64,000 nucleotides of DNA from Hirsutella rhossiliensis (taxonomy: Eukaryota > Ascomycota > Sordariomycetes > Hypocreales > Ophiocordycipitaceae). The stretch covers positions 1,421,711 through 1,485,710 of the forward strand of contig NW_025408684.1 in assembly GCF_020360975.1 (NCBI RefSeq), written 5' to 3'. The notes under the pieces were generated by a model that did no database searches, was not told where the DNA came from, and was given only the letters and a program-made list of their open reading frames with translations. Every line of letters starts with the position of its first letter. Within the stretch, counting starts at the first letter, position 1. This document shows, in pieces, positions 1 through 64,000 of the stretch. The translations under genes and the position numbers were made by a program.

Positions 1-1207
1 CGGGACCCCGCCCCCGTATCGTGGACCTCAGCTGGTCCGGGGTTTGTTCTGTGGCCACGTGTGCGCTCACTGTGGCGAAAAGAAGGGCTTGGCTTTTTTT
101 GCTTTCCACTTTGTGATTATCCTCTCCCTCATCAATGCTTTATTCCTCAGCTTTGTTGTGACAGCAGCCATACCCATCATCCTGAGGAGCGGCCTAAATA
201 GCTTGATTCAGCCGGCTGGTGCCTGTGCTTTACGCTCGCCGGCTTGCAAGTCGGCATTGTCCACATGCCGAGCCGAGTCGACTTCTGGGGACCCTGCACT
301 CCCGAAGTGGTGTGCTTGTTTGGCTATGGAGCATGTCGCAAGGTTGGATGAAAACGAATTCCAACACTTTCACCACCGGGCTGTCGTCCAAGAGGACGCT
401 TCTTCTCGTTAGCTGAAAGAAGGAGAGCTTGGTGTTTTCCTTGCTGTTCGCCACTCGATGAGAGCCAAAGGGCAAGGAGGTGAGACGCTTGCGGCGTGGA
501 CAATGCAGCCAGCGGGTCCATAGCGAGGCTTTCAATTCAGCTCTTCATTGAAATGTTCGACGAAATCCTCGGTCGCCGCTGCAGATTCGTGTTGCTTCCC
601 AGCAAGCTCAGGCCGGATAGGCGAAGATATCAAGACGTATGCCACATCCGAGGGATACAGCCGTCAGCGACCGAGAACCAGTATTGTCATGGCGCAGACG
701 CCAAGGAGAGAGGACGACTCCGGTGACGACGTGTCTACTTGGCGCCTTTGCCCGCTGGAACATGCTCTGCTCGGCATGTCCAACATCTTGTTGCGAACTA
801 ATGTCGACGAGGGTCGAAGCCTCGAAGAACAACTCTGCTTCACTTTGACCATTGCCAGCGTCACCAACCCTGAGAGTACCAGATAAGGAGAGTGCCATCA
901 TGATGAGAAAAGTCGACAGCCTGGTGAAGCGCTGGGGGGCAATCGTCAGCCATAGATTCCAGGACGTCGAGCACGCGTGTGTCGCTGATCATGCTCGCGG
1001 CCTTGCGCTTCTTTCTCCTGACGGCAGACATCTGGGACCATATGCGGCACGTCCCTAACTTGCACCACGGTGGTTCCCGCCATCCAGTTCGTATCGGGCA
1101 TTGGCATAGTATTCACCCTCATGATGGCGGCCGCGGTGCTGGCGACTGCCCACTTCTGCTCGCGGATGGGCGACCCTCTTGATCTAGACGCGGATTTAGA
1201 AGTATAA
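1..1207 (+). pseudogene. Fragments of a multi-pass membrane protein gene, cut by the left edge
   Basis: Frame 2 is open from the window edge and contains a hydrophobic helix at about 100-180 (FAFHFVIILSLINALFLSFVV). A frame-3 stretch at about 203-351 reads like genuine coding sequence (GWCLCFTLAGLQVGIVHMPS and onward). Further hydrophobic stretches occur at about 985-1035 and, in another frame, at about 1080-1207, ending in an acidic tail and TAA. I could not join these pieces with canonical introns without frame breaks, so I treat them as a decayed or poorly resolved gene running in from the left. The family is not recognised. Alternatively this is ordinary intergenic sequence with chance hydrophobic frames. 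Confidence 0.25.
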
Positions 1208-1361
1208 AACAAACCCGTTCGGTGGGGTCGGAAGCCGGAGTGGCTTCAAGGCCGTTATCGTGCTTTCATTGCAAGTAATATACAGGATCTGGAACACGCT
1301 GAGCTACAAACATAAGCATACACACACCTTGGATACATGTTTCTTGTCATTTGTATCCTGG

Positions 1362-2192
1362 TCATCGCAAATGCCACCCCAGAAAGAACCAACACCGCGT
1401 CCTAAACAGCAGACCGTGAGTCAAGACTCTCCAGAGGGACAGAAAGCAGGCCAAGACACCGGCGAGGAGGGGTATCAGCTGCGCAACGGAGCCGATCTGG
1501 TCGACGCCGACGCCCTGGATGGCGTTGGCGCGAATGAGGTACTCGACGGTGGCGATGGAGAGGCCGAGCAGGCCCATGGACAGGAGCATGAGGACAATCT
1601 CGACCTGGGGCCGGCGGCCCGAGGGGCGAGCAAAGCCGGCGCGCAGGCCGCGGCGGAAGCGGCGCAGGCTGGAATGGACGCTAAAGGCGACGAGGGCGAC
1701 GCAGACGACGAGGCCGGCGACGGAGAGTGCCTTTCCGAGGGACCTGAACCAGCCGGTGATTGTCGTGGGGCCGAAGAAGGCGACGGCGACGTCGTCGCAG
1801 CCCGGGCGCAGCATGAGCGGCAGGCCGGCGAACCAGAACCAGATGCCGTAGGCGGACAGGGCCGTGTAGAAGAGGACGCGCAGGAAGCCCGATGCGTGGC
1901 CGAAGTAGGTGATGCCGTCGCCGGTGACGCTGGAGAGGGAGCCGCAGAGGAGGATCTGGGTGATGAGGGCGCCGACGGCGCTGGCGCGCCGGCTCGACTC
2001 GGTGCAGAGGCCGAGGAATATGGCCGTCTGGACGATGAGGTTGAGCAGCCGCAGGTCGCCTTCGTCGGCCGAGTCCAGGACCGTGGTGAGCAGCGTGGCG
2101 ATCCACTGGGAGTAGAGGCCGATGCGGACGCCGAGGCCGTAGAGGTCCGAGTTGCCCACCAGGGGAGGGCAGCTGGGGGAAAGCGAAGCCAT
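1362..2192 (-). CDS. Multi-pass integral membrane protein, paralogue of the gene at 3315
   Basis: Uninterrupted 276-codon frame starting at 2192, with no introns. The N-terminus carries the signature NSDLYGLGVRIGLYSQW, followed by alternating hydrophobic segments and a GWFRSLGKALS motif in the middle; I count about seven candidate membrane helices. The divergent gene at 3315-4449 has the same signature (GNGDLYGLGIRIGLYIQ) and the same GWFRSLNKAS motif in the same order, so the two are paralogues. The family occurs widely in filamentous fungi as an uncharacterised membrane protein; I cannot assign a substrate or signalling role. The C-terminus is rich in Trp and Phe and lacks the charged tail of the paralogue. 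The G+C-rich frames on the opposite strand are antisense shadows. Confidence 0.75.
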   Translation of the reverse strand: MASLSPSCPPLVGNSDLYGLGVRIGLYSQWIATLLTTVLDSADEGDLRLLNLIVQTAIFLGLCTESSRRASAVGALITQILLCGSLSSVTGDGITYFGHASGFLRVLFYTALSAYGIWFWFAGLPLMLRPGCDDVAVAFFGPTTITGWFRSLGKALSVAGLVVCVALVAFSVHSSLRRFRRGLRAGFARPSGRRPQVEIVLMLLSMGLLGLSIATVEYLIRANAIQGVGVDQIGSVAQLIPLLAGVLACFLSLWRVLTHGLLFRTRCWFFLGWHLR

Positions 2193-3314
2193 GCTGTCTG
2201 TTTGTCCTTGTTCTGTCGATCTTTGGGGGGGGGTGCTTCTCCCCGGTCGGCCCCCGTGGTCCTCCGGGAGCAGCTCCGGAGACGGTGCCGAAGCAAGTGG
2301 GGAAGGAAGGGTCGGTCTCTAGGGCTCGACACTAACAGATTTAAGGTTGCGGATGCTGCCGCTTTCTGGGGAACCCGGGGAGGCGGGCGCGGGCGGCAAG
2401 GAAAGAGGACGATCGGTATGTTTATATGCACGGAAGGTAGCTTCGACACTTCCATTGCACGTGGGAGCTGTTTATAGACACGTCCCCTTCGTGCTTGGTC
2501 CTCCTCAAAAGTCAGCTCTGCCTGCCGCGCCGCGGGTCTAGACGAGCAGCCGACAGCATGCAATCATACAAGCCACGGCTATAACAACGGTACTTTTCCC
2601 TGGCCAGGCAACGTGCGGTGCCCAGAGGTATCCGGGTGTGTTATCGAGGCCAAGTGGCGCACGCAGTCAGCCTCGGCTCCCCCCCTTTGCCTGCTTGCGT
2701 GTGGGCAGAACTGGCGACGGTGATGGGGATTGGTTTTGCTTTTTTCAGCTCGTTCTCCGTAGCCCCGGCCAATGGGGCGCCGCCTCGCTGGGTCAGCCGA
2801 CCGATCCCCTTCGCTTGGGCTGAATCGAGTGAGGCTCTTTCATGTTGGACCTGTAACTACGCAGGCAGCAGCCAGCCCCCCCCTACCCCCAGACGACCGG
2901 TGGGTACACGATGCTCGGTTCGGAGAAATACGAATACTGTCTGCCATCAGCCCCCGGGGAGGCTTGTTGCTTGTTGATATTGCAGCGCTGCAAGACACGC
3001 CAGCCGGGCCATGGGGGCCTGGACCGCGGTCCCCGAAGAGCCACATCTCCCCCCAGCTCAGCCTCAAGAGGATCCATCCATCTGACGAGACGCCCGACTC
3101 CAGGGTCGAGAGGGCCATCCGTCCGTGTCTGGAACCTCGAGCGGAATAGATAACAGCCCCCGCCTTCCCCTCATCTCTCCGTCTCTTCTCCATGCGGCGA
3201 CGAGGACGACGACAGCAACGGCGGCCGCTTACTCTGCGAGAAACACCAGAACCCTCGACCGACTGATCTTCATTCCACTTCACACCTTCCCCCCCTCCCC
3301 CTAAGAGTCCCGCC
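2193..3314. promoter_or_regulatory. Shared divergent promoter region of the membrane-protein paralogues
   Basis: 1.1 kb lies between two head-to-head paralogous genes whose start codons are at 2192 (minus) and 3315 (plus), so it must contain both promoters. It holds C-runs and G-runs (for example at 2226-2233 and 2877-2890) and a pyrimidine-rich stretch just upstream of 3315. No conserved ORF was recognised and no specific operator is identified. Confidence 0.5.
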
Positions 3315-4449
3315 ATGTCGGCGGCCGACGGCATGGCGAGCCTGGTGGCGCGAGGCTCGTGCCCCGTCGCGGGCAACGGCGACCTCTACGGCCTGGGCAT
3401 CCGCATCGGGCTCTACATCCAGATGATCACGGTGCAGCTGTCGGGCCTCCTGAGCGCCTACTTCCGCGTCGAGGACCACATCGGCCAGGGCACCATCATC
3501 TTCGTGCTGTCGACGCTCATCGTCCTCGTCCGCCTCGTCGCCGCCAGCATCGCCAGCGCCAGCGGCAACGGCACCGACCCGCCCATCGAACCCGTCGAGG
3601 TCTTCCCCGTCCTGACGCTGCTGCTCATCCAGGTCGGCGTCTGCCGCGTCTCGTCGCGCAACAGAATCACCATGCTCATCTGGATGGCCGAGCTCGTCGG
3701 CCTCAGCGCCCTGTACAACTACTTCTGGTGGCGCGGCATGGATCTGCTGCCGCGCTCGTGCCCGGACGACAAGGCCTTTTTCTTTGCAAAGGTCAGCATT
3801 TGGGGCTGGTTCCGGAGCCTCAACAAGGCCTCGGCCGTCATCGCCGCCCTGGGCACCGGCCTCGTTCTGATCCTGTACTGCGGAGGTGAGTCGTCGTCTC
3901 CCGCCCACCCCCCAAGCAAGGAGCGACGTGCTGAGTTGCTCTTTTCCCGTGGCCAGCCGCAATCTACGGCCTGGTCATCGTCGTCGTCCGGTTTCTGCAA
4001 GGACGGAGCAGCGAACTGTCGGCGGCCGACGACGCCCAGGAACAGGCCGAGGAACGCAGCCGGGCCCTCGGCACCGTCGACCTGCTCGCCAACGTGGGCG
4101 CCATCGTCTACGTCGAGGTGGCGCTCAAGTGGAACGGCATCACGGGCGTGCACTCGCTCGACAGCCCCGGCCAGTTCATGCCCTTTGTCATCGCCCTCGG
4201 CCAGCTGCTGAGCGTCTTCTACTCGGCCGGCAAGTACCTGCTTCAGCTGCACGCCGACGAGCACGCGCTGGACCAAGAAGACGGTGAGTCCTGTTCCTGT
4301 CCTTCGCCCTTGCGGAACTCCCCTGGCCCCGATGGTCTGGCTAACAGCCGTGATCTTGTCTCTCGCACGCAGGCTCGATGCTCGAGTGCCATCACAACGA
4401 CAAGAACCGGTACGGCAGGGGGGACGACGCCGAGGACATTATGCTGTGA
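3315..4449 (+). CDS. Multi-pass integral membrane protein, paralogue of the gene at 1362-2192
   Basis: Proposed join(3315..3885, 3957..4283, 4373..4449), 324 residues. Introns run GTGAGT..CCAG (71 nt) and GTGAGT..GCAG (89 nt), and both splices keep the frame. Residues about 20-35 carry GNGDLYGLGIRIGLYIQ and about 175 carry GWFRSLNKAS, shared with the divergent neighbour. Several hydrophobic helices alternate with short loops; exon 2 adds an acidic/Gln loop followed by further helices (NVGAIVYVEVALKWNGI, FMPFVIALGQLLSVFYSAGKY). The short last exon is hydrophilic and acidic and is probably cytosolic. Function unknown; a fungal-specific uncharacterised membrane family is inferred. The neighbour is intronless over the same region, so introns were gained or lost after duplication. 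Confidence 0.75.
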
Positions 4450-5202
4450 GGTGCTTGACGCACATCAAAGCGGCATATGCATACACGTGTGTGGAATGCA
4501 TTTTGTGTAGAATATGTAGGTGTACATACATGCTGTATCATGTTGAAATACGAGCGCCGCAGAGACCCGGCAAGCTGTGAGACAATATCTTATCTCCCTT
4601 GTCCGACATTATCTGTATCGCCATTCGTGAATGCAGAGCATGATGGAAAGGGGCTTCAACAGGTCTCGAGGGTCTCAGACACCACCCGGCACGCAGAACA
4701 ACCACGCCGTGGAACACATGGCTGGCTCAACCTGCTCAAGCTTCACCCTCTCGTATAAGAGATGGGGTCCGGCGCGCGGCAGCGTCGATGCAACGGCAGC
4801 GCAACGTCTCGGTTTGCCGGTCGTTCAAGCTCAAAGCAAAGCCAACCCGCGATTCACCCAGCCAGTATGCGTCATGCTTACTGCAGTCTGCATGCAGTCT
4901 GCAGGACAGGGCTTGGCTGGCCTATGTGGCCGCGTCTTTGGGTGTGGTGGCCTCGGACGAAGATGGAGAGAATGGCTGGGCACCCTGGCTGCTGCTGCAA
5001 TGGCCCTGGATCGAGGGGGGGACCATGGCGAGGTCGGTGGGTGGCCGAGATGTGTGTGTATATAGAGAGGGGGTGTGTGCGTGTATAGGACGAGAGAGGT
5101 GAGAGCGAGAGAGAACCTCATTGACCGGCGTGCTCGCCCTGCTCGGCGTCGTCACTAACAACAGGCATGGCAGTGCCGTCGATACTTTGGACAACGACTA
5201 AT
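4450..5202. other. Intergenic region, upstream of the esterase
   Basis: About 750 bp with no supported gene. It contains short GTGTGT/GAGAGA-rich simple sequence at 5053-5115 just upstream of the esterase start. Nothing else recognised. Confidence 0.4.
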
Positions 5203-6368
5203 ATGGCGACGAAGCTCTTGTTGGCCGCGCTCGCCGTCGGCGCTTCCGTCGGCGCCACCCCTGGCCGTCATCACCATGCCGCCGAGATGGACAACCTCAT
5301 CACCTTTGGCGACAGCTACACCGATGAGGGCCGCAGCGACTACTTCGTCCGCCACCACGCGGCGCCCCCCGAGGGCCTCGTGCTGCCGCCCAACAACGCC
5401 ACCTTCAGCGGCGGCTACGCTTGGAGCCGCCTCGTGGCCCGCCGCACCGGCGCCGCCTCGTACAACTACGCCGTGGCCGGCGCCATGTGCTCCGACGCCC
5501 TCGTCGACCGCTTCGCCGACATCATCGGCGGGCCATTTCCTTCGGTCCTCGACTACGAGGTCCCGGCCTTTGAGGCCGACGTGGCCGACGCCGCCAACCG
5601 CCGCCGCAGAAACAACAGCAGCCACCACCGTGACGACGGCGACGGCTCCCGGCTGTTTCCGGACCGCCGCCGCCGCCGCGCCGACAACTCCGTCTACGCC
5701 GTCTGGATCGGCACAAACGACCTGGCGTCAACGGCTTCCTCGGCGGCACCCAACGCCGCGGCCAGACGCTTGCCTCGTTTGCCGACTGCGTCTGGGCCGT
5801 CTTCGACCGCCTCCACCACGCCGGCGGCCGCCGCTTCGTCCTCGTCAACCAGCTGCCGCTCGAGCTCGCGCCCATGTACGCCCGGCCCGGCGTCTTCGGC
5901 CAGGGCAGCGCGCGCTTCCTGCGAGACCCAGCGGCGCACAACGTGACCGAGTTCCGCGACAAGCTGCGCCAGTACACGACGGCCGTCAACACCATGTTCG
6001 AGTACGGCGTGCCCTTTCACCTGCGACGCTGGCCCGACGCCGTCTTTTCCCTCCTCGACGCCCACGCCATTGTCACCGACGTCCACGCAGACCCAGCCGG
6101 TTACCTGGATGCGCCGGCCAACGCGACCGCGCCATACCGCCGCTGCACGCAGGCCTGTGTCAACGCTCCCGAGCCGCTCTCGAGCTTCGTATGGTGAGTC
6201 GGTGCTGTTTCTGGCACAGCGCAGGCCTGTTGCTGACCGAGTGAGCCGTCGGCCGCTAGGTTTGACGAGTTGCACCCATCGGAAAGAATGCAGGAGATTT
6301 TTGCCAAGCACTTCACCGACCTTGTCGTCCACGGACGCTCCAAATACGGGAAGCGTTATCACGGTTAA
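5203..6368 (+). pseudogene. Secreted GDSL esterase, CE16 acetylesterase-like, with a one-base frameshift
   Basis: Start chosen at 5203 because it gives a signal peptide (MATKLLLAALAVGASVGA); an in-frame ATG at 5167 also exists. Block I is FGDSYTDEG with the nucleophilic Ser. WIGTNDL follows (block III Asn/Asp). A typical intron (6194..6259, GTGAGT..CTAG) joins to FDELHPSERM, which carries the Asp and His of the catalytic D-x-x-H. Family knowledge: such SGNH hydrolases deacetylate hemicellulose oligosaccharides outside the cell. At about 5723 the expected D-L-G-V-N-G is lost because one G is missing, and the rest of the protein continues in the next frame to a good C-terminus at 6368. The residual frame-1 product would stop early and lack the catalytic Asp/His. 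It is either a recent pseudogene or a one-base assembly error in a G-run; everything else looks intact. Confidence 0.8.
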
Positions 6369-6598
6369 TCACTGTCTCCTCGTTGCTCACCGGTTTGGAA
6401 TATCATGAAACATCCCGACAAAGGCGTGACAACAGCGCCGTCAGACCATTCTGGTCTGGCATGGACAGACTGCCGACGCAATGTAATAGTAAAGAAAGAT
6501 GGAGAGCGGTAGAATGGGGTCGGATCGCCGAGACGCTCAAAAAAAATCAGGAGTCAGAGATCCGAAGTCCCAGACTCATCACCTCAAATCGGTGTCGA

Positions 6599-6679
6599 TG
6601 CCCCGAGCCAGAATCGAACTGACGATCTTGTCATATACCGAAGTACTAGTGACACGCTGTACCACTAAGCCATCGGGGC
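6599..6679 (-). tRNA. tRNA-Thr (anticodon AGT) with a 9-nt intron
   Basis: Read on the minus strand: acceptor stem GCCCCGA pairs with TCGGGGC; D-arm GCT..AGC; anticodon stem TGTCA/TGACA is perfectly paired; T-arm GTCAG-TTCGATT-CTGGC; discriminator A. The anticodon loop is 16 nt, that is 7 nt plus a 9-nt intron located one base 3' of the anticodon (6635-6643), the canonical position for nuclear tRNA introns. The anticodon AGT (6645-6647) decodes Thr ACU/ACC after inosine modification. CCA is not encoded, as expected for a eukaryote. Confidence 0.92.
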
Positions 6680-7111
6680 TGTTATTGTTGGCTGCCGATT
6701 TCTAATTAGGCATTATAATATGAGCGCAACCGGATGCATCTGTGGGTTCGCAGACGAAATGAGGGTAAACCCATCCGGATGGGGCATCATCTTGTTGGCT
6801 CGCATCCACCTCTGTCTGTCCATCTTTCAGGCAAAGGTTGCCGGATACTCACACCCGATCGCTCGTGGGAGCCGCCATGGTCAGGAAATATCCCCCAAGC
6901 CCCCATGGGATGCCGTTTCCAAGCGGAAAAGGGCAAGCAAGCAGCGTGGGCAAGCCGAGTTGCTTCCTTGCCGTCTCCACTCTGGGTCCATGTCCCTGGC
7001 GACCCGCGACAGGCCCCAACATCCTTGTCCGCTCGTCTGAGCCTAAATCGTGTATTCACTTGGTAGGTAGCTCAATGGCAGGACAAAAGGTGCAGACACA
7101 CTTCAGAGCAC
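6680..7111. other. Intergenic region between tRNA-Thr and the acetyltransferase
   Basis: About 430 bp without a supported gene. The segment at 7060-7090 resembles a D-arm half of a tRNA (GTAGCTCAATGGCAGGAC) but has no matching acceptor or T arm. Confidence 0.4.
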
Positions 7112-7903
7112 TCATCCTGTCCTCACAGCGCTCCCTCCGCCGCTCGTCTTGTCTTTCCGCGGCAGGTACTTCATGTATCGAAAGACGTAGTGTCCCCATT
7201 TAGCACCGGGACCTTCGTTCGGCGGCGGCATCGGGGCGTACTCGTCTAGGTCGACGTCGAGGCTCCGTATAGTCTGGAAACCACTCTTCTCGTACATCCT
7301 CCACGCGGGTTCCGATGAGTGAACCCAAGCAAAGACACCCCGTTCGTCGCAAGCCCTTGTCCCCCACCTGAGCAGCGCAGAGCCAACGCCTCGACCCTGA
7401 TGCTTGGGCTTCACCGACAGACCAATGACGTAGAAGCATCGTGTCCCCTCGGGCATCATCTCTGCCATCCACGCGTTCATGTCCGCGTTGGTGAGGGCTT
7501 CAAGCCGCCTGATAGGATCGGCTTCCGGCTCAGGTGGCCTCGATAAACTTGGCTTGTCGTCAGAATCCGTTGGTGGGGGAATGCGGGCCAGAGCGTCACC
7601 TCCCCCTTCTAGGACAGGCATCTCGTCCGGCTCGAGACCGCGAAAGCCCCAGTTGCAGTAGCCTATGATTTCTCCCGACACAGCGTCCACTGCCTTGAGA
7701 ACCACGCACTTCTTGGGGCTTCGCAGCATGTGAGGCAGGCTGCGGAGGGTCTCTGCCTTCATGTCGAAGGGCTCCTTGCCCAGCCCTTTCATCACGGTCT
7801 GGCGATCGGTTTCGAATGCGTCTGCGCTCAGTTGAGCCAGGGTGGACACATCCTCGGGCTGGACATGGTGGATTGTGAAGCTTTGCTTGGGCGTCGCCTC
7901 CAT
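7112..7903 (-). CDS. GNAT-family N-acetyltransferase
   Basis: 263 residues from the ATG at 7903 (MEATPKQSF); an upstream in-frame ATG at 7987 would add 28 low-quality residues. The C-terminal half carries the GNAT acetyl-CoA motif, FYVIGLSVKPKHQGRGVGSA, with the Q-x-x-G-x-G/A pyrophosphate loop (HQGRGVGSALL), followed by WVHSSEPAWRMYEKSGF, typical of the family's last helix and strand. The N-terminal half has the usual VQPEDVSTLAQLSADAF beginning and a Pro-rich insertion in the middle. Family knowledge: transfers acetyl from acetyl-CoA to an amine; the substrate cannot be told. Single exon. The nearby Tc1-like scrap lies upstream of its promoter. Confidence 0.8.
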   Translation of the reverse strand: MEATPKQSFTIHHVQPEDVSTLAQLSADAFETDRQTVMKGLGKEPFDMKAETLRSLPHMLRSPKKCVVLKAVDAVSGEIIGYCNWGFRGLEPDEMPVLEGGGDALARIPPPTDSDDKPSLSRPPEPEADPIRRLEALTNADMNAWMAEMMPEGTRCFYVIGLSVKPKHQGRGVGSALLRWGTRACDERGVFAWVHSSEPAWRMYEKSGFQTIRSLDVDLDEYAPMPPPNEGPGAKWGHYVFRYMKYLPRKDKTSGGGSAVRTG

Positions 7904-8021
7904 TTCAGACAATCTAGTCGGTCTATTACTCCAGGTCTGATCAGTGCCAAGATCGCCGCCTGTTGCAGGGTGTTGCGTGGTGAGCAAAGGGCAATGAGAT
8001 ACCTGTATCTTACTTACTTCT

Positions 8022-8453
8022 TCAAGTGCACACCTTGAGGTAGCGCGTCAAAGAGACGGGTGCACACGTAATATTGGTGTCTAGAATAATCTGACGGGCT
8101 GATGTGAAAGGGTCCCTCACGATGCATCGGAGAACCGCTCTTTTATCCCTTTCCGAAAGAATTGGCGGATGACCAGAGCGGGAACGGTCAGCTGCACTAA
8201 TCTGAGATGCGTATCGCGACGTGATGCCATGCACACTTCCAGCCGAAATGCCTTCTTGGTCGGCAATGACACGCGCCGATGTGCCCGAACTGTACAGGAC
8301 TGCAGTTCTTGTGCGTTTGTGAGGCGAGTGCTGATGTCGCGGCGCCATTGCGGGCATAATTGAGCAAGCTGTGGCACAATTTGTAGATTGGCTCTGTAGT
8401 CGACGCCGTCTGTGGCCCGCGTTTACCGCACCTCCAAGAGCGGGCTGACTCAC
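8022..8453 (-). mobile_element. Tc1/mariner-type transposase remnant (N-terminal part)
   Basis: The minus-strand frame contains ...VIADQEGISAGSVHGITSRY..., then SGHPPILSERDKRAVLRCIV, PFTSARQIILD and a VSLTRYLK motif, matching the paired helix-turn-helix DNA-binding region of Tc1-like (impala-type) fungal transposases. The frame stops at 8022, before any DDE catalytic residues, so only about the first 110-140 residues survive. No terminal inverted repeats were found. It lies between the acetyltransferase and the DUF167 gene, both minus strand, and looks like an old truncated insertion. Confidence 0.65.
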
Positions 8454-8489
8454 TCGGCGATGCTGACGGAGGCGGGTCGTTGGAATACA

Positions 8490-8846
8490 TCAGCCGCTGG
8501 CCCTCCGAAGCAGGCCGAGGACGGTGTTGGCGAGGGCTGGTCCCTCTCCGGCCGTCACGCCTCCGAGCATGACCGTCTTGTCCCTCGACTTGGTCCCGTG
8601 CGTCAGGCGAAAGCGGGACTTGGGCAGGCCAACGACGTCGCTGAGGAGGCGCACGACGGCCTTGTTGGCCTCGCCGTCTCTTGCCTGCGCCGCGACACAC
8701 AGCTCGACGCAATCGTCCAGGACCGACGAGACGCCCTCGCGATCTTTGCTGGTGCCCGGCTTGACACGCAGTCGGAGGCAGAGGGCTCCGGAGCCGGGCG
8801 ACTGCTTGCTTCCAAAGACGAATCGAACGGCGCTTCCAGAGGCCAT
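8490..8846 (-). CDS. DUF167 (YggU/UPF0235, C15orf40-like) protein
   Basis: 118 residues, single exon. The sequence runs [19 protein letters not shown] ... [20 protein letters not shown] ... [20 protein letters not shown], which is the whole DUF167 fold including the characteristic P-A-x-x-G-x-A-N-like turn (RDGEANKA) and the S-R-x-K segment. Length fits the family (about 100-130). Conserved from bacteria to man; the biochemical function is not established, so none is assigned. Confidence 0.85.
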
Positions 8847-9206
8847 GGCGAGGGCTGTCTAGAGGGCGGATTGTTGACCGCTCGTCCTGAGGAGCCGCGG
8901 TGCACGCATGTGGCTTTGCTCTGGACCTGAGTCAAGACCCAGGGGCGGATGATGACGGGCAGCGCAGCCACAGTGGCTGTTATGGCCTGTAGCCACCTGA
9001 AATATGTAGAGCCCCGATAACTGTTTCTGCCTGACCGATAACCCCCAAGGGAGTTTAGTGCCTTAGGTCATCCGGCGTAATTACCTTATCATCGCCAGCT
9101 TTATCCTCGTCCCTCGCATCATCAACCCACAGACCGACTGGCCATTTCCAACCCTCGCTGCATGATCGTCGCCCGTTGCCTCCGCCCCAGGCTCTCTCCA
9201 AGCGCC

Positions 9207-11044
9207 ATGGCTTCGGCCTACACCCTGCTCCATGGCGCTGCAAACAGCTCCCACTTCACCGTCACCGCCCTGGGCCGCTGGTCCAGCCTGAACAAGCAGC
9301 TTCCCGGTCGGCTACACGCGTCTTGGCTTGCATGGCAAACACCCAGCTAACCCCGCGAGACAGCCGTGGACAAGATTAAGGCTCTTCACGTCTACGACTT
9401 TGACAATACCTGTAAGGCCGCTCGTGCCCGCCTCCCTCTGCCCCTGCTGACGGCCGACGAGTGTTCAAGACGCCTACCCCAAATCCCCAAGTCTGGTTTG
9501 GAGCGACATATGGCAAGCTCTTGAGCCCCCACTTGTTCGTCAATGGCGGATGGTGGCACGATAGCCGTGTCCTTGCCGCTACCGGCCAGGGCCTCGAAAA
9601 GGAGGAGCCCCGGGCTTGGGCAGGCTGTTGGAACGAAAAAGTGGTTCAGCTCGTCGAGCTCTCCATCAAGCAGCCAGACGCCCTATGCGTGCTCTTGACG
9701 GGCCGCGCTGAAAAGGCCTTCACCGACCTCGTAAAGAAGATGGTCGCCAGCAAGGGTCTCGAATTCGACATGGTGTGTCTGAAGCCCCAGGTCAGCCCGA
9801 CCAACCAACACTTCCAGAACACCATGCACTTCAAGCAGCTCTTCCTCAACGCCCTCATGGAGACGTACAAGTACGCGACCGAGATCAAAATCTACGAGGA
9901 CCGCCCCAAGCACACAAGGGGCTTTCGCGATTTCTTTGCCGAGTATAATCGTCGCCAGGCCTTGAATCCCACCCGAGGACCCCTGGCTGCCGAGGCCTTC
10001 CAGGTGGCCGACGACTCGACGAGCCTCGACCCTGTCGTCGAGGTGGCCGTGGTGCGACAAATGATGCAGGACCACAACGAGTCTCTGCAAAAGGCTCCTC
10101 CCGACTTACGCCAACCCCTGCTCGAGATCAAAAAGACAGTCTGCTTCACGGGCTACATGATCAGCCCCGACGACACCAAGAAGATTCGCGGCTTCGCTCA
10201 TATCCCGCACGACGCCACAGGCGATCTGAAGCACTACGCCAACAGCATCCTCATCTGTCCTCGCCCGTGTCCTCCCAGCATTCTGGCCAAGGTCGGCGGG
10301 ATGGGAAGCAAGATGCTCTGGGAGGTGACGGGAACCGGTTCCCTCAACGAAAACCTCTGGGCAGCCCGGGTGCGCCCGGTGCCCTCCACGGCCGTCTATC
10401 ATACGGACAATCCCATCCCTCTGGTCGTCCTGTCCATGCGGAGAGGCGCCAGACCGACGGATGCCTGCAACATCACCAACTGGCAACCCTTGCCTCCAAA
10501 CCAGTCGTTTGTCTTCGAGACAACCGTGGGCGAGAAGTCGTCCCTCCGAGTCGAGCAAGAAGACCCCGGAGAAGACGAGTACGAGAGCCTCTTCGCAAAC
10601 AAGTCGACCAAGCGCAAGCGTGAAGGGAACGATGACTGGGCGCCTCGGAACCCGCACGGCTACCACGGTGGTCGGAACGAGACGCGAGGCTTTCACTCTG
10701 GCGGCCGCGGAGGGGGCCGGGGACGAGGTGGCGGCAACGCGGGACGCGGCATGCGCAATACCTCGCGGGGAGGTGGTAGAGGCGCCCGAGGTCGAGGTGG
10801 TTTCCACAGCTACCGCTCCCTCGACGACGTCGAGCCAAGGAACGAGCAAGGCGGTTACGGTCCCCAGGTCGATTATGACGATGCCTACCAGCCGCCGAGC
10901 CATTTCCAGGCTCTGCCCACGGGCCCGAGGGCCCTGCAAGGCCGCGGAGCGCTGCAGCAAGGCCGAGGGGTCGGACAACCCGCTGGGCGGCCCATGGGTG
11001 GCGGTCCAGCCACCGGCAACCCGGACCTGCAGAATCTCTACTAG
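9207..11044 (+). CDS. HAD-superfamily 'Swiss-army-knife' RNA-repair-like protein with RGG tail
   Basis: Proposed join(9207..9306, 9364..9411, 9462..11044), 576 residues. The first intron has a GTCGGC donor; the second is GTAAGG..CGAG. Splicing gives SSLNKQLP-AVDKIKALHVYDFDNT-LFKTPTPNPQVW, in which DFDNTLF is the HAD D-x-D-x-T nucleophile motif, split by the second intron. GWWHDSRVL, CVLLTGR and KIYEDR follow in the order expected for the HAD_SAK_1 family. The C-terminal 150 residues are low-complexity RGG/RG repeats (GRGGGRGRGGGNAGRG) and Gln/Pro-rich sequence, suggesting RNA binding. Family knowledge: proposed RNA repair or processing phosphatases, largely untested. It converges on eIF2B-epsilon. 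Confidence 0.82.
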
Positions 11045-11576
11045 AAGTAGTGACTGCACAGTGGCCGGCGTCGGACCTGCCGGCAGGATCTTTTCTTTTG
11101 TCAATCTCTGCAGAGACCCTTGGGCAGGCAAGGGACTACTTGGTGCCCAGATATTCTGATCTGTGAGGTGCAGTTCACGACATGTATCATACGTTGGTTG
11201 CCGTGCGTTGGGCACGGATACCGTGGTGCGCATTGGTCCCTTGACGCGTTGATGCTCGGCACGTTGATGAAGGGCATCGCGGCGCGGACAGGCAAGGTAC
11301 AAATGGCGGTGGTGGCGTTTGGGGAAGGGCAAGGCGAAAGCAGCACTTTGCTGTTGGCACATGTGCGGGAGTGAACACAGCTCACCGGCATAACACGAGA
11401 GCGACAGCAGATACCACAAATGTATTTTTCACGAGAAACTGACTGGCCCCCCTGCTTTGGACGGGTCCCTGATTTGTGTCTTGCAGGTTACGAGCCCCCC
11501 CTTATTATTGTCCCGTTTTTATTCCCTGCAGATTATGGGTAATTAAATCGTTTTCCCTGACCCGTCATCACCATCG

Positions 11577-13898
11577 TCAATCGTCGTCATCATTGTCGTC
11601 TTCCTCCTCCTCCTCGGCATTCTCCAACCACTCCACCAACACCCTACATTTATCCCTCAGTGCAGCCATGCCCTCGCCCTCGACGGCCCTCGCATCATCC
11701 CACCAGCCGAGAATGCCGTCCTCCTCGAGGATGTCGAGCGCGTAGAGCTGCTGCAACAGAGCCGCGAGCAGAGTCCCCGCGCGGGCGGGCTCGACGCCCC
11801 TGGCGGGGTGTTGGTGCATCAGGGCGCGCTGGAGAGCGAGGACAAAGTCGACTTGTTCGGGCTCGCCGTCGCCACCGACGCCGACCTCGTCGACGAACTT
11901 GGCGGCGCCGGGGCGGGCCGTGAGCGCGCGCTCGGCGGCCTTTGCGGGCTCGAGGGGCCCGCCGTGCTCGGGGGTGAGGAGCTCGGCGGCGCGGCGGGCA
12001 AAGGCCGTGGCGACGGCGCGGCGCATCATCGAGTCGGACGCGTCGTTGGCGAGGCGCAGGCCCATGAACTCGAGCTTGGCTGAGTCAAAGTCGCCCGAGT
12101 CGGCGCGCAGGGCGTCGATGAGCCCGTGGACGGCGTCCTGGTGGAACGACTGCTTGCCTGCCGAGTCGTCCGAGGCAAACGACGAGAGGCGCGAGCGCGA
12201 CGACACGCCGGCGTCGGCGGAGAGGGAGGCTGCGTCGTCGCCGTCGTCGTCGGTGGTCAGCCCGGCCGACGCCAGCGTGGAAATGGACGACGTCGAGAGA
12301 TTGAGGTCGGCAAGGGAGTAGAGGAGAGATTTCTGGAGGCGCGCCGGGTCGTGCTCGTCCAGGTCGTCGTCTTCGGGGTCGGTGAAGGCGGCGGCGTTGG
12401 TGTCGGGGCCCAGGAGACTCGTGTCCTTGGAGATGGACTCGTTCGTGGGGGACACCGTCGACAGCACGACGCTCTTGTCCAGGGCGACGCCCTCGCCGAT
12501 TCGAACCCGGGTCGAGACAAGCGTCCCCGCCGGCAACAAGCAGCGGGCCCCGACCGTCACCGAGTCGGCCAGGATAGAGTGCGATATCCTGGTTCCGTCC
12601 TCGATCGTGGTGTTGTCCCAGATGTAGGAACGCTCTACAACTACATTGGTGCCGACCCTGCAGCCCCTGCCAATCACGCTGTTGGAGATGCTGGACGCCG
12701 CGCCCACCGTGGTATCTCTTCCAATGACCGAGTTTGTCAACCGGGCATCGGGCGCGTGGCCGGCACTGGTCTCCATGACCAGGCCGTTGGCGTGTCGGTG
12801 GTAGGACTGATCGGGCACGACGTTGTTCTCGGGGATGAAGGGGAACGTCCACCGATCGAGGACGTCGCGGCTGATGGCGTCGTACATTTGGAGATTGCTG
12901 GCCCGGGCGGCATATCCGCCGTCGACAATATCGGCGTAAATCATCTTTCCGTTGAGTTCCCAGTCCTTAAGCACGCCGTGCAGAAAGTTTCGCCGCGGGA
13001 GCTCGTAGTCGAAGCTTTCTGACCAGAGGGCCAGGACCTCGGGCGTGCAAATGTCCACCTGGGCATCGATGAGGTCGGACCGCACCTCGAACTCGGTCGA
13101 GAGCTCGTCCGCGATGGCGGGATCCAGGGCGACGCGGCGGTTGCTCTGCAGGGGGCTCATCTCGTCATAGTGAAGGACCCGTTGGGTGCGAGCGTCGACG
13201 ACGAAGACGGGGGTGATGCCATTGGTCTTTGTGCGATGTTGATGCGGACCGCCACTCCGCAGGACCATGGTCATGATGTTGGCGGCATTCTCCTCTCTTC
13301 GCTTGCGATGCGCCGCCAGGGCTCCGCCGAGCATCATGTTGGAGACGAGATCCCCATGTACCAGGAGAAAGTCGCCGTCGACGAGAGATCGTTTGTCCAT
13401 GTCGCGAAGCACATCGCCCATCGACCGCGCATCGGATACCCGGACGAACTGCAGGACGGAAAAGGGACAGGAGCGTGACGACGTCGACCACCGGGAGTGG
13501 CTGATGTAGTCCTCAACCTGGTCCGTGTGTGCGCCGCAGTAGATGTAGACCTCGTTGACGCCATTCATGGCGAGAAATTCGAGCGTGTACTCGATGAGAG
13601 GCGTATTGGCGAGGGGGAGGAGACACTGTCGTTGTCAGTACTGCGACTTGTCTGACGGCAGCAGGCTTGCGGCGGAAGGGGGAGGCTCACTCGTGGCTTC
13701 TCGACCGTGAACGGCTTGAATCTGTCTTGAAACGAGTCGGCGAGGACCTGTGGCGAGTCGTGAGCTTGCAGAAGCGCACTGCGGGCGAGGAAGACTCACA
13801 ACAGCCTGGAGGACATCTTCGGTTTTGCTCTCGGCGCCCGACTTGGCGGGCTTTTTGGCCTTGGACGAGCTCGCGCTGTTCTTTCCCTTGTGCGACAT
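11577..13898 (-). CDS. GCD6: Translation initiation factor eIF2B, epsilon subunit
   Basis: Exons on the minus strand: 13898..13800, 13747..13691, 13625..11577; 734 residues (yeast Gcd6 is 712). The spliced N-terminus reads VLADSFQDRFKPFTVEKPR then CLLPLANTPLIEYTLEFLAM, the nucleotidyltransferase-like domain start that is diagnostic of eIF2B-epsilon. A long run of hexapeptide (left-handed beta-helix) repeats follows (NSVIGRDTTVGA.., SYIWDNTTIEDGTRI, HSILADSVTVGA). The C-terminal W2/HEAT domain ends in an extremely acidic tail of Glu and Asp, matching the acidic patch that binds eIF2-beta and eIF5 partners. It is the catalytic guanine-nucleotide exchange subunit for eIF2 in the cytosol. Introns cluster at the 5' end, as usual in fungal genes. 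Confidence 0.92.
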
Positions 13899-16800
13899 GG
13901 CCGCCGAAGACAAGGGAGAGACAGGCGAGGGGGTGCGGGATGGGGTGCGGTCTGTCGGTGAGTATTGGGCTTGGCTGTCGAGTCGTCTGTTTGGAGAGTA
14001 GCAGCAGCGTCGGGCTGGGCGTGCTTTGAGTCACCAGCGGGCTTGCGGGCTAGAAATTTCTCACCGAGGTGAGCGTTGTCGGTGTGTGCGCGCCGAGGTG
14101 AGGGGGCGGGGTTGGGTACATGCTGCTTCGTACCCTATCAGCCCAGCTATCGGCAGGTACAGATACGAATGGCCTACCCTGCAGCTCTCCCGTCTTCGCT
14201 TCTGTCCACCACCACCACCAAGACCATGGCGCGCCCGCGTGTCTGTACGACCGCCCACGGCTCATGCACTGCCCTTCACGTCCCCGCAACCCCATTGGCT
14301 GGCTGCGCGGCGCCATCGCATTGATGCGCAAGGCCATTGAGAGGAAATAAAACTCCGGATGGATATCGGGAACCCTACCTCGCCTTGTTTCCCCACTAGT
14401 CAAAACCACGTTCTGGGCATCAACCTCCTGGATAGTCGCCCTAACCGCGGCTGCGAGTGAGCGAGCCACGAGGAGACCGAGCTGTGCGGCATCTGAATCC
14501 ACATAGTTCATGTATGCTAGATGCCAGCCACTCATTCTTAGCCCTGTCTCGCGACCTCCGGTCTCAAGAGTCCCCTTGCCCCTATTGACACCTCGTCTTG
14601 CAACTTGCGGGCTTCATTTGCAAGAACAAGTTCTGGAACATTGAAAAAACTAATAATCAAGGCTGATAAGATTTCCAAGCTTGCTTTGTCGACCAAAGCC
14701 CAACCCCTGCACAGGTTCGGCTTTGGCCGCGGTCCCCCTATTTTGACAACTGGCTACCTTTTTCTTTTTTCTTCAATGTCTTTCCCATATCTTCCCAGCC
14801 CAACGCGTCGTTGCTTTTTTCGAGTCGCTTCCCCCTTCGATGATACCGCGACTTGGGCGCTCCAGTAGGTATCCTTGCGGCTGGGCCCGTCGTTATCAAT
14901 GTCTGCGGATGCTACCCTGTAACCTCGCTGGGCTCCTTGCAGCGCGGGTTCACGTGTGCTGCTGATGATGGTGACCTTTGAAAGAAAGCCCGCCCTGTGA
15001 GGAAGACTGCTGGTTGCCTATTCCCTCACCGTGGCTGTCAACGACCATCCCTCGGGGGTCGGATGGAAGCCAAGGCACAATGGCACGTGCGTCCGACCTC
15101 TCTAGCCAGGGATCTAATGCGAACGCCCACATCTCAAAAGCTCACGCAGGGCTGGTAGTCGGTGTGTGGTCTGACCATTTCTCGAGGGTCGTAAGCGGTT
15201 AAGCCGTGTTGGACGCCCTCCCTCGGTCTGCCATTAGCATGCCGTTTGGTTCCGCGCTCCTAGGACCCTCTATCATCAGTCAAGACGTCAGTCAAGCCCA
15301 TCGCACAGACCGACAGGAACATGGGACATGATCTCGACCTGCTCGTGGTCGCTTCAACAAAGGGCTGCATTATCAGCAAAGCAACCGCCAATGGCGTCTC
15401 CTTTGCGAGACTGGTCTCTGAACGTACGATGGCTACCTGCGGTCAAAACAGCCTCGCGGGTGGGACCCTGAGACCCTGACCATCCACCCCCGGAGGGAGA
15501 GAACAAAAAACCCCGGCACGGGCTGATAAACTCATGCAAGTGCTCAGCCGGACAGGAGCGAGTGACGGGGGGCGCAGCGGGCTCGCCGGCCGTACATATG
15601 TATGCGCGCGCATACACACTGCATACAGACGACCAGACACACGGCGGGAGGTGGGCGAGGAAGAGCGGAAGCATGCGGGGGGGCTGCTTTTGCGTGCATG
15701 TGTGATGATGCATGCACTGATTCCCTACATGCCATCCCATCTCTCATCAGCAGACCGTTGGTACAACGTACATGAGTCCCATGCATGCTGTCCAACCCTC
15801 GGCTGCATTCAATGCATACATGCCAACATGCCTCGAGGATTATCGTATCGTGATATTGGGAGCAGACGAGGGGCATTGCAATGCGGCTGGCAGGGTGGCG
15901 AGACATGAGAGCGGCCGTTGAGGGTCCCGAGGGCTTGGCTGGAGGCGAAGAGATCGGCAAACTGTTTGCCAGAATCGCGGGCTTGGCCGATTGCCGGCTA
16001 GCAGATCTATCATCCATCTCATCACTCACCACCAGAACGAACCGACGATACCTAGGTCGACCGAGCAGGGGCCGGCTGCGCGGCACGGATGGTGACGACG
16101 TCGGATGGCCAGCACCCCTCGGTGTCCTTTGCAGCCGAGGCGTTGCTTTGGCTCCTTTTTCGACGCGACCTCAATATTTGCTTCCGTCGCGGGAGGTGGG
16201 AGGACGCTCGGGTGAGGGCGGAAGGATGGGATGGGGTGTCCCGCCGGGGATTGGAGGGGGGTTCGGGGGCCCTTCTCTAGGTACATACTGCCCAGGGAGG
16301 GCGAACTGGCAGCTGCCCCACCACACAAACAGCCAGCACACACTGCCCCCGGGAAAATGTCTGAATGGAGCAAGTGCGAGTTGATGACTGCAAGTACGGA
16401 TAGTATCCTGTTCATTAGCCTCTCCCGCGGTTGATTCGCCTCCAGATGGCGCGCTCCCCTCATCGTCGTCGCCGCCCTGGGCTCCTCTTAAAGTTGCTTC
16501 TGCAGATGCTGCGCAGTTCTGCCCATGGCCACTACCTAGTACAAATACTAGGCACCGCTTTGCTTAGTACCTACGGAGTAGTAAGAATGCCAAGGTAGGC
16601 CGGTAGGTTCCTGGCCGTAGCGCGCCGGGCTGTCCAAGTTCTTATCCCTCTCCCCGGGGGGGAAGGCGCTCGGGGTACGGATACAGATGCTAATTAAGCT
16701 GAAAGCCCACGCAGCAAGTACTGCTACCAAGGCTTCTCGCTGCGATACCTCCCGACCTCCCAAAGCAAGGTAGCGGCACATCTGGCATCCTTGGAGACAT

Positions 16801-17996
16801 CTTTGCTGGCCAACTGGACACTCGGCCAGGCTTCATCCGGACAACTAGTTGGGTTTTCCAAAACGGCGCCCTCTCCCATGGACGTGAAGTGATGAATGTA
16901 TCCAAATACCTCGTCCCGCCCTCAACCCATGTCTCGTGCTCTCTGCCTGGTATTTAGTCCACTGCCGCCCATCAGCTGAGACGGGGTCACAGACTACCTA
17001 CCTGACTACCTACCTTAGCCCGTCTGGTACCAGATACTTGGAGAGGTATGTGCTAGGTCCTCCTCCTTCCCGAGGCAAGGCAAGCCGGACTGGGGCCTTT
17101 ATTAGCGTGCCAGCCGTGTACGAGTACTTGCACTAACAACGCCGGCCTGACCACCCCATTGTACCCCTTCCGGGCCTCCGATGTACTGCTCGGTATCTCC
17201 CACTAGCTGACGGGCGAGACGGTTTCAAACAGAGAACCTCAGCATCTGTCCCGAGTACCTGCCCGATGCGCCACTACTACTAACGTTACTATGGCCCGGC
17301 GGTCCCAGTCCACGATTCGCTCCCGCTTCCCCCAAATCGAGCAGCTCTCTTTCCTCTTCCTCTTACCTCCTCACTCTCCTCCTTCTCCTCCTCCTCCAAC
17401 CTCTCCTTTCCTTGACCTCAACCCCGGCCCTGACCCCGACCCCGACCCGGACCCCGACCCTCGTCCTCGCACCCGCTGTCGTCGCTCTCCCCGCCGGGCT
17501 CCCCTGCCTCGGTGGCCAAGACATTGCCCGCCGCCATTCACCTAATCTCTCCCTCCCAGGCCCACCCTGGCCCATCCAGCCGCATCCATCCGTCCAACCT
17601 AAACCTCGCAACCCCGTCTCACTCGGATCCAGAGCAATCCTGACCTTTTCTGCTTGGCAATTGCTTCACCTCGTTCGCCGTTGACGCGGGGACGCTGTGT
17701 CCGACTTTTAAAAACCTTTTCCCACGATCAATTCTGCGCCGACTCCTTTGCTTCCGCCCGCCATACATAGACTTGCCGCCAACCCGACGCATGACCGACG
17801 GTTGCAACCCTCGGAAACCGTCGCCGACCATCGGTCATCGCCCATCGGCGACCGCATTGGAGGAAGCGGCGAGTCTCGATAGACGCAATCCTTGGGGGCT
17901 CTGCCCGTCGCCGGCATAAGCACTCCTTCCCCGCCCTTGAAGCAAATCGTCTTGGCCACGCCGATCCTGGCTGCTGGCCTGCGACATCGTGCCGTC
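13899..17996. other. Large intergenic region (4.1 kb) between divergent eIF2B-epsilon and SKN7
   Basis: No ORF here has a recognisable domain or codon bias that convinces me; the open frames are short and mutually overlapping. It probably contains the eIF2B-epsilon promoter near 13.9-14.1 kb and a long promoter and 5'-leader of SKN7. Features seen: repeated TACCTAC/ACTACCTA motifs at about 16540-17030, and a pyrimidine-rich tract with a CCGACC repeat at 17340-17465 (listed separately). Confidence 0.45.
17340..17465 (+). repeat. Pyrimidine tract and GACCCC-type hexamer repeat in the SKN7 leader/promoter
   Basis: 17345-17410 is almost pure C/T in CTT/CTC triplets, followed at about 17427-17462 by tandem copies of a GACCCC/GACCCG hexamer. 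It lies 0.55 kb upstream of the SKN7 start. Long CT tracts are common near transcription starts of filamentous-fungal genes, so it may mark the promoter; the hexamer repeat is probably slippage-derived. Confidence 0.6.
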
Positions 17997-20079
17997 ATGT
18001 CGGCAACGGAAACGTCTGCCCCCCAGGGGGGCGGCAACAATGCAAGCGAATTTGTGAGTTGGCGAGGCACACCATCGTGGCTGCACGCCACCGAGACGCG
18101 CTGACTGAACATTACCTCAGGTCCGGAAGCTCTTTCGGTAACTGGCACACCCGGGCCGTCGCCCACTGATCGCGCCCAACGACTGACACGGCTCTAGCAT
18201 GCTCGAAGACCCGTCGCATCAGGATGTGGCACGATGGGGGAAAGAAGGCGACACCTTCGTCGTGGTCGAGGTACTACTCTGCACGACGAGCAGGCCGCCC
18301 GAGGTGCTGACGCACGATCCAGGGCGAAAAGTTCACCAGGTCCATCTTGCCGAAGCACTTCAAGCACAGCAATATGTCTAGTTTTATCCGGCAGCTCAAC
18401 AAATACGATTTCCATAAAGTGAAGCCGTCGAGTGACTGCGAATCCTCAAGTCCCAGCGGAAACGTGAGGCTCGGCGTCAGAAAGCTTGGGCCGTGGGGCT
18501 TCGGCTAACCAATGCAAAGCAACAGATTCTAGAATTCAAGCACCCCTACTTTCGCGCCGACAGCAAAGACGGCCTCGATAACATTCGCCGCAAGGCGCCC
18601 GCCCCCAGAAAGCCCCCGGCCGCCGAGGACTTCACAACCAGCCAGCATGTCGGCGTCATCTCGGAGCAACTGACTGCCACCCAGCAGCAGGTGCAGCAGC
18701 TCCAGGAGCTGTATGCAGATGTGTCGCAGACCAATCGACTACTCGTCAACGAGGTCTTGGCCCTGCAGAAGATGCTCAACGCGCAAAAGCAGGCGCAGCA
18801 TGAGATGCTCAACTACATGAGCCCGTACAATGACGGCAGGAATAGAGGGCTGATGAACCAGCCCATCAACTCCAACGGCACAAACGAGTCAGACGAGTCG
18901 GCCCCCGAGCTGCGCCGTGCGCGTGAGCTTCTCTCGAGCGTGACGACGGACTCTGTGACGGATCGCGAGCTCGAGCGCCTCCACGGCACGTACGGCTCCC
19001 CAGCCGACTCGGCCACCATGATAACGCCCGTATCGATGCCCATGCTGCATGATCCCATGACGGACCTCAGCCGGTACCCCGTGTATCCGGTTGGCCAGAC
19101 GGTCGGCATTGACCCTTTCCACTCCGATCATATCCATAAGATACCGTATGCCATGCCCAACGAAGGCGGGTCCCTCAGCGTTTCCGAGGCCCCAGCGCCG
19201 GCGCCGGTGCACACCCCCGTCACGCCGGCTCCATCCACGCCTCTGGACAAGTCGACGTCTCTGTGGGGACCCAAGAAGCCGCTCGTGTTCCTGGTCGAGG
19301 ACGATCCCACGTGCGCCAAGATTGGCATCAAATTCCTCAAGTCGATGGGTTGCGAAGTCGAGCATGCGGTGAGTCGCGCCGCCGTCTTGATTTGCTTCGA
19401 GGCGATGCGGAATCCTGACTTGGTGTAGCAAAACGGCGCAGAGGCGTATAGCAGGGTAAGCAGCGTCGGCCGGGATCACTTTGACATGATCTTCATGGAC
19501 ATCATCATGCCGCGGCTAGACGGCGTCTCGGCCACCATGTATATCCGGCAGCACTGCCCGTCGGCCCCCGTCATTGCCATGACGTCCAACATTCGGCCGG
19601 ACGAAGTCAACGGCTACTTTGAGCACGGTAAGTGGGCTTGCGCCGCAGGTGACCACGTGGCTTCGGTTGCTGACGACGATGAAGGAATGAACGGAGTGCT
19701 GGCCAAACCCTTTACAAAGGAAGGGATGCTAAAGTCGGTCAAGACTCATATGTCGCACCTCTTGAAGAACCCGCCAACTCAGCAGGAAAGCGAGGGCGGG
19801 GGATACGTGATCGGCAACGTTCCATTCCTGAACAATGCCATCAAGTTTGACACGTCGACACCTCCTCCTGGCGCGTCGGCCACGAGCTGGTCGCCGGGCC
19901 ACATGGGGCAGGGCGGCGTGGATCACTGCTATGGTCTCATGAATGGCGGAGGCACCCAGTACGCCCTTGGCAGACCACACTATGGGACGACGATGGATTC
20001 CACGCCCGGGCGGATATCGGACCATGACAGCCCGCCCGAGAAACGACAGCGAGTCAGCGCGCAGGGCAACTATGGCTGA
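17997..20079 (+). CDS. SKN7: SKN7-type transcription factor: HSF DNA-binding domain plus response-regulator receiver
   Basis: Seven exons: 17997..18053, 18121..18137, 18198..18270, 18323..18463, 18520..19368, 19429..19627, 19685..20079; 576 residues. The first four exons rebuild an HSF-type domain ([61 protein letters not shown]). A Gln/Leu heptad coiled coil follows at about residues 144-190, then a receiver domain from about 348: acidic pair in FLVEDDP, phospho-acceptor Asp in IFMDIIMP (about residue 403), Thr/Ser in AMTSN and Lys in LAKPF. Family knowledge: nuclear two-component regulator downstream of the histidine phosphotransfer protein, controlling oxidative-stress, osmotic and cell-wall genes. 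Exon 2 is only 17 nt, small but ordinary compared with the gene at 47.9 kb. Confidence 0.95.
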
Positions 20080-21627
20080 AGGCAAGGCAGGCGGCGTGGG
20101 CATTATAAAGAAGCATCGTAGTTATTTGGTGATTGGGGTCGCCAAGCCCAAGGCCGGTTACGGCAGGAAAATGGTTGGTGTGCGGGCGCGGACGCCGGCC
20201 CCATGGCCGTCCCGGGAGCCGGCCGGACGACTCGAGTGGGCCAGCGGAGGGCGGATTCGGCTGCGGAGACAACCGGGGTTCGTGTGCACGACGAGGGGAG
20301 GGGTTATGGAAGAGCTCGCAATACCCATGAGGAGGCTCGGAGCCCGGATCGTTTGGGGGGGTGCATAGTGTTTTGGATAAGCGCGGCTCGTACGTGGATG
20401 ATGGGGTGCCATGGTCGGGGTCGAGGGACGAGGGTCGGGATGAAGGTCGGGATGAAGGTCGGGACGAGGATCGGGACGAGGGTCGGAGGGACAAAGAACC
20501 TACATGACCGTATCATGAGTGACAGATTATGGCGGCGACGAGGAGGGCGGCGCGGATCTCAGCTTGACATTGCTTGTTCTGGATGCGGGCGCTCGATAGT
20601 TGGCCGGAATCGAGTCGAGAGCGAATTCGTCGAAGCGTCTTTGGCGCGAAGTGATGGCGACAATAAGGAACGTGCGAGTGGGTTGGGCGAGGAGAAGGAG
20701 ACAAGAAGGGGGAAAGAGGCTCATATAGTTACTGGCGTGTGCCGACCCCCGGCTCCGAGCTGAGGGTCGACGAAGGTCTCGACCGGCGGCCTTTGGAGCT
20801 CTCGGGGCCTGCGCTGCGGATAGTGGGGTATAGCTTGTAAGCACTGGAGTACGTACATTTACCCGAACAGCCAAGATTCCTACCAAGCCAAACAAGCGTA
20901 TGCCGAAGAACGCAGGGGGTGGCGGATACAGCACGGAGGATGCATGGCGATTCGGGTCGAGACTCGGCCGAAATCCGACAGCTTAGCGCTTCTCGTTCAG
21001 TTTGTTTTCGATACGTTGGGTGTAGGTAGCCTGTACGCACAGAGCCAGGGAAAACGTGCCGGGGTTGGAGTGCCAAGGAGGAGTCGACGCGGTAGAATGC
21101 TCTTGGCACCAAGGTACTGATCATCGCCGCAGCCTGCATCGGGGAGGCGAGTCGGGGGCCGCCTGCGCCGCGCGCGCCCCTTTGTTACATTGGAAGGGAT
21201 TAGAAGGGACGAGACTGCTGCCGCCTCCCGTGGGCTTGATTTCGACGTTTGTGTGCGAGGGTGAATGTGCACAAGAGTGGGATCAAGTGAATGATTCGTC
21301 CGGAGGTGCAGATATGCGCGGGCCAAGTTTCGGTGAAGCTGTCGGTACTCTGTACTCTGTAATACCTACTCCGCATCTGTACTCTGTACTTTACTTGAAG
21401 TGGCAGACCCACGTGGTTCACTCAGAAAAGGTTCGTACAGTGCTTACATAATCGCGGCAGCCCCTCTACGCGCGACGCGTCTGCGCCGACGCGTTCCGCT
21501 TGACCAGCTGCATCGCCAGCGACGTCGCCTCCAAAGTCAATCCCAACTCCTCCAAGCAGACCAGCAACGAGCCCGTCTCTCCCTGTCGCTCCCAGACGCA
21601 GGCCCTTGGGATCTCTATAGATAGCCA
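20080..21627. other. Intergenic region between SKN7 and PRI1
   Basis: 1.5 kb; no supported gene. Contains the short minisatellite at 20433-20491 and, at 21346-21390, near-repeats of CTGTACTCTGTA upstream of PRI1. Confidence 0.4.
20433..20491 (+). repeat. 10-bp minisatellite, (GGGAYGARGGTC)-like units
   Basis: About five to six tandem copies of a decamer close to GGGATGAAGG/TCGGGACGAG, degenerate at one or two purine positions, in the SKN7 3' flank. Looks like simple replication slippage; no coding role seen. Confidence 0.75.
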
Positions 21628-23435
21628 ATGCCGCATTCGGTCGCTGCAGGGCCCCCCTCCTCCCTCCCAGCAGTCGGGCACGGCGCTCCCAGCATGGACG
21701 ACGACGAAGACAAGAAAAAGGACGACGAACACGGCGCCCTCGCTGCAGATGGCGATATCGACATGGGCGCCGGCGAAACAACGGCGGCGGATGCTGTGCC
21801 CGTCAAGAAGGAAGTCAAGCTGGAGGAGCTGTTTGCCGACGTCGACTCCGACGACGAGTTTCCCAGCTCGGCGCCCGTCAAGCAAGAGGACCCGTCTTCA
21901 AGCGCGCCCTCGTCCAGCCCCGCGTCGCCCGTGTATGTGGCGCTCGTTTCTTCATTCGTGGTCCTCGGCTGACGCGCCGAGACGCAGCGACCTGTCGTCG
22001 GCCCAGAAGGCCTCGGACCCAGAGGTCATGCGCAGCTTTTACCAGCGCCTCTTCCCCTGGCGACACCTCTTCCACTGGCTCAACCACAGCCCCTCGCCCA
22101 CAAACGACTTTGCCCATCGCGAGTTTGCCTTTACCCTCCCAAACGACGCCTACCTGCGCTACCAGTCCTTCCCCACCGCCGACCTGTGCGTTACACCCTC
22201 CCCTTGGGCTTGACGCTTGTTTACTGACCGGCGACGATGCCTAGCCTCCGCAAGGACGTGCTGCGCCTCATGCCCTCGCGCTTCGAAATCGGCCCCGTCT
22301 ACTCGGCCAACCCGCGCGACCGCAAGACGCTCCGCAACTCGTCCGCCTTCAAGCCCCTCGCCAAGGAGCTCTGCTTCGACATTGACTTGACAGACTACGA
22401 CGACGTGCGCACCTGCTGCGACAAGGCCAACATCTGTAACCGCTGCTGGACCTTCATCACAATGGCCATCAAGGTCGTCGATGTGGCCCTGCGCGACGAC
22501 TTTGGCTTCAGGCACATCCTCTGGGTCTACTCGGGCCGCAGAGGCGCCCACGCATGGGTCTGCGATAAAAAGGCCCGCGCCTTGGATGACCACAAGAGGA
22601 GGGCTATTGCTGGCTATCTCGAGGTGGTCAAGGGCGGTGCGCAGAGCGGAAAAAAGGTTAATGTCTGGCGGCCGCTGCATCCTCACCTATCGTACGTGCT
22701 CTCAATCTCCGCTTTTGGCCCGTCCCCCATCGTCCGAGGCCCGGTCCGAAGGAGAATCGACAACAAAAAGGGTGACGACCCTCAAAGGCAGATGAGCTAA
22801 CTCAATTGAACCACAGTCGCAGCCTCGACATCCTCAAGACGCACTTCCAACAAGACGTCCTCGAAGTCCAGGACCCCTGGGCCTCCAACGAACAGGCCGA
22901 GAGGCTCCTCCAGCTGCTGCCGGACCGGGGCCTCAACGACTCGCTGCGGCGCAAGTGGGACGCGGCGCCCGGCCGGGCCTCGGCGGCCAAGTGGGCCGAC
23001 ATCGACGCCATGGCCAAGACGGGCGCCAGCAAGCACCTCGACCCGCGGGCGCTGCTCGAGGCCAAGCAGGACATTGTCCTCGAGTACACGTACCCGCGCC
23101 TCGACATCGAGGTCAGCAAGAAGCTCAACCACTTGCTCAAGAGCCCCTTTGTCGTCCACCCGGGCACCGGCCGCGTCTGCGTGCCCATTGACACGAGGAC
23201 CCTCGAAGATTTTGACCCGCTCGGCGTCCCCACGGTGCAGGGCCTGCTGGCGGAGATTGACGCGTGGAAGGACGACGAGGGCGGGGCCGACAAGGGCCGG
23301 GGCGTGGCGGATTGGGAAAAGACGAGCTTGAAGCCGTACGTCGAGTACTTTAGGGTGTTTGCGGCGGGCATTGTCAAGGACGAGAGGGACGTGCGGGTCA
23401 AGAGGGAGCGTGACGAGGACACGATGGAGTTTTGA
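21628..23435 (+). CDS. PRI1: DNA primase small (catalytic) subunit
   Basis: Exons 21628..21932, 21988..22185, 22245..22691, 22817..23435; 522 residues (an alternative in-frame start at 21694 would remove 22). All three introns are short with canonical ends and restore frame. The acidic N-terminal extension precedes the catalytic core: MRSFYQRLFPWRHLFHWLNH, FAHREFAFTL, then CFDIDLTDYDD at about residues 210-220 with the metal-binding aspartates, and WVYSGRRGAHAWVCD, the conserved S-G-R-R-G-x-H motif. CDKANICNRCWTF supplies the zinc-binding cysteines. Role: synthesises RNA primers in the DNA polymerase alpha-primase complex in the nucleus. Converges on TRM10 with 227 bp between the stops. Confidence 0.93.
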
Positions 23436-23661
23436 GGCGTTTTTGGCTGTTTTCTTGCATTGCAGGGGCGGCTAGGCTTGGGTAGCCGAGGGCTTTCAGG
23501 GGCGCACAATCATGATGACGCGCGAGGCCTTTCTGTTTTGTCCCCCTTTCGTGCCCCTTTCCAGAAATGTTTTGACGGGCGTCTAGGCGTCTGGGGGAGG
23601 GTAAAGTGAGAAGCGGACAATGGCTGGAATGCCGGCGTGTGTAGACGGAGGCAGGTCGGGC

Positions 23662-24984
23662 TCACCGTGACTTGTCGTCACGAGGCTCTATCACCCCTGC
23701 TTCAGGCTGGGCCTCGTCGTCGACCACCGTCGCCATGGTCTCTACCGTGCCATCATCCTTGTCAATGACGCTCTCATCACCTGCCTCATCCTCATCCTCA
23801 CCCTCGGCCGCGCCGCCGTCCTCAATGAGCCTCCCACCCTTGCGCTTGGGAATGACAGCCATAAACGCCTGCCCCCAGTCCTCGCACTCGAGCCACTTGA
23901 GCATGATCTCGACGACGTGGTTGGTGGCCAGAACCTGGCGGCTCTGCAGCACCATGAACTGGCCAATGGGCAGGCGGGCGGTGCGGATGCCGCGCTCGCG
24001 CGCCCGGCGGTAGCACAGGCCCTTTTCGCGGTTCTTGTCGACGAGCCCGCCAACGACGTAGCTCGTGTGCGGCTCCAGGCGCTGCAGCGTGTAAGGCGAC
24101 TCCGAGGTGAGGTAGACGACGTCGCGGTAGGCCTCGTTGAGCACTGGCTCGGGGCCCGGGAGGGGGAAGGGCTCGTCGCCGGGCGCGTCTTTGATCCACG
24201 AGGACCCGCCGCTTGGCCCCTCGCCGTCCACCCCCTTCTCCTCGCCGTTGTGCGCGGCCTCATCCCGCCGCCGGCTTCGCTGCAAAGGCGCAACCATCTC
24301 GCCGGGCCGCTCTTTCATGCGCTGCCTCGCCTCGTCAGCGCACGCGAGAAAGTCGCCCTCGACAAAGCCGACGCCCTTCCAGTGCTGGTGCTGGTCGCCG
24401 AGGACGTCGCGAAACCGGTCGCGGATCTTGCCCGCCCAGCCCGCCATCCACAGGTGCGCCTTGTAGCGGGCGTTGCGGTTGTCCGAGTAGCAGCGCGTGG
24501 CCTGGTTGGCGAGCGAGACGAGCTCCTTGTCGTTCATGTAGGCCTCGAAGTCGCAGTCGACGACGAGTGCCACGGGCACCAGCGTCACCCCGGCCTGCTG
24601 CTGCTTGCGCCGGGGCACCACGGCCGCCGGGTCGGCCCCCCCGGCGAGCAGCGTCGCCCGCTCCTCGCGCTGCCGCTCCCGCCGGTCGTGGCGCTTCTCG
24701 CGCCGCCGCTTGCGCCGGTCCTCCTTGCCGTCTTCCCACTCTTGCTGGCGGCGGAGGCGCTTGAGGGCGTTTTTGGACATGGGCGCCTCTGGTGGTGGTT
24801 GTGCGGCGGTGGTTGTGGCATCCTCCGAGGTGGCCTCTGCCTGCTGCTGCTGCGCTGCCGACGATGGCAGATGAGCCTCTGCGGTCCCAGCGTCGTGGGC
24901 ATCGAGCTGTGCGTCTGCTTGGTTGGCGTCTTGGGGCCCGACATGGCCGGCCTCGACGGAAGTCATGGTGAAGATTCCAGCCAC
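23662..24984 (-). CDS. TRM10: tRNA (guanine-9-N1)-methyltransferase
   Basis: Single exon, 440 residues from 24984; a second Met six codons in (24966) is an alternative start. A basic helical region (KNALKRLRRQQEWEDGKEDRRKRRREKRHDRRERQREE) is the tRNA-contacting stretch that precedes the SPOUT domain in TRM10 proteins. The core has VALVVDCDFEAYMNDKELVS, CYSDNRNARYKAHLWM, VVYLTSESPYTLQRLEPHTSYVVGGLVDKN and RLPIGQFMVLQSRQVLATNHVVEIML, matching the SAM-binding knot. An acidic insertion and an acidic C-tail are typical of fungal orthologues. Role: N1-methylation of G9 in several tRNAs. Confidence 0.93.
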   Translation of the reverse strand: MAGIFTMTSVEAGHVGPQDANQADAQLDAHDAGTAEAHLPSSAAQQQQAEATSEDATTTAAQPPPEAPMSKNALKRLRRQQEWEDGKEDRRKRRREKRHDRRERQREERATLLAGGADPAAVVPRRKQQQAGVTLVPVALVVDCDFEAYMNDKELVSLANQATRCYSDNRNARYKAHLWMAGWAGKIRDRFRDVLGDQHQHWKGVGFVEGDFLACADEARQRMKERPGEMVAPLQRSRRRDEAAHNGEEKGVDGEGPSGGSSWIKDAPGDEPFPLPGPEPVLNEAYRDVVYLTSESPYTLQRLEPHTSYVVGGLVDKNREKGLCYRRARERGIRTARLPIGQFMVLQSRQVLATNHVVEIMLKWLECEDWGQAFMAVIPKRKGGRLIEDGGAAEGEDEDEAGDESVIDKDDGTVETMATVVDDEAQPEAGVIEPRDDKSR

Positions 24985-25710
24985 TCACACCGAGACGCTG
25001 GACAAGAAGGGTCTTCCAACGCTGGGGCTTTGCTTTCCCGCCGCCTGATTCTCTCAAGCCTCAGGCCTGGAAAGCAGTTAATAAAGCTAGAAATCAACGG
25101 ACAGCCGGGTTGTGCCCTGGTTCTTGTCCTGATGGCTTTTGTCTCCCTGCTTGGTGTAAATTCTTTTCGATGGCGGCTTTCCCAGCGTCTCGACGGGGAC
25201 TCTACAAACGCCGATTGTCTGCAGACTTTGTGAGAAAATCCGAAAACAATTCGAAATGCCGGCCTCGGTCAGTCCAAGATGGAGTCGCGGGCCGTAAGAC
25301 GAAGTGAAAAGACGCTCCGGATTGTGAAGAGAGCTTGAGAAGAAGCTACACGGTGCAACGTGCCTCGCGAAGGAAAAAAACGGTGCTCGGCTCAGTCTGT
25401 AGTGCGGAGCCTCTAGCAGTAAAGCCCGTCTTTTCTCAGATAAACCTGTTAGGAGTCTAGCCCTGTTCATGTGCGAATTAAGGACCTTTCGCACAGTACC
25501 CTCTACTGAGGCAACCCAATCCGCTGCGTTGAATTGACAAGTTGATCATCACGTGAGCCCATCTTGCACCTTAGCTAAGCCGCACCACCCCAAGCTTCCT
25601 CAAGCTCCAACGAGCGAACCGACGTTGTCGACCCTCGCGTCCCGCAACCCCGGCCCTGCTCAACCACCGCTCCCGTCCCCGCCCGTCGCTTCTTCGTCCC
25701 AGCCGGCGCC
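24985..25710. promoter_or_regulatory. Divergent promoter region between TRM10 and the complex I subunit gene
   Basis: 726 bp between the start codons of two head-to-head genes (24984 minus, 25711 plus). No ORF supported. Contains the promoters of both by necessity; no specific motif identified. Confidence 0.45.
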
Positions 25711-26601
25711 ATGGATCGCCAGACGAGTCCCAGCCCAATGGCTGCCGAGTCGGACGCGCCCTACGTCCCCCACGATGTCTTTGACGAGACGGCAAACACG
25801 GCCCTCATCGGCCTCGGCAGCGGCCTCTTCATCGCCGCCATCCGGAACGCAATGTCCAAGCGCAACGTCGGCGCCATGAGCGTCTTTACCCGCGGCGCCC
25901 CAATCATCGGCATATGCAGTATGCTCTCATGCTGCCCATCGCCTGCCGGCTCTCTTTCTTTTTTGGTTGGCTAATCTGCCTTGCTAGCTGCCGGCCCCGC
26001 TGCCTACGCCTTCTTCTCCCGGACCGCCATGAACCTTCGCGAAAAGGACGACGCATGGGCCGCGGCCTTTGGTGGATTCATGTGCGGCGCCATCCTCGGC
26101 CTTCCCTGTACGTTCTCGCCCCCTAAGACGACTGTCCCTCGACTTCGAACTCGATTACACTCATCCACCTCCACGCAATACCCTTTACTAGGGGAGTCAG
26201 TTGCTGACCTGGGCCACCATTACCTACACAGCCCGCAAAATGCCCGTCGTGCTTGGCCTCGGCGCCCTCGTCCTCTCGGTCCAAGGACCCCTCTACTACC
26301 TCGGTGGCCGCATCGACTCCTACAAGAAGGAGGACGACGAGTTTGAGCGCAAGGAAATCATTCGTCGCACAACGCGCGTGCCCATTGAGCAGACGATTGC
26401 CGAGATTGGCGAGGGGCGAGGTGAGTGCCCCCCGGTACACGATTACGCCGGTTCCCCTTACCGCCGTCTTGCTGACGTAGGGGCCCAACTTAAACAGGCA
26501 TCAAGCCCCCGGGGTACGAGGAGCGGAGGCGAGAGCGCATCAAGGAAAAGTACGGCTTCGAAATCAAGCCCGTCAAGGCAACCGTCGATGGCAGCCAATA
26601 G
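25711..26601 (+). CDS. NADH:ubiquinone oxidoreductase 21.3 kDa subunit (NDUFA11-like)
   Basis: Exons 25711..25918, 25988..26107, 26232..26420, 26498..26601; 206 residues. The spliced protein has a short polar N-terminus then Tim17/Tim22-like glycine-rich helices (ALIGLGSGLFIAAIRNAM, FTRGAPIIGICTAAGPAAYAF, AAAFGGFMCGAILGL, VVLGLGALVLSVQGPLYYLGG) and a charged C-terminus with YEERRRERIKEKYGFEIKPV. Family knowledge: the fungal 21.3 kDa accessory subunit sits in the membrane arm of mitochondrial complex I near the matrix arm junction. No cleavable presequence is apparent, as usual for this family. All introns split in phases that restore the frame. Confidence 0.88.
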
Positions 26602-27076
26602 GAGTCGCGGTGCCGGCCAAGCGACATGCCCATGTACAATACATATTTCCGCCTCTTCTGGGACGAGGGAAGAGGAGTTTGCGCCGCCATCTCAAGCGCG
26701 ACAACTATTGTTGCCACGACTTCCCCCCCCTCAGCTCCTACTGTTAGAGAACGGGAGCTTTTTCTTGGTTCACGTCCTGTCTGACTCGTCAAGGAGGTGC
26801 TTCGGTGTCCACATGGCAAGATGTTTCTATAAAAAAAAAACAGATTCCAGGCACCAATATCGCCCCGTCCTGTCCGGACCCCAAGAGTCTTATCCCGCAA
26901 CGCCCGCTTGTACATGGTGTGAGCGCATCAAGAACGGTACCCCCAGCAGACCCTTGGTCATGCAGATTCCTTTCCCGTCTTTTCCATACGCCCCATTTTC
27001 TTGAAGAGAAAAGGAAGCAAAGCAATCAGGAAGAAACAGAAACCCGTTGGTACGGCCCATATGAGCTCGCTTACTC

Positions 27077-29977
27077 TCACAATGCCTTGACCGACTGGAA
27101 AAAGGGATTGGCCAGCAAGTCGGTGTCTGCGGCAACGAGCTCCTTGAGCTTGGCCACCTGCTCGCCGGGGGACAAGTCACCGGCGCCGGCGACCTGGTCC
27201 TTCCAGCGGACGAGCAGCTGCTTGAGCATGGCGCTGCCCTGCTCGACGTCGTCCTTTGTGTAGGCGGCCTGGGCCTGGTCCTCGTGCTTGGTGGTAAAGT
27301 CCTCGAGCTCGTCGGCCTTGCGCTTGGCCATGCGCACCACCTTGTCCGGGAAGCGCACCAGCTCGGCCACGTGGATGCCGAAGCTCTGGTCGCAGATGCC
27401 CGGCTCCACCTTGTACAGCAGCGTCACCTCGCGCTTGCTGCCCGAGGGGCCATCGGCGTCGGCACCGGTGCCGCCAATGTGCGCCGTGACGTGGAGGTTG
27501 CGCACCTGCGGGTGGCGGTCGGCGAGGGCCGTCAGCTCGTGGAAGTGGGTGGCGAACATGGCGAAGCAGCCAATCTGCTCGACAATGTGCTCCGAGATGG
27601 CCCAGGCCAGGCCGAAGCCGTCGTAGGTCGAGGTGCCGCGCCCCAGCTCGTCGATTATGATGAGCGACTCGCTCGTGGCCGACTTGAGGATGTTTGCCGT
27701 CTCGAGCATCTCGGCCATGAAGGTCGAGACCCCCTTGAGCTGCGAGTCGCTGGCGCCAACGCGCGCGAGGATCGAGTCGAAGATGGTCAGCTCCGCCTCG
27801 GCGCAGGGCACAAAGCACCCAACCTGCGCCATGAGGGCGATGACGCCGGCCTGGCGGATAAAGGTCGACTTGCCGCCCATGTTGGGCCCCGTGATGATGA
27901 GGAACGACGACGAGGCGCGCTCGAGCTCCACGTCATTTGTGATGAACTGCACGTCGTCCTGCAGCTCCATGCACGGGTGCCGCGCCCCGACGAGCCTCGT
28001 CTGGCCCTCGCCGCGGGCGTGCATCGTGGGGCGGACGTAGGCCTCGGGCGCGTGCAGCGAGGCGTGGGCCAGCGAGGCGACGACGTCGAGGTGCGCGAGT
28101 ACGCCGGCCAGCCTCTCGAGCACGGGGCAGTACGAGGCCGCGACGTTGACCACCTCGTTAACGAGGCTGCTCTGGGTGCGGTTGTAATTTTGCGACAGCT
28201 GGTCATGCTCGCGGCGGTAGGCCTGCATCTTCTTGGTCGTAAAGTAGACGCCGTTCTTCTGCGTCGAGCACTCCTGGTAGCGCGCCTTGTTGCGGATGCA
28301 GCCGGCCTCCTGTCGCGTCAGGCGCATGCATACGCCGTGCACCTTGTGGCCCGTCTCGAGGAAGATCTTCTTGTCGGGTTCCTGGTCCAGGTCCCGCGCC
28401 GCGTCCGTAAACTCTTGCCGGATGTCGCTGTCGAGCTTATCGAGCTTCCGGCGGATGATGCGCAGGCTCTGGTCGTACTCGGGCTTGATGATGTACTCGT
28501 GGCGGTCGAGGGCGGCGAGGTCGACCGTCTGCTCCACCATGTCCTGGAAGCGGCCCAGGCTGTCGGAGAGGTCGCGCAGCTTGGCCGTGTAGGCCTCGTC
28601 GAGCGGATCGCGGTAGGCCTCGTCCATGACGCCCTCAAAGGTGCCGATGAAGCCGGGGAGGCGGATGACGACCTGGTAGGCCCGCACCACGTCCTCGAGG
28701 TTGGCCTTGCCGCGCTGGAGGCGCTTGGCGAGGCGGTAGAGATCGGGGATGGAGCGCAGGTGCTCCTCTTGCATCGTCTGGCGAAGCTCGGTGTCGCAGA
28801 AGAAGGCCTCGACGAGCTGCTGCCGCTTCTCAATCTCGGGCTTGCTCATCAGGGGCTGCTTGAGCCACTGGGCCAGCAGGCGGCTGCCGGCCGGTGTCTT
28901 GCAGTGGTTGAGGACGCCGTAGAGACTCATGGTCTTGGAGCCGTCGCGCGGGCCGGGCATGAGGTTGAGGGCCTTGAGGGCGGCGGCGTCCAGCTTCATG
29001 TACTGGGCCAGGTCGTGCTGGTAGAGCTGGTACTGGCCAAAGTTGGACGGGTCCTGCAAGACGCCGAGGTACTTGATGAGGGACGAGGCAGAGCCCATGG
29101 CGAGCTTCAAGTCTGTCTGCGGGAGCAAGGTGGCAGCCCTGTCGTCCTTGAGCAGACGGGCCAGGTCCTGCTCGATGTCACGGGTGGCATAGTCGGCGGC
29201 AGGGCGCTCGGCGATGGCGACGCCGCAGTTGTCGAGGATTTGCCGCAGCTTGGCCAGTTCTGGGTCCTTGTCCTTGTCGCCCTTATCGAGCTGGACGAGG
29301 CACTCGCGGACGCCGAGCTGGATGAGGAGAGACTCGAAGTTGGAGTAAAGATCGTTGTCGAGGAACTCGCTCACGCCGAGTTCGCGAACGCTGGCATCGG
29401 CAAAGCAGACGCCGACGCAGCGGGCCTCGGAGGCCTTGGCCGAGATCTTGACCGCCATGATCATGGGGGCCGAATCAATCTGGCCGCCGAGGTCGTCCTC
29501 GACGTCCTGCAGGTTTCCAGGAGACGCTTGCTTGGTGCACTTCCAGTTCATGCGCCCGGAGGGGCTCTCCCATATCTCGATGCGCTTGCCGAGCTTGAAG
29601 AGGGCTTCGCGGAGGAACTGGCGGAAGACAGTGATGGTCATTGAGACGGACAAGAGGCCGGTGTGGTCGCTGCGGCCAAGCTGCCTAACCACAGAGGTTG
29701 TCTTGTAGACCTGTCGCGAAGGCAGGGTTAGCTAGGAAAAAGAACTTTCCTTTGCTTCAGGCATACCGTCTTGGCGATGAAGGTGGCATCTTGCGCGTGG
29801 GCTGTGTACCAGTCCCCTCTGTCGAAGATGCGGATCGTGTCGTCGCCGACGGCGGGGAGAGACTTGAAGAAGCGAATGAAGCCGCCCTCGTCATCGAGCT
29901 GTGCGCCTCGTCAGCCATGGATATGACGAGGTTGTTCAGGGGCAGTTTCTCACCTTGAGCTCGGGTCTGGACGCCAT
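27077..29977 (-). CDS. MSH2: DNA mismatch repair protein MSH2
   Basis: Exons 29977..29954, 29898..29767, 29710..27077; 929 residues. The first exon is only eight codons. The N-terminal MutS I domain reads FIRFFKSLP..TIRIFDRGDWYTAHAQDA, followed by connector, lever and clamp domains. The ATPase has Walker A TGPNMGGKST (about residue 660), FVPCAEAELTIFD, the ABC-like signature GVSTFMAEM, Walker B LIIIDELGRGTSTYDG and the family His in ATHFHEL. Partners MSH3 and MSH6 are not in the window. Role: recognition of mismatches and small loops in the nucleus. The length and all catalytic motifs are intact. Confidence 0.96.
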
Positions 29978-32133
29978 GTTTGCCAGCAGCCGGGCCTATG
30001 GGCACCACAAGGGAGCTCAATTCGATGCTGTCCGGGGTGCAATGGTTGGTGAGGGCGAGGGGGATGCCAACAGATGCGACAGTTGGTGGGAGAAGTCGCG
30101 GTGTCGAAGCTTGGACGCGACGCGCTTTGGGAAACGCGATTTTCAGAATCAATTAAAGAGATAAAGGCGGGGACTCTGCACGTGGTGAATCTCAGTACTT
30201 GGTACAACTTTTATCACCTGACATGGCACGTGCGTCTCTCTACGGTACTGGTGCTGGCGGCCTGGACGTACGGATGACTAAGGCAGGGCTGCCATTGGCT
30301 TATGTACGCTCTCGAGTGAACGACAATTGGGAAAAGAGTGAAAGACTCTCGTGGACATGGCTCCGCAGCTCGAGGACAAGTCGCGGCATCCTGCTCATCT
30401 GCAGTTGGGAACGCCCTGTCATAGAAAATCGTCATCGTCGGAAACAACCCGGCCGTAGGCTCAGCAACGCACGGCCATGCAGTTGAACTCCTAGCCGGCA
30501 AGGACGAGGCGGGCGATCAGCCAGGTTGGTGGCATCCGCTTATAGATTGAACGTTTCTCGGCTCAATATTGCTCAAGCAGGTCGCATTGGTGGAATGAGG
30601 AACGCATACGAGGTGGTTGGATGGTTGTAGCCGGCGTTACCCGCTTCGACTCGAGCAGCCCGACGACCTCGACACGTCTCGCGGGCCTCGACTTGGTTGG
30701 TGAATGGTTGCACGCATTCCAACGAGCGGGAAAGGGAGAGCGGCCGAGGGAAACAGCAGAAGAAGAACAGCAACAACAGAAAAAGTCGACAAGGAGCGGT
30801 AACGTCTGCGAGCCGGGTGCATCGACCTCATGCAAGTCAGACAGGGGGAGCAAACAAACCCTCGCCGACCGGTTGCCAACCGAGACGGCGGGACGTTTCT
30901 TGACGCTCATGCCATCGTGTGCATATTATTGCCTTGTGCTACCACACGGATGGCCAGCTGGGGCGGCGGTGACACAGGATCCGGTGAGGTTGCAATGAAC
31001 CATGTCCGGGCTGGTACTGACTTGTTGAAGACAACAGGCTGGCGACAACCAGGCCGTCAAGGCCCACGGATGCGGGATCCATTGTGTGGATTGACCTTGT
31101 CATGTGTAAAAAAGACGACGAAGCACGATGGCCTGGGAACCCTGATGAGGTGCGCGCATGAATCCATCCCCCCCCCTCCTTTGGAATAGGCGCTTCTCGA
31201 CATTTTCCAGGCCGTGTCTCACTGCAACTCCGCTGTACAGTACTTCGTATTCCATGTCCAATGACTGACTAATTAATTACAAGGCGAATCGGTGGCTGCC
31301 GTTCTGGCGGCGGCCCATCAAGGTTCTTGCCGCCCGCCCCTCTCCCATCCGCCCCTCTCCCATCAACGTGGGCCATCAAGGTTCAACGTATGTACCTCTC
31401 CCATTCGTCCCCACCGCCCCTCTGTTTCTCTGTTCACTCTCTCTCCCTCTCTCCCTCTCCAATCGACGCCTTGCTTGGCCCTCTTTTCCCCGTCCCAGTC
31501 GTCCCAAAAAGCCTGCTTCAACTGACGGCTCCCCCGCCAAGGCCACCATCTGTTCGCCTCGCTCCGGCCGGGGGCCCCAGTGATCGGCTCGGCAGGGAGG
31601 GGGGGAAGAAGTGGTCAAGGACAACGAAGACCAAGAAGAGAAGAGGGGAGGCATGCAGCCGGGCCCCTGGACCGTGTGTCCCATGGCCCGGACGAGAAAG
31701 CTGGGCAAGTCTGATAGCCTCGCCGCCTTGATGCCCGTCGTGTCCACATTTGGGTTATAACCAACCGCTGCTCGATATCCATCTCCCCCTGCCCGTCCCA
31801 TTTCTCTTCCCCCTTGTTCGTTCGCTTTTTTCTCACCTCCGCCACGTCTTCCCATCGTCCCCGTTGAAGAATCCTCCAAGGGAGAGAAAGCGTGAGAGGG
31901 TGAGAGGAAGAGTGCGAGGAAAAGGTATCAGCGCCATCAAACACGACGGCGCACGCACAAGAGACTTCTCCTGCGCAGTCGAGGCTTGCCTGGCCAAGTA
32001 TTTTGGGCTCATCATAAGCTTAACTCTGTTTTCCCCCCCGCGCACCAACAAACCACCAAGCGCAAAGGGATAAAAAGGGCGGAAATCGGCCACCAGAAAA
32101 AGCGAGGCACGGCTTTCCCCGACACCGGCAGCC
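29978..32133. other. Intergenic region between divergent MSH2 and the ZIP transporter
   Basis: 2.2 kb, no supported gene. Contains the MSH2 promoter (right of 29978) and the zinc-transporter promoter and leader. A CT-rich block at 31320-31480 holds two adjacent copies of a 15-mer (CGCCCCTCTCCCATC) and CTCTCC runs. I looked for palindromic zinc-response elements and did not find a convincing one. Confidence 0.4.
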
Positions 32134-34252
32134 ATGTACGTCAATCAGAAGAAGCTGTGCGCTTGCCTTGCCCTCTGGCACAGCATCGCCGCCGCCGACC
32201 GACTGTTCCCCCGACAAACGCCGGCGCCCTCGTCCACCGGCTCCGCCGCCCCCGAAGTCACCGCCGTGACTGGCTGCCACCTTCATGGATCGCAACTGTT
32301 CGTCTTCCAAGCCCTCCTTCTCGTCCTCGGTCTTCATCTCCCTCTCAGCCTTCACTGGCCAGGGCTGGCAATTGGGGACCTTGGAGGAGCTGGAAACTAC
32401 AGCTTTGGCTTGGAAATCTAACTGAGTTTTTTTCGAAAAACAATACAGAGCTTGTATAGCGGGAGGAACCGAGTTCGTGGTGAAAACGACCCCTACGCAG
32501 ACCTCGAATATTCCCGCGCAGTTTACCGGCTGCCATCATCATGGCTCCGACATGTAAGCTTCCAGAGAGCCGGCTTCCCTTGACCGCTTCGACTTGGCTA
32601 ACGACCTGTCTCCTTTTCTTCACCCCCAGGTTCTGTATCGGTCCTGATGGCGAGGATGTAGAGGTCAGCCCCGAGGCCGGTAACGCCGCCGAAACCCAGG
32701 ACCACGGGTCCGAAGGCGACGCTTCTGCCGGCCACAAGCACTGCCATTTCCATGCCGGCGTCGAGTGCGTTTCTCCCGCTTTGAAACAACCCCCTCTCCT
32801 CCGCTTCTTCTTCTCTTTCCTCTCGCAATCAAGGTTTCATGTCTGACTTGTTCGGAAAACAAAACAGGCATTGCGTGGGAGGTGACGAGAACGAGGCAGC
32901 TTCCGGGTCCCAGTGCCAGGGTGCCAAGCGTGATTACAACGTCGGCCTCCGAGTCGGTCTTTTGTTTGCCATCCTCGCTACCAGTGCCCTCGGTAAATTG
33001 CCCTATCTCTGGACTTGGGCGTAAGGCCTGATTCTGTTGCTCCTATTGACCTTGTCTCGCACCAGGTGTCTTTGCCCCCATCCTTTTGCAAAGCATTCTT
33101 CCACGGAAGCTCACGTTGGCCTTCATCGTCCTCAAGCAGTTTGGTACCGGAATCATCGTCTCCACGGCGTTTGTTCATGTATGTTGGACGCTCTCGTGCT
33201 CTCCGCTGCAGCACATGCCCTTTTCATCTTTCCCTTGCTTTCTCCGTGTCTTTTCCATCATCCACGGAGAGGGTGCTGCTTTGGCTGGCATTCAATTCTC
33301 GCTAACCCTCTTGGCAGCTCTACACTCATGCCACGCTCATGTTTGGCAACAAATGCCTCGGCCAGCTCGGCTACGAGGGCACCACGTCAGCCATCCTCAT
33401 GGCCGGCCTGTTCCTCTCTTTTCTCATCGAGTACATCGGCCAGCGCATCGTCCAGGCTAAGACGAAGTCTTCTTCGGCCCTCACCGCCGAGGAAAAGGCC
33501 CATGCCCTCTTGTCGGCTGAAGTGGTCAGCATTCTTGTCATGGAGGCGGGCATCCTCTTCCATTCGCTCCGTGAGTCGCCTCCTTGGAAAATCGTGTTCC
33601 CCCCTTCATCTTCCTCGAGTCTTGCATCCCACCACCTCTGCTGATCAAGCTGACCTTGTCCCCCCCCAAAGTCATCGGCCTCACTCTCGTCGTTGCCGGC
33701 GACTCCTTCTTCGTCACCCTCTTTGTCGTCATTCTCTTCCACCAAGTCTTTGAAGGCCTCGCCCTCGGCACCCGGATCGCAACCCTCGGTACCGACCATC
33801 ACAGAGACGACTCGTCTGGTACTACCTCCAACAGCAACGTCCGAGACGCCGATAAGTCGGCCGCCGCGGCTGTCGTCGCCGATCCTTCGTCTTCGTCAGC
33901 GTCCTCCTACCCCCTGGCCTCCAGCACCGGCTTCTCCATGAAGAAGAAGCTCGGACTCGCGGCCCTCTTTGCCTTCATCACTCCTATTGGCATGGCCATT
34001 GGCATCGGCGTCTTGCAAAAGTTCAACGGCAACGATAGATCGACACTGATCGCCATCGGGACCCTCGACGCCCTCTCGGCCGGCATCCTCGTCTGGGTGG
34101 GCGTGGTCGAGATGTGGGCGGCCGACTGGATGGTGGGCGCCCATGGCCACCGGGCTGAGCTGGCCGATGCCAACATGCTCACCGTCACCCTCGCGGGGTT
34201 CGGTCTTGTGGCTGGCATGGCCCTGATGAGTCTGCTTGGAAAATGGGCCTAG
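32134..34252 (+). CDS. ZIP-family zinc transporter
   Basis: Seven exons: 32134..32297, 32449..32553, 32630..32764, 32868..32992, 33066..33178, 33318..33570, 33672..34252; 491 residues. The first intron has a weak GTTCGT donor and is 151 nt, but the joined frame is coherent. The extracellular N-terminus after a signal-like segment has two copies of a Cys-His-rich module (GCHLHGSQL-ACIAGGTEF and GCHHHGSDM-FCIGPDGEDV) plus HKHCHFHAGVEHC, likely metal-binding. Eight membrane helices follow; TM4 has HQVFEGLALG and TM5 has ITPIGMAIGIG, the metal-pore motifs of ZIP proteins. A Ser-rich variable loop lies before TM4/5. Plasma-membrane zinc uptake (Zrt1/Zrt2-like) is inferred. Confidence 0.9.
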
Positions 34253-34899
34253 TAGGGCCGCTTGATGATGGACACGATTTTATTGACCGCACCTCGACAA
34301 GAATTTGATACCCACGGTGGTGATGCTTGGCAGAGTCAGCTTGAGCTGGTTGCAGGCCGGGATAGCGCGGGCCCTCCATTCCCCCATTGTTCAGACACAG
34401 ATTCAGTATATAGCTAGACGACCAAGTCCGTGGTACTGTAACTAATATGAATGGATACTAGTCTTGTTAATGACACCAGTTCTTGAACTGATGAGAGCTA
34501 TTCTTAAGCATGCGTGATGAACAGAAGAGGGGCGGAAAGTGTGTGAGAGGGAAAAGAGACCCCATAGAGCCTCCTTGGACTCTCAGCTGCCTGATAGCTC
34601 TGGCAATATTGTTTCTGGCCGTTAAAAGAACAGTTTAGCGGCGGAGCAGCATGCGCCCATTTGGGCAACTCAAACTCGCCCCCCTCTTCAACGGTTGAAC
34701 TACCCGATTCTTAATCTCAACCCACCGACGTGGCGAAAACCAAAAACAATTGACTGAGCAAGCCCAATAATATACCCCCAACGAATCTGGGATGAGGAAC
34801 GTTAATGAGTATTAGGTTGGGTATATATAAGGTGAATACATTGAGCGTCTTGCGCGCGTCCCTCCTCCCCGGCTGAACTCTCCCCTGAAGTCGGACACG
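34253..34899. other. Intergenic region, promoter of the subtilase
   Basis: 647 bp; no ORF supported. A TATA-like TATATATAAG occurs at about 34822-34831, some 70 bp upstream of the subtilase start codon. Confidence 0.45.
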
Positions 34900-37800
34900 A
34901 TGCAGTTACCGCGACTGTGCGCCCTTGTCTGCTCGGCACTGGTGCTGGTGTTGGCGGTGTCGGCTCCCGACGCCGTCGCCGCCGGGAGAGAAGAGCAGCA
35001 GCATCTGCGGGACGAGGCGTTTCGGCGGGCAAGACGCCGCCATGTTGGGCGAGGGCCGAGATCTACGCAGAACAAGTTCATCATCGAGGTGCAGCCGGTA
35101 AGACAAAATTCGCACATGACCCCTAGAATACCTACCTAAAACCACCCGGCACTGGGTTCCCGATAAAGCGCGTGCCGTGTGTTTGGTCTGACACACAAAA
35201 ACTCTCTCTACAGGGCTTTCGCACTTCCAACCTGATTCGGCAACCTGAGACCGCGGGGGCCCCCCGAGTCTCAAGCGCCTACCAGGTATTCAACTGCAGC
35301 GGCCTCTTCAGGGGCTTCGTCGTCGAGGCGCAGGCCGAGAGCGTCGAGGAACTGCGCGGAATCGACGGCGTCATCAACGCCTGGCCGGTCCGGACGGTGC
35401 GGCTGCCGCCGACGGTGCGGCACCCGACGGTCAAGAGCGCTCCCCGCGGAGCCGAGGCTGCAAATGCCTCGGTCCATCGGTGGACCGGCGTGGACAAGCT
35501 TCACGCCGCGGGCATGACCGGCAAGGGGGTCAAGGTTGCCATTGTCGACTCGGGCGTCGACTACACGCACAAGGCGGTATGCGTAGAATCACACGTGTTT
35601 TCTGGCTGGGGGGCCGGCTCAACGGCTAACGGCATAAAGCTCGGGGGGTGCTTCGGACCTGGATGCAGGGTCATGGGAGGCTACGACTTTGTGGGCGGTA
35701 AATGTGCGCACTCCTCCCCCTGGTCTGCCGGGAGCCAACAACGGAGGCAAAAGGGTGTTGAGGGCTAACTTGGGCCTTGTTGGTTTCCACCAGGGGAACA
35801 CCAACCGGAACCTGACGGCAATCCCGTGGATTACGACGGGCACGGCACGCACGTGGCGGGTATCGTTGGCGGAAACGCCGATGGGTAGGCTGCTGCTTCT
35901 CCGCATGCTAGACGCCAAAGGCTGGTGCGGTTCTGACTGCATTCCATTCGCACAGGTTCTTGGGTGTGGCGCCGGAAGCCCAGCTCTTGGCCTACAAGGT
36001 CTTCGACGACGTATGGACCCGGCCCATGCTTCGCGCTCTGGATGGCTGAGGCTGATAACCACGTAGGCCGGTAATGGGACTACCGAAGATGTCATCATCC
36101 AGTCGTTCTGCGACGCTTATAGTGCCGGGGTATCCATCACTCGCCCGCCTTGGTGGCCCGTCTTGCTTGATTGAGCCCATCACTGACCTTTGGCTCAGGC
36201 CGACATCATCACCTCGAGTATTGGCATGGGAAGCGGCTTCAGCGATGGTCCCTGGTCCCTGGTGGCCTCTCGCATCGTAGGCAGAGGAGTTGTCGTGACA
36301 ATCTCGGCGGGCAACGACGGCAACAACGGCCCCTTTTCCTCGGGAAATGGCTGTAACGGCCGCGGGGTCCTGTCCGTGGCAGCCATCAACATCACCGAGG
36401 ATGCCAAGAGCAAGCGAGTTCGGTTCACTCCGGCCCGTTTTACCTCGTGGGGGCCGACAAACGAGCTGTGGCTGAAGCCGGACATCGGGGCCCCCGGGGT
36501 CAAAATCATGAGCACGGCCTTGAAACAGGGCTTCAAAGCCCTGGATGGCACGTCCATGGCTGCGCCGTATATCGCGGGCGTGGCCGCGCTCTTCATCGGC
36601 CAGCGCGGCGGGCGCGAGATTCACGGTTCCGAGTTTGCGCGCCGCTTGGCAAAACGCATCATTGGCAGCGGGCAGAGCGTCAGCTGGTCTGCAAACACGG
36701 CTCTGGACAACCAGACGTCCTTGGAGAACGCAACGGCCCCCCCTGTCCAGGTAGGAACCGGCCTGGTGGACGCGGGAAAGGTCCTTGGCTACACCACAGA
36801 GCTCATGTTCGAGCCCATTGCCCTGCGAGACACGAGGCGTTTCCAGCCCAAGTGGGAAGTAGGTATCGTCAACAAGGGCAAGGACAAGGTCAAGTACCGC
36901 TTCGAGGTGGAGTCACAATCCGCCGTCGAGATCTACAATGGCCATGATGGCATCAGAAAATTGCCCAAACTCAGGCCCTCGTGCTTGGACCCAGTCATTT
37001 CCCTCCCGAAGCCTGAGGTCGTGAGGGCCGGGCAGATGAAGTCTATCGTGTAGGTCTGAACTGTTGTCAGGCTGCCCAAGGTCGCCACTGTTAACTCGCA
37101 TTCTATTAGTTTAAATTTTTCGCTTCCATTGAAAGCCAACGACTCCATGCTTCCAGTATACGGCGGCAAGATCTGGATCAAGGGCGACAACGGGGAGGAG
37201 CTCTGCATCCCATACGCAGGTGACGGAGCATAGAGTGGCTCGATCATGCCGTACTCGCTGCTGACAAGACGACCAGGGGCTGCATACGACACGGGAAAGG
37301 CGTTCGCCACCATGTTTCGAGACGTCAACCGCACCGCCAACGACAACGGCACTTGGACGTAGGTAGACCTTGAGACGCCGCACTACCGCCAGACGCTGAT
37401 GCAGGCGTGACGGTAGTTGGACCATGGACACGCAGAAGTACATGGAATTGAAGGCAGTCCTCGCGTATCCATGCACCAATCTGCGGTGGGATGTCAGTCG
37501 CTCCGACCCCAGAGAGGGCGCGAGCCCAGATGCCTGCTTTTGAACCGGCCATTGACCAAGTTTCCAGATCTTCGCGAGCAACTGGACAGAGCGAGACTGG
37601 GTGTACCCGCCACAGGCGAACAAAGGCGGCTACGTCGGTTCCGTCGCCGCGGTTCCAGTCTTGAAGGAGTCGGCGGGAGACGACAACAACAACAAGAGCA
37701 AAGCGACGGGCTTCCCCTTCAACAGGGTACCCCGCGGCAAGATGTCGTACCGCTGGTTTGGCGAGCTGACCAACCGAACGCAGATTGCACCGGGGAATTA

Positions 37801-38016
37801 CACGTGGGCGCTCTCTCTCCGACTTGGGTGCATTGGAGCGCGAGCTGACCGGCCTCGGGTATTAACAGGATGCGATTTGCGGCGTTGAGACCGTATGGGG
37901 ACCCCCACTCTGCAGACCACTGGGACGTCCTGCCCATGGGTGCGCGTGGCCTTGAGATTCGCCGTGCCGCGCGCACGAGGGCGAAGCGGACAAGTGATGA
38001 AATGGGTCAAAGGTGA
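34900..38016 (+). CDS. Secreted subtilisin-like serine protease (peptidase S8)
   Basis: Proposed 12 exons: 34900..35097, 35214..35576, 35640..35697, 35794..35884, 35956..36010, 36067..36129, 36199..37049, 37110..37219, 37277..37358, 37405..37492, 37568..37803, 37869..38016; 780 residues. A signal peptide ([17 protein letters not shown]) and an I9-like propeptide precede the catalytic triad: Asp178 in [11 protein letters not shown], His223 in DGHGTHVAG, Ser395 in GTSMAAP; the oxyanion Asn is in SAGNDGNNG. The C-terminal third is beta-rich and ends [22 protein letters not shown], as in fungal Vpr/minor extracellular subtilases with Fn3-like domains. The 3' exons look broken unless introns with GTGACG, GTAGGT, GTCAGT and GTGGGC donors are removed; with them the frame is intact. 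An alternative reading is 3' decay with an early stop at 37233. Confidence 0.82.
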
Positions 38017-39576
38017 GTAGAGACGAGGCCGACGGTGGAGAAGAGGGCAGGGACGAAGCTGGCGGCAGCTCTGGGCGAGGAAGACGGCTCGGTGCAGCCA
38101 ATCGCTCCGCGAGTCGGGCTCGTCATTCGAGTCGTGGGGATGGCGCGGTTCTAGCGGGAGCTGTTCTGGCTCAAGCGAGGCGCAACCGGTTGTTGAGTGA
38201 CAAAGAGGCCGACTGAGGTCTCGGAGCTCGCGGTGAGGCCGCCCGATGGACGGTATACGACGGTTCGGGCATGGTTTTGGCTGAGTCGAGTCGTCACCGC
38301 TGCCGATGCTGGGTCTTGGCGGGAGACAGACTTTGGCGGTGCTGCAGCCGAGACCATGGACACGACAATGACAAGAGGCGTTCAGCTGGTGGGTTTTCAA
38401 CAAAGAAACGTGCATGGGCTGATTGGGGCAAGTTTGGGGCAAGTCATGGCTGTGGCTTGCGTGTGGGCGCATGCGCGTCAGAGCCCTATGCGCGACGCCA
38501 CGTGACCCCTCGCAACGAGACTATTTACCGGTACTTCGTAATTACTTGGGTGCCTGCCCGCTGTAACTTGGGCGTTTTGGTGTATTTTATTAGGGTCGCT
38601 GCCCCGGTGAGAACCGAGCCGGCAAGAAATGCCCCAATGCCCCCCGTCTCCCACACGGCAGCACAGTAGAGGAGTTGAGGAGGAGGAGGAGGATGGATGA
38701 AGGCACCAGCGCCTGAGGCTCCTTACTCGTCTGTGGCTTGATTAATTACCTAATTATGTGTGGCCTTTCTTTTGCCAGCAAGGAGACCACAAACGTCGTC
38801 TCGGCTCTTGTCCTACTGTGCACCGCAGCGTCGGGACATGGATGTCCTGCCTGCCTTGCCTGTCTTTTGCTTATTCGCGCCTCAGCGTCGGTACATGGGC
38901 GCAGCCCCCGTAACAGCTGCCTGTCCAGGCGACGCGAGCCCTGCAACAGTCGAGGTTCCAGACTGGTCATCCCCCCCATCCCCCCCACCTGTCCGTCCCG
39001 CCCTCTCGGCCATCCCCTGTAACGCCCTCGGTCCCCTGTCTTCTTTTGCAACCCCCCCAGTCTTTCTCCCCCCTCTTCCACGCCGGCTTCTTTTTCCCCT
39101 ACAACGTCGTGTTTCTTCTCTCGCTGCCGCTCATTTTCTCTTAATTAATCATGCTCCTCCCGCTCTCTCCAGCTCCCATCACATCTCCTTCACAGTCTGT
39201 CGCTCACTACGCAGTTGAAACGCCCTCCTTGTCCAACAAGCTCCTGTCTGCCCTGGCCTCGCGTCTCGAACCTGAATCCTGGTGATTCCATCCTCCGACC
39301 CATTGACTGCCACCCTCGCTCCCTATTTTTCCTTTACGTCGGACAGCAACGCCCTCCATCACCGGTCTCGAGAGTCCAAAGGCTCCCCCACAAACCGCCG
39401 GTTACAAACTGCCAAAACCCCATACCAGTCGCAGCCAGCACGGCTTCGAACCCGGCCACTGCAACGGCTTTGCCCGTCGATACGAAGTCGGCAAGCCATC
39501 ACAAACGCTTCTCTCCAACACATCACCTTCCGGCGACATACCGTCTCCCCTTGCTACTCCGGGCTCCTCTGCAACC
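38017..39576. other. Intergenic region between the subtilase and a small conserved gene
   Basis: 1.56 kb with no supported gene. Includes a short GGA-rich run at 38670-38698 and a long C/T-rich leader at 38960-39570 immediately upstream of the next gene. Confidence 0.4.
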
Positions 39577-39966
39577 ATGGGTCAAAGCCTCATCGATCGG
39601 ATTCAGGCCAAGCTCGAGCTGTTCCGCCTCGAGCAGCGCTACACCCGTCACCGCAACCGCCGCTCCACCTTTGTTTCCAATGCCATTTACGTTGATGGCG
39701 AGTACGTCTACCAAACCCCCAACAGCACCGGTTCGTCGACCGACTCCAGCACAACTCGTGTCGACGCTCTCCACGGCGACAAGGCCGTCGCGGACGCCGC
39801 CGCCGCCCGGAACAACGGTTCCATGATGACTGTCGCCGAGGCCGTCCAATCCCCTCCGCCCGAGCGCAAGAGACTGAACCGCTTCAGCTCAATGCCTGGA
39901 TTTGGAAACACCTTTGGCAAGGACAGGCCGCAGGTCATTGAACGCCAGACCAGCATGATCAGATAG
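39577..39966 (+). CDS. Small conserved fungal protein of unknown function
   Basis: 129 residues, single exon, good codon bias (strong C-ending codons). The N-terminus is MGQSLIDRIQAKLELFRLEQRYTRHRNRR, an amphipathic basic helix, followed by STFVSNAIYVDGEYVYQTP; the middle is Ser/Thr/Ala-rich and disordered, and the C-terminus has a basic PPPERKRLNRFSSMPGFGNTF segment. I recognise the N-terminal block as typical of an uncharacterised Sordariomycete family but cannot name a function. No membrane segment or signal peptide. The long CT-rich leader upstream suggests a well-expressed gene. Confidence 0.7.
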   Translation: MGQSLIDRIQAKLELFRLEQRYTRHRNRRSTFVSNAIYVDGEYVYQTPNSTGSSTDSSTTRVDALHGDKAVADAAAARNNGSMMTVAEAVQSPPPERKRLNRFSSMPGFGNTFGKDRPQVIERQTSMIR

Positions 39967-41360
39967 AGAGACGGGGGAAGTTACGCGGTATTCCTTGCTG
40001 TTTGGGCGGCACATTGCGGCGCCGTTCCGGTGTGACCTTTCCGGAGCCGGAAACAGTGCGAAAGAGGGGGGCGATTCAGGGGCTGCGGACTGGGACATGA
40101 TGAACCTGTTCCGGTGCGCACGACCGATGGCGACTTTGTCTCTCACGACGACGACTACTACTACACGATGCTCTCTCTGATTTTCTGGAGCTCAAGGTGA
40201 TGGGCTTTCGCGCTGGTAAGGACGCAGTTTGGCAGTGTGGACGGATACCCACACGGATGGGACTACACAGCCTCATGCCTCATCCACTGGGAAAAGAAGA
40301 GGGGGCTAGGAAGGGGTTGCAAGAGGGAGCTGGGGGTTTTCGAGACGCCGATGTTTACGGCCCGAAGGAATGACGGGATATCAGTCTGGGGGGAGAGAAG
40401 CATGTACATTGTTGTACCGTGTAGGTGTGTACACGCGACCGAAATACGGATGCATGTTGCCGACAGGGTGGCCCTGTGAACCCTTTCCCCATGCGTTCGA
40501 CCAAGCACAGCAGCCGCCTCGAATCGTCCGGTCCGGGCTGGAGCAACACGCCCCCAAAACGAGGCCCGTGTCTCGCCCCGGAGCATTTTGCGACAAGGGC
40601 GGCGGGTCCCGAGACGGGCAGCGCTCTTGGTCGCTGGTGCGACAGGCCATGTTTGACTCGGGCGACGGCGGCCTCGACAGTCTGTAACGGCTGCGTTGGT
40701 GTTGTTAATTTGGAAAAGGGGGTGGGTGGGTGGCTTCGCACTGACGGCCGTGGAAAGGAAAAAGTCAGATGGTGGATTAAGAAGCTTTGCGCCCTCCTTG
40801 CAGCTAAGCCGAATGGATACGCTCGCATACATACTGTACGCTGTGGAACTGAGGCATGAATTTCCCGCCATCGACGAGGGTCCAGAGCATCTCCACGTAG
40901 ACTCGGCCACGGGGAGGGACAGAAAAAAGGGGTCCAGGATCAGACGATTCGAACACGACTCTCGGAGTCAGGCATTTCATCCCAAGCCCGCAGCATATAG
41001 TCAAAACACTGGGCGTAGCGGTGTGATGATGCCCAGGGGAAATCAAAACAAGAAGAATTATGCGCAATGCTCATCCCCCCCCCCCCTCCCCCGAAGCCAG
41101 ACCTTAACGAAGCCGATGCAGCCTCGACCGTCGCGCGGCCAGCAAACGCCCACCCAAACTCCGCTGCAGCGCACAGGAAACGACATCGTCCTCGAAATAG
41201 GCCAAAGATAATGAACAAGAAGAAGAAGAAAACAGGACGACGCGCATAAGCCCATCACCGCACCTGATGCTGAAACCGCGCCTCCCTCCCAAAACTCGCT
41301 GTTCAATGCCCAAAAACCGGGAGGCCAGGAGCCAAGAATAGCTTCCCGCTTCTGAGCGCT
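39967..41360. other. Intergenic region between convergent genes
   Basis: 1.4 kb of 3' flanks; no gene supported. A pyrimidine run (C x 12) lies at about 41074-41090. A short stretch near 40940-40985 resembles part of a tRNA T-arm but does not fold as a tRNA. Confidence 0.4.
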
Positions 41361-43587
41361 TCAAGTCATCGTCGTTAGGCCCGCATGGGCCCTCTCGACT
41401 GTCCGCCAGCCCATGCCGGGCAGCGCCCGCAGCTGCTCCAGGCTCTCGATGCTGCCACCGCCGCTCCCGTCGTCGGCCTCGAGCGCCGCCAGTTCCAGAT
41501 AGTCGATCAGGTCCTGCGCTCTCTTGGCGCCGAAGCCCGCCAGGCCCCGGATCCGCGCCATGTCTCGCGAGTTGACCACATCCAGGAGCCGTCTCGTGCG
41601 TGGCGATGCTGGAGCCGAGGGGGAATGTTTGTCCGCAATGGCCGGCAGGGACGTCGGCCTCGGCTTTGACTTGGGCTTGGCTCTGCTGCGAGGCTTCCAC
41701 TCGCCGCCGTCGCTCCCCCTTTCCTCCTCCTCCCCCTCCTCCCACTCTTCGTCGTCATGGACTGTAGCCCTGGCGCGTCTTCCTTCCTTTGCCGACTGGA
41801 GTGGGTCTTCAGCCGAGGCGCTCAAGGCAGACCGCAGTCGCTCAATGTTGCTCAGCAGCTTGGCCTGCCCGGGGAAATACGGCAACGCCATCTCGTAGGC
41901 CCTGAGCGCGGCGGCGTCGTCGCCCCTTTGCTTGCATTGTCGGGCCGCCAACAGGTAGCGGAGCCCATCGGACCTGGTGTCGCCACGCCAGTCGTCGCCT
42001 TCCACGCGCCGCTCGAGCGCCTCGAGCCGCTTCTGTACCGCCTCGCTCAAGTCGGCCTGCTGAGGGCCAGCCTGCGACGACGACGCGGGGGCGGCCGCCG
42101 TTCTCGCTGCCAGCATCTCGCTGACCTTCTTCTCCACCATGGCCTCAATATCGGCCGCCGACATGGTGATCTGCTCCTCTGCCGCCGGCCGGGCGGCCTT
42201 GGCCTGCCTCAAAGCCTGCTCGTGTTCTAGGGGGCGCTTGTGCGTGCTCGGGCGCGGCACGAGACTGGCGGCGCCGACGGCGGAACGTGCCGCCGCCGCC
42301 ACCGACGACGAAGTCTTGGCCTTGTCCGTGTAGACGCTAAAGGCCTTGACCGGCTTGTTGGCCTCGGCGGCCTTGGCGGCCATGTTGCCGTTGTGGACGT
42401 TGTGCGCGTTGGCCAGCGGCCGCAACGGCTGACGGGCGATGCCGCCCGGTGCCACGCCCGGGTTCGCCCTAGGAACCTGCTTGAAGACGACCTCGTTCTC
42501 AATCTCGCGGACCTCGATGCGCTTGGCGCGGGAGCTGACGTTGAGGCTGCTCAGCGTGTCGAGGTGGTAGCTGCGCAGCGGGGCCAGGTTGAGAATCATG
42601 ACGGTGATGCCCTTGTTCTGGCCGAGCGACAGGATGCGCGTCATCTTGGACTCGCGGTAGGGGATGCGCTTGTCGCCGCGCGAGATGGCGTCGATGCACT
42701 GGCTGAGGACAAAGAGGCTCTTGTTGATGGCCGCCGACTCGACCAGGCGCTCCTTGCCGTTGTCGGTGCGCCGGTTGTCTTCGGAGCCGGCGAGGTCGAT
42801 GGCCGATGCGGTGCTCTCGAGGACGGCGCCGCCCGTCGTCTGCGTCAGCTTGACGCGCAGGATGGCGTGGCTGCGGCTGCTGTGGGCGTTGAGCTTGGTG
42901 GCGGCCGTGACGCGGTTCGCGTTGGCCTCGATGTACAGCTTCTCAAAGTCTCGCAGGTCCTCGCACGCCCGCTCCGAGAGGCCGGCCACGACGGTCCTGC
43001 CGTTGGCCTCGGCGCGCAGAGGCAGGCCGGCCGGGGTGCGCTTCTCGGGGGGCTCGAGCAGGTCGAAGACCTTGTCGTTGTAGATTTCGTAGTACGACAG
43101 GCTCACCCGCGCCGTCGTCTGGCCGGCCGTGTCCTTTGCGATCTTGCGGCCGCGGCGGAAGATGCCGCTGAGCAGGCGCGGGATGACGCCGCGCTCCGCG
43201 AGCTTGAGGCCGCCTCGCATCGTGTGCGTCTTGCCCGTGCCCGTGACGCCGTAGGCGAATATCGTGACATCGTAGCCCTGGAAGAGGGACTTGAGGTGCG
43301 GTTGTACTGGGGGTTTTCATGGCCATGTTAGCTCGTGCTGGTCCTCGTGTGTGCCTGCATGGTGACGGGCCCGCACCTTCGCAAGTAAACAAGGTCTCCT
43401 GGGACGTGGGCTGGTCGTAGACGCCGTTGAAGGCAAAGGAAAACTCCTCGGCCTCGTTCTTGGGATTCGGAATCTTGACAATCGTGTCAGGCTTGCCCGG
43501 CTCTACCCTGTCGGATCGCACAATCATGTCCTTGTCGAGCTCCTTCTCCAGCAGCGGACGTATCCTCGCGACGACCCGGATGGACAT
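41361..43587 (-). CDS. Kinesin-10 (Kid/KIF22-like) motor with C-terminal helix-hairpin-helix
   Basis: Two exons on the minus strand, 43587..43377 and 43306..41361; 718 residues. The intron (GTGCGG..CCAG) falls just before the motor P-loop. Motor: VRVVARIRPLL-type start (SIRVVARIRPLLEKE), P-loop GVTGTGKTHTM (about 90-100), switch I NAHSSRSHAI, switch II DLAGSED, then YRESKMTRIL and the neck. After a linker there is a TPR-like stretch (YLLAARQCKQRGDDAAALRAYEMALPYF) and two C-terminal helix-hairpin-helix motifs (RIRGLAGFGAKRAQDLIDYL; LRALPGMGWRTVERAH) as in chromokinesin Kid, which bind DNA. Role inferred: chromosome-arm movement on the spindle. Confidence 0.88.
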
Positions 43588-44604
43588 TGCGGCATCCGGT
43601 GGGAGGATTGAAGGCGCGAAGTCAAGACGTCAGAGACTGTCAAGAGGGACAGGCCGCAGAGGAGCAAAAGGGGGCCAAGAAGAAGCGAGAACGGGGGAAG
43701 GGAGAAGAGGCCGTTGCGCCGCCCGCGAGAGAGCAAGCCCCTTGAGCTTCGAGACGCCAAGATGCTACCGATGCATGCAAGCAATCGCCCGGGTCCGCAC
43801 GAAAAGGCGTCGGTTGTCGTCTGGCCGTTATTCTGTAATGTGGCTGGCTGCCGGCAAAAGCTGTGGCAGGGATGGTGGAACGGTGGACGAGCTCAAAAGC
43901 AAACTTGGCTCTGGTTGCCGGGCAACGCCCGCGTCGGGACACAGAGGGAAATGCGTGCTTGGCTCCAGCGCCCCGGCCAATCAGGCGACTGCGAGTGAGC
44001 CGGGCGAACCCCGCTGGTATGCTCAGCGAAGAGGCCCCTACCGTTTATCCTCCCAAGGGGCATATGCGGCGGTAGGTTTACCTAAGCAGATGCAGACATT
44101 TGTCAGAACCTTGGTCCTGCGGCCTGCCTAACGAGGCTAACATAACGTAAGAACTTGTAAGATATAAAGACATCTAAGCAAGATGATTCCAGCTGATTTC
44201 GATTGATTTGACGCTCTGAGGCTAAATTTCTTTTGAAACACCTTCAGATGGCGGCGGTTGAGTGTCCAGCTCGCTTGTCTATCTGGCTCGCGTATCAAGT
44301 ACTATACGTTATAACTACCCGTAGTTCACCTGAATAGCAGGTAAACTATGTGCCTTGAAATATACTAAGGTAACTAGCATCTCAGTCTTCCCTGTACCTC
44401 AACTTTCCTAGCAACTCAACAATCCCAGCGTCTTGATAATTCTAGTATCTCGGGAATCCTAGCATTTCGACCTTGCCAGCCTAAGCATCTCCTATACTTT
44501 ATCCAGCAGAAACCCGTCCCCCTGAAGTCTTTGGAAAACCTAAAGTGGGTCATAGAGCTCGGCAACAACGCACAACATGTCCACATTCTCACTAGCATAG
44601 CTAG
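43588..44604. other. Intergenic region; start of the low-GC right part
   Basis: 1 kb; contains the kinesin promoter (43588 onward). From about 44120 the composition turns AT-rich, and at 44360-44500 there are diverged near-repeats of CTAGCAWYTC about every 20-40 bp. No gene supported. Confidence 0.4.
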
Positions 44605-45855
44605 CTATAGGGTTCTGGTCTCAGGTCGCATCGCTGAGAAACACAAAGTCGAGCAGTGTTCCTTTCCGTCGGGCGATTTCGCGATTGTCCCACTGCTTGC
44701 ACGCACGGCTTCATGAGCAAGATGGTCAAAACGATCGTCTTGCCATTGAATGACCGAGGTGTACCCTGAACAATTGCAAGGTTGGTGTTGCAGCTGAAGG
44801 TTCGGGGACTCCCATTGCTGGCTCTCCGGGGATAAGTTGAGAGTTTTGTGTTTGGCAATGCCCTCGAGGTTCCGCTCCAGCTGCGACGGCTTGCTCGCTC
44901 CAAGGATGACGCCATCATCGGGCCCAAGAGCAGAGTGAGAGCTGATCCAGCGCATGCTCGCCTCGATGTTGGAGATTGCCAGGGGTTCGATTGTCTTGCT
45001 GAAACGATCGATAGCGTCATGCATCTCCTCCTTGTCGTACTGGGTCCTAAAACTACTGGCTCATGATGTTTCCCTCTGCAAAGCGGGTACCCTCGGTCTC
45101 TCCGGCAGAGAGCCGACCGCTGAGGAAGCCTCCAGCCAAAGGGCTGTGATGCGTGAACCAAAGGCCCAGTTCATTGAAGAAAGGAGACATTACCTGTAAG
45201 CATTAAGAGTCATTCCGTGCTTGCGGAGGGTTGGAAACAACGTCGTCTCGATTCCACGGAATATCAAGTTGTACTGCCCCTGATACACGCTCGGCCTGTC
45301 GAAGCCCTTGTCGTCGCATATGCCGAGAAACTCGGATAGCATCTCTGGGGAAAGGTTGGACACGCCGAGCTGGTACATGCAACGTCAGACTCTTGGTCCG
45401 ATTCTTCAGAAAAGAGCACCGACGAAGGCCTTGCCTTGTTGAAGAGACCCCTTTTGTATTGAGCATTCAGACCGGCGGCTTGCTCCTCCAGGAGACCTTT
45501 GGATCTGGCATGTGGGTGAAGAGCACGTTGACCGTTGCGTCACGCAACTGCAGGCGCCGACGGCTCTCGTGGAGCGATTTCTCGATGGCGGCAGGTTCGA
45601 GAGTGCCTGAGCCGTCGCCCCAGCAAAGGATCTTGGTGTCCAGGTCAAAGCCCTGTGTGGCCGCTCCAGCCTCGCCCAGGAGGCGCTCGGAAGCCCCGGG
45701 GTTAGTTGGTGGGTAGCGAGCAGCCGTGTCGACCCGGGTGATGCCCAGCGACCGGAGCGTCCTGAGCAATTCCGACACGGCCTCGGGCCTGTCGTACGCG
45801 TAGCCAATCGACGCACCGCCGAAGATGAGGAGAGGATGGGAGCCATGGCAGACGG
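44605..45855 (-). pseudogene. Aldo-keto reductase (AKR7/aflatoxin-aldehyde-reductase type), disrupted
   Basis: The minus strand carries ordered fragments of one AKR: LIFGGASIGYAYDRPEAVSE, RVDTAARYPPTNPGASERLL, LDTKILCWGDGSGTLEPAAI and VNVLFTHMPDPK; then, in another frame, LEEQAAGLNAQYKRGLFNK; then GVSNLSPEMLSEFLGICDD and YQGQYNLIFRGIETTLFPTLRKHG; across a plausible intron, SPLAGGFLSGRLSAGETEG; finally AIDRFSKTIEPLAISNIEASM and the cofactor region LGPDDGVILGASKPSQLERN. At least two frame breaks (about 45495 and about 45055) and an out-of-frame start at 45846 mean no full product is possible. It lies where GC content begins to fall and is probably an eroding copy of a secondary-metabolism or detoxification reductase. 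Confidence 0.75.
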
Positions 45856-47675
45856 AGCAGCCGAGAGCGTGTCGATGTGGGTGTGATGTCAGGCGGAAGA
45901 CAAGGTAAGGAGAGGTTGGTTGACATTTCTTATTCATCTTGGAGGCAAACAATGATGGCTTACAAATACATCTATGCAAGTTCCACTTCAAGTATTGTAT
46001 GTAAGTTACTTATGCGTTATTACGTTGGACAAATGGATGTCCACTTGTCTTGTTAAACTTCAGGCCTAGCTGGAAGGGGCATCAAGTTTATCTATGTATT
46101 TGTCTTATAGTATTTGGCGATAGCCTTATTGCCTTGGTCTACAGGCTTGTAGCTCTTTAAGTAGCAAAGGCAAGTGTATACTGGGTTGGCTGCATTTGGC
46201 CTTTCTGTATGGACGGCGAAGGCGAAGGCTTGTTCCTTGGCAGTTTCATTATATGTTACTATCAGGACAAGAAAGGGCCTATAATACGCGTTAGTAACAC
46301 CTCTATTGGGGGTGCCCTCATTTCGCATGGTGTAGCGGTATTTTACCAGCTTGACAGTTACCTATGCTGCCTGTAGAGAGGGAAACAAACAGGCGAAAAG
46401 AGACTCCGTAGCTTTATAGGCTTGTAACGAAAAGTGTAGTGCGAATAGCTTCAATTTGGGGCTATTATGTTGCTTGTGATGTGGTGGGAATAGTCCACTG
46501 CTATAGTTTGTGTCAGCTGCCACCAGCACCTCCATGGCATATAGGGTCCACTTCCAGGTCATCTGTCGGAGTGTCACTTCACTTTTGCCTGCACAACCTA
46601 GTGGTTTCCTCACAGTTTGCAACGTAGGCGCAGGGAATATGCACACCTAAATATGTAGTATCGGCGCTGCGCCTTGACCAGCCACACTTCCCTGCTTTTG
46701 TGTGCGCTTGATAGCGTAAGCTATCTGCTTGTTAATCGAGTCCTAAATTGTGTCAGTTGATGACTTTGTATAAGTCCTCATCCGATTCAATCTAACCGAG
46801 CCGCCTCTGCTGGCACCTTCACTCCTCCCGCACTGCACTATAGAAGGACTTCCTCTTCTCGAGTCGCATCTGGTTCCCAGCTCTATGTCGCTTGGCGGAT
46901 CAGTAAGATTGGAAGGCGTGTTGGCACTTCTGTGTCCACATGGCACGCTGCGGCCATTAACTAGGCCGTAGCTTCCCATGATTTGGCCCACCAAGCGAGG
47001 ACGAGAAATCAGAACTTGGAAAGTATCTACCGTGACGAGCCTCCGACAAAAAAATATCCAGGAGCCAGTCGAAGATAGACAAGCATGTGTAGTGCACTGC
47101 TGCGCTCGAGGCAAATGAGGTCAACAAGCGACTCCAAAGTTGCCTGGGCACATTGAATTTCTGCGAGGAGGGACACTATAAGCAAGCGGGAGAAGATTTT
47201 GCTAGCAGTGAGAATTGCAAGATCTCTCGAGAATTGTGTAGCGACTAGGCAGAGGAATGAACCTGGTCGAGTCAAACTTGCAAAGCATGTATCAATAGGA
47301 ATGAGGGGCATGCCTAGTTTACAGTACTTATAAAGGCACGGACAGGCAAAAGGGCCGAATTATCTCAGGAAGCTAACGGGTCTTGTGGCGGTCAGGGTTT
47401 GACCTGAGAGAATCGATCAGTACCGGGTTAAGGCTTTTCTACGCTGTTAATTGGGATGATGGGATATACCTATGGGCGACGCTAAGCAGCGGTCACGATG
47501 GTATTACCAGCGTGCTCATGATATACGAGATGTCGCAAATAATCTCGACTTTTATATATTTATAAACCCCCTCCTAGGGAATAGAAGCAGGTAACAACAT
47601 CCGTTCCCTAACCCTATTTTCCGCACACCATGAGAGTCGAATGGTGGTAAAGTGTAATGCGTTTTTGTCTCTTTG
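45856..47675. other. Low-GC region without a recognised gene
   Basis: 1.8 kb. Minus-strand frames at 46092-46328 (RNEGTPNRGVTNAYYRPFL and onward) and 46362-46646, and 47027-47311 (SKIFSRLLIVSLLAEIQCAQ and onward), have some protein-like character but no domain I can name; they may be remnants of genes or transposons. They are kept as unassigned. It forms the distal 3' flank of the micro-exon gene. Confidence 0.3.
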
Positions 47676-47862
47676 TTCCTCCAGGCACGAAGTCTGAGCT
47701 ATAACCTCGATTAGCCTAGAACAATCACCTTTAAGCGGCAGTAAGCATTTCCTCACTCTATTCCCTAAGGCATGAAGATCTTGCTTCCTCAACGCAAGTC
47801 GGCGGGCGAGCTAGAAAGTCGTTCGTCTCCCCATTCCTCAAGGCACTTTCTTCCTCAAGGCT
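47676..47862 (-). repeat. Five dispersed copies of a 12-mer in the 3' flank of the micro-exon gene
   Basis: On the plus strand TTCCTCAAGGCA or a one- to two-base variant occurs at 47676-47687, 47761-47772, 47785-47796, 47834-47845 and 47851-47862. On the transcribed (minus) strand this is TGCCTTGAGGAA. All five lie within 212 bp downstream of the stop codon at 47888, that is in the presumed 3' UTR. Possible RNA-binding or processing site cluster; no known motif assigned. Confidence 0.55.
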
Positions 47863-47887
47863 TTCCTAGACCCGCCGACCTACCGTT

Positions 47888-50516
47888 CTATGCGTTACGT
47901 GGCATGCACTACAGTTAAAGCTATATTAGCATTCTTCCAGCAATTGAACACGCTTTCAGTCAGGGGCAAAAACTTACACGCTGAACCCATCAGCTATATC
48001 AGCAATGCTCTAGAATAGCAATAACACCGTATCTATCACGAACTCGGAGGGATAAAACTTACCCCCTAGAGTGGCCAACTCTATTAGCCTATCTCTAGCA
48101 ATCAGACGTCCTATCAGCCACGGGGTAGGAGCTTACAGCCTAGAGTTGCCGGCTGTATTAGCATGTTTGCTAGCAACAAGGCGACCCATTATAGCGCAAA
48201 AACGTACGATCTAGAGTTGCCAACCATATTAGCATTCTAGCAGTAACTAAACATCCGATTAGTTATGCCGAGGGAACTTACAAGCTAGAGTCGCCAGCAA
48301 TATCAGCATGTGGGCAGTATGCTGAATGATGACTTACATACTAAAACCGCCCACTATTAGCATTCGGACAGCAAATAGACAGACTTGTCTCTTAGTAATG
48401 GTAACTTACAACCTATCGTCGCCGGATACATCAGAATTTTGCCGGCTCACAACACCGTGTCAGCAACAGGCGAGAAACTTACATACTAGAAATTCCAACT
48501 ATATTAGCTAGCCGCTAGCAACCAATCGGAGCTATCACGGGGTAGAAACTTACAGCCTGCAGTCGCTAGCTGTATCAGCATTCTTCTAACTGTCAGACGC
48601 CTTGTTAATTTTAAGGTATGAACTTACTCCCTAAAATAGTTAGCTGAGTTAGTGTTCTGCCAGTCATCAAGACGCCCTATAACTTAAGGGGTAGGAACTT
48701 ACTCCCTGGTCGCTTGCTATATTAGCATGCTGCTGGCTATCAGAGGACACGAATGAAGGAGGTAGATTTTACAATCTTTAGTTGTCAGCTACACTAATAT
48801 TCTGCTAGCAGAAAAATCATTGCACGAGGTGGGCGCTTACTGGCTTAAGTTGCAACCATTGTTAGCATGTCGCCAGCAACTAGACACTCTATATTTATCC
48901 TAAGGGTGAAACTTACTTTCTATGGTCGCCAGCTATATCAGCATGTTGCAAGTAATTAGACTGCAGGTGCCTTATTATCGAATAGAACTTACACACTAAT
49001 TTCACAAGTATATTAGTATTCTGCTAACAATTCGAGCGCCCTAGCAGAGCGGATCAACGACTTACTCTCTGAAATAGTCCGCTACATCAGCATGCCACCA
49101 GCAACCTGATAATCTATTAGTTGCAGGCAGGAACTTACGGACTAGATTCACGAGCTATGTTAGTCATTTCTGCCAGCAGTCAGATGCTCTGCCTATCACG
49201 GGAATCTACTTACTCCCTAGAGTTCCCAGTAGTATTAGCATATCGTCAGCAGTCAAGCCTGTCAAGGTCGGACTTACGGGCTAGAATCGCCATCTGTATT
49301 AGTTGGCAGCCAACGGTGTATCCCTTAGGTTATATTCAGAAACTTACGCACTAAAGTCCCGGTTTAATTAGTATGCCGTAAGATATAGCGCCCTAAAGAG
49401 CAATCTCAAGGTACTTACACACTAAGATATACTAACGTTAGTATTTTATCACGGGTAAGACAGTATAGTAAGTGCGGGGCAGGAACTTACGGACTAGAGT
49501 TGCTAGATATATCAGTATGGCACTAGAGATAAGACACCTTGGCACCCTGGGTTAGAACTAACTCTCTATCCGCCAGCTGCATCAGTTTCTGCAAAAATCC
49601 AACCGCCAGTTAGTCGTTTAGTAGGCACTTACAGACTAAAGTTATAGGCCGTATTAGTCACACGCTATCAATGATTTAACCTATCTCCTATCTGATAAGC
49701 TACGGAGTAAGAACATACGGACTAAGCTCGCAAGTTGTGTTAGCATGATGCAAGCTATCTTATATCCTGTCAATCTCAGGGTAAAACATACATACTAGTG
49801 TCGCCGTCTATATTAGTATGCCGCTGGGATGAGATGCCCTAGTCGTATTGGGACAGGAACTTACGCACTACGTTTACAACTAGATTAGCCACGTTTATGA
49901 ATTCAGACGCTCTACTAAATCAAGATTCGATGACTTACTTGCTAATGTCGCCGGCTATGTTAGCGCCTGCTACCCTTTAGACAGCCTACCAAGATAGAGA
50001 GAAGCTTACCCCCTATAGTCGCCAGATACGTCAGTATTAATAACAGTAGTCCGTCGCCGGGCAAGAACTTACTCCCTAAAGTCACACGCTATATCAGCAT
50101 GTGGCTAGCAATCAGCGGACATGTTGGTCACGGGGAGAGAACATACATTCTAAATCGCCGGCTTTATTAGCATTTAGCTTAGTCAGACGTTTTATTAATA
50201 TTCGAGATAGGAGCTTACTTGCTATAGTCCATTTCTATATCAGTATGTCGCTAGCAATAGACGCTCTGTCGGTCACGGGGGTAAGAACATACAAGCTAGA
50301 GTTATTAGCTCTGTTAGCATTCCTCGACCAGACTCCCCGTTGACTATATAGAGGTACTTACACACTAAATGATTCCCGTTTTATTAGTAACGAGAGAGCT
50401 TAATGATGGCTCTTGCTGCACAAATCTTGGTCCTCTAGATATTTGCTTACTTGTTTCGTAGGGCTCGCCACTGCTACTCCGGCTAGGACAGCCAAAAGGG
50501 CAACTATAAACTTCAT
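47888..50516 (-). CDS. Micro-exon gene: secreted six-cysteine (knottin-like) peptide with 34 consecutive 3-nt exons
   Basis: Exon 1 is 50516..50451 (22 codons): Met-Lys, a hydrophobic core and an A-V-A/S-P cleavage site, a textbook signal peptide, ending in phase 0 at a GTAAGC donor. Thirty-four exons of exactly 3 nt follow; their lower coordinates are 50362, 50293, 50219, 50147, 50073, 50010, 49939, 49865, 49792, 49719, 49633, 49563, 49491, 49419, 49348, 49278, 49214, 49139, 49066, 48993, 48917, 48841, 48773, 48703, 48628, 48554, 48483, 48410, 48338, 48282, 48208, 48137, 48063, 47978. The last exon is 47908..47888 (six codons plus TAG). Total 62 residues, 35 introns of 53-86 nt, all phase 0. 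No micro-exon is a stop codon. Cys is encoded by the exons at 50362, 49865, 49419, 49348, 48993 and the last exon, giving C-x6-C-x5-C-C-x4-C-x14-C, close to the inhibitor-cystine-knot pattern. Donors: GTAAGT 23, GTAAGC 5, GTATGT 4, GTTAGT, GTACGT and GTAAAA once each. Acceptors: TAG 29, CAG 4, AAG 2. Branch sites CTAAT, CTGAT or CTAAC lie about 15-20 nt before each AG. The role (effector, antimicrobial or other secreted peptide) is not known. Confidence 0.85.
47909..50450 (-). repeat. Tandem array of 35 related introns, period about 72 bp
   Basis: Read on the minus strand, most units share, in order, a start like GTAAGTTCCTACCCCG, a middle like GTCTGATTGCTAGC, a branch region like GCATGCTAATATAGC and an end like TGGCGACTCTAG. 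The 3 nt between units vary freely (24 different codons or so), while the intron parts are related throughout; first and last introns are the least similar. Identity between units looks around 50-75%, below what RIP normally needs, and the array keeps its CpA dinucleotides, unlike the neighbouring transposons. This is best explained by one founder intron having multiplied (introner-like), or by duplication of an intron-plus-codon module. Confidence 0.88.
50451..50516 (-). other. First exon of the micro-exon gene: signal-peptide exon
   Basis: 22 codons beginning ATG at 50516 with A at position -3. The encoded segment has one Lys after Met, about 15 small or aliphatic residues (Ile, Val, Ala, Leu, Gly), then Ala-Ser-Pro-Thr-Lys-Gln. 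A signal peptidase site after the second Ala of A-V-A is expected. It ends exactly at a codon boundary, the same phase as every other intron of the gene. Confidence 0.85.
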
Positions 50517-50573
50517 GATTGCGAGAAGTATTTGCTGAAGGATACTAAAAATGGATGAGAAGTACTGAAAATT

Positions 50574-50589
50574 GTTAATTATAATTAAC
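50574..50589. promoter_or_regulatory. Perfect 16-bp AT-rich palindrome upstream of the micro-exon gene
   Basis: GTTAATTATAATTAAC is its own reverse complement and sits 58 bp upstream of the start codon at 50516, in the position of a core promoter. It could serve as a TATA-like element or a homodimer binding site. The intervening leader on the minus strand is pyrimidine-rich, as is common near fungal transcription starts. Confidence 0.45.
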
Positions 50590-50926
50590 GAGTCTAACTA
50601 ACTGGCTTCCTACGTAGGGATATCCGTCTACTAAATATAGTCTCTCAACCTCCGTCTGCGAGTCCTTATAGGAAGAAGGTATTAAATCCAAGATTCCCTG
50701 TACGGCTGAATCCGAGTGCATGTCCCTCTTAGCTGTGCTAGATACCTGGTCATTCAGACTACCTATCTTCTGCTCCCGTTTTCCTAGGAAACTCCCTGCT
50801 GTAAGGGTATTTACCCTTGGTGTGGGTCTGGGCATTAGCCTAGACCTTAGCCGACAAGCGTTGCGGGGCAGGGTAGGCCGCACGCATAAACGCGTATTTA
50901 GCAGCAGTGGGCGCGGCGCATAGTTA
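50590..50926. other. Possible old LTR fragment / upstream region of the micro-exon gene
   Basis: A 102-codon minus-strand frame spans 50575-50883 but shows no domain. The segment at 50800-50840 (GTATTTACCCTTGGTGTGGG) has the look of a fungal LTR end, but no second copy is present in the window, so this remains a guess. It is otherwise the distal promoter of the micro-exon gene. Confidence 0.3.
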
Positions 50927-50998
50927 GATCCTACATAGCTTATTATTATAATATAACGGAAGGCACCTACGGCATGACCCTCTGCCTACCCCGTAATA
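50927..50998 (+). mobile_element. Partial gypsy LTR (solo fragment, inverted relative to the nested element)
   Basis: The reverse complement begins TATTACGGGGTAGGCAGAGG and continues with diverged matches to the first 85-90 bp of the 186-bp LTRs at 52435 and 59168 (TATTACGGAGTAGGCAGAGG). It is in the opposite orientation to the full element, so it is an independent older insertion of the same family. It lies about 410 bp upstream of the micro-exon gene start. Confidence 0.75.
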
Positions 50999-51133
50999 GT
51001 ATAAGCTATTATTATATTAGACCCGATATTAGAACCTTAGCAGCACTAGCTAAGGCAGCAGCAGTAGCAGCAGCTACTATAGGAAGAAGCCTAGCACTAA
51101 TAGCTACGGCAATAGGCGGAAGAGCTATACTAG

Positions 51134-51656
51134 TGTAAGAAGGTATGAGCAATAAGCGCAGAATCGGGTAATCGATAACGTAAGCGGAAAGATCGGTCGA
51201 AGGAGTATAGGGTAGGATTTTGTCCGGAATTTATAACGAGCATATAAGGGGCCGAATAATATATTGAAAGAATAGCGTTGCAAAAGATACTTGCGAACTT
51301 GCTTATTCTATCTACTACTCCTAGGGAAATCCTTCGTCTTTTATAGACCATTACTCGCCTACTAGTAGACCAATTAGTCAGCTTTCTAGCACATTCTATA
51401 GTGCTTAAAAAGCTCTATCTATAGTATATCTTCCTAACTTAGTAGGTGGTCTGATTGTGGCGTGATGGTTAACGTAAGACTATGGGTTCTGGCATGAGTA
51501 GTGGATTTAACTAGAATGTTCTATGCCCTACCTATTCTCGTATCGCGGATATCTTCGGAACCGCTAGGCCAAAATAGGCAATAGGGTATCCGTTCTGCTC
51601 GTAATTAACTTATGCATTTTATGCATATTTTTGTTTATAAGGATAGGCTTATCCTA
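51134..51656 (-). mobile_element. Copia-type LTR (left copy)
   Basis: Starts TGTAAGAAGG at 51134 and is matched from there by the right copy at 63528 (TATAAGAAGG) over at least 470 bp, with many C-to-T/G-to-A differences and a few single-base indels. The right end is placed near 51656 by the TAGGAT boundary next to a purine tract (minus strand) and is uncertain. Because the coding strand of the element is minus, this is its 3' LTR. Confidence 0.85.
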
Positions 51657-52434
51657 ACCCGCTTTTCCTAGAGGAAGGTATAGATGTCTAGTAGAGGTCT
51701 TTGTCTTTTAAGGGTTATTCCCTTAGACTATATTATAGAGCCTCTTTTTACTAGCTTATTCTATAAAGCCTCCCTATGCCTATTATTTCTTTATAATAGT
51801 AAAATAGGAATATAAGGGTATATTCTTATAGCCTCCTTTAAAGAGTACTAGGTAAATAGTACTCTTTACTAGTTATTTCTTTTATAGTAGAATTATCCTT
51901 ATTAAGAATAAGGTATATAATAGGAATATAAGGGAAAATTTTAAAACCCTTTCTAGGAAAAACCTTAGTAGGAAAAATCCTAGTTATAGTTATAATTATT
52001 TCTCCTCTTTTAGGTAAACCTTTATAAGGAAAAAGCCTTATAGAGTTATTATTATAGAAACCTTTTAATAAGGAAAAACCTATTTTTATAAGTTGTTTTT
52101 TATTAATAAGAAACCTTTTTAAAGGAAAAACCTATTAGTTATATATAGAGGAAAAGCTAAGAAAGCAAAAGATAGCTAAAAAACCTCTATTAAGGGGATA
52201 TAAGCTTTTCTTTTAAGGCTCTTTTAATTCCCTAAGGGAAAGAAGCCCTCGGAACTTAAAGAATTTTTCTCTTCTTAGTTCCTTAGTAAATATATCGGTA
52301 ATATTATCTTCGGATTTAATATAGAAAATCCGAATCTTCTTTTCCCTAATATTTTCTCGGGTATAGAAGTAAGCAATGTCTATATACTTTGTCTTTTTAT
52401 AAAATTCCGGATTTTTAGCTAATTTAATAGCTAC
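51657..52434 (-). mobile_element. Copia retrotransposon, 3' part of pol (RNase H end) and 3' untranslated region
   Basis: On the minus strand 52430-52260 encodes AIKLAKNPEFYKKTKYIDIA, then YFYTREN, IRIFYIKSEDNITDIFTKEL, the C-terminal RNase H region of Ty1/copia polyproteins. The reading continues across the gypsy insertion to 59354. The 600 bp between this and the LTR are AT-rich, with several imperfect repeats of AAACCTTTTTAAGGAAAAACC type (51955-52140). Confidence 0.85.
52430..52434. repeat. Target-site duplication GCTAC (left) of the nested gypsy element
   Basis: GCTAC immediately precedes the left LTR and is repeated at 59354-59358 immediately after the right LTR. Removing the element and one copy restores the copia frame (..DNEVA-IKLAKNPEF..), proving the insertion point. 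Confidence 0.92.
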
Positions 52435-52620
52435 TATTACGGAGTAGGCAGAGGCGTACGCGTAGGTGCCGTCCGTAGGATAATATTAATAAGCTATGTA
52501 GAGCTCTTCTATACGCGGCTGGCCCGCCCCTATACTTACGGGATCCGGCCCTCCGTACGTAACTATACGGCTTAGGCCGCGGCCTAAGCCTATTACCTAT
52601 AATAGTTAAAGACTCTTATA
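52435..52620 (-). mobile_element. Gypsy LTR, left copy (186 bp)
   Basis: Identical in length and nearly identical in sequence to 59168-59353, differing mainly by C/T and A/G transitions (for example TATTACGG here against TATCACGG on the right). The pair are direct repeats. For the minus-strand element this is the 3' LTR. Confidence 0.93.
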
Positions 52621-54100
52621 TAATGCCCTCCCTCGAGCGCGGCGTAGTGCTGCCCTATTAACGGCTCCCGTATAATTAGGCCCGTGCCGCGGGCTCTTCC
52701 CTGCCCTTTCCCGTTAATAGGGCCGGCCCTACTAGCCCTATTATCCCCGCGCCCGTTAGCCTAGGCAGCCGGGACCTAGCTCTATACTCGTCGGCCGGCT
52801 AACCGTTTAAATAGGGGCGTAACCTATTATATACGCCCCTAGGTAGCCGGCGGCTAGTCCGGACCTACGTAAGCCTTAGGTTGCCCGTCCCCTCTGCCTT
52901 AGGCAGCATCCTCTACTAAGGGGTATATAAGGCGGTATCCCCCCCTTCCCTCTTCCCTTCCTTCTCTCCCTTCTTTAACCGCAGCAGCAGTATTAATAGG
53001 TAAGTTCCGCTCTACCTAGGGCGTTAGTCCGTTCTTAGCTATACGGGCCGCTCTATTAACGTATGCTCGCAGTAGCAGCGGCAGCAGCAACAATAGCCCT
53101 AATAACAATAATAACTCTAACTAGTAAGTTCCGCGCCTTATAGAGCGGGAGGCCGTATTCCGTCGTGCTAACTTCCGCGATAGATATATCCGCCTCTCCC
53201 TCTCCTACCTCCTCCTTCTCGGAGCGTGCGGAGTCGTTCGTCGACGCCGTGCTAGCCGCGGCCGACGACGACTCCGCCGCTGCCGCCGCTCCTGCCCGCG
53301 CCGCTGCTACCGCTCCTACCGCCGCCGCCGCCGCCTCTGCTGCGCTATTCGCTCTCACGTCGCCCCTTAGGGTAACGACGCCGTCCCCGCCGCTACCCGT
53401 AACGCCTGGCCCCTCGGCCCCCGCCTCCGTCTCCGCTACCCCCGTAAGTCCGTAGTTAGGCAAGCGTAATAGACGTTATCCGCTAACCTCCTATAGCATA
53501 AGCGCTAAGTATAGGCCGGCGCCGCCCGCTCGGCCCCCTATATGCGTTGTGCGTCGTAGGAGCTCGACTACTCCGACTAGGCCGGGCGCCGCCGCGGCGG
53601 TAGCTGCTACTAGTGCGCGCGAGCCGGCCGCGCCTATAAGGTGGCGCCTCCCGTCCTACTTACTACGGCGTCGGCTTAGAAGGCCGGCTCGCACGGGTAG
53701 GCGCGGGGGGCTGCTAAGAAGCGCCTTACCGCCGCCGCCGCCGCCTACCGTAACCTCCGCGCCCTTAAGCGATAGGGCCTTACACCTAAGTAAGTCCTAC
53801 TCCTCCGCTCCTATTCCCGCCTCTAACGTCCCCGGCGCTAGGGACACTGCCCCCGTCCCCCTATCGGCGGCCCCCTTGGCCGTGCCCGCCTCCGCTACCG
53901 CCGCTGCCCCTGCCGCCGCCGCTAGCCGCCGCCGCTCTACCCCCGGAGCCGCCGCCGCCGCCGACTAGCTTACGGGCTTAGAGGGCCGCCTTAGCGCCCT
54001 AGAGACCGCCGCCGCCGCTAATAAGAAAGAGGAAGCCGATAAGGACGACGATAACGAAGATAATAATAATAATAACGATAAGGAATAGGCCTAGGTAGTC
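52621..54100 (-). other. GC-rich low-complexity 3' region of the gypsy element
   Basis: Between the integrase/chromo-like part of pol and the 3' LTR there is about 1.4 kb of very CG-rich sequence (GCCGCCGCCGCC, GCGGCGG) with frames on both strands rich in Ala, Ser and Pro. CpG is abundant while CpA is almost absent outside GCA. It is probably the polyprotein C-terminus or an untranslated spacer, not a host gene. Confidence 0.5.
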
Positions 54101-57100
54101 TAGGGGCTCCGCCCTATAATAAACGCTATTTTTATCTCCGCCTATACTATTGCGCTTATATTACCTATATTGCCGTAACTGCCCCCTCCGCTATACCTAC
54201 TTCGTAGTCTTAGCCCGGGCTACTATCGGTAGTCCGTTAGTCTATCGTTCTCGTCTACCGTTCTAAATAAGGCTTTAAACTTATCGAGGGCTATAGTTCC
54301 CGTAAACTTATATATAGGTTCCTACGTAGGGTCGAGATACCCGCGCTACTTAACGAGGACCTCCTAGCGTTTCCCCCTACTAACCTTCTTTTAGCGCGCG
54401 GCCTATATCTCTTTAACCTCGAACTTATCCTCTCCCTCTACCTCGATTATAGGCGGTTAGGCGTCCGTTGCTTCTTATCCGGGCAGCGGGTTAAAGGAGG
54501 CTCTATAAAGGAGGTCTACGTTAATCTTATTATAGACCCCCGTTAGGAGACTATCGAGCTCTATAACCTACGGGCTAATAACCCTCTATACCGTAAACTT
54601 CGCGTATAGCTAGTTAAGCTTCTTCTTTAGTCGTGCCGACCTATAGTTACGGAGGTCTAGCTATACCTTATCTCCTACCGCGAACCTATCTACTAGGGCC
54701 CTAGTCTTATTAGCGTGCCGCTCTTAATCTTACGCCGCGGCGGCTATCGCGGATTAGCAATAATCCGTAGTCTCTTATAGCTTTCGTACGAACGCGGAGG
54801 CGCGGCCCTTTAGTAACGTATTACTATACTGCTCCGCTACTACGTTTACGGTAAAGGGAACTAGTAAGGGTAGTTCGAAGCTATACGTTATAAAGAAAGG
54901 GGCTATCCTAATAGAGGTATATAGTCTACTATTTAACGTAAGTTAGGCCGCGGGGAGCTACCGGTCTTAGTTTACTTAGTTACGGGCTATAATAGCCTAT
55001 AGGTAAGCCTATACCTCCTAGTTAACCCTCTTAGGCCCTCCGTCGGTCTATAGGTAATATACCGTGCTAAGTAGCTACGTAATCTAAAGCAGCTAGTATA
55101 GGTGCTGCTAAAAGCAGCTAGTTTAATTCGATCCCCTATCGCTTATAATAGAGGCTAGCTAGCTATACGAGCGGGCCTAGTACTATAGGAAGCGCTTTAC
55201 GTAGGACTCCGTATCTATAAACGGTATTAGCTTTAATACTATAAACTTACTAAGTCGGTCCTTAATTACCTATATATAGCGGTTGCCGCCCTCTATAAGT
55301 AGGAGGTCCGTTATAAAGTCTATCTATATATACGTATAGAACTAGTTAGGTACCGGAAGCTACTTAAGTAGCCCCTTAAGCTACGCCCTCTAGATCTTTA
55401 TACGGCCGTAGATATTATAGTTACGGAGGAAGCGACGAACGTAGTACTATAGGAGGGGCTAGTAAAAGTCCCTCGTAAGGCCTACTGCTATGCCCTGTCT
55501 GCCTAGGTGACCTACGACGCTAGAGTTATAGATAAGTTAGACTAGCCTCCCTCGGAGCTCGTTCCGTTCGTCTAGCTCCGGCGGTCCCTCCTTCTCCTTA
55601 GCTTCCGTAGTATACGGTGCGCCCAGTACTTATAGTCTCCCCCGCTAGCGTAGATACCCCTATAGGTTAATATAGTAGTCGGCTACCTATACCTTTAGCT
55701 TTAGCTTTAGATCTAGGCGTCGAGCGCCGGACTTAACGGCGCGCACGCCCTCGTAGGTACGGCCCAGAGCCGCTATCCTATCCTATGCTTATAGGGCCTT
55801 ATCTTAGAATACTCTCCGCCGCGCCCTAGGCCGGTCTATCCCTCCTAGACCGAGGTAAGGGCGCGGGGGGAAGCTTATTCGCTAGCACCGCGTCTTCCTC
55901 TACTAGGGAAGCTCCTATATAAGTCCGTAGTACTTCCTACGGGATAAGCTATAGATCCCGGGCCTCGATATCCGCTCCCGTTGGCCGGTCCTAATCCCTC
56001 CGGGAAAGCGCGTCTAAGACCGCGGAGTCCCGCCTAGGGCGGTACTTAATCGAGAAGTTAAAGCGTAAGAGATACTCCGCTTAGCGGGCTTACCGCTCCG
56101 AGAGGTGCTAGCGAGTTATAAAGTACTCGAGGTTCCTATAGTCTATAAGAACCTCGAAGCTTTTATAGCTCTAGAGCTCCGCTTACTATTACTCGAGGTA
56201 GCTAATAATCGCTAGTATCTCCTTATCGTAAATAGCGTAATTCCGCTCTACTAAGGTTAGCTTATAGGAGTAGAACGCTACCGGTTGCTTCTGCCCGTCT
56301 ACCTCCTAGGAGAGCGTTCCTCTAAGTGCCTAGCCGCTATAGTCCGCTTTAACTAACGTAGACCGGTTAAAGTCCTACTAGAGTAGTACTAGGGCTTAAG
56401 AGAATAGGTCCTTAAGCGTATAGAACGCTCCTTCCTATATAGGCCCCTAGCGAAAGGCGGTCCGCTTCCTAGTAATCTCGTTTAAGGGCATTATAATATA
56501 GAGAAGCCCTAATAAACATCCTATAATAGTTCGCGAACTAAAGAAGCTCCGACGCCTATCTACGTAGTTAGCAGCCTAGTCCTAAATCGCCTAGATCTTT
56601 ACTGGTCCGCCTATATACCTACGCCTACGTAGATAATAAAGCCTAGGTACTTAACCCTCTTAACCCTGAATTCGTACTTATCTAGGTCGAGTAGAGCTTA
56701 TAAAGTTAAAGGCGCTCTAGGACCTCTATACTTTCCGTATATAGTCCTTATAGGGCCGCTTATATAGATAAGGATATTATCTACGTATATAGAGGCGAAC
56801 TTATTAAGGAAGTCCTAAAGCACGTTATTAATATAACGCTAGAAGGTAGCGGGCGCTCCTAAGAGGCCGAAGGGCGTTATAAGCTACTCGAATAAGCCGT
56901 AGCGTATATAGAACGCTATCTTCTACTCGTTACCCTCCGAGATCTATACTTTATAGAACGCCTATTTTATATCTAGCTTTATAAACTACTTCGCCTTCGA
57001 AAGGTTACGGAGTATATCTAAGATTAAGGGCAAGGGGTAGCGGTCCGGCCTTATAATTACGTTTAGGGCCCTATAGTCGTAATAGAACTATATCCCGCCC

Positions 57101-59167
57101 CTTAGTTTACGCACGAATAGGACCGGCGCTCTTACTTTAGAGCTGCTTACTTAAATAAAACCCTTATCTAGGAGGTCCCTTAGCGTCTTCTTTAGCACTA
57201 GTAGCTCCGCGTATAATATACTATATAGCGGTCTAAATAGTACGGGTAGTTCCTGCCCCTTCTTATTAGTACGGAGTACGATCCTATAGTCTACCCCTAG
57301 CTTATATAGGTTAAGCTTATCCGCTTCCTAGGACTCGAATAGCGGTAGGAGGTCGTAAAAGCGCTCTGGTATCTATTGCCGTAGCTTAGAGGGCGACTTC
57401 GGCTTCTTTATCCGGAGGGCCTTATCGATATCCGCTAGGCTAACTACGTAGACCGCTGCATTAGCCGCTGCCCGCCCCGCTCTACCCGTCGCACGGTTCC
57501 TACGAAGATAGAGGCAAGGACTTCTTATGCCGAGCATAAAGCTCGCACGCCTAGTCCTACGCCTACGGAACCGTCGTCGTAGCGGACCTACCGTTGCGTA
57601 GGCCTAAACCATAGCTTCCTTTAGTATAGAACCGAGTATAACTCTATATATAATAACTAGGGTTTCCCGAGGATTAAGGGAAACTCTAGTTAGGGGATTA
57701 TATAGGCTATAATAAGCTTATAGTAACCGTCGACCTCTATAGCTAGCTACGTAATGCCCTTAATTACCGTACCCTCTATTACGCCTAAGGCGCCCTTTAC
57801 TCGCCTTAGGGCGATCTTTTCTACCGGCACTTATATCTCTTACGTAAGCGCCTCGTTAACTACGGTATAGCACTAGCAGCCCTCGTCTATAAGGGCGGCA
57901 ACGGGTAAGGAGTTATTAATTATAACCTATATTAAAGTAGGCTCCTCTTCTATATAGGCGGATAATTCTTCCTTTTCCTTTACTAGTACTAGCAATTAGG
58001 GCTCTAGAGCTTATCTTTGCTCCGGAGCTACTCTTTTTCCTCTAGGCCTAGGGGGGCGGAGTCCTCCTTATCGTCTAAGGCGAGGAGCGGTTCTATCTTC
58101 GCTACTTAAACCGCTATAGGCCGCTTAGCTAAAAGGAAGGGGCATTTTAATATAAAGTACGTAGATACTCCGTAATATAGGCAGCGGCCGTTAGCCTTCC
58201 TCTTCCCGATTTCCTTGCTTATTACCTACTTTACCCGCTACTTAGAGTGCGGGGCGGTATAAGGGGTAGTCGACGGTGTCTTCTTGCCGCGTCTAGCCCG
58301 GTCCGTGCGGGTAGCCGATATTAGGGTGTCCCCGTCCGTGTCGATAGCCGGTTATTTATCTTACGGAGGGGCGGTAATCCCGTCGCCGCTATACGGCGTG
58401 CGAACTTCAAAACGCGGCGTCTACTCGTGGCCTAAGCTACCTTTATTAACCGGCACGTACTCGCCGTAGTTAGTAGGCATAATTACGGGGATAAGCAGCC
58501 TCGTAGGGCCGGCGTAATCGAATTCGTAGCTATAAGCTTCGCGCTATCTTCCTATACCGTAGTCCCCGCTGCCCGTAAGGCGTCTCTTCGAAATCGGGAA
58601 GGAATTCGCAAAGGTTTATCTATCTCTACTTAAGGGTCCGTGGCTCATCTTACGCCTTCTCCCGCTCCTATACGTTGCCGAACGTATATAAGGTATTAGA
58701 AGAAGTCTTATAGGTCGCGTCTACTAAGGCCGCCCTTATCCTAGAATCCTGAGATCCGCCGTATCTAGGGCTCCGGCAGCGTATAGAGGAGCAAATACCA
58801 CGCTATATCGCGATAGCTATTTAGACGCCATTCTCGTCGGTTATAAACTTCGTCTATAGCCGGCTAAGGAAGAAGTAAAAGGACTCCGGCTTACCGTCCT
58901 AAGTCGGCTAAGGGAGCGGCTTCCTCGTTAGTGGTGTCGCCGCCGTAACCGGCGTTGCGGAGGCCGTAGGTGTTAAAGCCGGTCTCGTAGACGGCTCCCT
59001 TAGTATAGCGAGAACCTCGTCCTTCTCGCTAGCTATCGCGCTCCTAATCGCTTCTAGGATGGCTACGATACTTCCTATCCGTCCGGGGAGGGGCGGAGTG
59101 CTTCCTCGAGGGGGAGGCGCCCTCTCCGGAGAGATATCTATTAGATCTATTAATTAATAGCTTGTAC

Positions 59168-59353
59168 TATCACGGAGTAGGCAGAGGCGTGCGCGTAGGT
59201 GCCGTCCGTAGGATGATATTAATAAGCTATATAGAGCTCTTCTATGCGCGGCTGGCCCGCCCCTATACTTACGGGATCCGGCCCTCCGCACGTAACTATA
59301 CGGCTTAGGCCGCGGCCTAAGCCTATTACCTATAATAGTTAAAGACTCTTATA
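59168..59353 (-). mobile_element. Gypsy LTR, right copy (186 bp)
   Basis: Direct repeat of 52435-52620; flanked on its right by the GCTAC target duplication at 59354-59358. It is the 5' LTR of the minus-strand element. Confidence 0.93.
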
Positions 59354-62300
59354 GCTACCTCGTTATCCGTTAAGATAGGAGGTATAGTATTAGGAGTTTT
59401 AATAAATAAGCTATTATTTATTATATAAAATAGCCGATTTAGATATAAAGCTTCTTTATTAGCCTCCTTAAGGGCAATAAATTTAGCTTCGTGGATTAAT
59501 GGGCTATAGATTTTTGCTTCTAGTAGGCCTAACTTATAATATTTTTATAAATAGAAATAGTATCCGGAAACGGATTTTCTGTTTATAAGGTTAGACGCCT
59601 AGCTAGCGTCGAATAACCTTTTATAAAATTATAAGTATAAGGGATATTATAATAATAAATTATCCTAGGTTAGGATATTTATTTAAATATTTCTAGATAG
59701 TATTTAACGCTTTAAAATATATATTATCTAGTTTAAAAGTAAATCTAGCGTGGAAATAACAGTATATAAAATGTCTAGCACTTATTGTAGCTAGATATAA
59801 TAGAGCCCTTATTTCCCTTTAGTAAATAAGGATTTCTTTTTCAAGCGTTATAGTAGCCTTTTGGCTTTACTCTACTATAGTAAGCGTATTAAAGTCCCTA
59901 AGTCTTCTTTATTATATTCTCGTATTTTATTACAGTATATTTTCCTAGGATATAAATATCTCCTTTCTCTCTAGTTTATAAATTATATATATTCTAAGAA
60001 GTCTTTTAGTTCGCCTAGAGGCTAAACCTTTATATAATCTACTACCTTTTTAAGCAGACTATTTATTATACTCTCTATTAGGCCCTATATTAGGAGGTTA
60101 TCTCGTAGATTACTATGCATTTTATATGCGTATTTATAAATATACCTTCTAAATACATAGGAAGGGCCGAAAATCTATCTTAGCTAACATAGAGCTAAGA
60201 TAGTTATACTAAAGCTTTAGGCTTTATTTAAGGCCGTATAATACTTTCTTTAATTTTACTACTAGCCTTTTCTTTTTATATAGCTCTAGAAACTGCGAAT
60301 AGCTAATATTATACTTATACTAGTTTTTATTAAACTAGTCTTTAAGTATTAGCTCTTTATAGCCTATAGGGATTTTTATATAAATATCTATATCTATTTC
60401 GGTATATACGAAGGCATTTTTTATATTATATTATAGTAGGTATAATTATTAGAAATAATTTATTATAGTAATTCTAATAGATTCGAATTCTTACTATCGT
60501 AAAAAGGTTTCTAAATAATCTAGGCTATAGACCTAATTAAATCCTTATACTACATAGCAGGCTTTATATTTAATAATATTATTATTATTATCCTGCTTTA
60601 TTTATAGACCTAACGGCGCCTAGGGCCTCCTATCAGCAGGAAGAGGCTTTAATTCCTAGGTATTTTAGTTTAAGAGCTCTTCTATTTCTAGAAACATAGC
60701 TCTTTTCTATTCTATAGCTTCTAAGCTATTTATAGCCTATTTAAATGTTTTAGGCTCTATAGGTCCTTATTTTCTAGTAAAGATAGAATAATCTCTTTAC
60801 TTTTACTATTTAATATAGTGTTTATTTCAGGGTATACGATATAGTCTTTATAAAATCCGTTTAGCTTCTTAGGTATATTAATGGTTTTAGATCCTTATTT
60901 AATCCCTTTTCTAAAAGGATTATTTCCCTTTTTATAAAAGGTTTATCTTTCCTTACTATAGGAGGGTTATCTTCCTTCTCTCATGGGAGGGTTATCTTCC
61001 TTCTCTAAAGAGGTTATCTTCCTTCTCTATAAGAGGGTTATTTTCCTCTTTTTCAAAGAGAATTGCCTTCTTTATATATAGGTTCCCTTTATAAATAATT
61101 ATCCGGACCTTATTTATAGAAGGTAAGGTATTAAAGTCAAATTCAAGAGTCTTCTTCCTTTTAATTTTCTATAAATTTATTTTCTAGGATAATAATATCT
61201 CTAGAAATTATTACCTTTCTTTTCGAAAAGTTATATATTTTATAAGCATTTTTAGTATAGCCTATAATAATACCCTATAAGCTCTTATCTCTAGCTTATC
61301 TAAGGGTCTTTATTTTTATAATAAATAGTACTTCTAAAAGTCTTAATTTTCTCTAAGTCTTTTAAGGCTAGAGATTTATTTTCTTTTCTCTATAGGAGTT
61401 TAGAAACTATTCGTAAGTAAGGGGTCTATTATATAAATAGGCTGCTATTGAATAGCTTCTCCTATAGATATTTAGGCAGTTTTGCCGTAAATAAAATAGC
61501 TCGGACTTATTTAAAATAGTCCTATTAATCCTCTCTATTACTCCGTTTAATTCGAGTCCTAGGAGGCTAGTATAATATTAATTCCTTTCTTAAGCAGTAG
61601 GGTTTTATTTATATAGAATTCTTTTACGTTATCGAAAAGACTTCCTTTATAGTAATATTATCCAGTTATTTTTAACTAAGGCTTTATATTCTAAGATTTA
61701 TTTAGGGCTTCTACCTTAGATTTTATTAGAGATATTTCTAAATATCTTATCCCATATCTAAAAGGATATAAAGGAGGTGTATTTGTATAAGTAGGGGTCT
61801 TTATAGGTCCTAAATAATAATAGTAACTCTATTAAGGTAATTATATACCTTATTAGATGAGTTTATCCCTCTTATTAGTTGCCTTTGCTTTAATATAAGC
61901 CTCGCATTCTTTAATTTTTATAATATCCTTCTTAGGGATAGTTATATCTTTATTATATCTTTTAAAGGTTTCTAGTAATGCTTTAAGCGTTATATATCCT
62001 GCCTTAAATGCTATAAATAAAAGTTAAGGTCCTTTATATTATTCCTTATATTATTATTATATAGGAATGTCTTCTAAGAAAGATTAAAGAGAAGATATAA
62101 AGGTTATCTTACTATTTTCCTTTAGATATAATATTAGCCTAGTTATCTAGCAGGAAAATTTCCTTGCTATTAATAAAGGCATAAGTATTTTTAAAAATAC
62201 GATTTAGCTTATAATATTTACACTAATTTAGGTATAAAAGGCAGTTTCTTATAAGATAAATAGCTTTTATTTTTGGAAATCTAAAAGAAGATCTCCGTAG

Positions 62301-63527
62301 CCTTTAATAATTATATAGGATTACGCTCACTAATTATGCGTAGAATGGTTCGAAAATTAATAGAGATTTCTTTTCCGATACTTATACCTAGTAGTACCGG
62401 TATTATATATAAAATTATAGAAATTTACTATTTTCTAAGGTTTTATAAGGATTTCCTTCTCTTTACCTTATATATAAGGTCTTTAATTCGAGAGGAATTT
62501 AAAGGTCCTATTACCTATTATTAAATGGCTTTTTAAGAGATATTCGAAGAGATATATACCTCTACTTCTTCTTCAGACTTTTATAGCCTCTAGGGGTAAG
62601 GAGGAATAGAAAATCGATTTCGGTTCTTCGTTTATTTAATTATCGATTTCTATTTTTTCTGCTTCTGATATATATAGAGAGAGGTTTTCGTCTTCTTATC
62701 GACGTAAAGAGTCTAATCGATAAGTTTTCCTTCTATAAAAGGTTTTCTAGGCCTCTTAGAGGTATTCCTTTATTTAAATTTTTAAATTTTTAGAAAGCGC
62801 ACAGGGCCTTTTCAAAGTAAGATAGTAATCTTTAACTAGATGCCTTTCTTCTTATAGTAAGTGCATTATTTCTTTCCTTCCTCTTTTTCTGGGCCTTAGT
62901 AAAGAAAGCCTGTTAGGAGGATTTTCTAGAGACTTAGTCCTCTTAAATTCGTCTATAAGACTACTAGAGAGAGACTCTAGATTAAAAGCTTCGAGTTATT
63001 TGAAGAGCTTCGTTATATTAGTTATATAGCTAGAAAACAGGCCGAAGGCTGTTTAAAATCTAAGCTATAATAACTTCTTCGAATTATAATATTCCGTGGT
63101 TTTAGCTCTTCGAATACCTCTTTTGCCTTATTTAGGTAGCCTTACTAGGGATTGAAATCCCTACTAAAGTGTTAAAAGCTCCTTTATAAGTAGGTAATTT
63201 AAGGTAAAGGAAATAGGTTATATAGGTTTTTAGCCTATCCACTCTTTAGCATTATTATATACTTTATTTAGGTTAAAGGACTATCTTTAATGAAAAAAAA
63301 TCAAAGTAAGTGTTCTTCTATTTTCGAGGTAATTTTCTTGCTATATAGTAGTATTCTCTCTAACTAAAGAGCATATTAGATAGCCTAGAGGTATAGTTAG
63401 AACTACCCTTAAGTTTAGTAAATTCGAACTTATCCCTGAGCCTATTTTAGATTCGAGGTCGTATTAGAATTTCGAAGATTTTTCGAAGTTATTACCCGAC
63501 TTATAAAGAGAAGCTAGGCTTATAACC
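59354..63527 (-). mobile_element. Copia retrotransposon, gag-pol body, RIP-degraded
   Basis: On the minus strand 59560-59354 reads EAKFIALKEANKEALYLNRL then a Pro/Asn linker and DNEVA, continuing the RNase H domain found at 52430. Upstream the sequence (to about 62.9 kb) is strongly TpA-rich with stops in every frame, consistent with reverse transcriptase, integrase and gag in that order. A run with the ligand spacing of a gag zinc knuckle (Cys-x2-x-x-x-Gly) occurs near 62820-62870. Together with 51134-52434 it forms one element split by the gypsy insertion. Confidence 0.8.
60960..61080 (+). repeat. Short tandem repeat GAGGGTTATCTTCCTTCTCT inside the copia body
   Basis: Four imperfect copies of a roughly 23-bp unit (AGGAGGGTTATCTTCCTTCTC and variants) between 60959 and 61045, with related AGAGGGTTATTTTCC after it. 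It lies in the pol/linker part of the decayed element and is probably local duplication. Confidence 0.6.
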
Positions 63528-64000
63528 TATAAGAAGGTATAAGTAATAGCGTAGAATCGGTGTCGATAACGTAAGCGGAAAGATCAGTTAAAGGAGTATA
63601 GGGGGATTTTGTTTGAATTTATAACAGTATATAAGGGCCGAATAATATATTAAGAATATAGCGTTGTAAAAGATACTTATAAACTTACTTATTCTATCTA
63701 CTACTCTAAATCCTTCGTCTTACATAGACTATTGCTCGCCTACTAGTAGACTAATTAGTTAGCTTTCTAGTATATTCTATAGTGCTTAAAAGCTCTATCT
63801 ATAGTATATCTTCCGAACTTAGTAGGTGGTCTAATTATAGCGTAATAGTTAACGTAGACTATAGGTTCTAGTATAAGTAGTAGATTTAACTAGAATGTTC
63901 TATGCCTACCTATTCTCGTATCGCGGATATCTTCGAACCGCTAGGCCAAAATAGGCAATAGAATTATCCGTTCTACTCGTAATTAACTTATGCATTTTAT
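63528..64000 (-). mobile_element. Copia-type LTR (right copy), truncated by the window edge
   Basis: Begins TATAAGAAGG and aligns to 51134-51620 along its whole length with single-base deletions and RIP-type transitions (the left copy begins TGTAAGAAGG). It is the 5' LTR of the minus-strand copia element; the outer end lies beyond 64000. Confidence 0.88.

Follow-up and report, generated by a model that had tools for sequence, protein, structure and literature searches.

The DNA analysed here is a window of 64,000 nucleotides from Hirsutella rhossiliensis (C18:1421711-1485710 of an 82-Mb assembly), a fungus that parasitises nematodes according to the title of a published paper (PMC7800308). 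Pfam matches mark an eIF2B-epsilon-like gene (window 11577-13568, minus strand), a MutS family gene (27077-29692, minus), a subtilase gene (36190-37053, plus), and a kinesin gene (41361-43220, minus). A tRNA gene lies at 6599-6679 on the minus strand (Rfam, 53 bits) and is missed by ARAGORN with bacterial settings. Towards the contig end at position 64000, G+C falls to about 0.28-0.30 (60001-64000), and only two telomere-like hexamers occur within the last 3 kb.

A further gene on the minus strand runs from a start at 50516 to a stop at 47888; its 35 introns enclose 34 exons, every one of them exactly 3 nt long. Exon 1 (50451-50516) holds 22 codons from ATG to AAACAA and encodes MKFIVALLAVLAGVAVASPTKQ, which is signal-peptide-like by eye. 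Intron 1 (50365-50450; 86 nt, GTAAGC...TAG, phase 0) leads into the array (47978-50364), where the 34 exons of 3 nt are separated by introns 2 to 34. In order, the first 17 array codons are TGT CTT CAA AAT GGA GGG CAA TGC TAT TCC TCT AGA TCC TGT TGC CCC GGA, followed, as codons 18 to 34, by TCC AGA TGT AAA CCA ATT GGA GGA GCT TAT GTT TAT CTT ATC GCT GGG CGT. Intron 35 (47909-47977; 69 nt, GTAAGT...TAG) precedes the last exon (47888-47908), which reads TGC ATG CCA CGT AAC GCA TAG, that is, CMPRNA and a stop.

Joined, the exons give MKFIVALLAVLAGVAVASPTKQ + CLQNGGQCYSSRSCCPGSRCKPIGGAYVYLIAGR (the single codons) + CMPRNA. The frame is open from the ATG through every exon to the stop, and 34 of the 62 codons sit in 3-nt exons, all in phase 0. 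Five of the six cysteines come from the array, and the sixth opens the last exon. A preliminary description of this DNA had claimed 34 consecutive single-codon exons that continue a signal-peptide exon without a stop, end in frame after six codons of the last exon, and yield six cysteines. The coordinates bear out the exon series to the base (34 of 34 are 3 nt), and the sequence agrees on the frame and the cysteines. Its statement that all 35 introns carry good signals holds in part. The introns are 53 to 86 nt long (n = 35), the majority combine a GTAAGT-like donor, a CTRAY-like branch site, and a TAG acceptor, and all 35 are found at relaxed thresholds, but four are weak: intron 13 (49494-49562) has the donor GTTAGT, introns 22 (48844-48916) and 23 (48776-48840) have the acceptor AAG, and intron 24 (48706-48772) has the weakest donor of the array, GTAAAA. 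The architecture is real at the level of sequence; its splicing we infer from the evidence below.

Chained introns and chance expectation

In our chain search, candidate introns receive a score from their donor, branch site, and acceptor and are then joined into chains, with exons of 1 to 40 nt allowed between them. With strict thresholds and exon length left free, the window chain scored 394, and 28 of its 33 inner exons were 3 nt; when the site thresholds were relaxed and only 3-nt exons allowed, it scored 395, and all 34 window codons were recovered. When exon length was fixed in turn at each value from 1 to 12 nt, a length of 3 nt gave 35 introns in the window, and no other length gave more than 3. 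Other window segments (74) and dinucleotide shuffles (200) served as controls; the six top-scoring segments chained 1 intron, and the five top-scoring shuffles chained 2 or 3.

The junction motif was also counted across the genome. TCTAG-N3-GTAAGT occurs at 304 sites, a share of which belong to a dispersed TCTAGATCGTAAGT repeat outside the arrays, against 15 sites for the backwards pattern; the corresponding counts are 14 and 14 with a spacer of two nucleotides and 32 and 7 with a spacer of four. The TCTAGATCGTAAGT sequence is found as single copies across many contigs (for example, C1:286054, C2:1140723, and C5:315757) and is probably a repeat unrelated to the arrays.

Sister arrays in the genome

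The window gene is one member of a family in its genome and not unique. At least eight further arrays, of 9 to 73 single-codon exons, lie on seven other contigs. Given with the fraction of inner exons that were 3 nt in the strict, free-length search, they are those on C6 (L015, C6:3950684-3956388; 73 codons, 44/45), C13 (L019, C13:2393188-2396946; 43 codons, 33/42), C10 (L018, C10:2420085-2423655; 41 codons, 31/40), C5 (L027, C5:2401404-2403873; 32 codons, 10/11), C3 (L009, C3:2696840-2698189; 18 codons, 14/14), and C1 (L028, C1:1579879-1580631; 9 codons, 6/7), together with two on C8, here called C8:677k (L010, C8:677140-679813; 32 codons, 32/32) and C8:1045k (L023, C8:1045137-1048484; 42 codons in the stretch read, 34/36). 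Some arrays of near-identical units also chain at other exon lengths with a lower score; the C6 array, for instance, scores 275 at 7 nt versus 926 at 3 nt.

Models from start to stop were obtained for the window, C6, C10, C13, C5, and C1. The complete models open with a signal-peptide-like exon and close with a stop, the last exon beginning with TAA in C6, C10, and C13 and with TGA in C5. The phase-0 first donor of C6 is a weak GTATCC, and the chain search favoured an out-of-phase site 10 bases further. At C8:677k the array lies behind a long exon and forms a C-terminal tail. Six relatives of that exon are present in public data, with 42 to 54% identity (best E 4e-92); they are longer proteins with a different cysteine-rich tail of their own. 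The last acceptor of C8:677k is ambiguous because a nearby GTAG, directly before TAACTC, matches the gene ends of C6 and C10/C13, and an extra upstream codon chained via a 235-nt intron was excluded from all counts.

Other members are less complete. The C3 array at 2697k is without a clean first donor and a clean 3' end. The C8:1045k array is interrupted and without clean ends, with transposase-like DNA (by eye) inside or adjoining it (C8:1041k-1052k; L023, L037), and C8:1052k likely holds its signal exon. The 3' part of this C8:1041k-1052k array gene resembles C3:2985k. Weak or remnant arrays are present at C3:1521k, C3:2985k, C4:804k, C13:2434k, and C13:1673k, and the chain search gave no array at C2:3621k, C7:3706k, C7:3762k, C4:1385k, or C4:1398k.

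A shared 3' element, GGTCGTTGTATGGAGTTCTCC...GGAGTTTAAGCTCGGCCGACC, whose ends could pair, is present at 25 places in the genome and lies downstream of L010, L013, L014, L015, L018, L019, L024-L028, and L030-L034; the same genome-wide search (25 matches) gave no copy at the window. Six of the 25 copies accompany the C6, C8:677k, C10, and C13 arrays and the weak arrays C3:1521k and C3:2985k. Twelve further copies, in 11 regions, accompany the full arrays at C5:2401k and C1:1579k, remnants only at C13:2434k and C13:1673k, and three intronless genes at C13:2253k, C13:2254k, and C10:2048k. Among the 18 copies inspected, those at C4:4656k, C5:295k, C5:6335k, C17:317k, and C1:5653k have no array. 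The element was rejected as an array-specific mark because it also stands behind genes without arrays.

Intronless relatives and coding signals

Three paralogs of the C6 array gene lack introns altogether, and another, mostly fused, keeps three. The intronless copies are two tandem single-exon ORFs of 98 aa each at C13:2253k and C13:2254k (L026, C13:2253200-2258200) and a single-exon ORF of 117 aa at C10:2048k (L030, C10:2047950-2049500). They read like the C6 product, with the same pre-peptide and with NCCCV and CPSC-VLSNP-VCR-APP-CGAC in order. The C10 intronless product has 11 genomic matches, and three of these fall on first exons of arrays, namely those of C6, C10, and C13. The search with it also finds the mostly fused copy at C19:663k (L036, C19:662900-664200), where 101 fused codons lead to a first intron, then 11 fused codons to a second, and one single codon to a third, after which comes TAA; compared with their closest counterparts in the C6 array, the introns of this copy show 77 to 90% identity. 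A similar 3' part is found at C6:3594k (0.90 identity over 430 bases). For the window and C5 arrays, no intronless paralog was found in the genome.

The homology between intronless and array genes breaks at or near predicted splice sites. Between the C10 intronless gene and the C6 array gene, DNA homology runs through the upstream region and exon 1 as far as L015 base 2499, two bases short of the exon end (2501), and starts again at 8218, where the last exon begins. In the two C13 copies the first stretch stops at 2502 and the second starts further on, at 8242. These breakpoints at the predicted first donor and last acceptor, together with the intronless and partly fused paralogs of C6, constitute what we regard as the strongest support for splicing of the arrays. 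We rejected the separate proposal that the C10 intronless gene arose as a retrocopy elsewhere in the genome, on the ground that its homology extends, in two blocks, over about 680 bp upstream of the ATG.

The intronless mature parts also share a codon habit with the C6 array. C or T is the last base of 65/66, 65/66, and 77/85 codons in the mature parts versus 11/32, 11/32, and 10/32 before them, and of 66/73 in the C6 array; the habit is weaker in the window (22/34) and C5 (22/32). We read the bias of the intronless mature parts as a trace of the array, and hence this one lineage probably lost its introns wholesale by way of cDNA. In the reverse course, an intronless ancestor, a normal gene, would have been invaded by introns at each boundary between codons, and the paralogs would be silent on the splicing of a once-complete array. 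The direction has no outgroup to fix it, and the C19:663k gene with its three introns might be expected on such a course. We consider intron gain the less likely course nonetheless, given the array-like codon bias and the 74 insertions that it needs, each at a codon boundary and always in phase 0. Whichever way the introns went, the array codes only if it is spliced.

The codons themselves behave as coding sequence. No stop occurs in the 283 single-codon exons counted over eight arrays (C10 was omitted as a near-duplicate of C13, and L010 was entered with 32), where 6.9 are expected from base use by codon position and 9.6 from overall base use, and cysteine accounts for 49 of the 283. When 27 near-identical 73-bp units of C8:677k were compared, variability over the 73 columns was highest at codon positions 1 and 2 (1.95 and 1.74 bits) in an alignment where one row, shifted by a one-base deletion, adds noise; position 3, at 0.69 bits, ranks below eight intron columns and is not hypervariable.

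The products point the same way at one locus. The C5 product, MQLSIALVAVLVGLGMANPAINERRQ + ACTPIFQKCGRIPPCCKGLICKGVGSKTCRKP (32 single codons), matches PF07740 at 22.0 bits, above the cut-off of 21, whereas the window product reaches 16.8 bits and remains below it; among the seven array products scanned (L018 and L028 lie outside the scan), C5 alone exceeds a Pfam cut-off. The spacing C-x6-C-x5-CC-x4-C, which reaches to the fifth cysteine, is common to the window and C5 products, with a longer last loop in the window. Given the match of C5 to PF07740 and this common spacing, the window peptide may adopt a cystine-knot fold. A shared-word search found no relative of the window peptide among 5.8 billion proteins, and comparison with solved structures returned weak matches only, the best E values being 0.2 (window) and 0.013 (C5). 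A dibasic KR or RR before the mature part is the motif of Kex2 processing. By eye, exon 1 carries LEKR at its end or one codon earlier in C6, C10, C13, and C8:1052k, and ERRQ in C5; in the window it ends in TKQ, with no dibasic site.

These signals bear on a second alternative, in which each array is a tandem satellite of intron copies, a burst of introners that mimics a gene; target-site duplications or similar remnants would account for the 3-nt spacers, and the array would be spliced out whole or remain silent. The units are indeed related copies (mean pairwise intron identity of 0.58 to 0.92 by array), exon 1 of the window gene joined directly to the last exon stays in frame, and introners with target-site duplications of 3-9 bp are described (PMC9860276). 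Yet the absence of stops, the cystine-knot match of C5, and the intronless and partly fused paralogs, which hold the codons as one reading frame, make a satellite very improbable. Moreover, neighbouring single codons are no more alike than chance in any of the eight arrays, and an origin of the codons from 3-nt target-site duplications is therefore not supported. That the spacers are removed from DNA by programmed elimination is hardly credible: intronless copies do exist in DNA, but the spacers show the usual splice signals (donor, branch, and acceptor), their family members at C2 and C7 look like ordinary introns, and both forms occur in the assembly, at separate loci.

The reading that we favour is that the mature region of the window gene consists of 34 single codons and that the spliceosome very likely removes all 35 introns, giving a small, cysteine-rich peptide with a predicted secretory route. 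With a donor, a branch site, and an acceptor inside each intron of 53-86 nt, recognition would occur across the intron (intron definition), with exon size irrelevant. The preliminary description likewise argued from the size of the exons against exon definition and for intron definition, a reasonable conjecture. The product would be a pre-peptide, and this step and its knot fold, like the growth and loss of arrays, are drawn from related loci of the same genome.

Array change and known systems

The array introns on eight contigs form one sequence family. Pairs of introns from this family also occur in apparent coding sequence without an array, at C2:3621k (L012) and at C7:3706k and C7:3762k (L016, L017). 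The C2:3621k sequence and the two C7 sequences are related, and the C7 copies are 56 kb from each other and oppositely oriented. We take the array introns to be introner-like, and the arrays likely grew from a single family of intron copies akin to such elements. The window introns, with a mean identity of about 0.59, are far more diverged than those of C10 and C13, so the window array is likely old, its frame nonetheless intact.

Array change can be followed between C10 and C13, whose array copies are near-duplicates or two haplotypes (99.5% over 2.7 kb downstream). Introns 0-23 are identical except two (0.985 and 0.988), and the final ten are identical. Eight codon-plus-intron units in one copy replace ten in the other, and the last three codons of the replaced tract agree. 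Introns of this tract are 95 to 100% identical to another intron of C10 or C13, often beside other codons, and introns identical to the base adjoin different codons. The replacement and the reuse of introns suggest that whole units move, so that arrays would change by swapping them. Codon hypermutation was disfavoured, since all 33 of the 33 codons outside the replaced tract are unchanged and replacement of whole units reads better.

All introns are in phase 0, between codons, so the gain, loss, or putative skipping of a unit would preserve the frame. On the strength of the C10/C13 swap, the identical introns beside different codons, and the fused and partly fused paralogs, we advance tentatively that the arrays could act as a codon-shuffling system: recombination or gene conversion within near-identical phase-0 introns would add, drop, or swap residues with the frame kept safe, and finished versions would be frozen through cDNA as intronless genes. 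If transcripts bear out the arrays, they would offer a frame-safe route to single-residue change, and copies of the introner type would be seen to build a coding region and not merely interrupt one.

The preliminary description had proposed a gene of serial single-codon exons without precedent. The sister arrays, the stop-free codons, the C5 match, and the intronless and partly intronless paralogs support such a gene, and no other gene of this kind turned up among the papers listed in searches of openly licensed PubMed Central literature, a scope that preprint or subscription work could escape. We take it as a new gene architecture. Schistosome micro-exon genes and aphid bicycle genes have exons of several to tens of nt. 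They resemble the window gene in their many tiny in-phase exons, secreted products, and rapid change, and differ from it in that its inner exons are all 3 nt, with up to 73 consecutively at C6, and in that array introns are copies of one sequence family. With most of its coding sequence in tiny symmetric exons, the window gene is itself a micro-exon gene; we claim no descent from the schistosome genes.

Exons of 3 nt or 1 nt are spliced singly in Drosophila homothorax, troponin T, NCAM, and Arabidopsis APC11 (PMC7392893). These cases establish that an exon of at most 3 nt can be spliced; as described there, each is a lone exon in an ordinary gene, never one of a series. In Trichoderma virens, the transcription factor gene Xlr2 has one regulated microexon, and its authors state that functional microexons were previously undescribed in filamentous fungi (PMC11121469). 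Xlr2 thus parallels the window gene as a microexon gene of a filamentous fungus, with one such exon where the window gene has a series. Introners are related intron copies that multiply in a genome, ascomycetes included (PMC9860276, PMC4457414); the array introns are likewise one family with some members outside arrays, but described introners interrupt existing exons, whereas array introns are packed with one codon between them. Sordariomycetes offer another case of unusually packed introns in the stwintrons of Hypoxylaceae, which likewise have copies similar in sequence (PMC8469720, PMC9024468); as reported, an intron lies within an intron there, whereas here introns are consecutive with a codon between. 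The inhibitor cystine knot peptides of PF07740 (Toxin_12) share cysteine order and spacing with the window and C5 products, and C5 scores above the family cut-off; the window product differs in falling below it.

The window gene and its relatives push the exon down to one codon, up to 73 times in succession within one gene. Should transcripts confirm it, this would mean accurate serial splicing over dozens of joins with almost no exon, and a direct test of intron definition. Whole peptide families would then be missed by gene finders and read aligners.

One annotated protein of H. rhossiliensis overlaps the family. The first 90 residues of HRG_012392 are identical to one of the intronless copies; it then diverges, and its annotated tail reads into sequence that lies 3' in the present genome.
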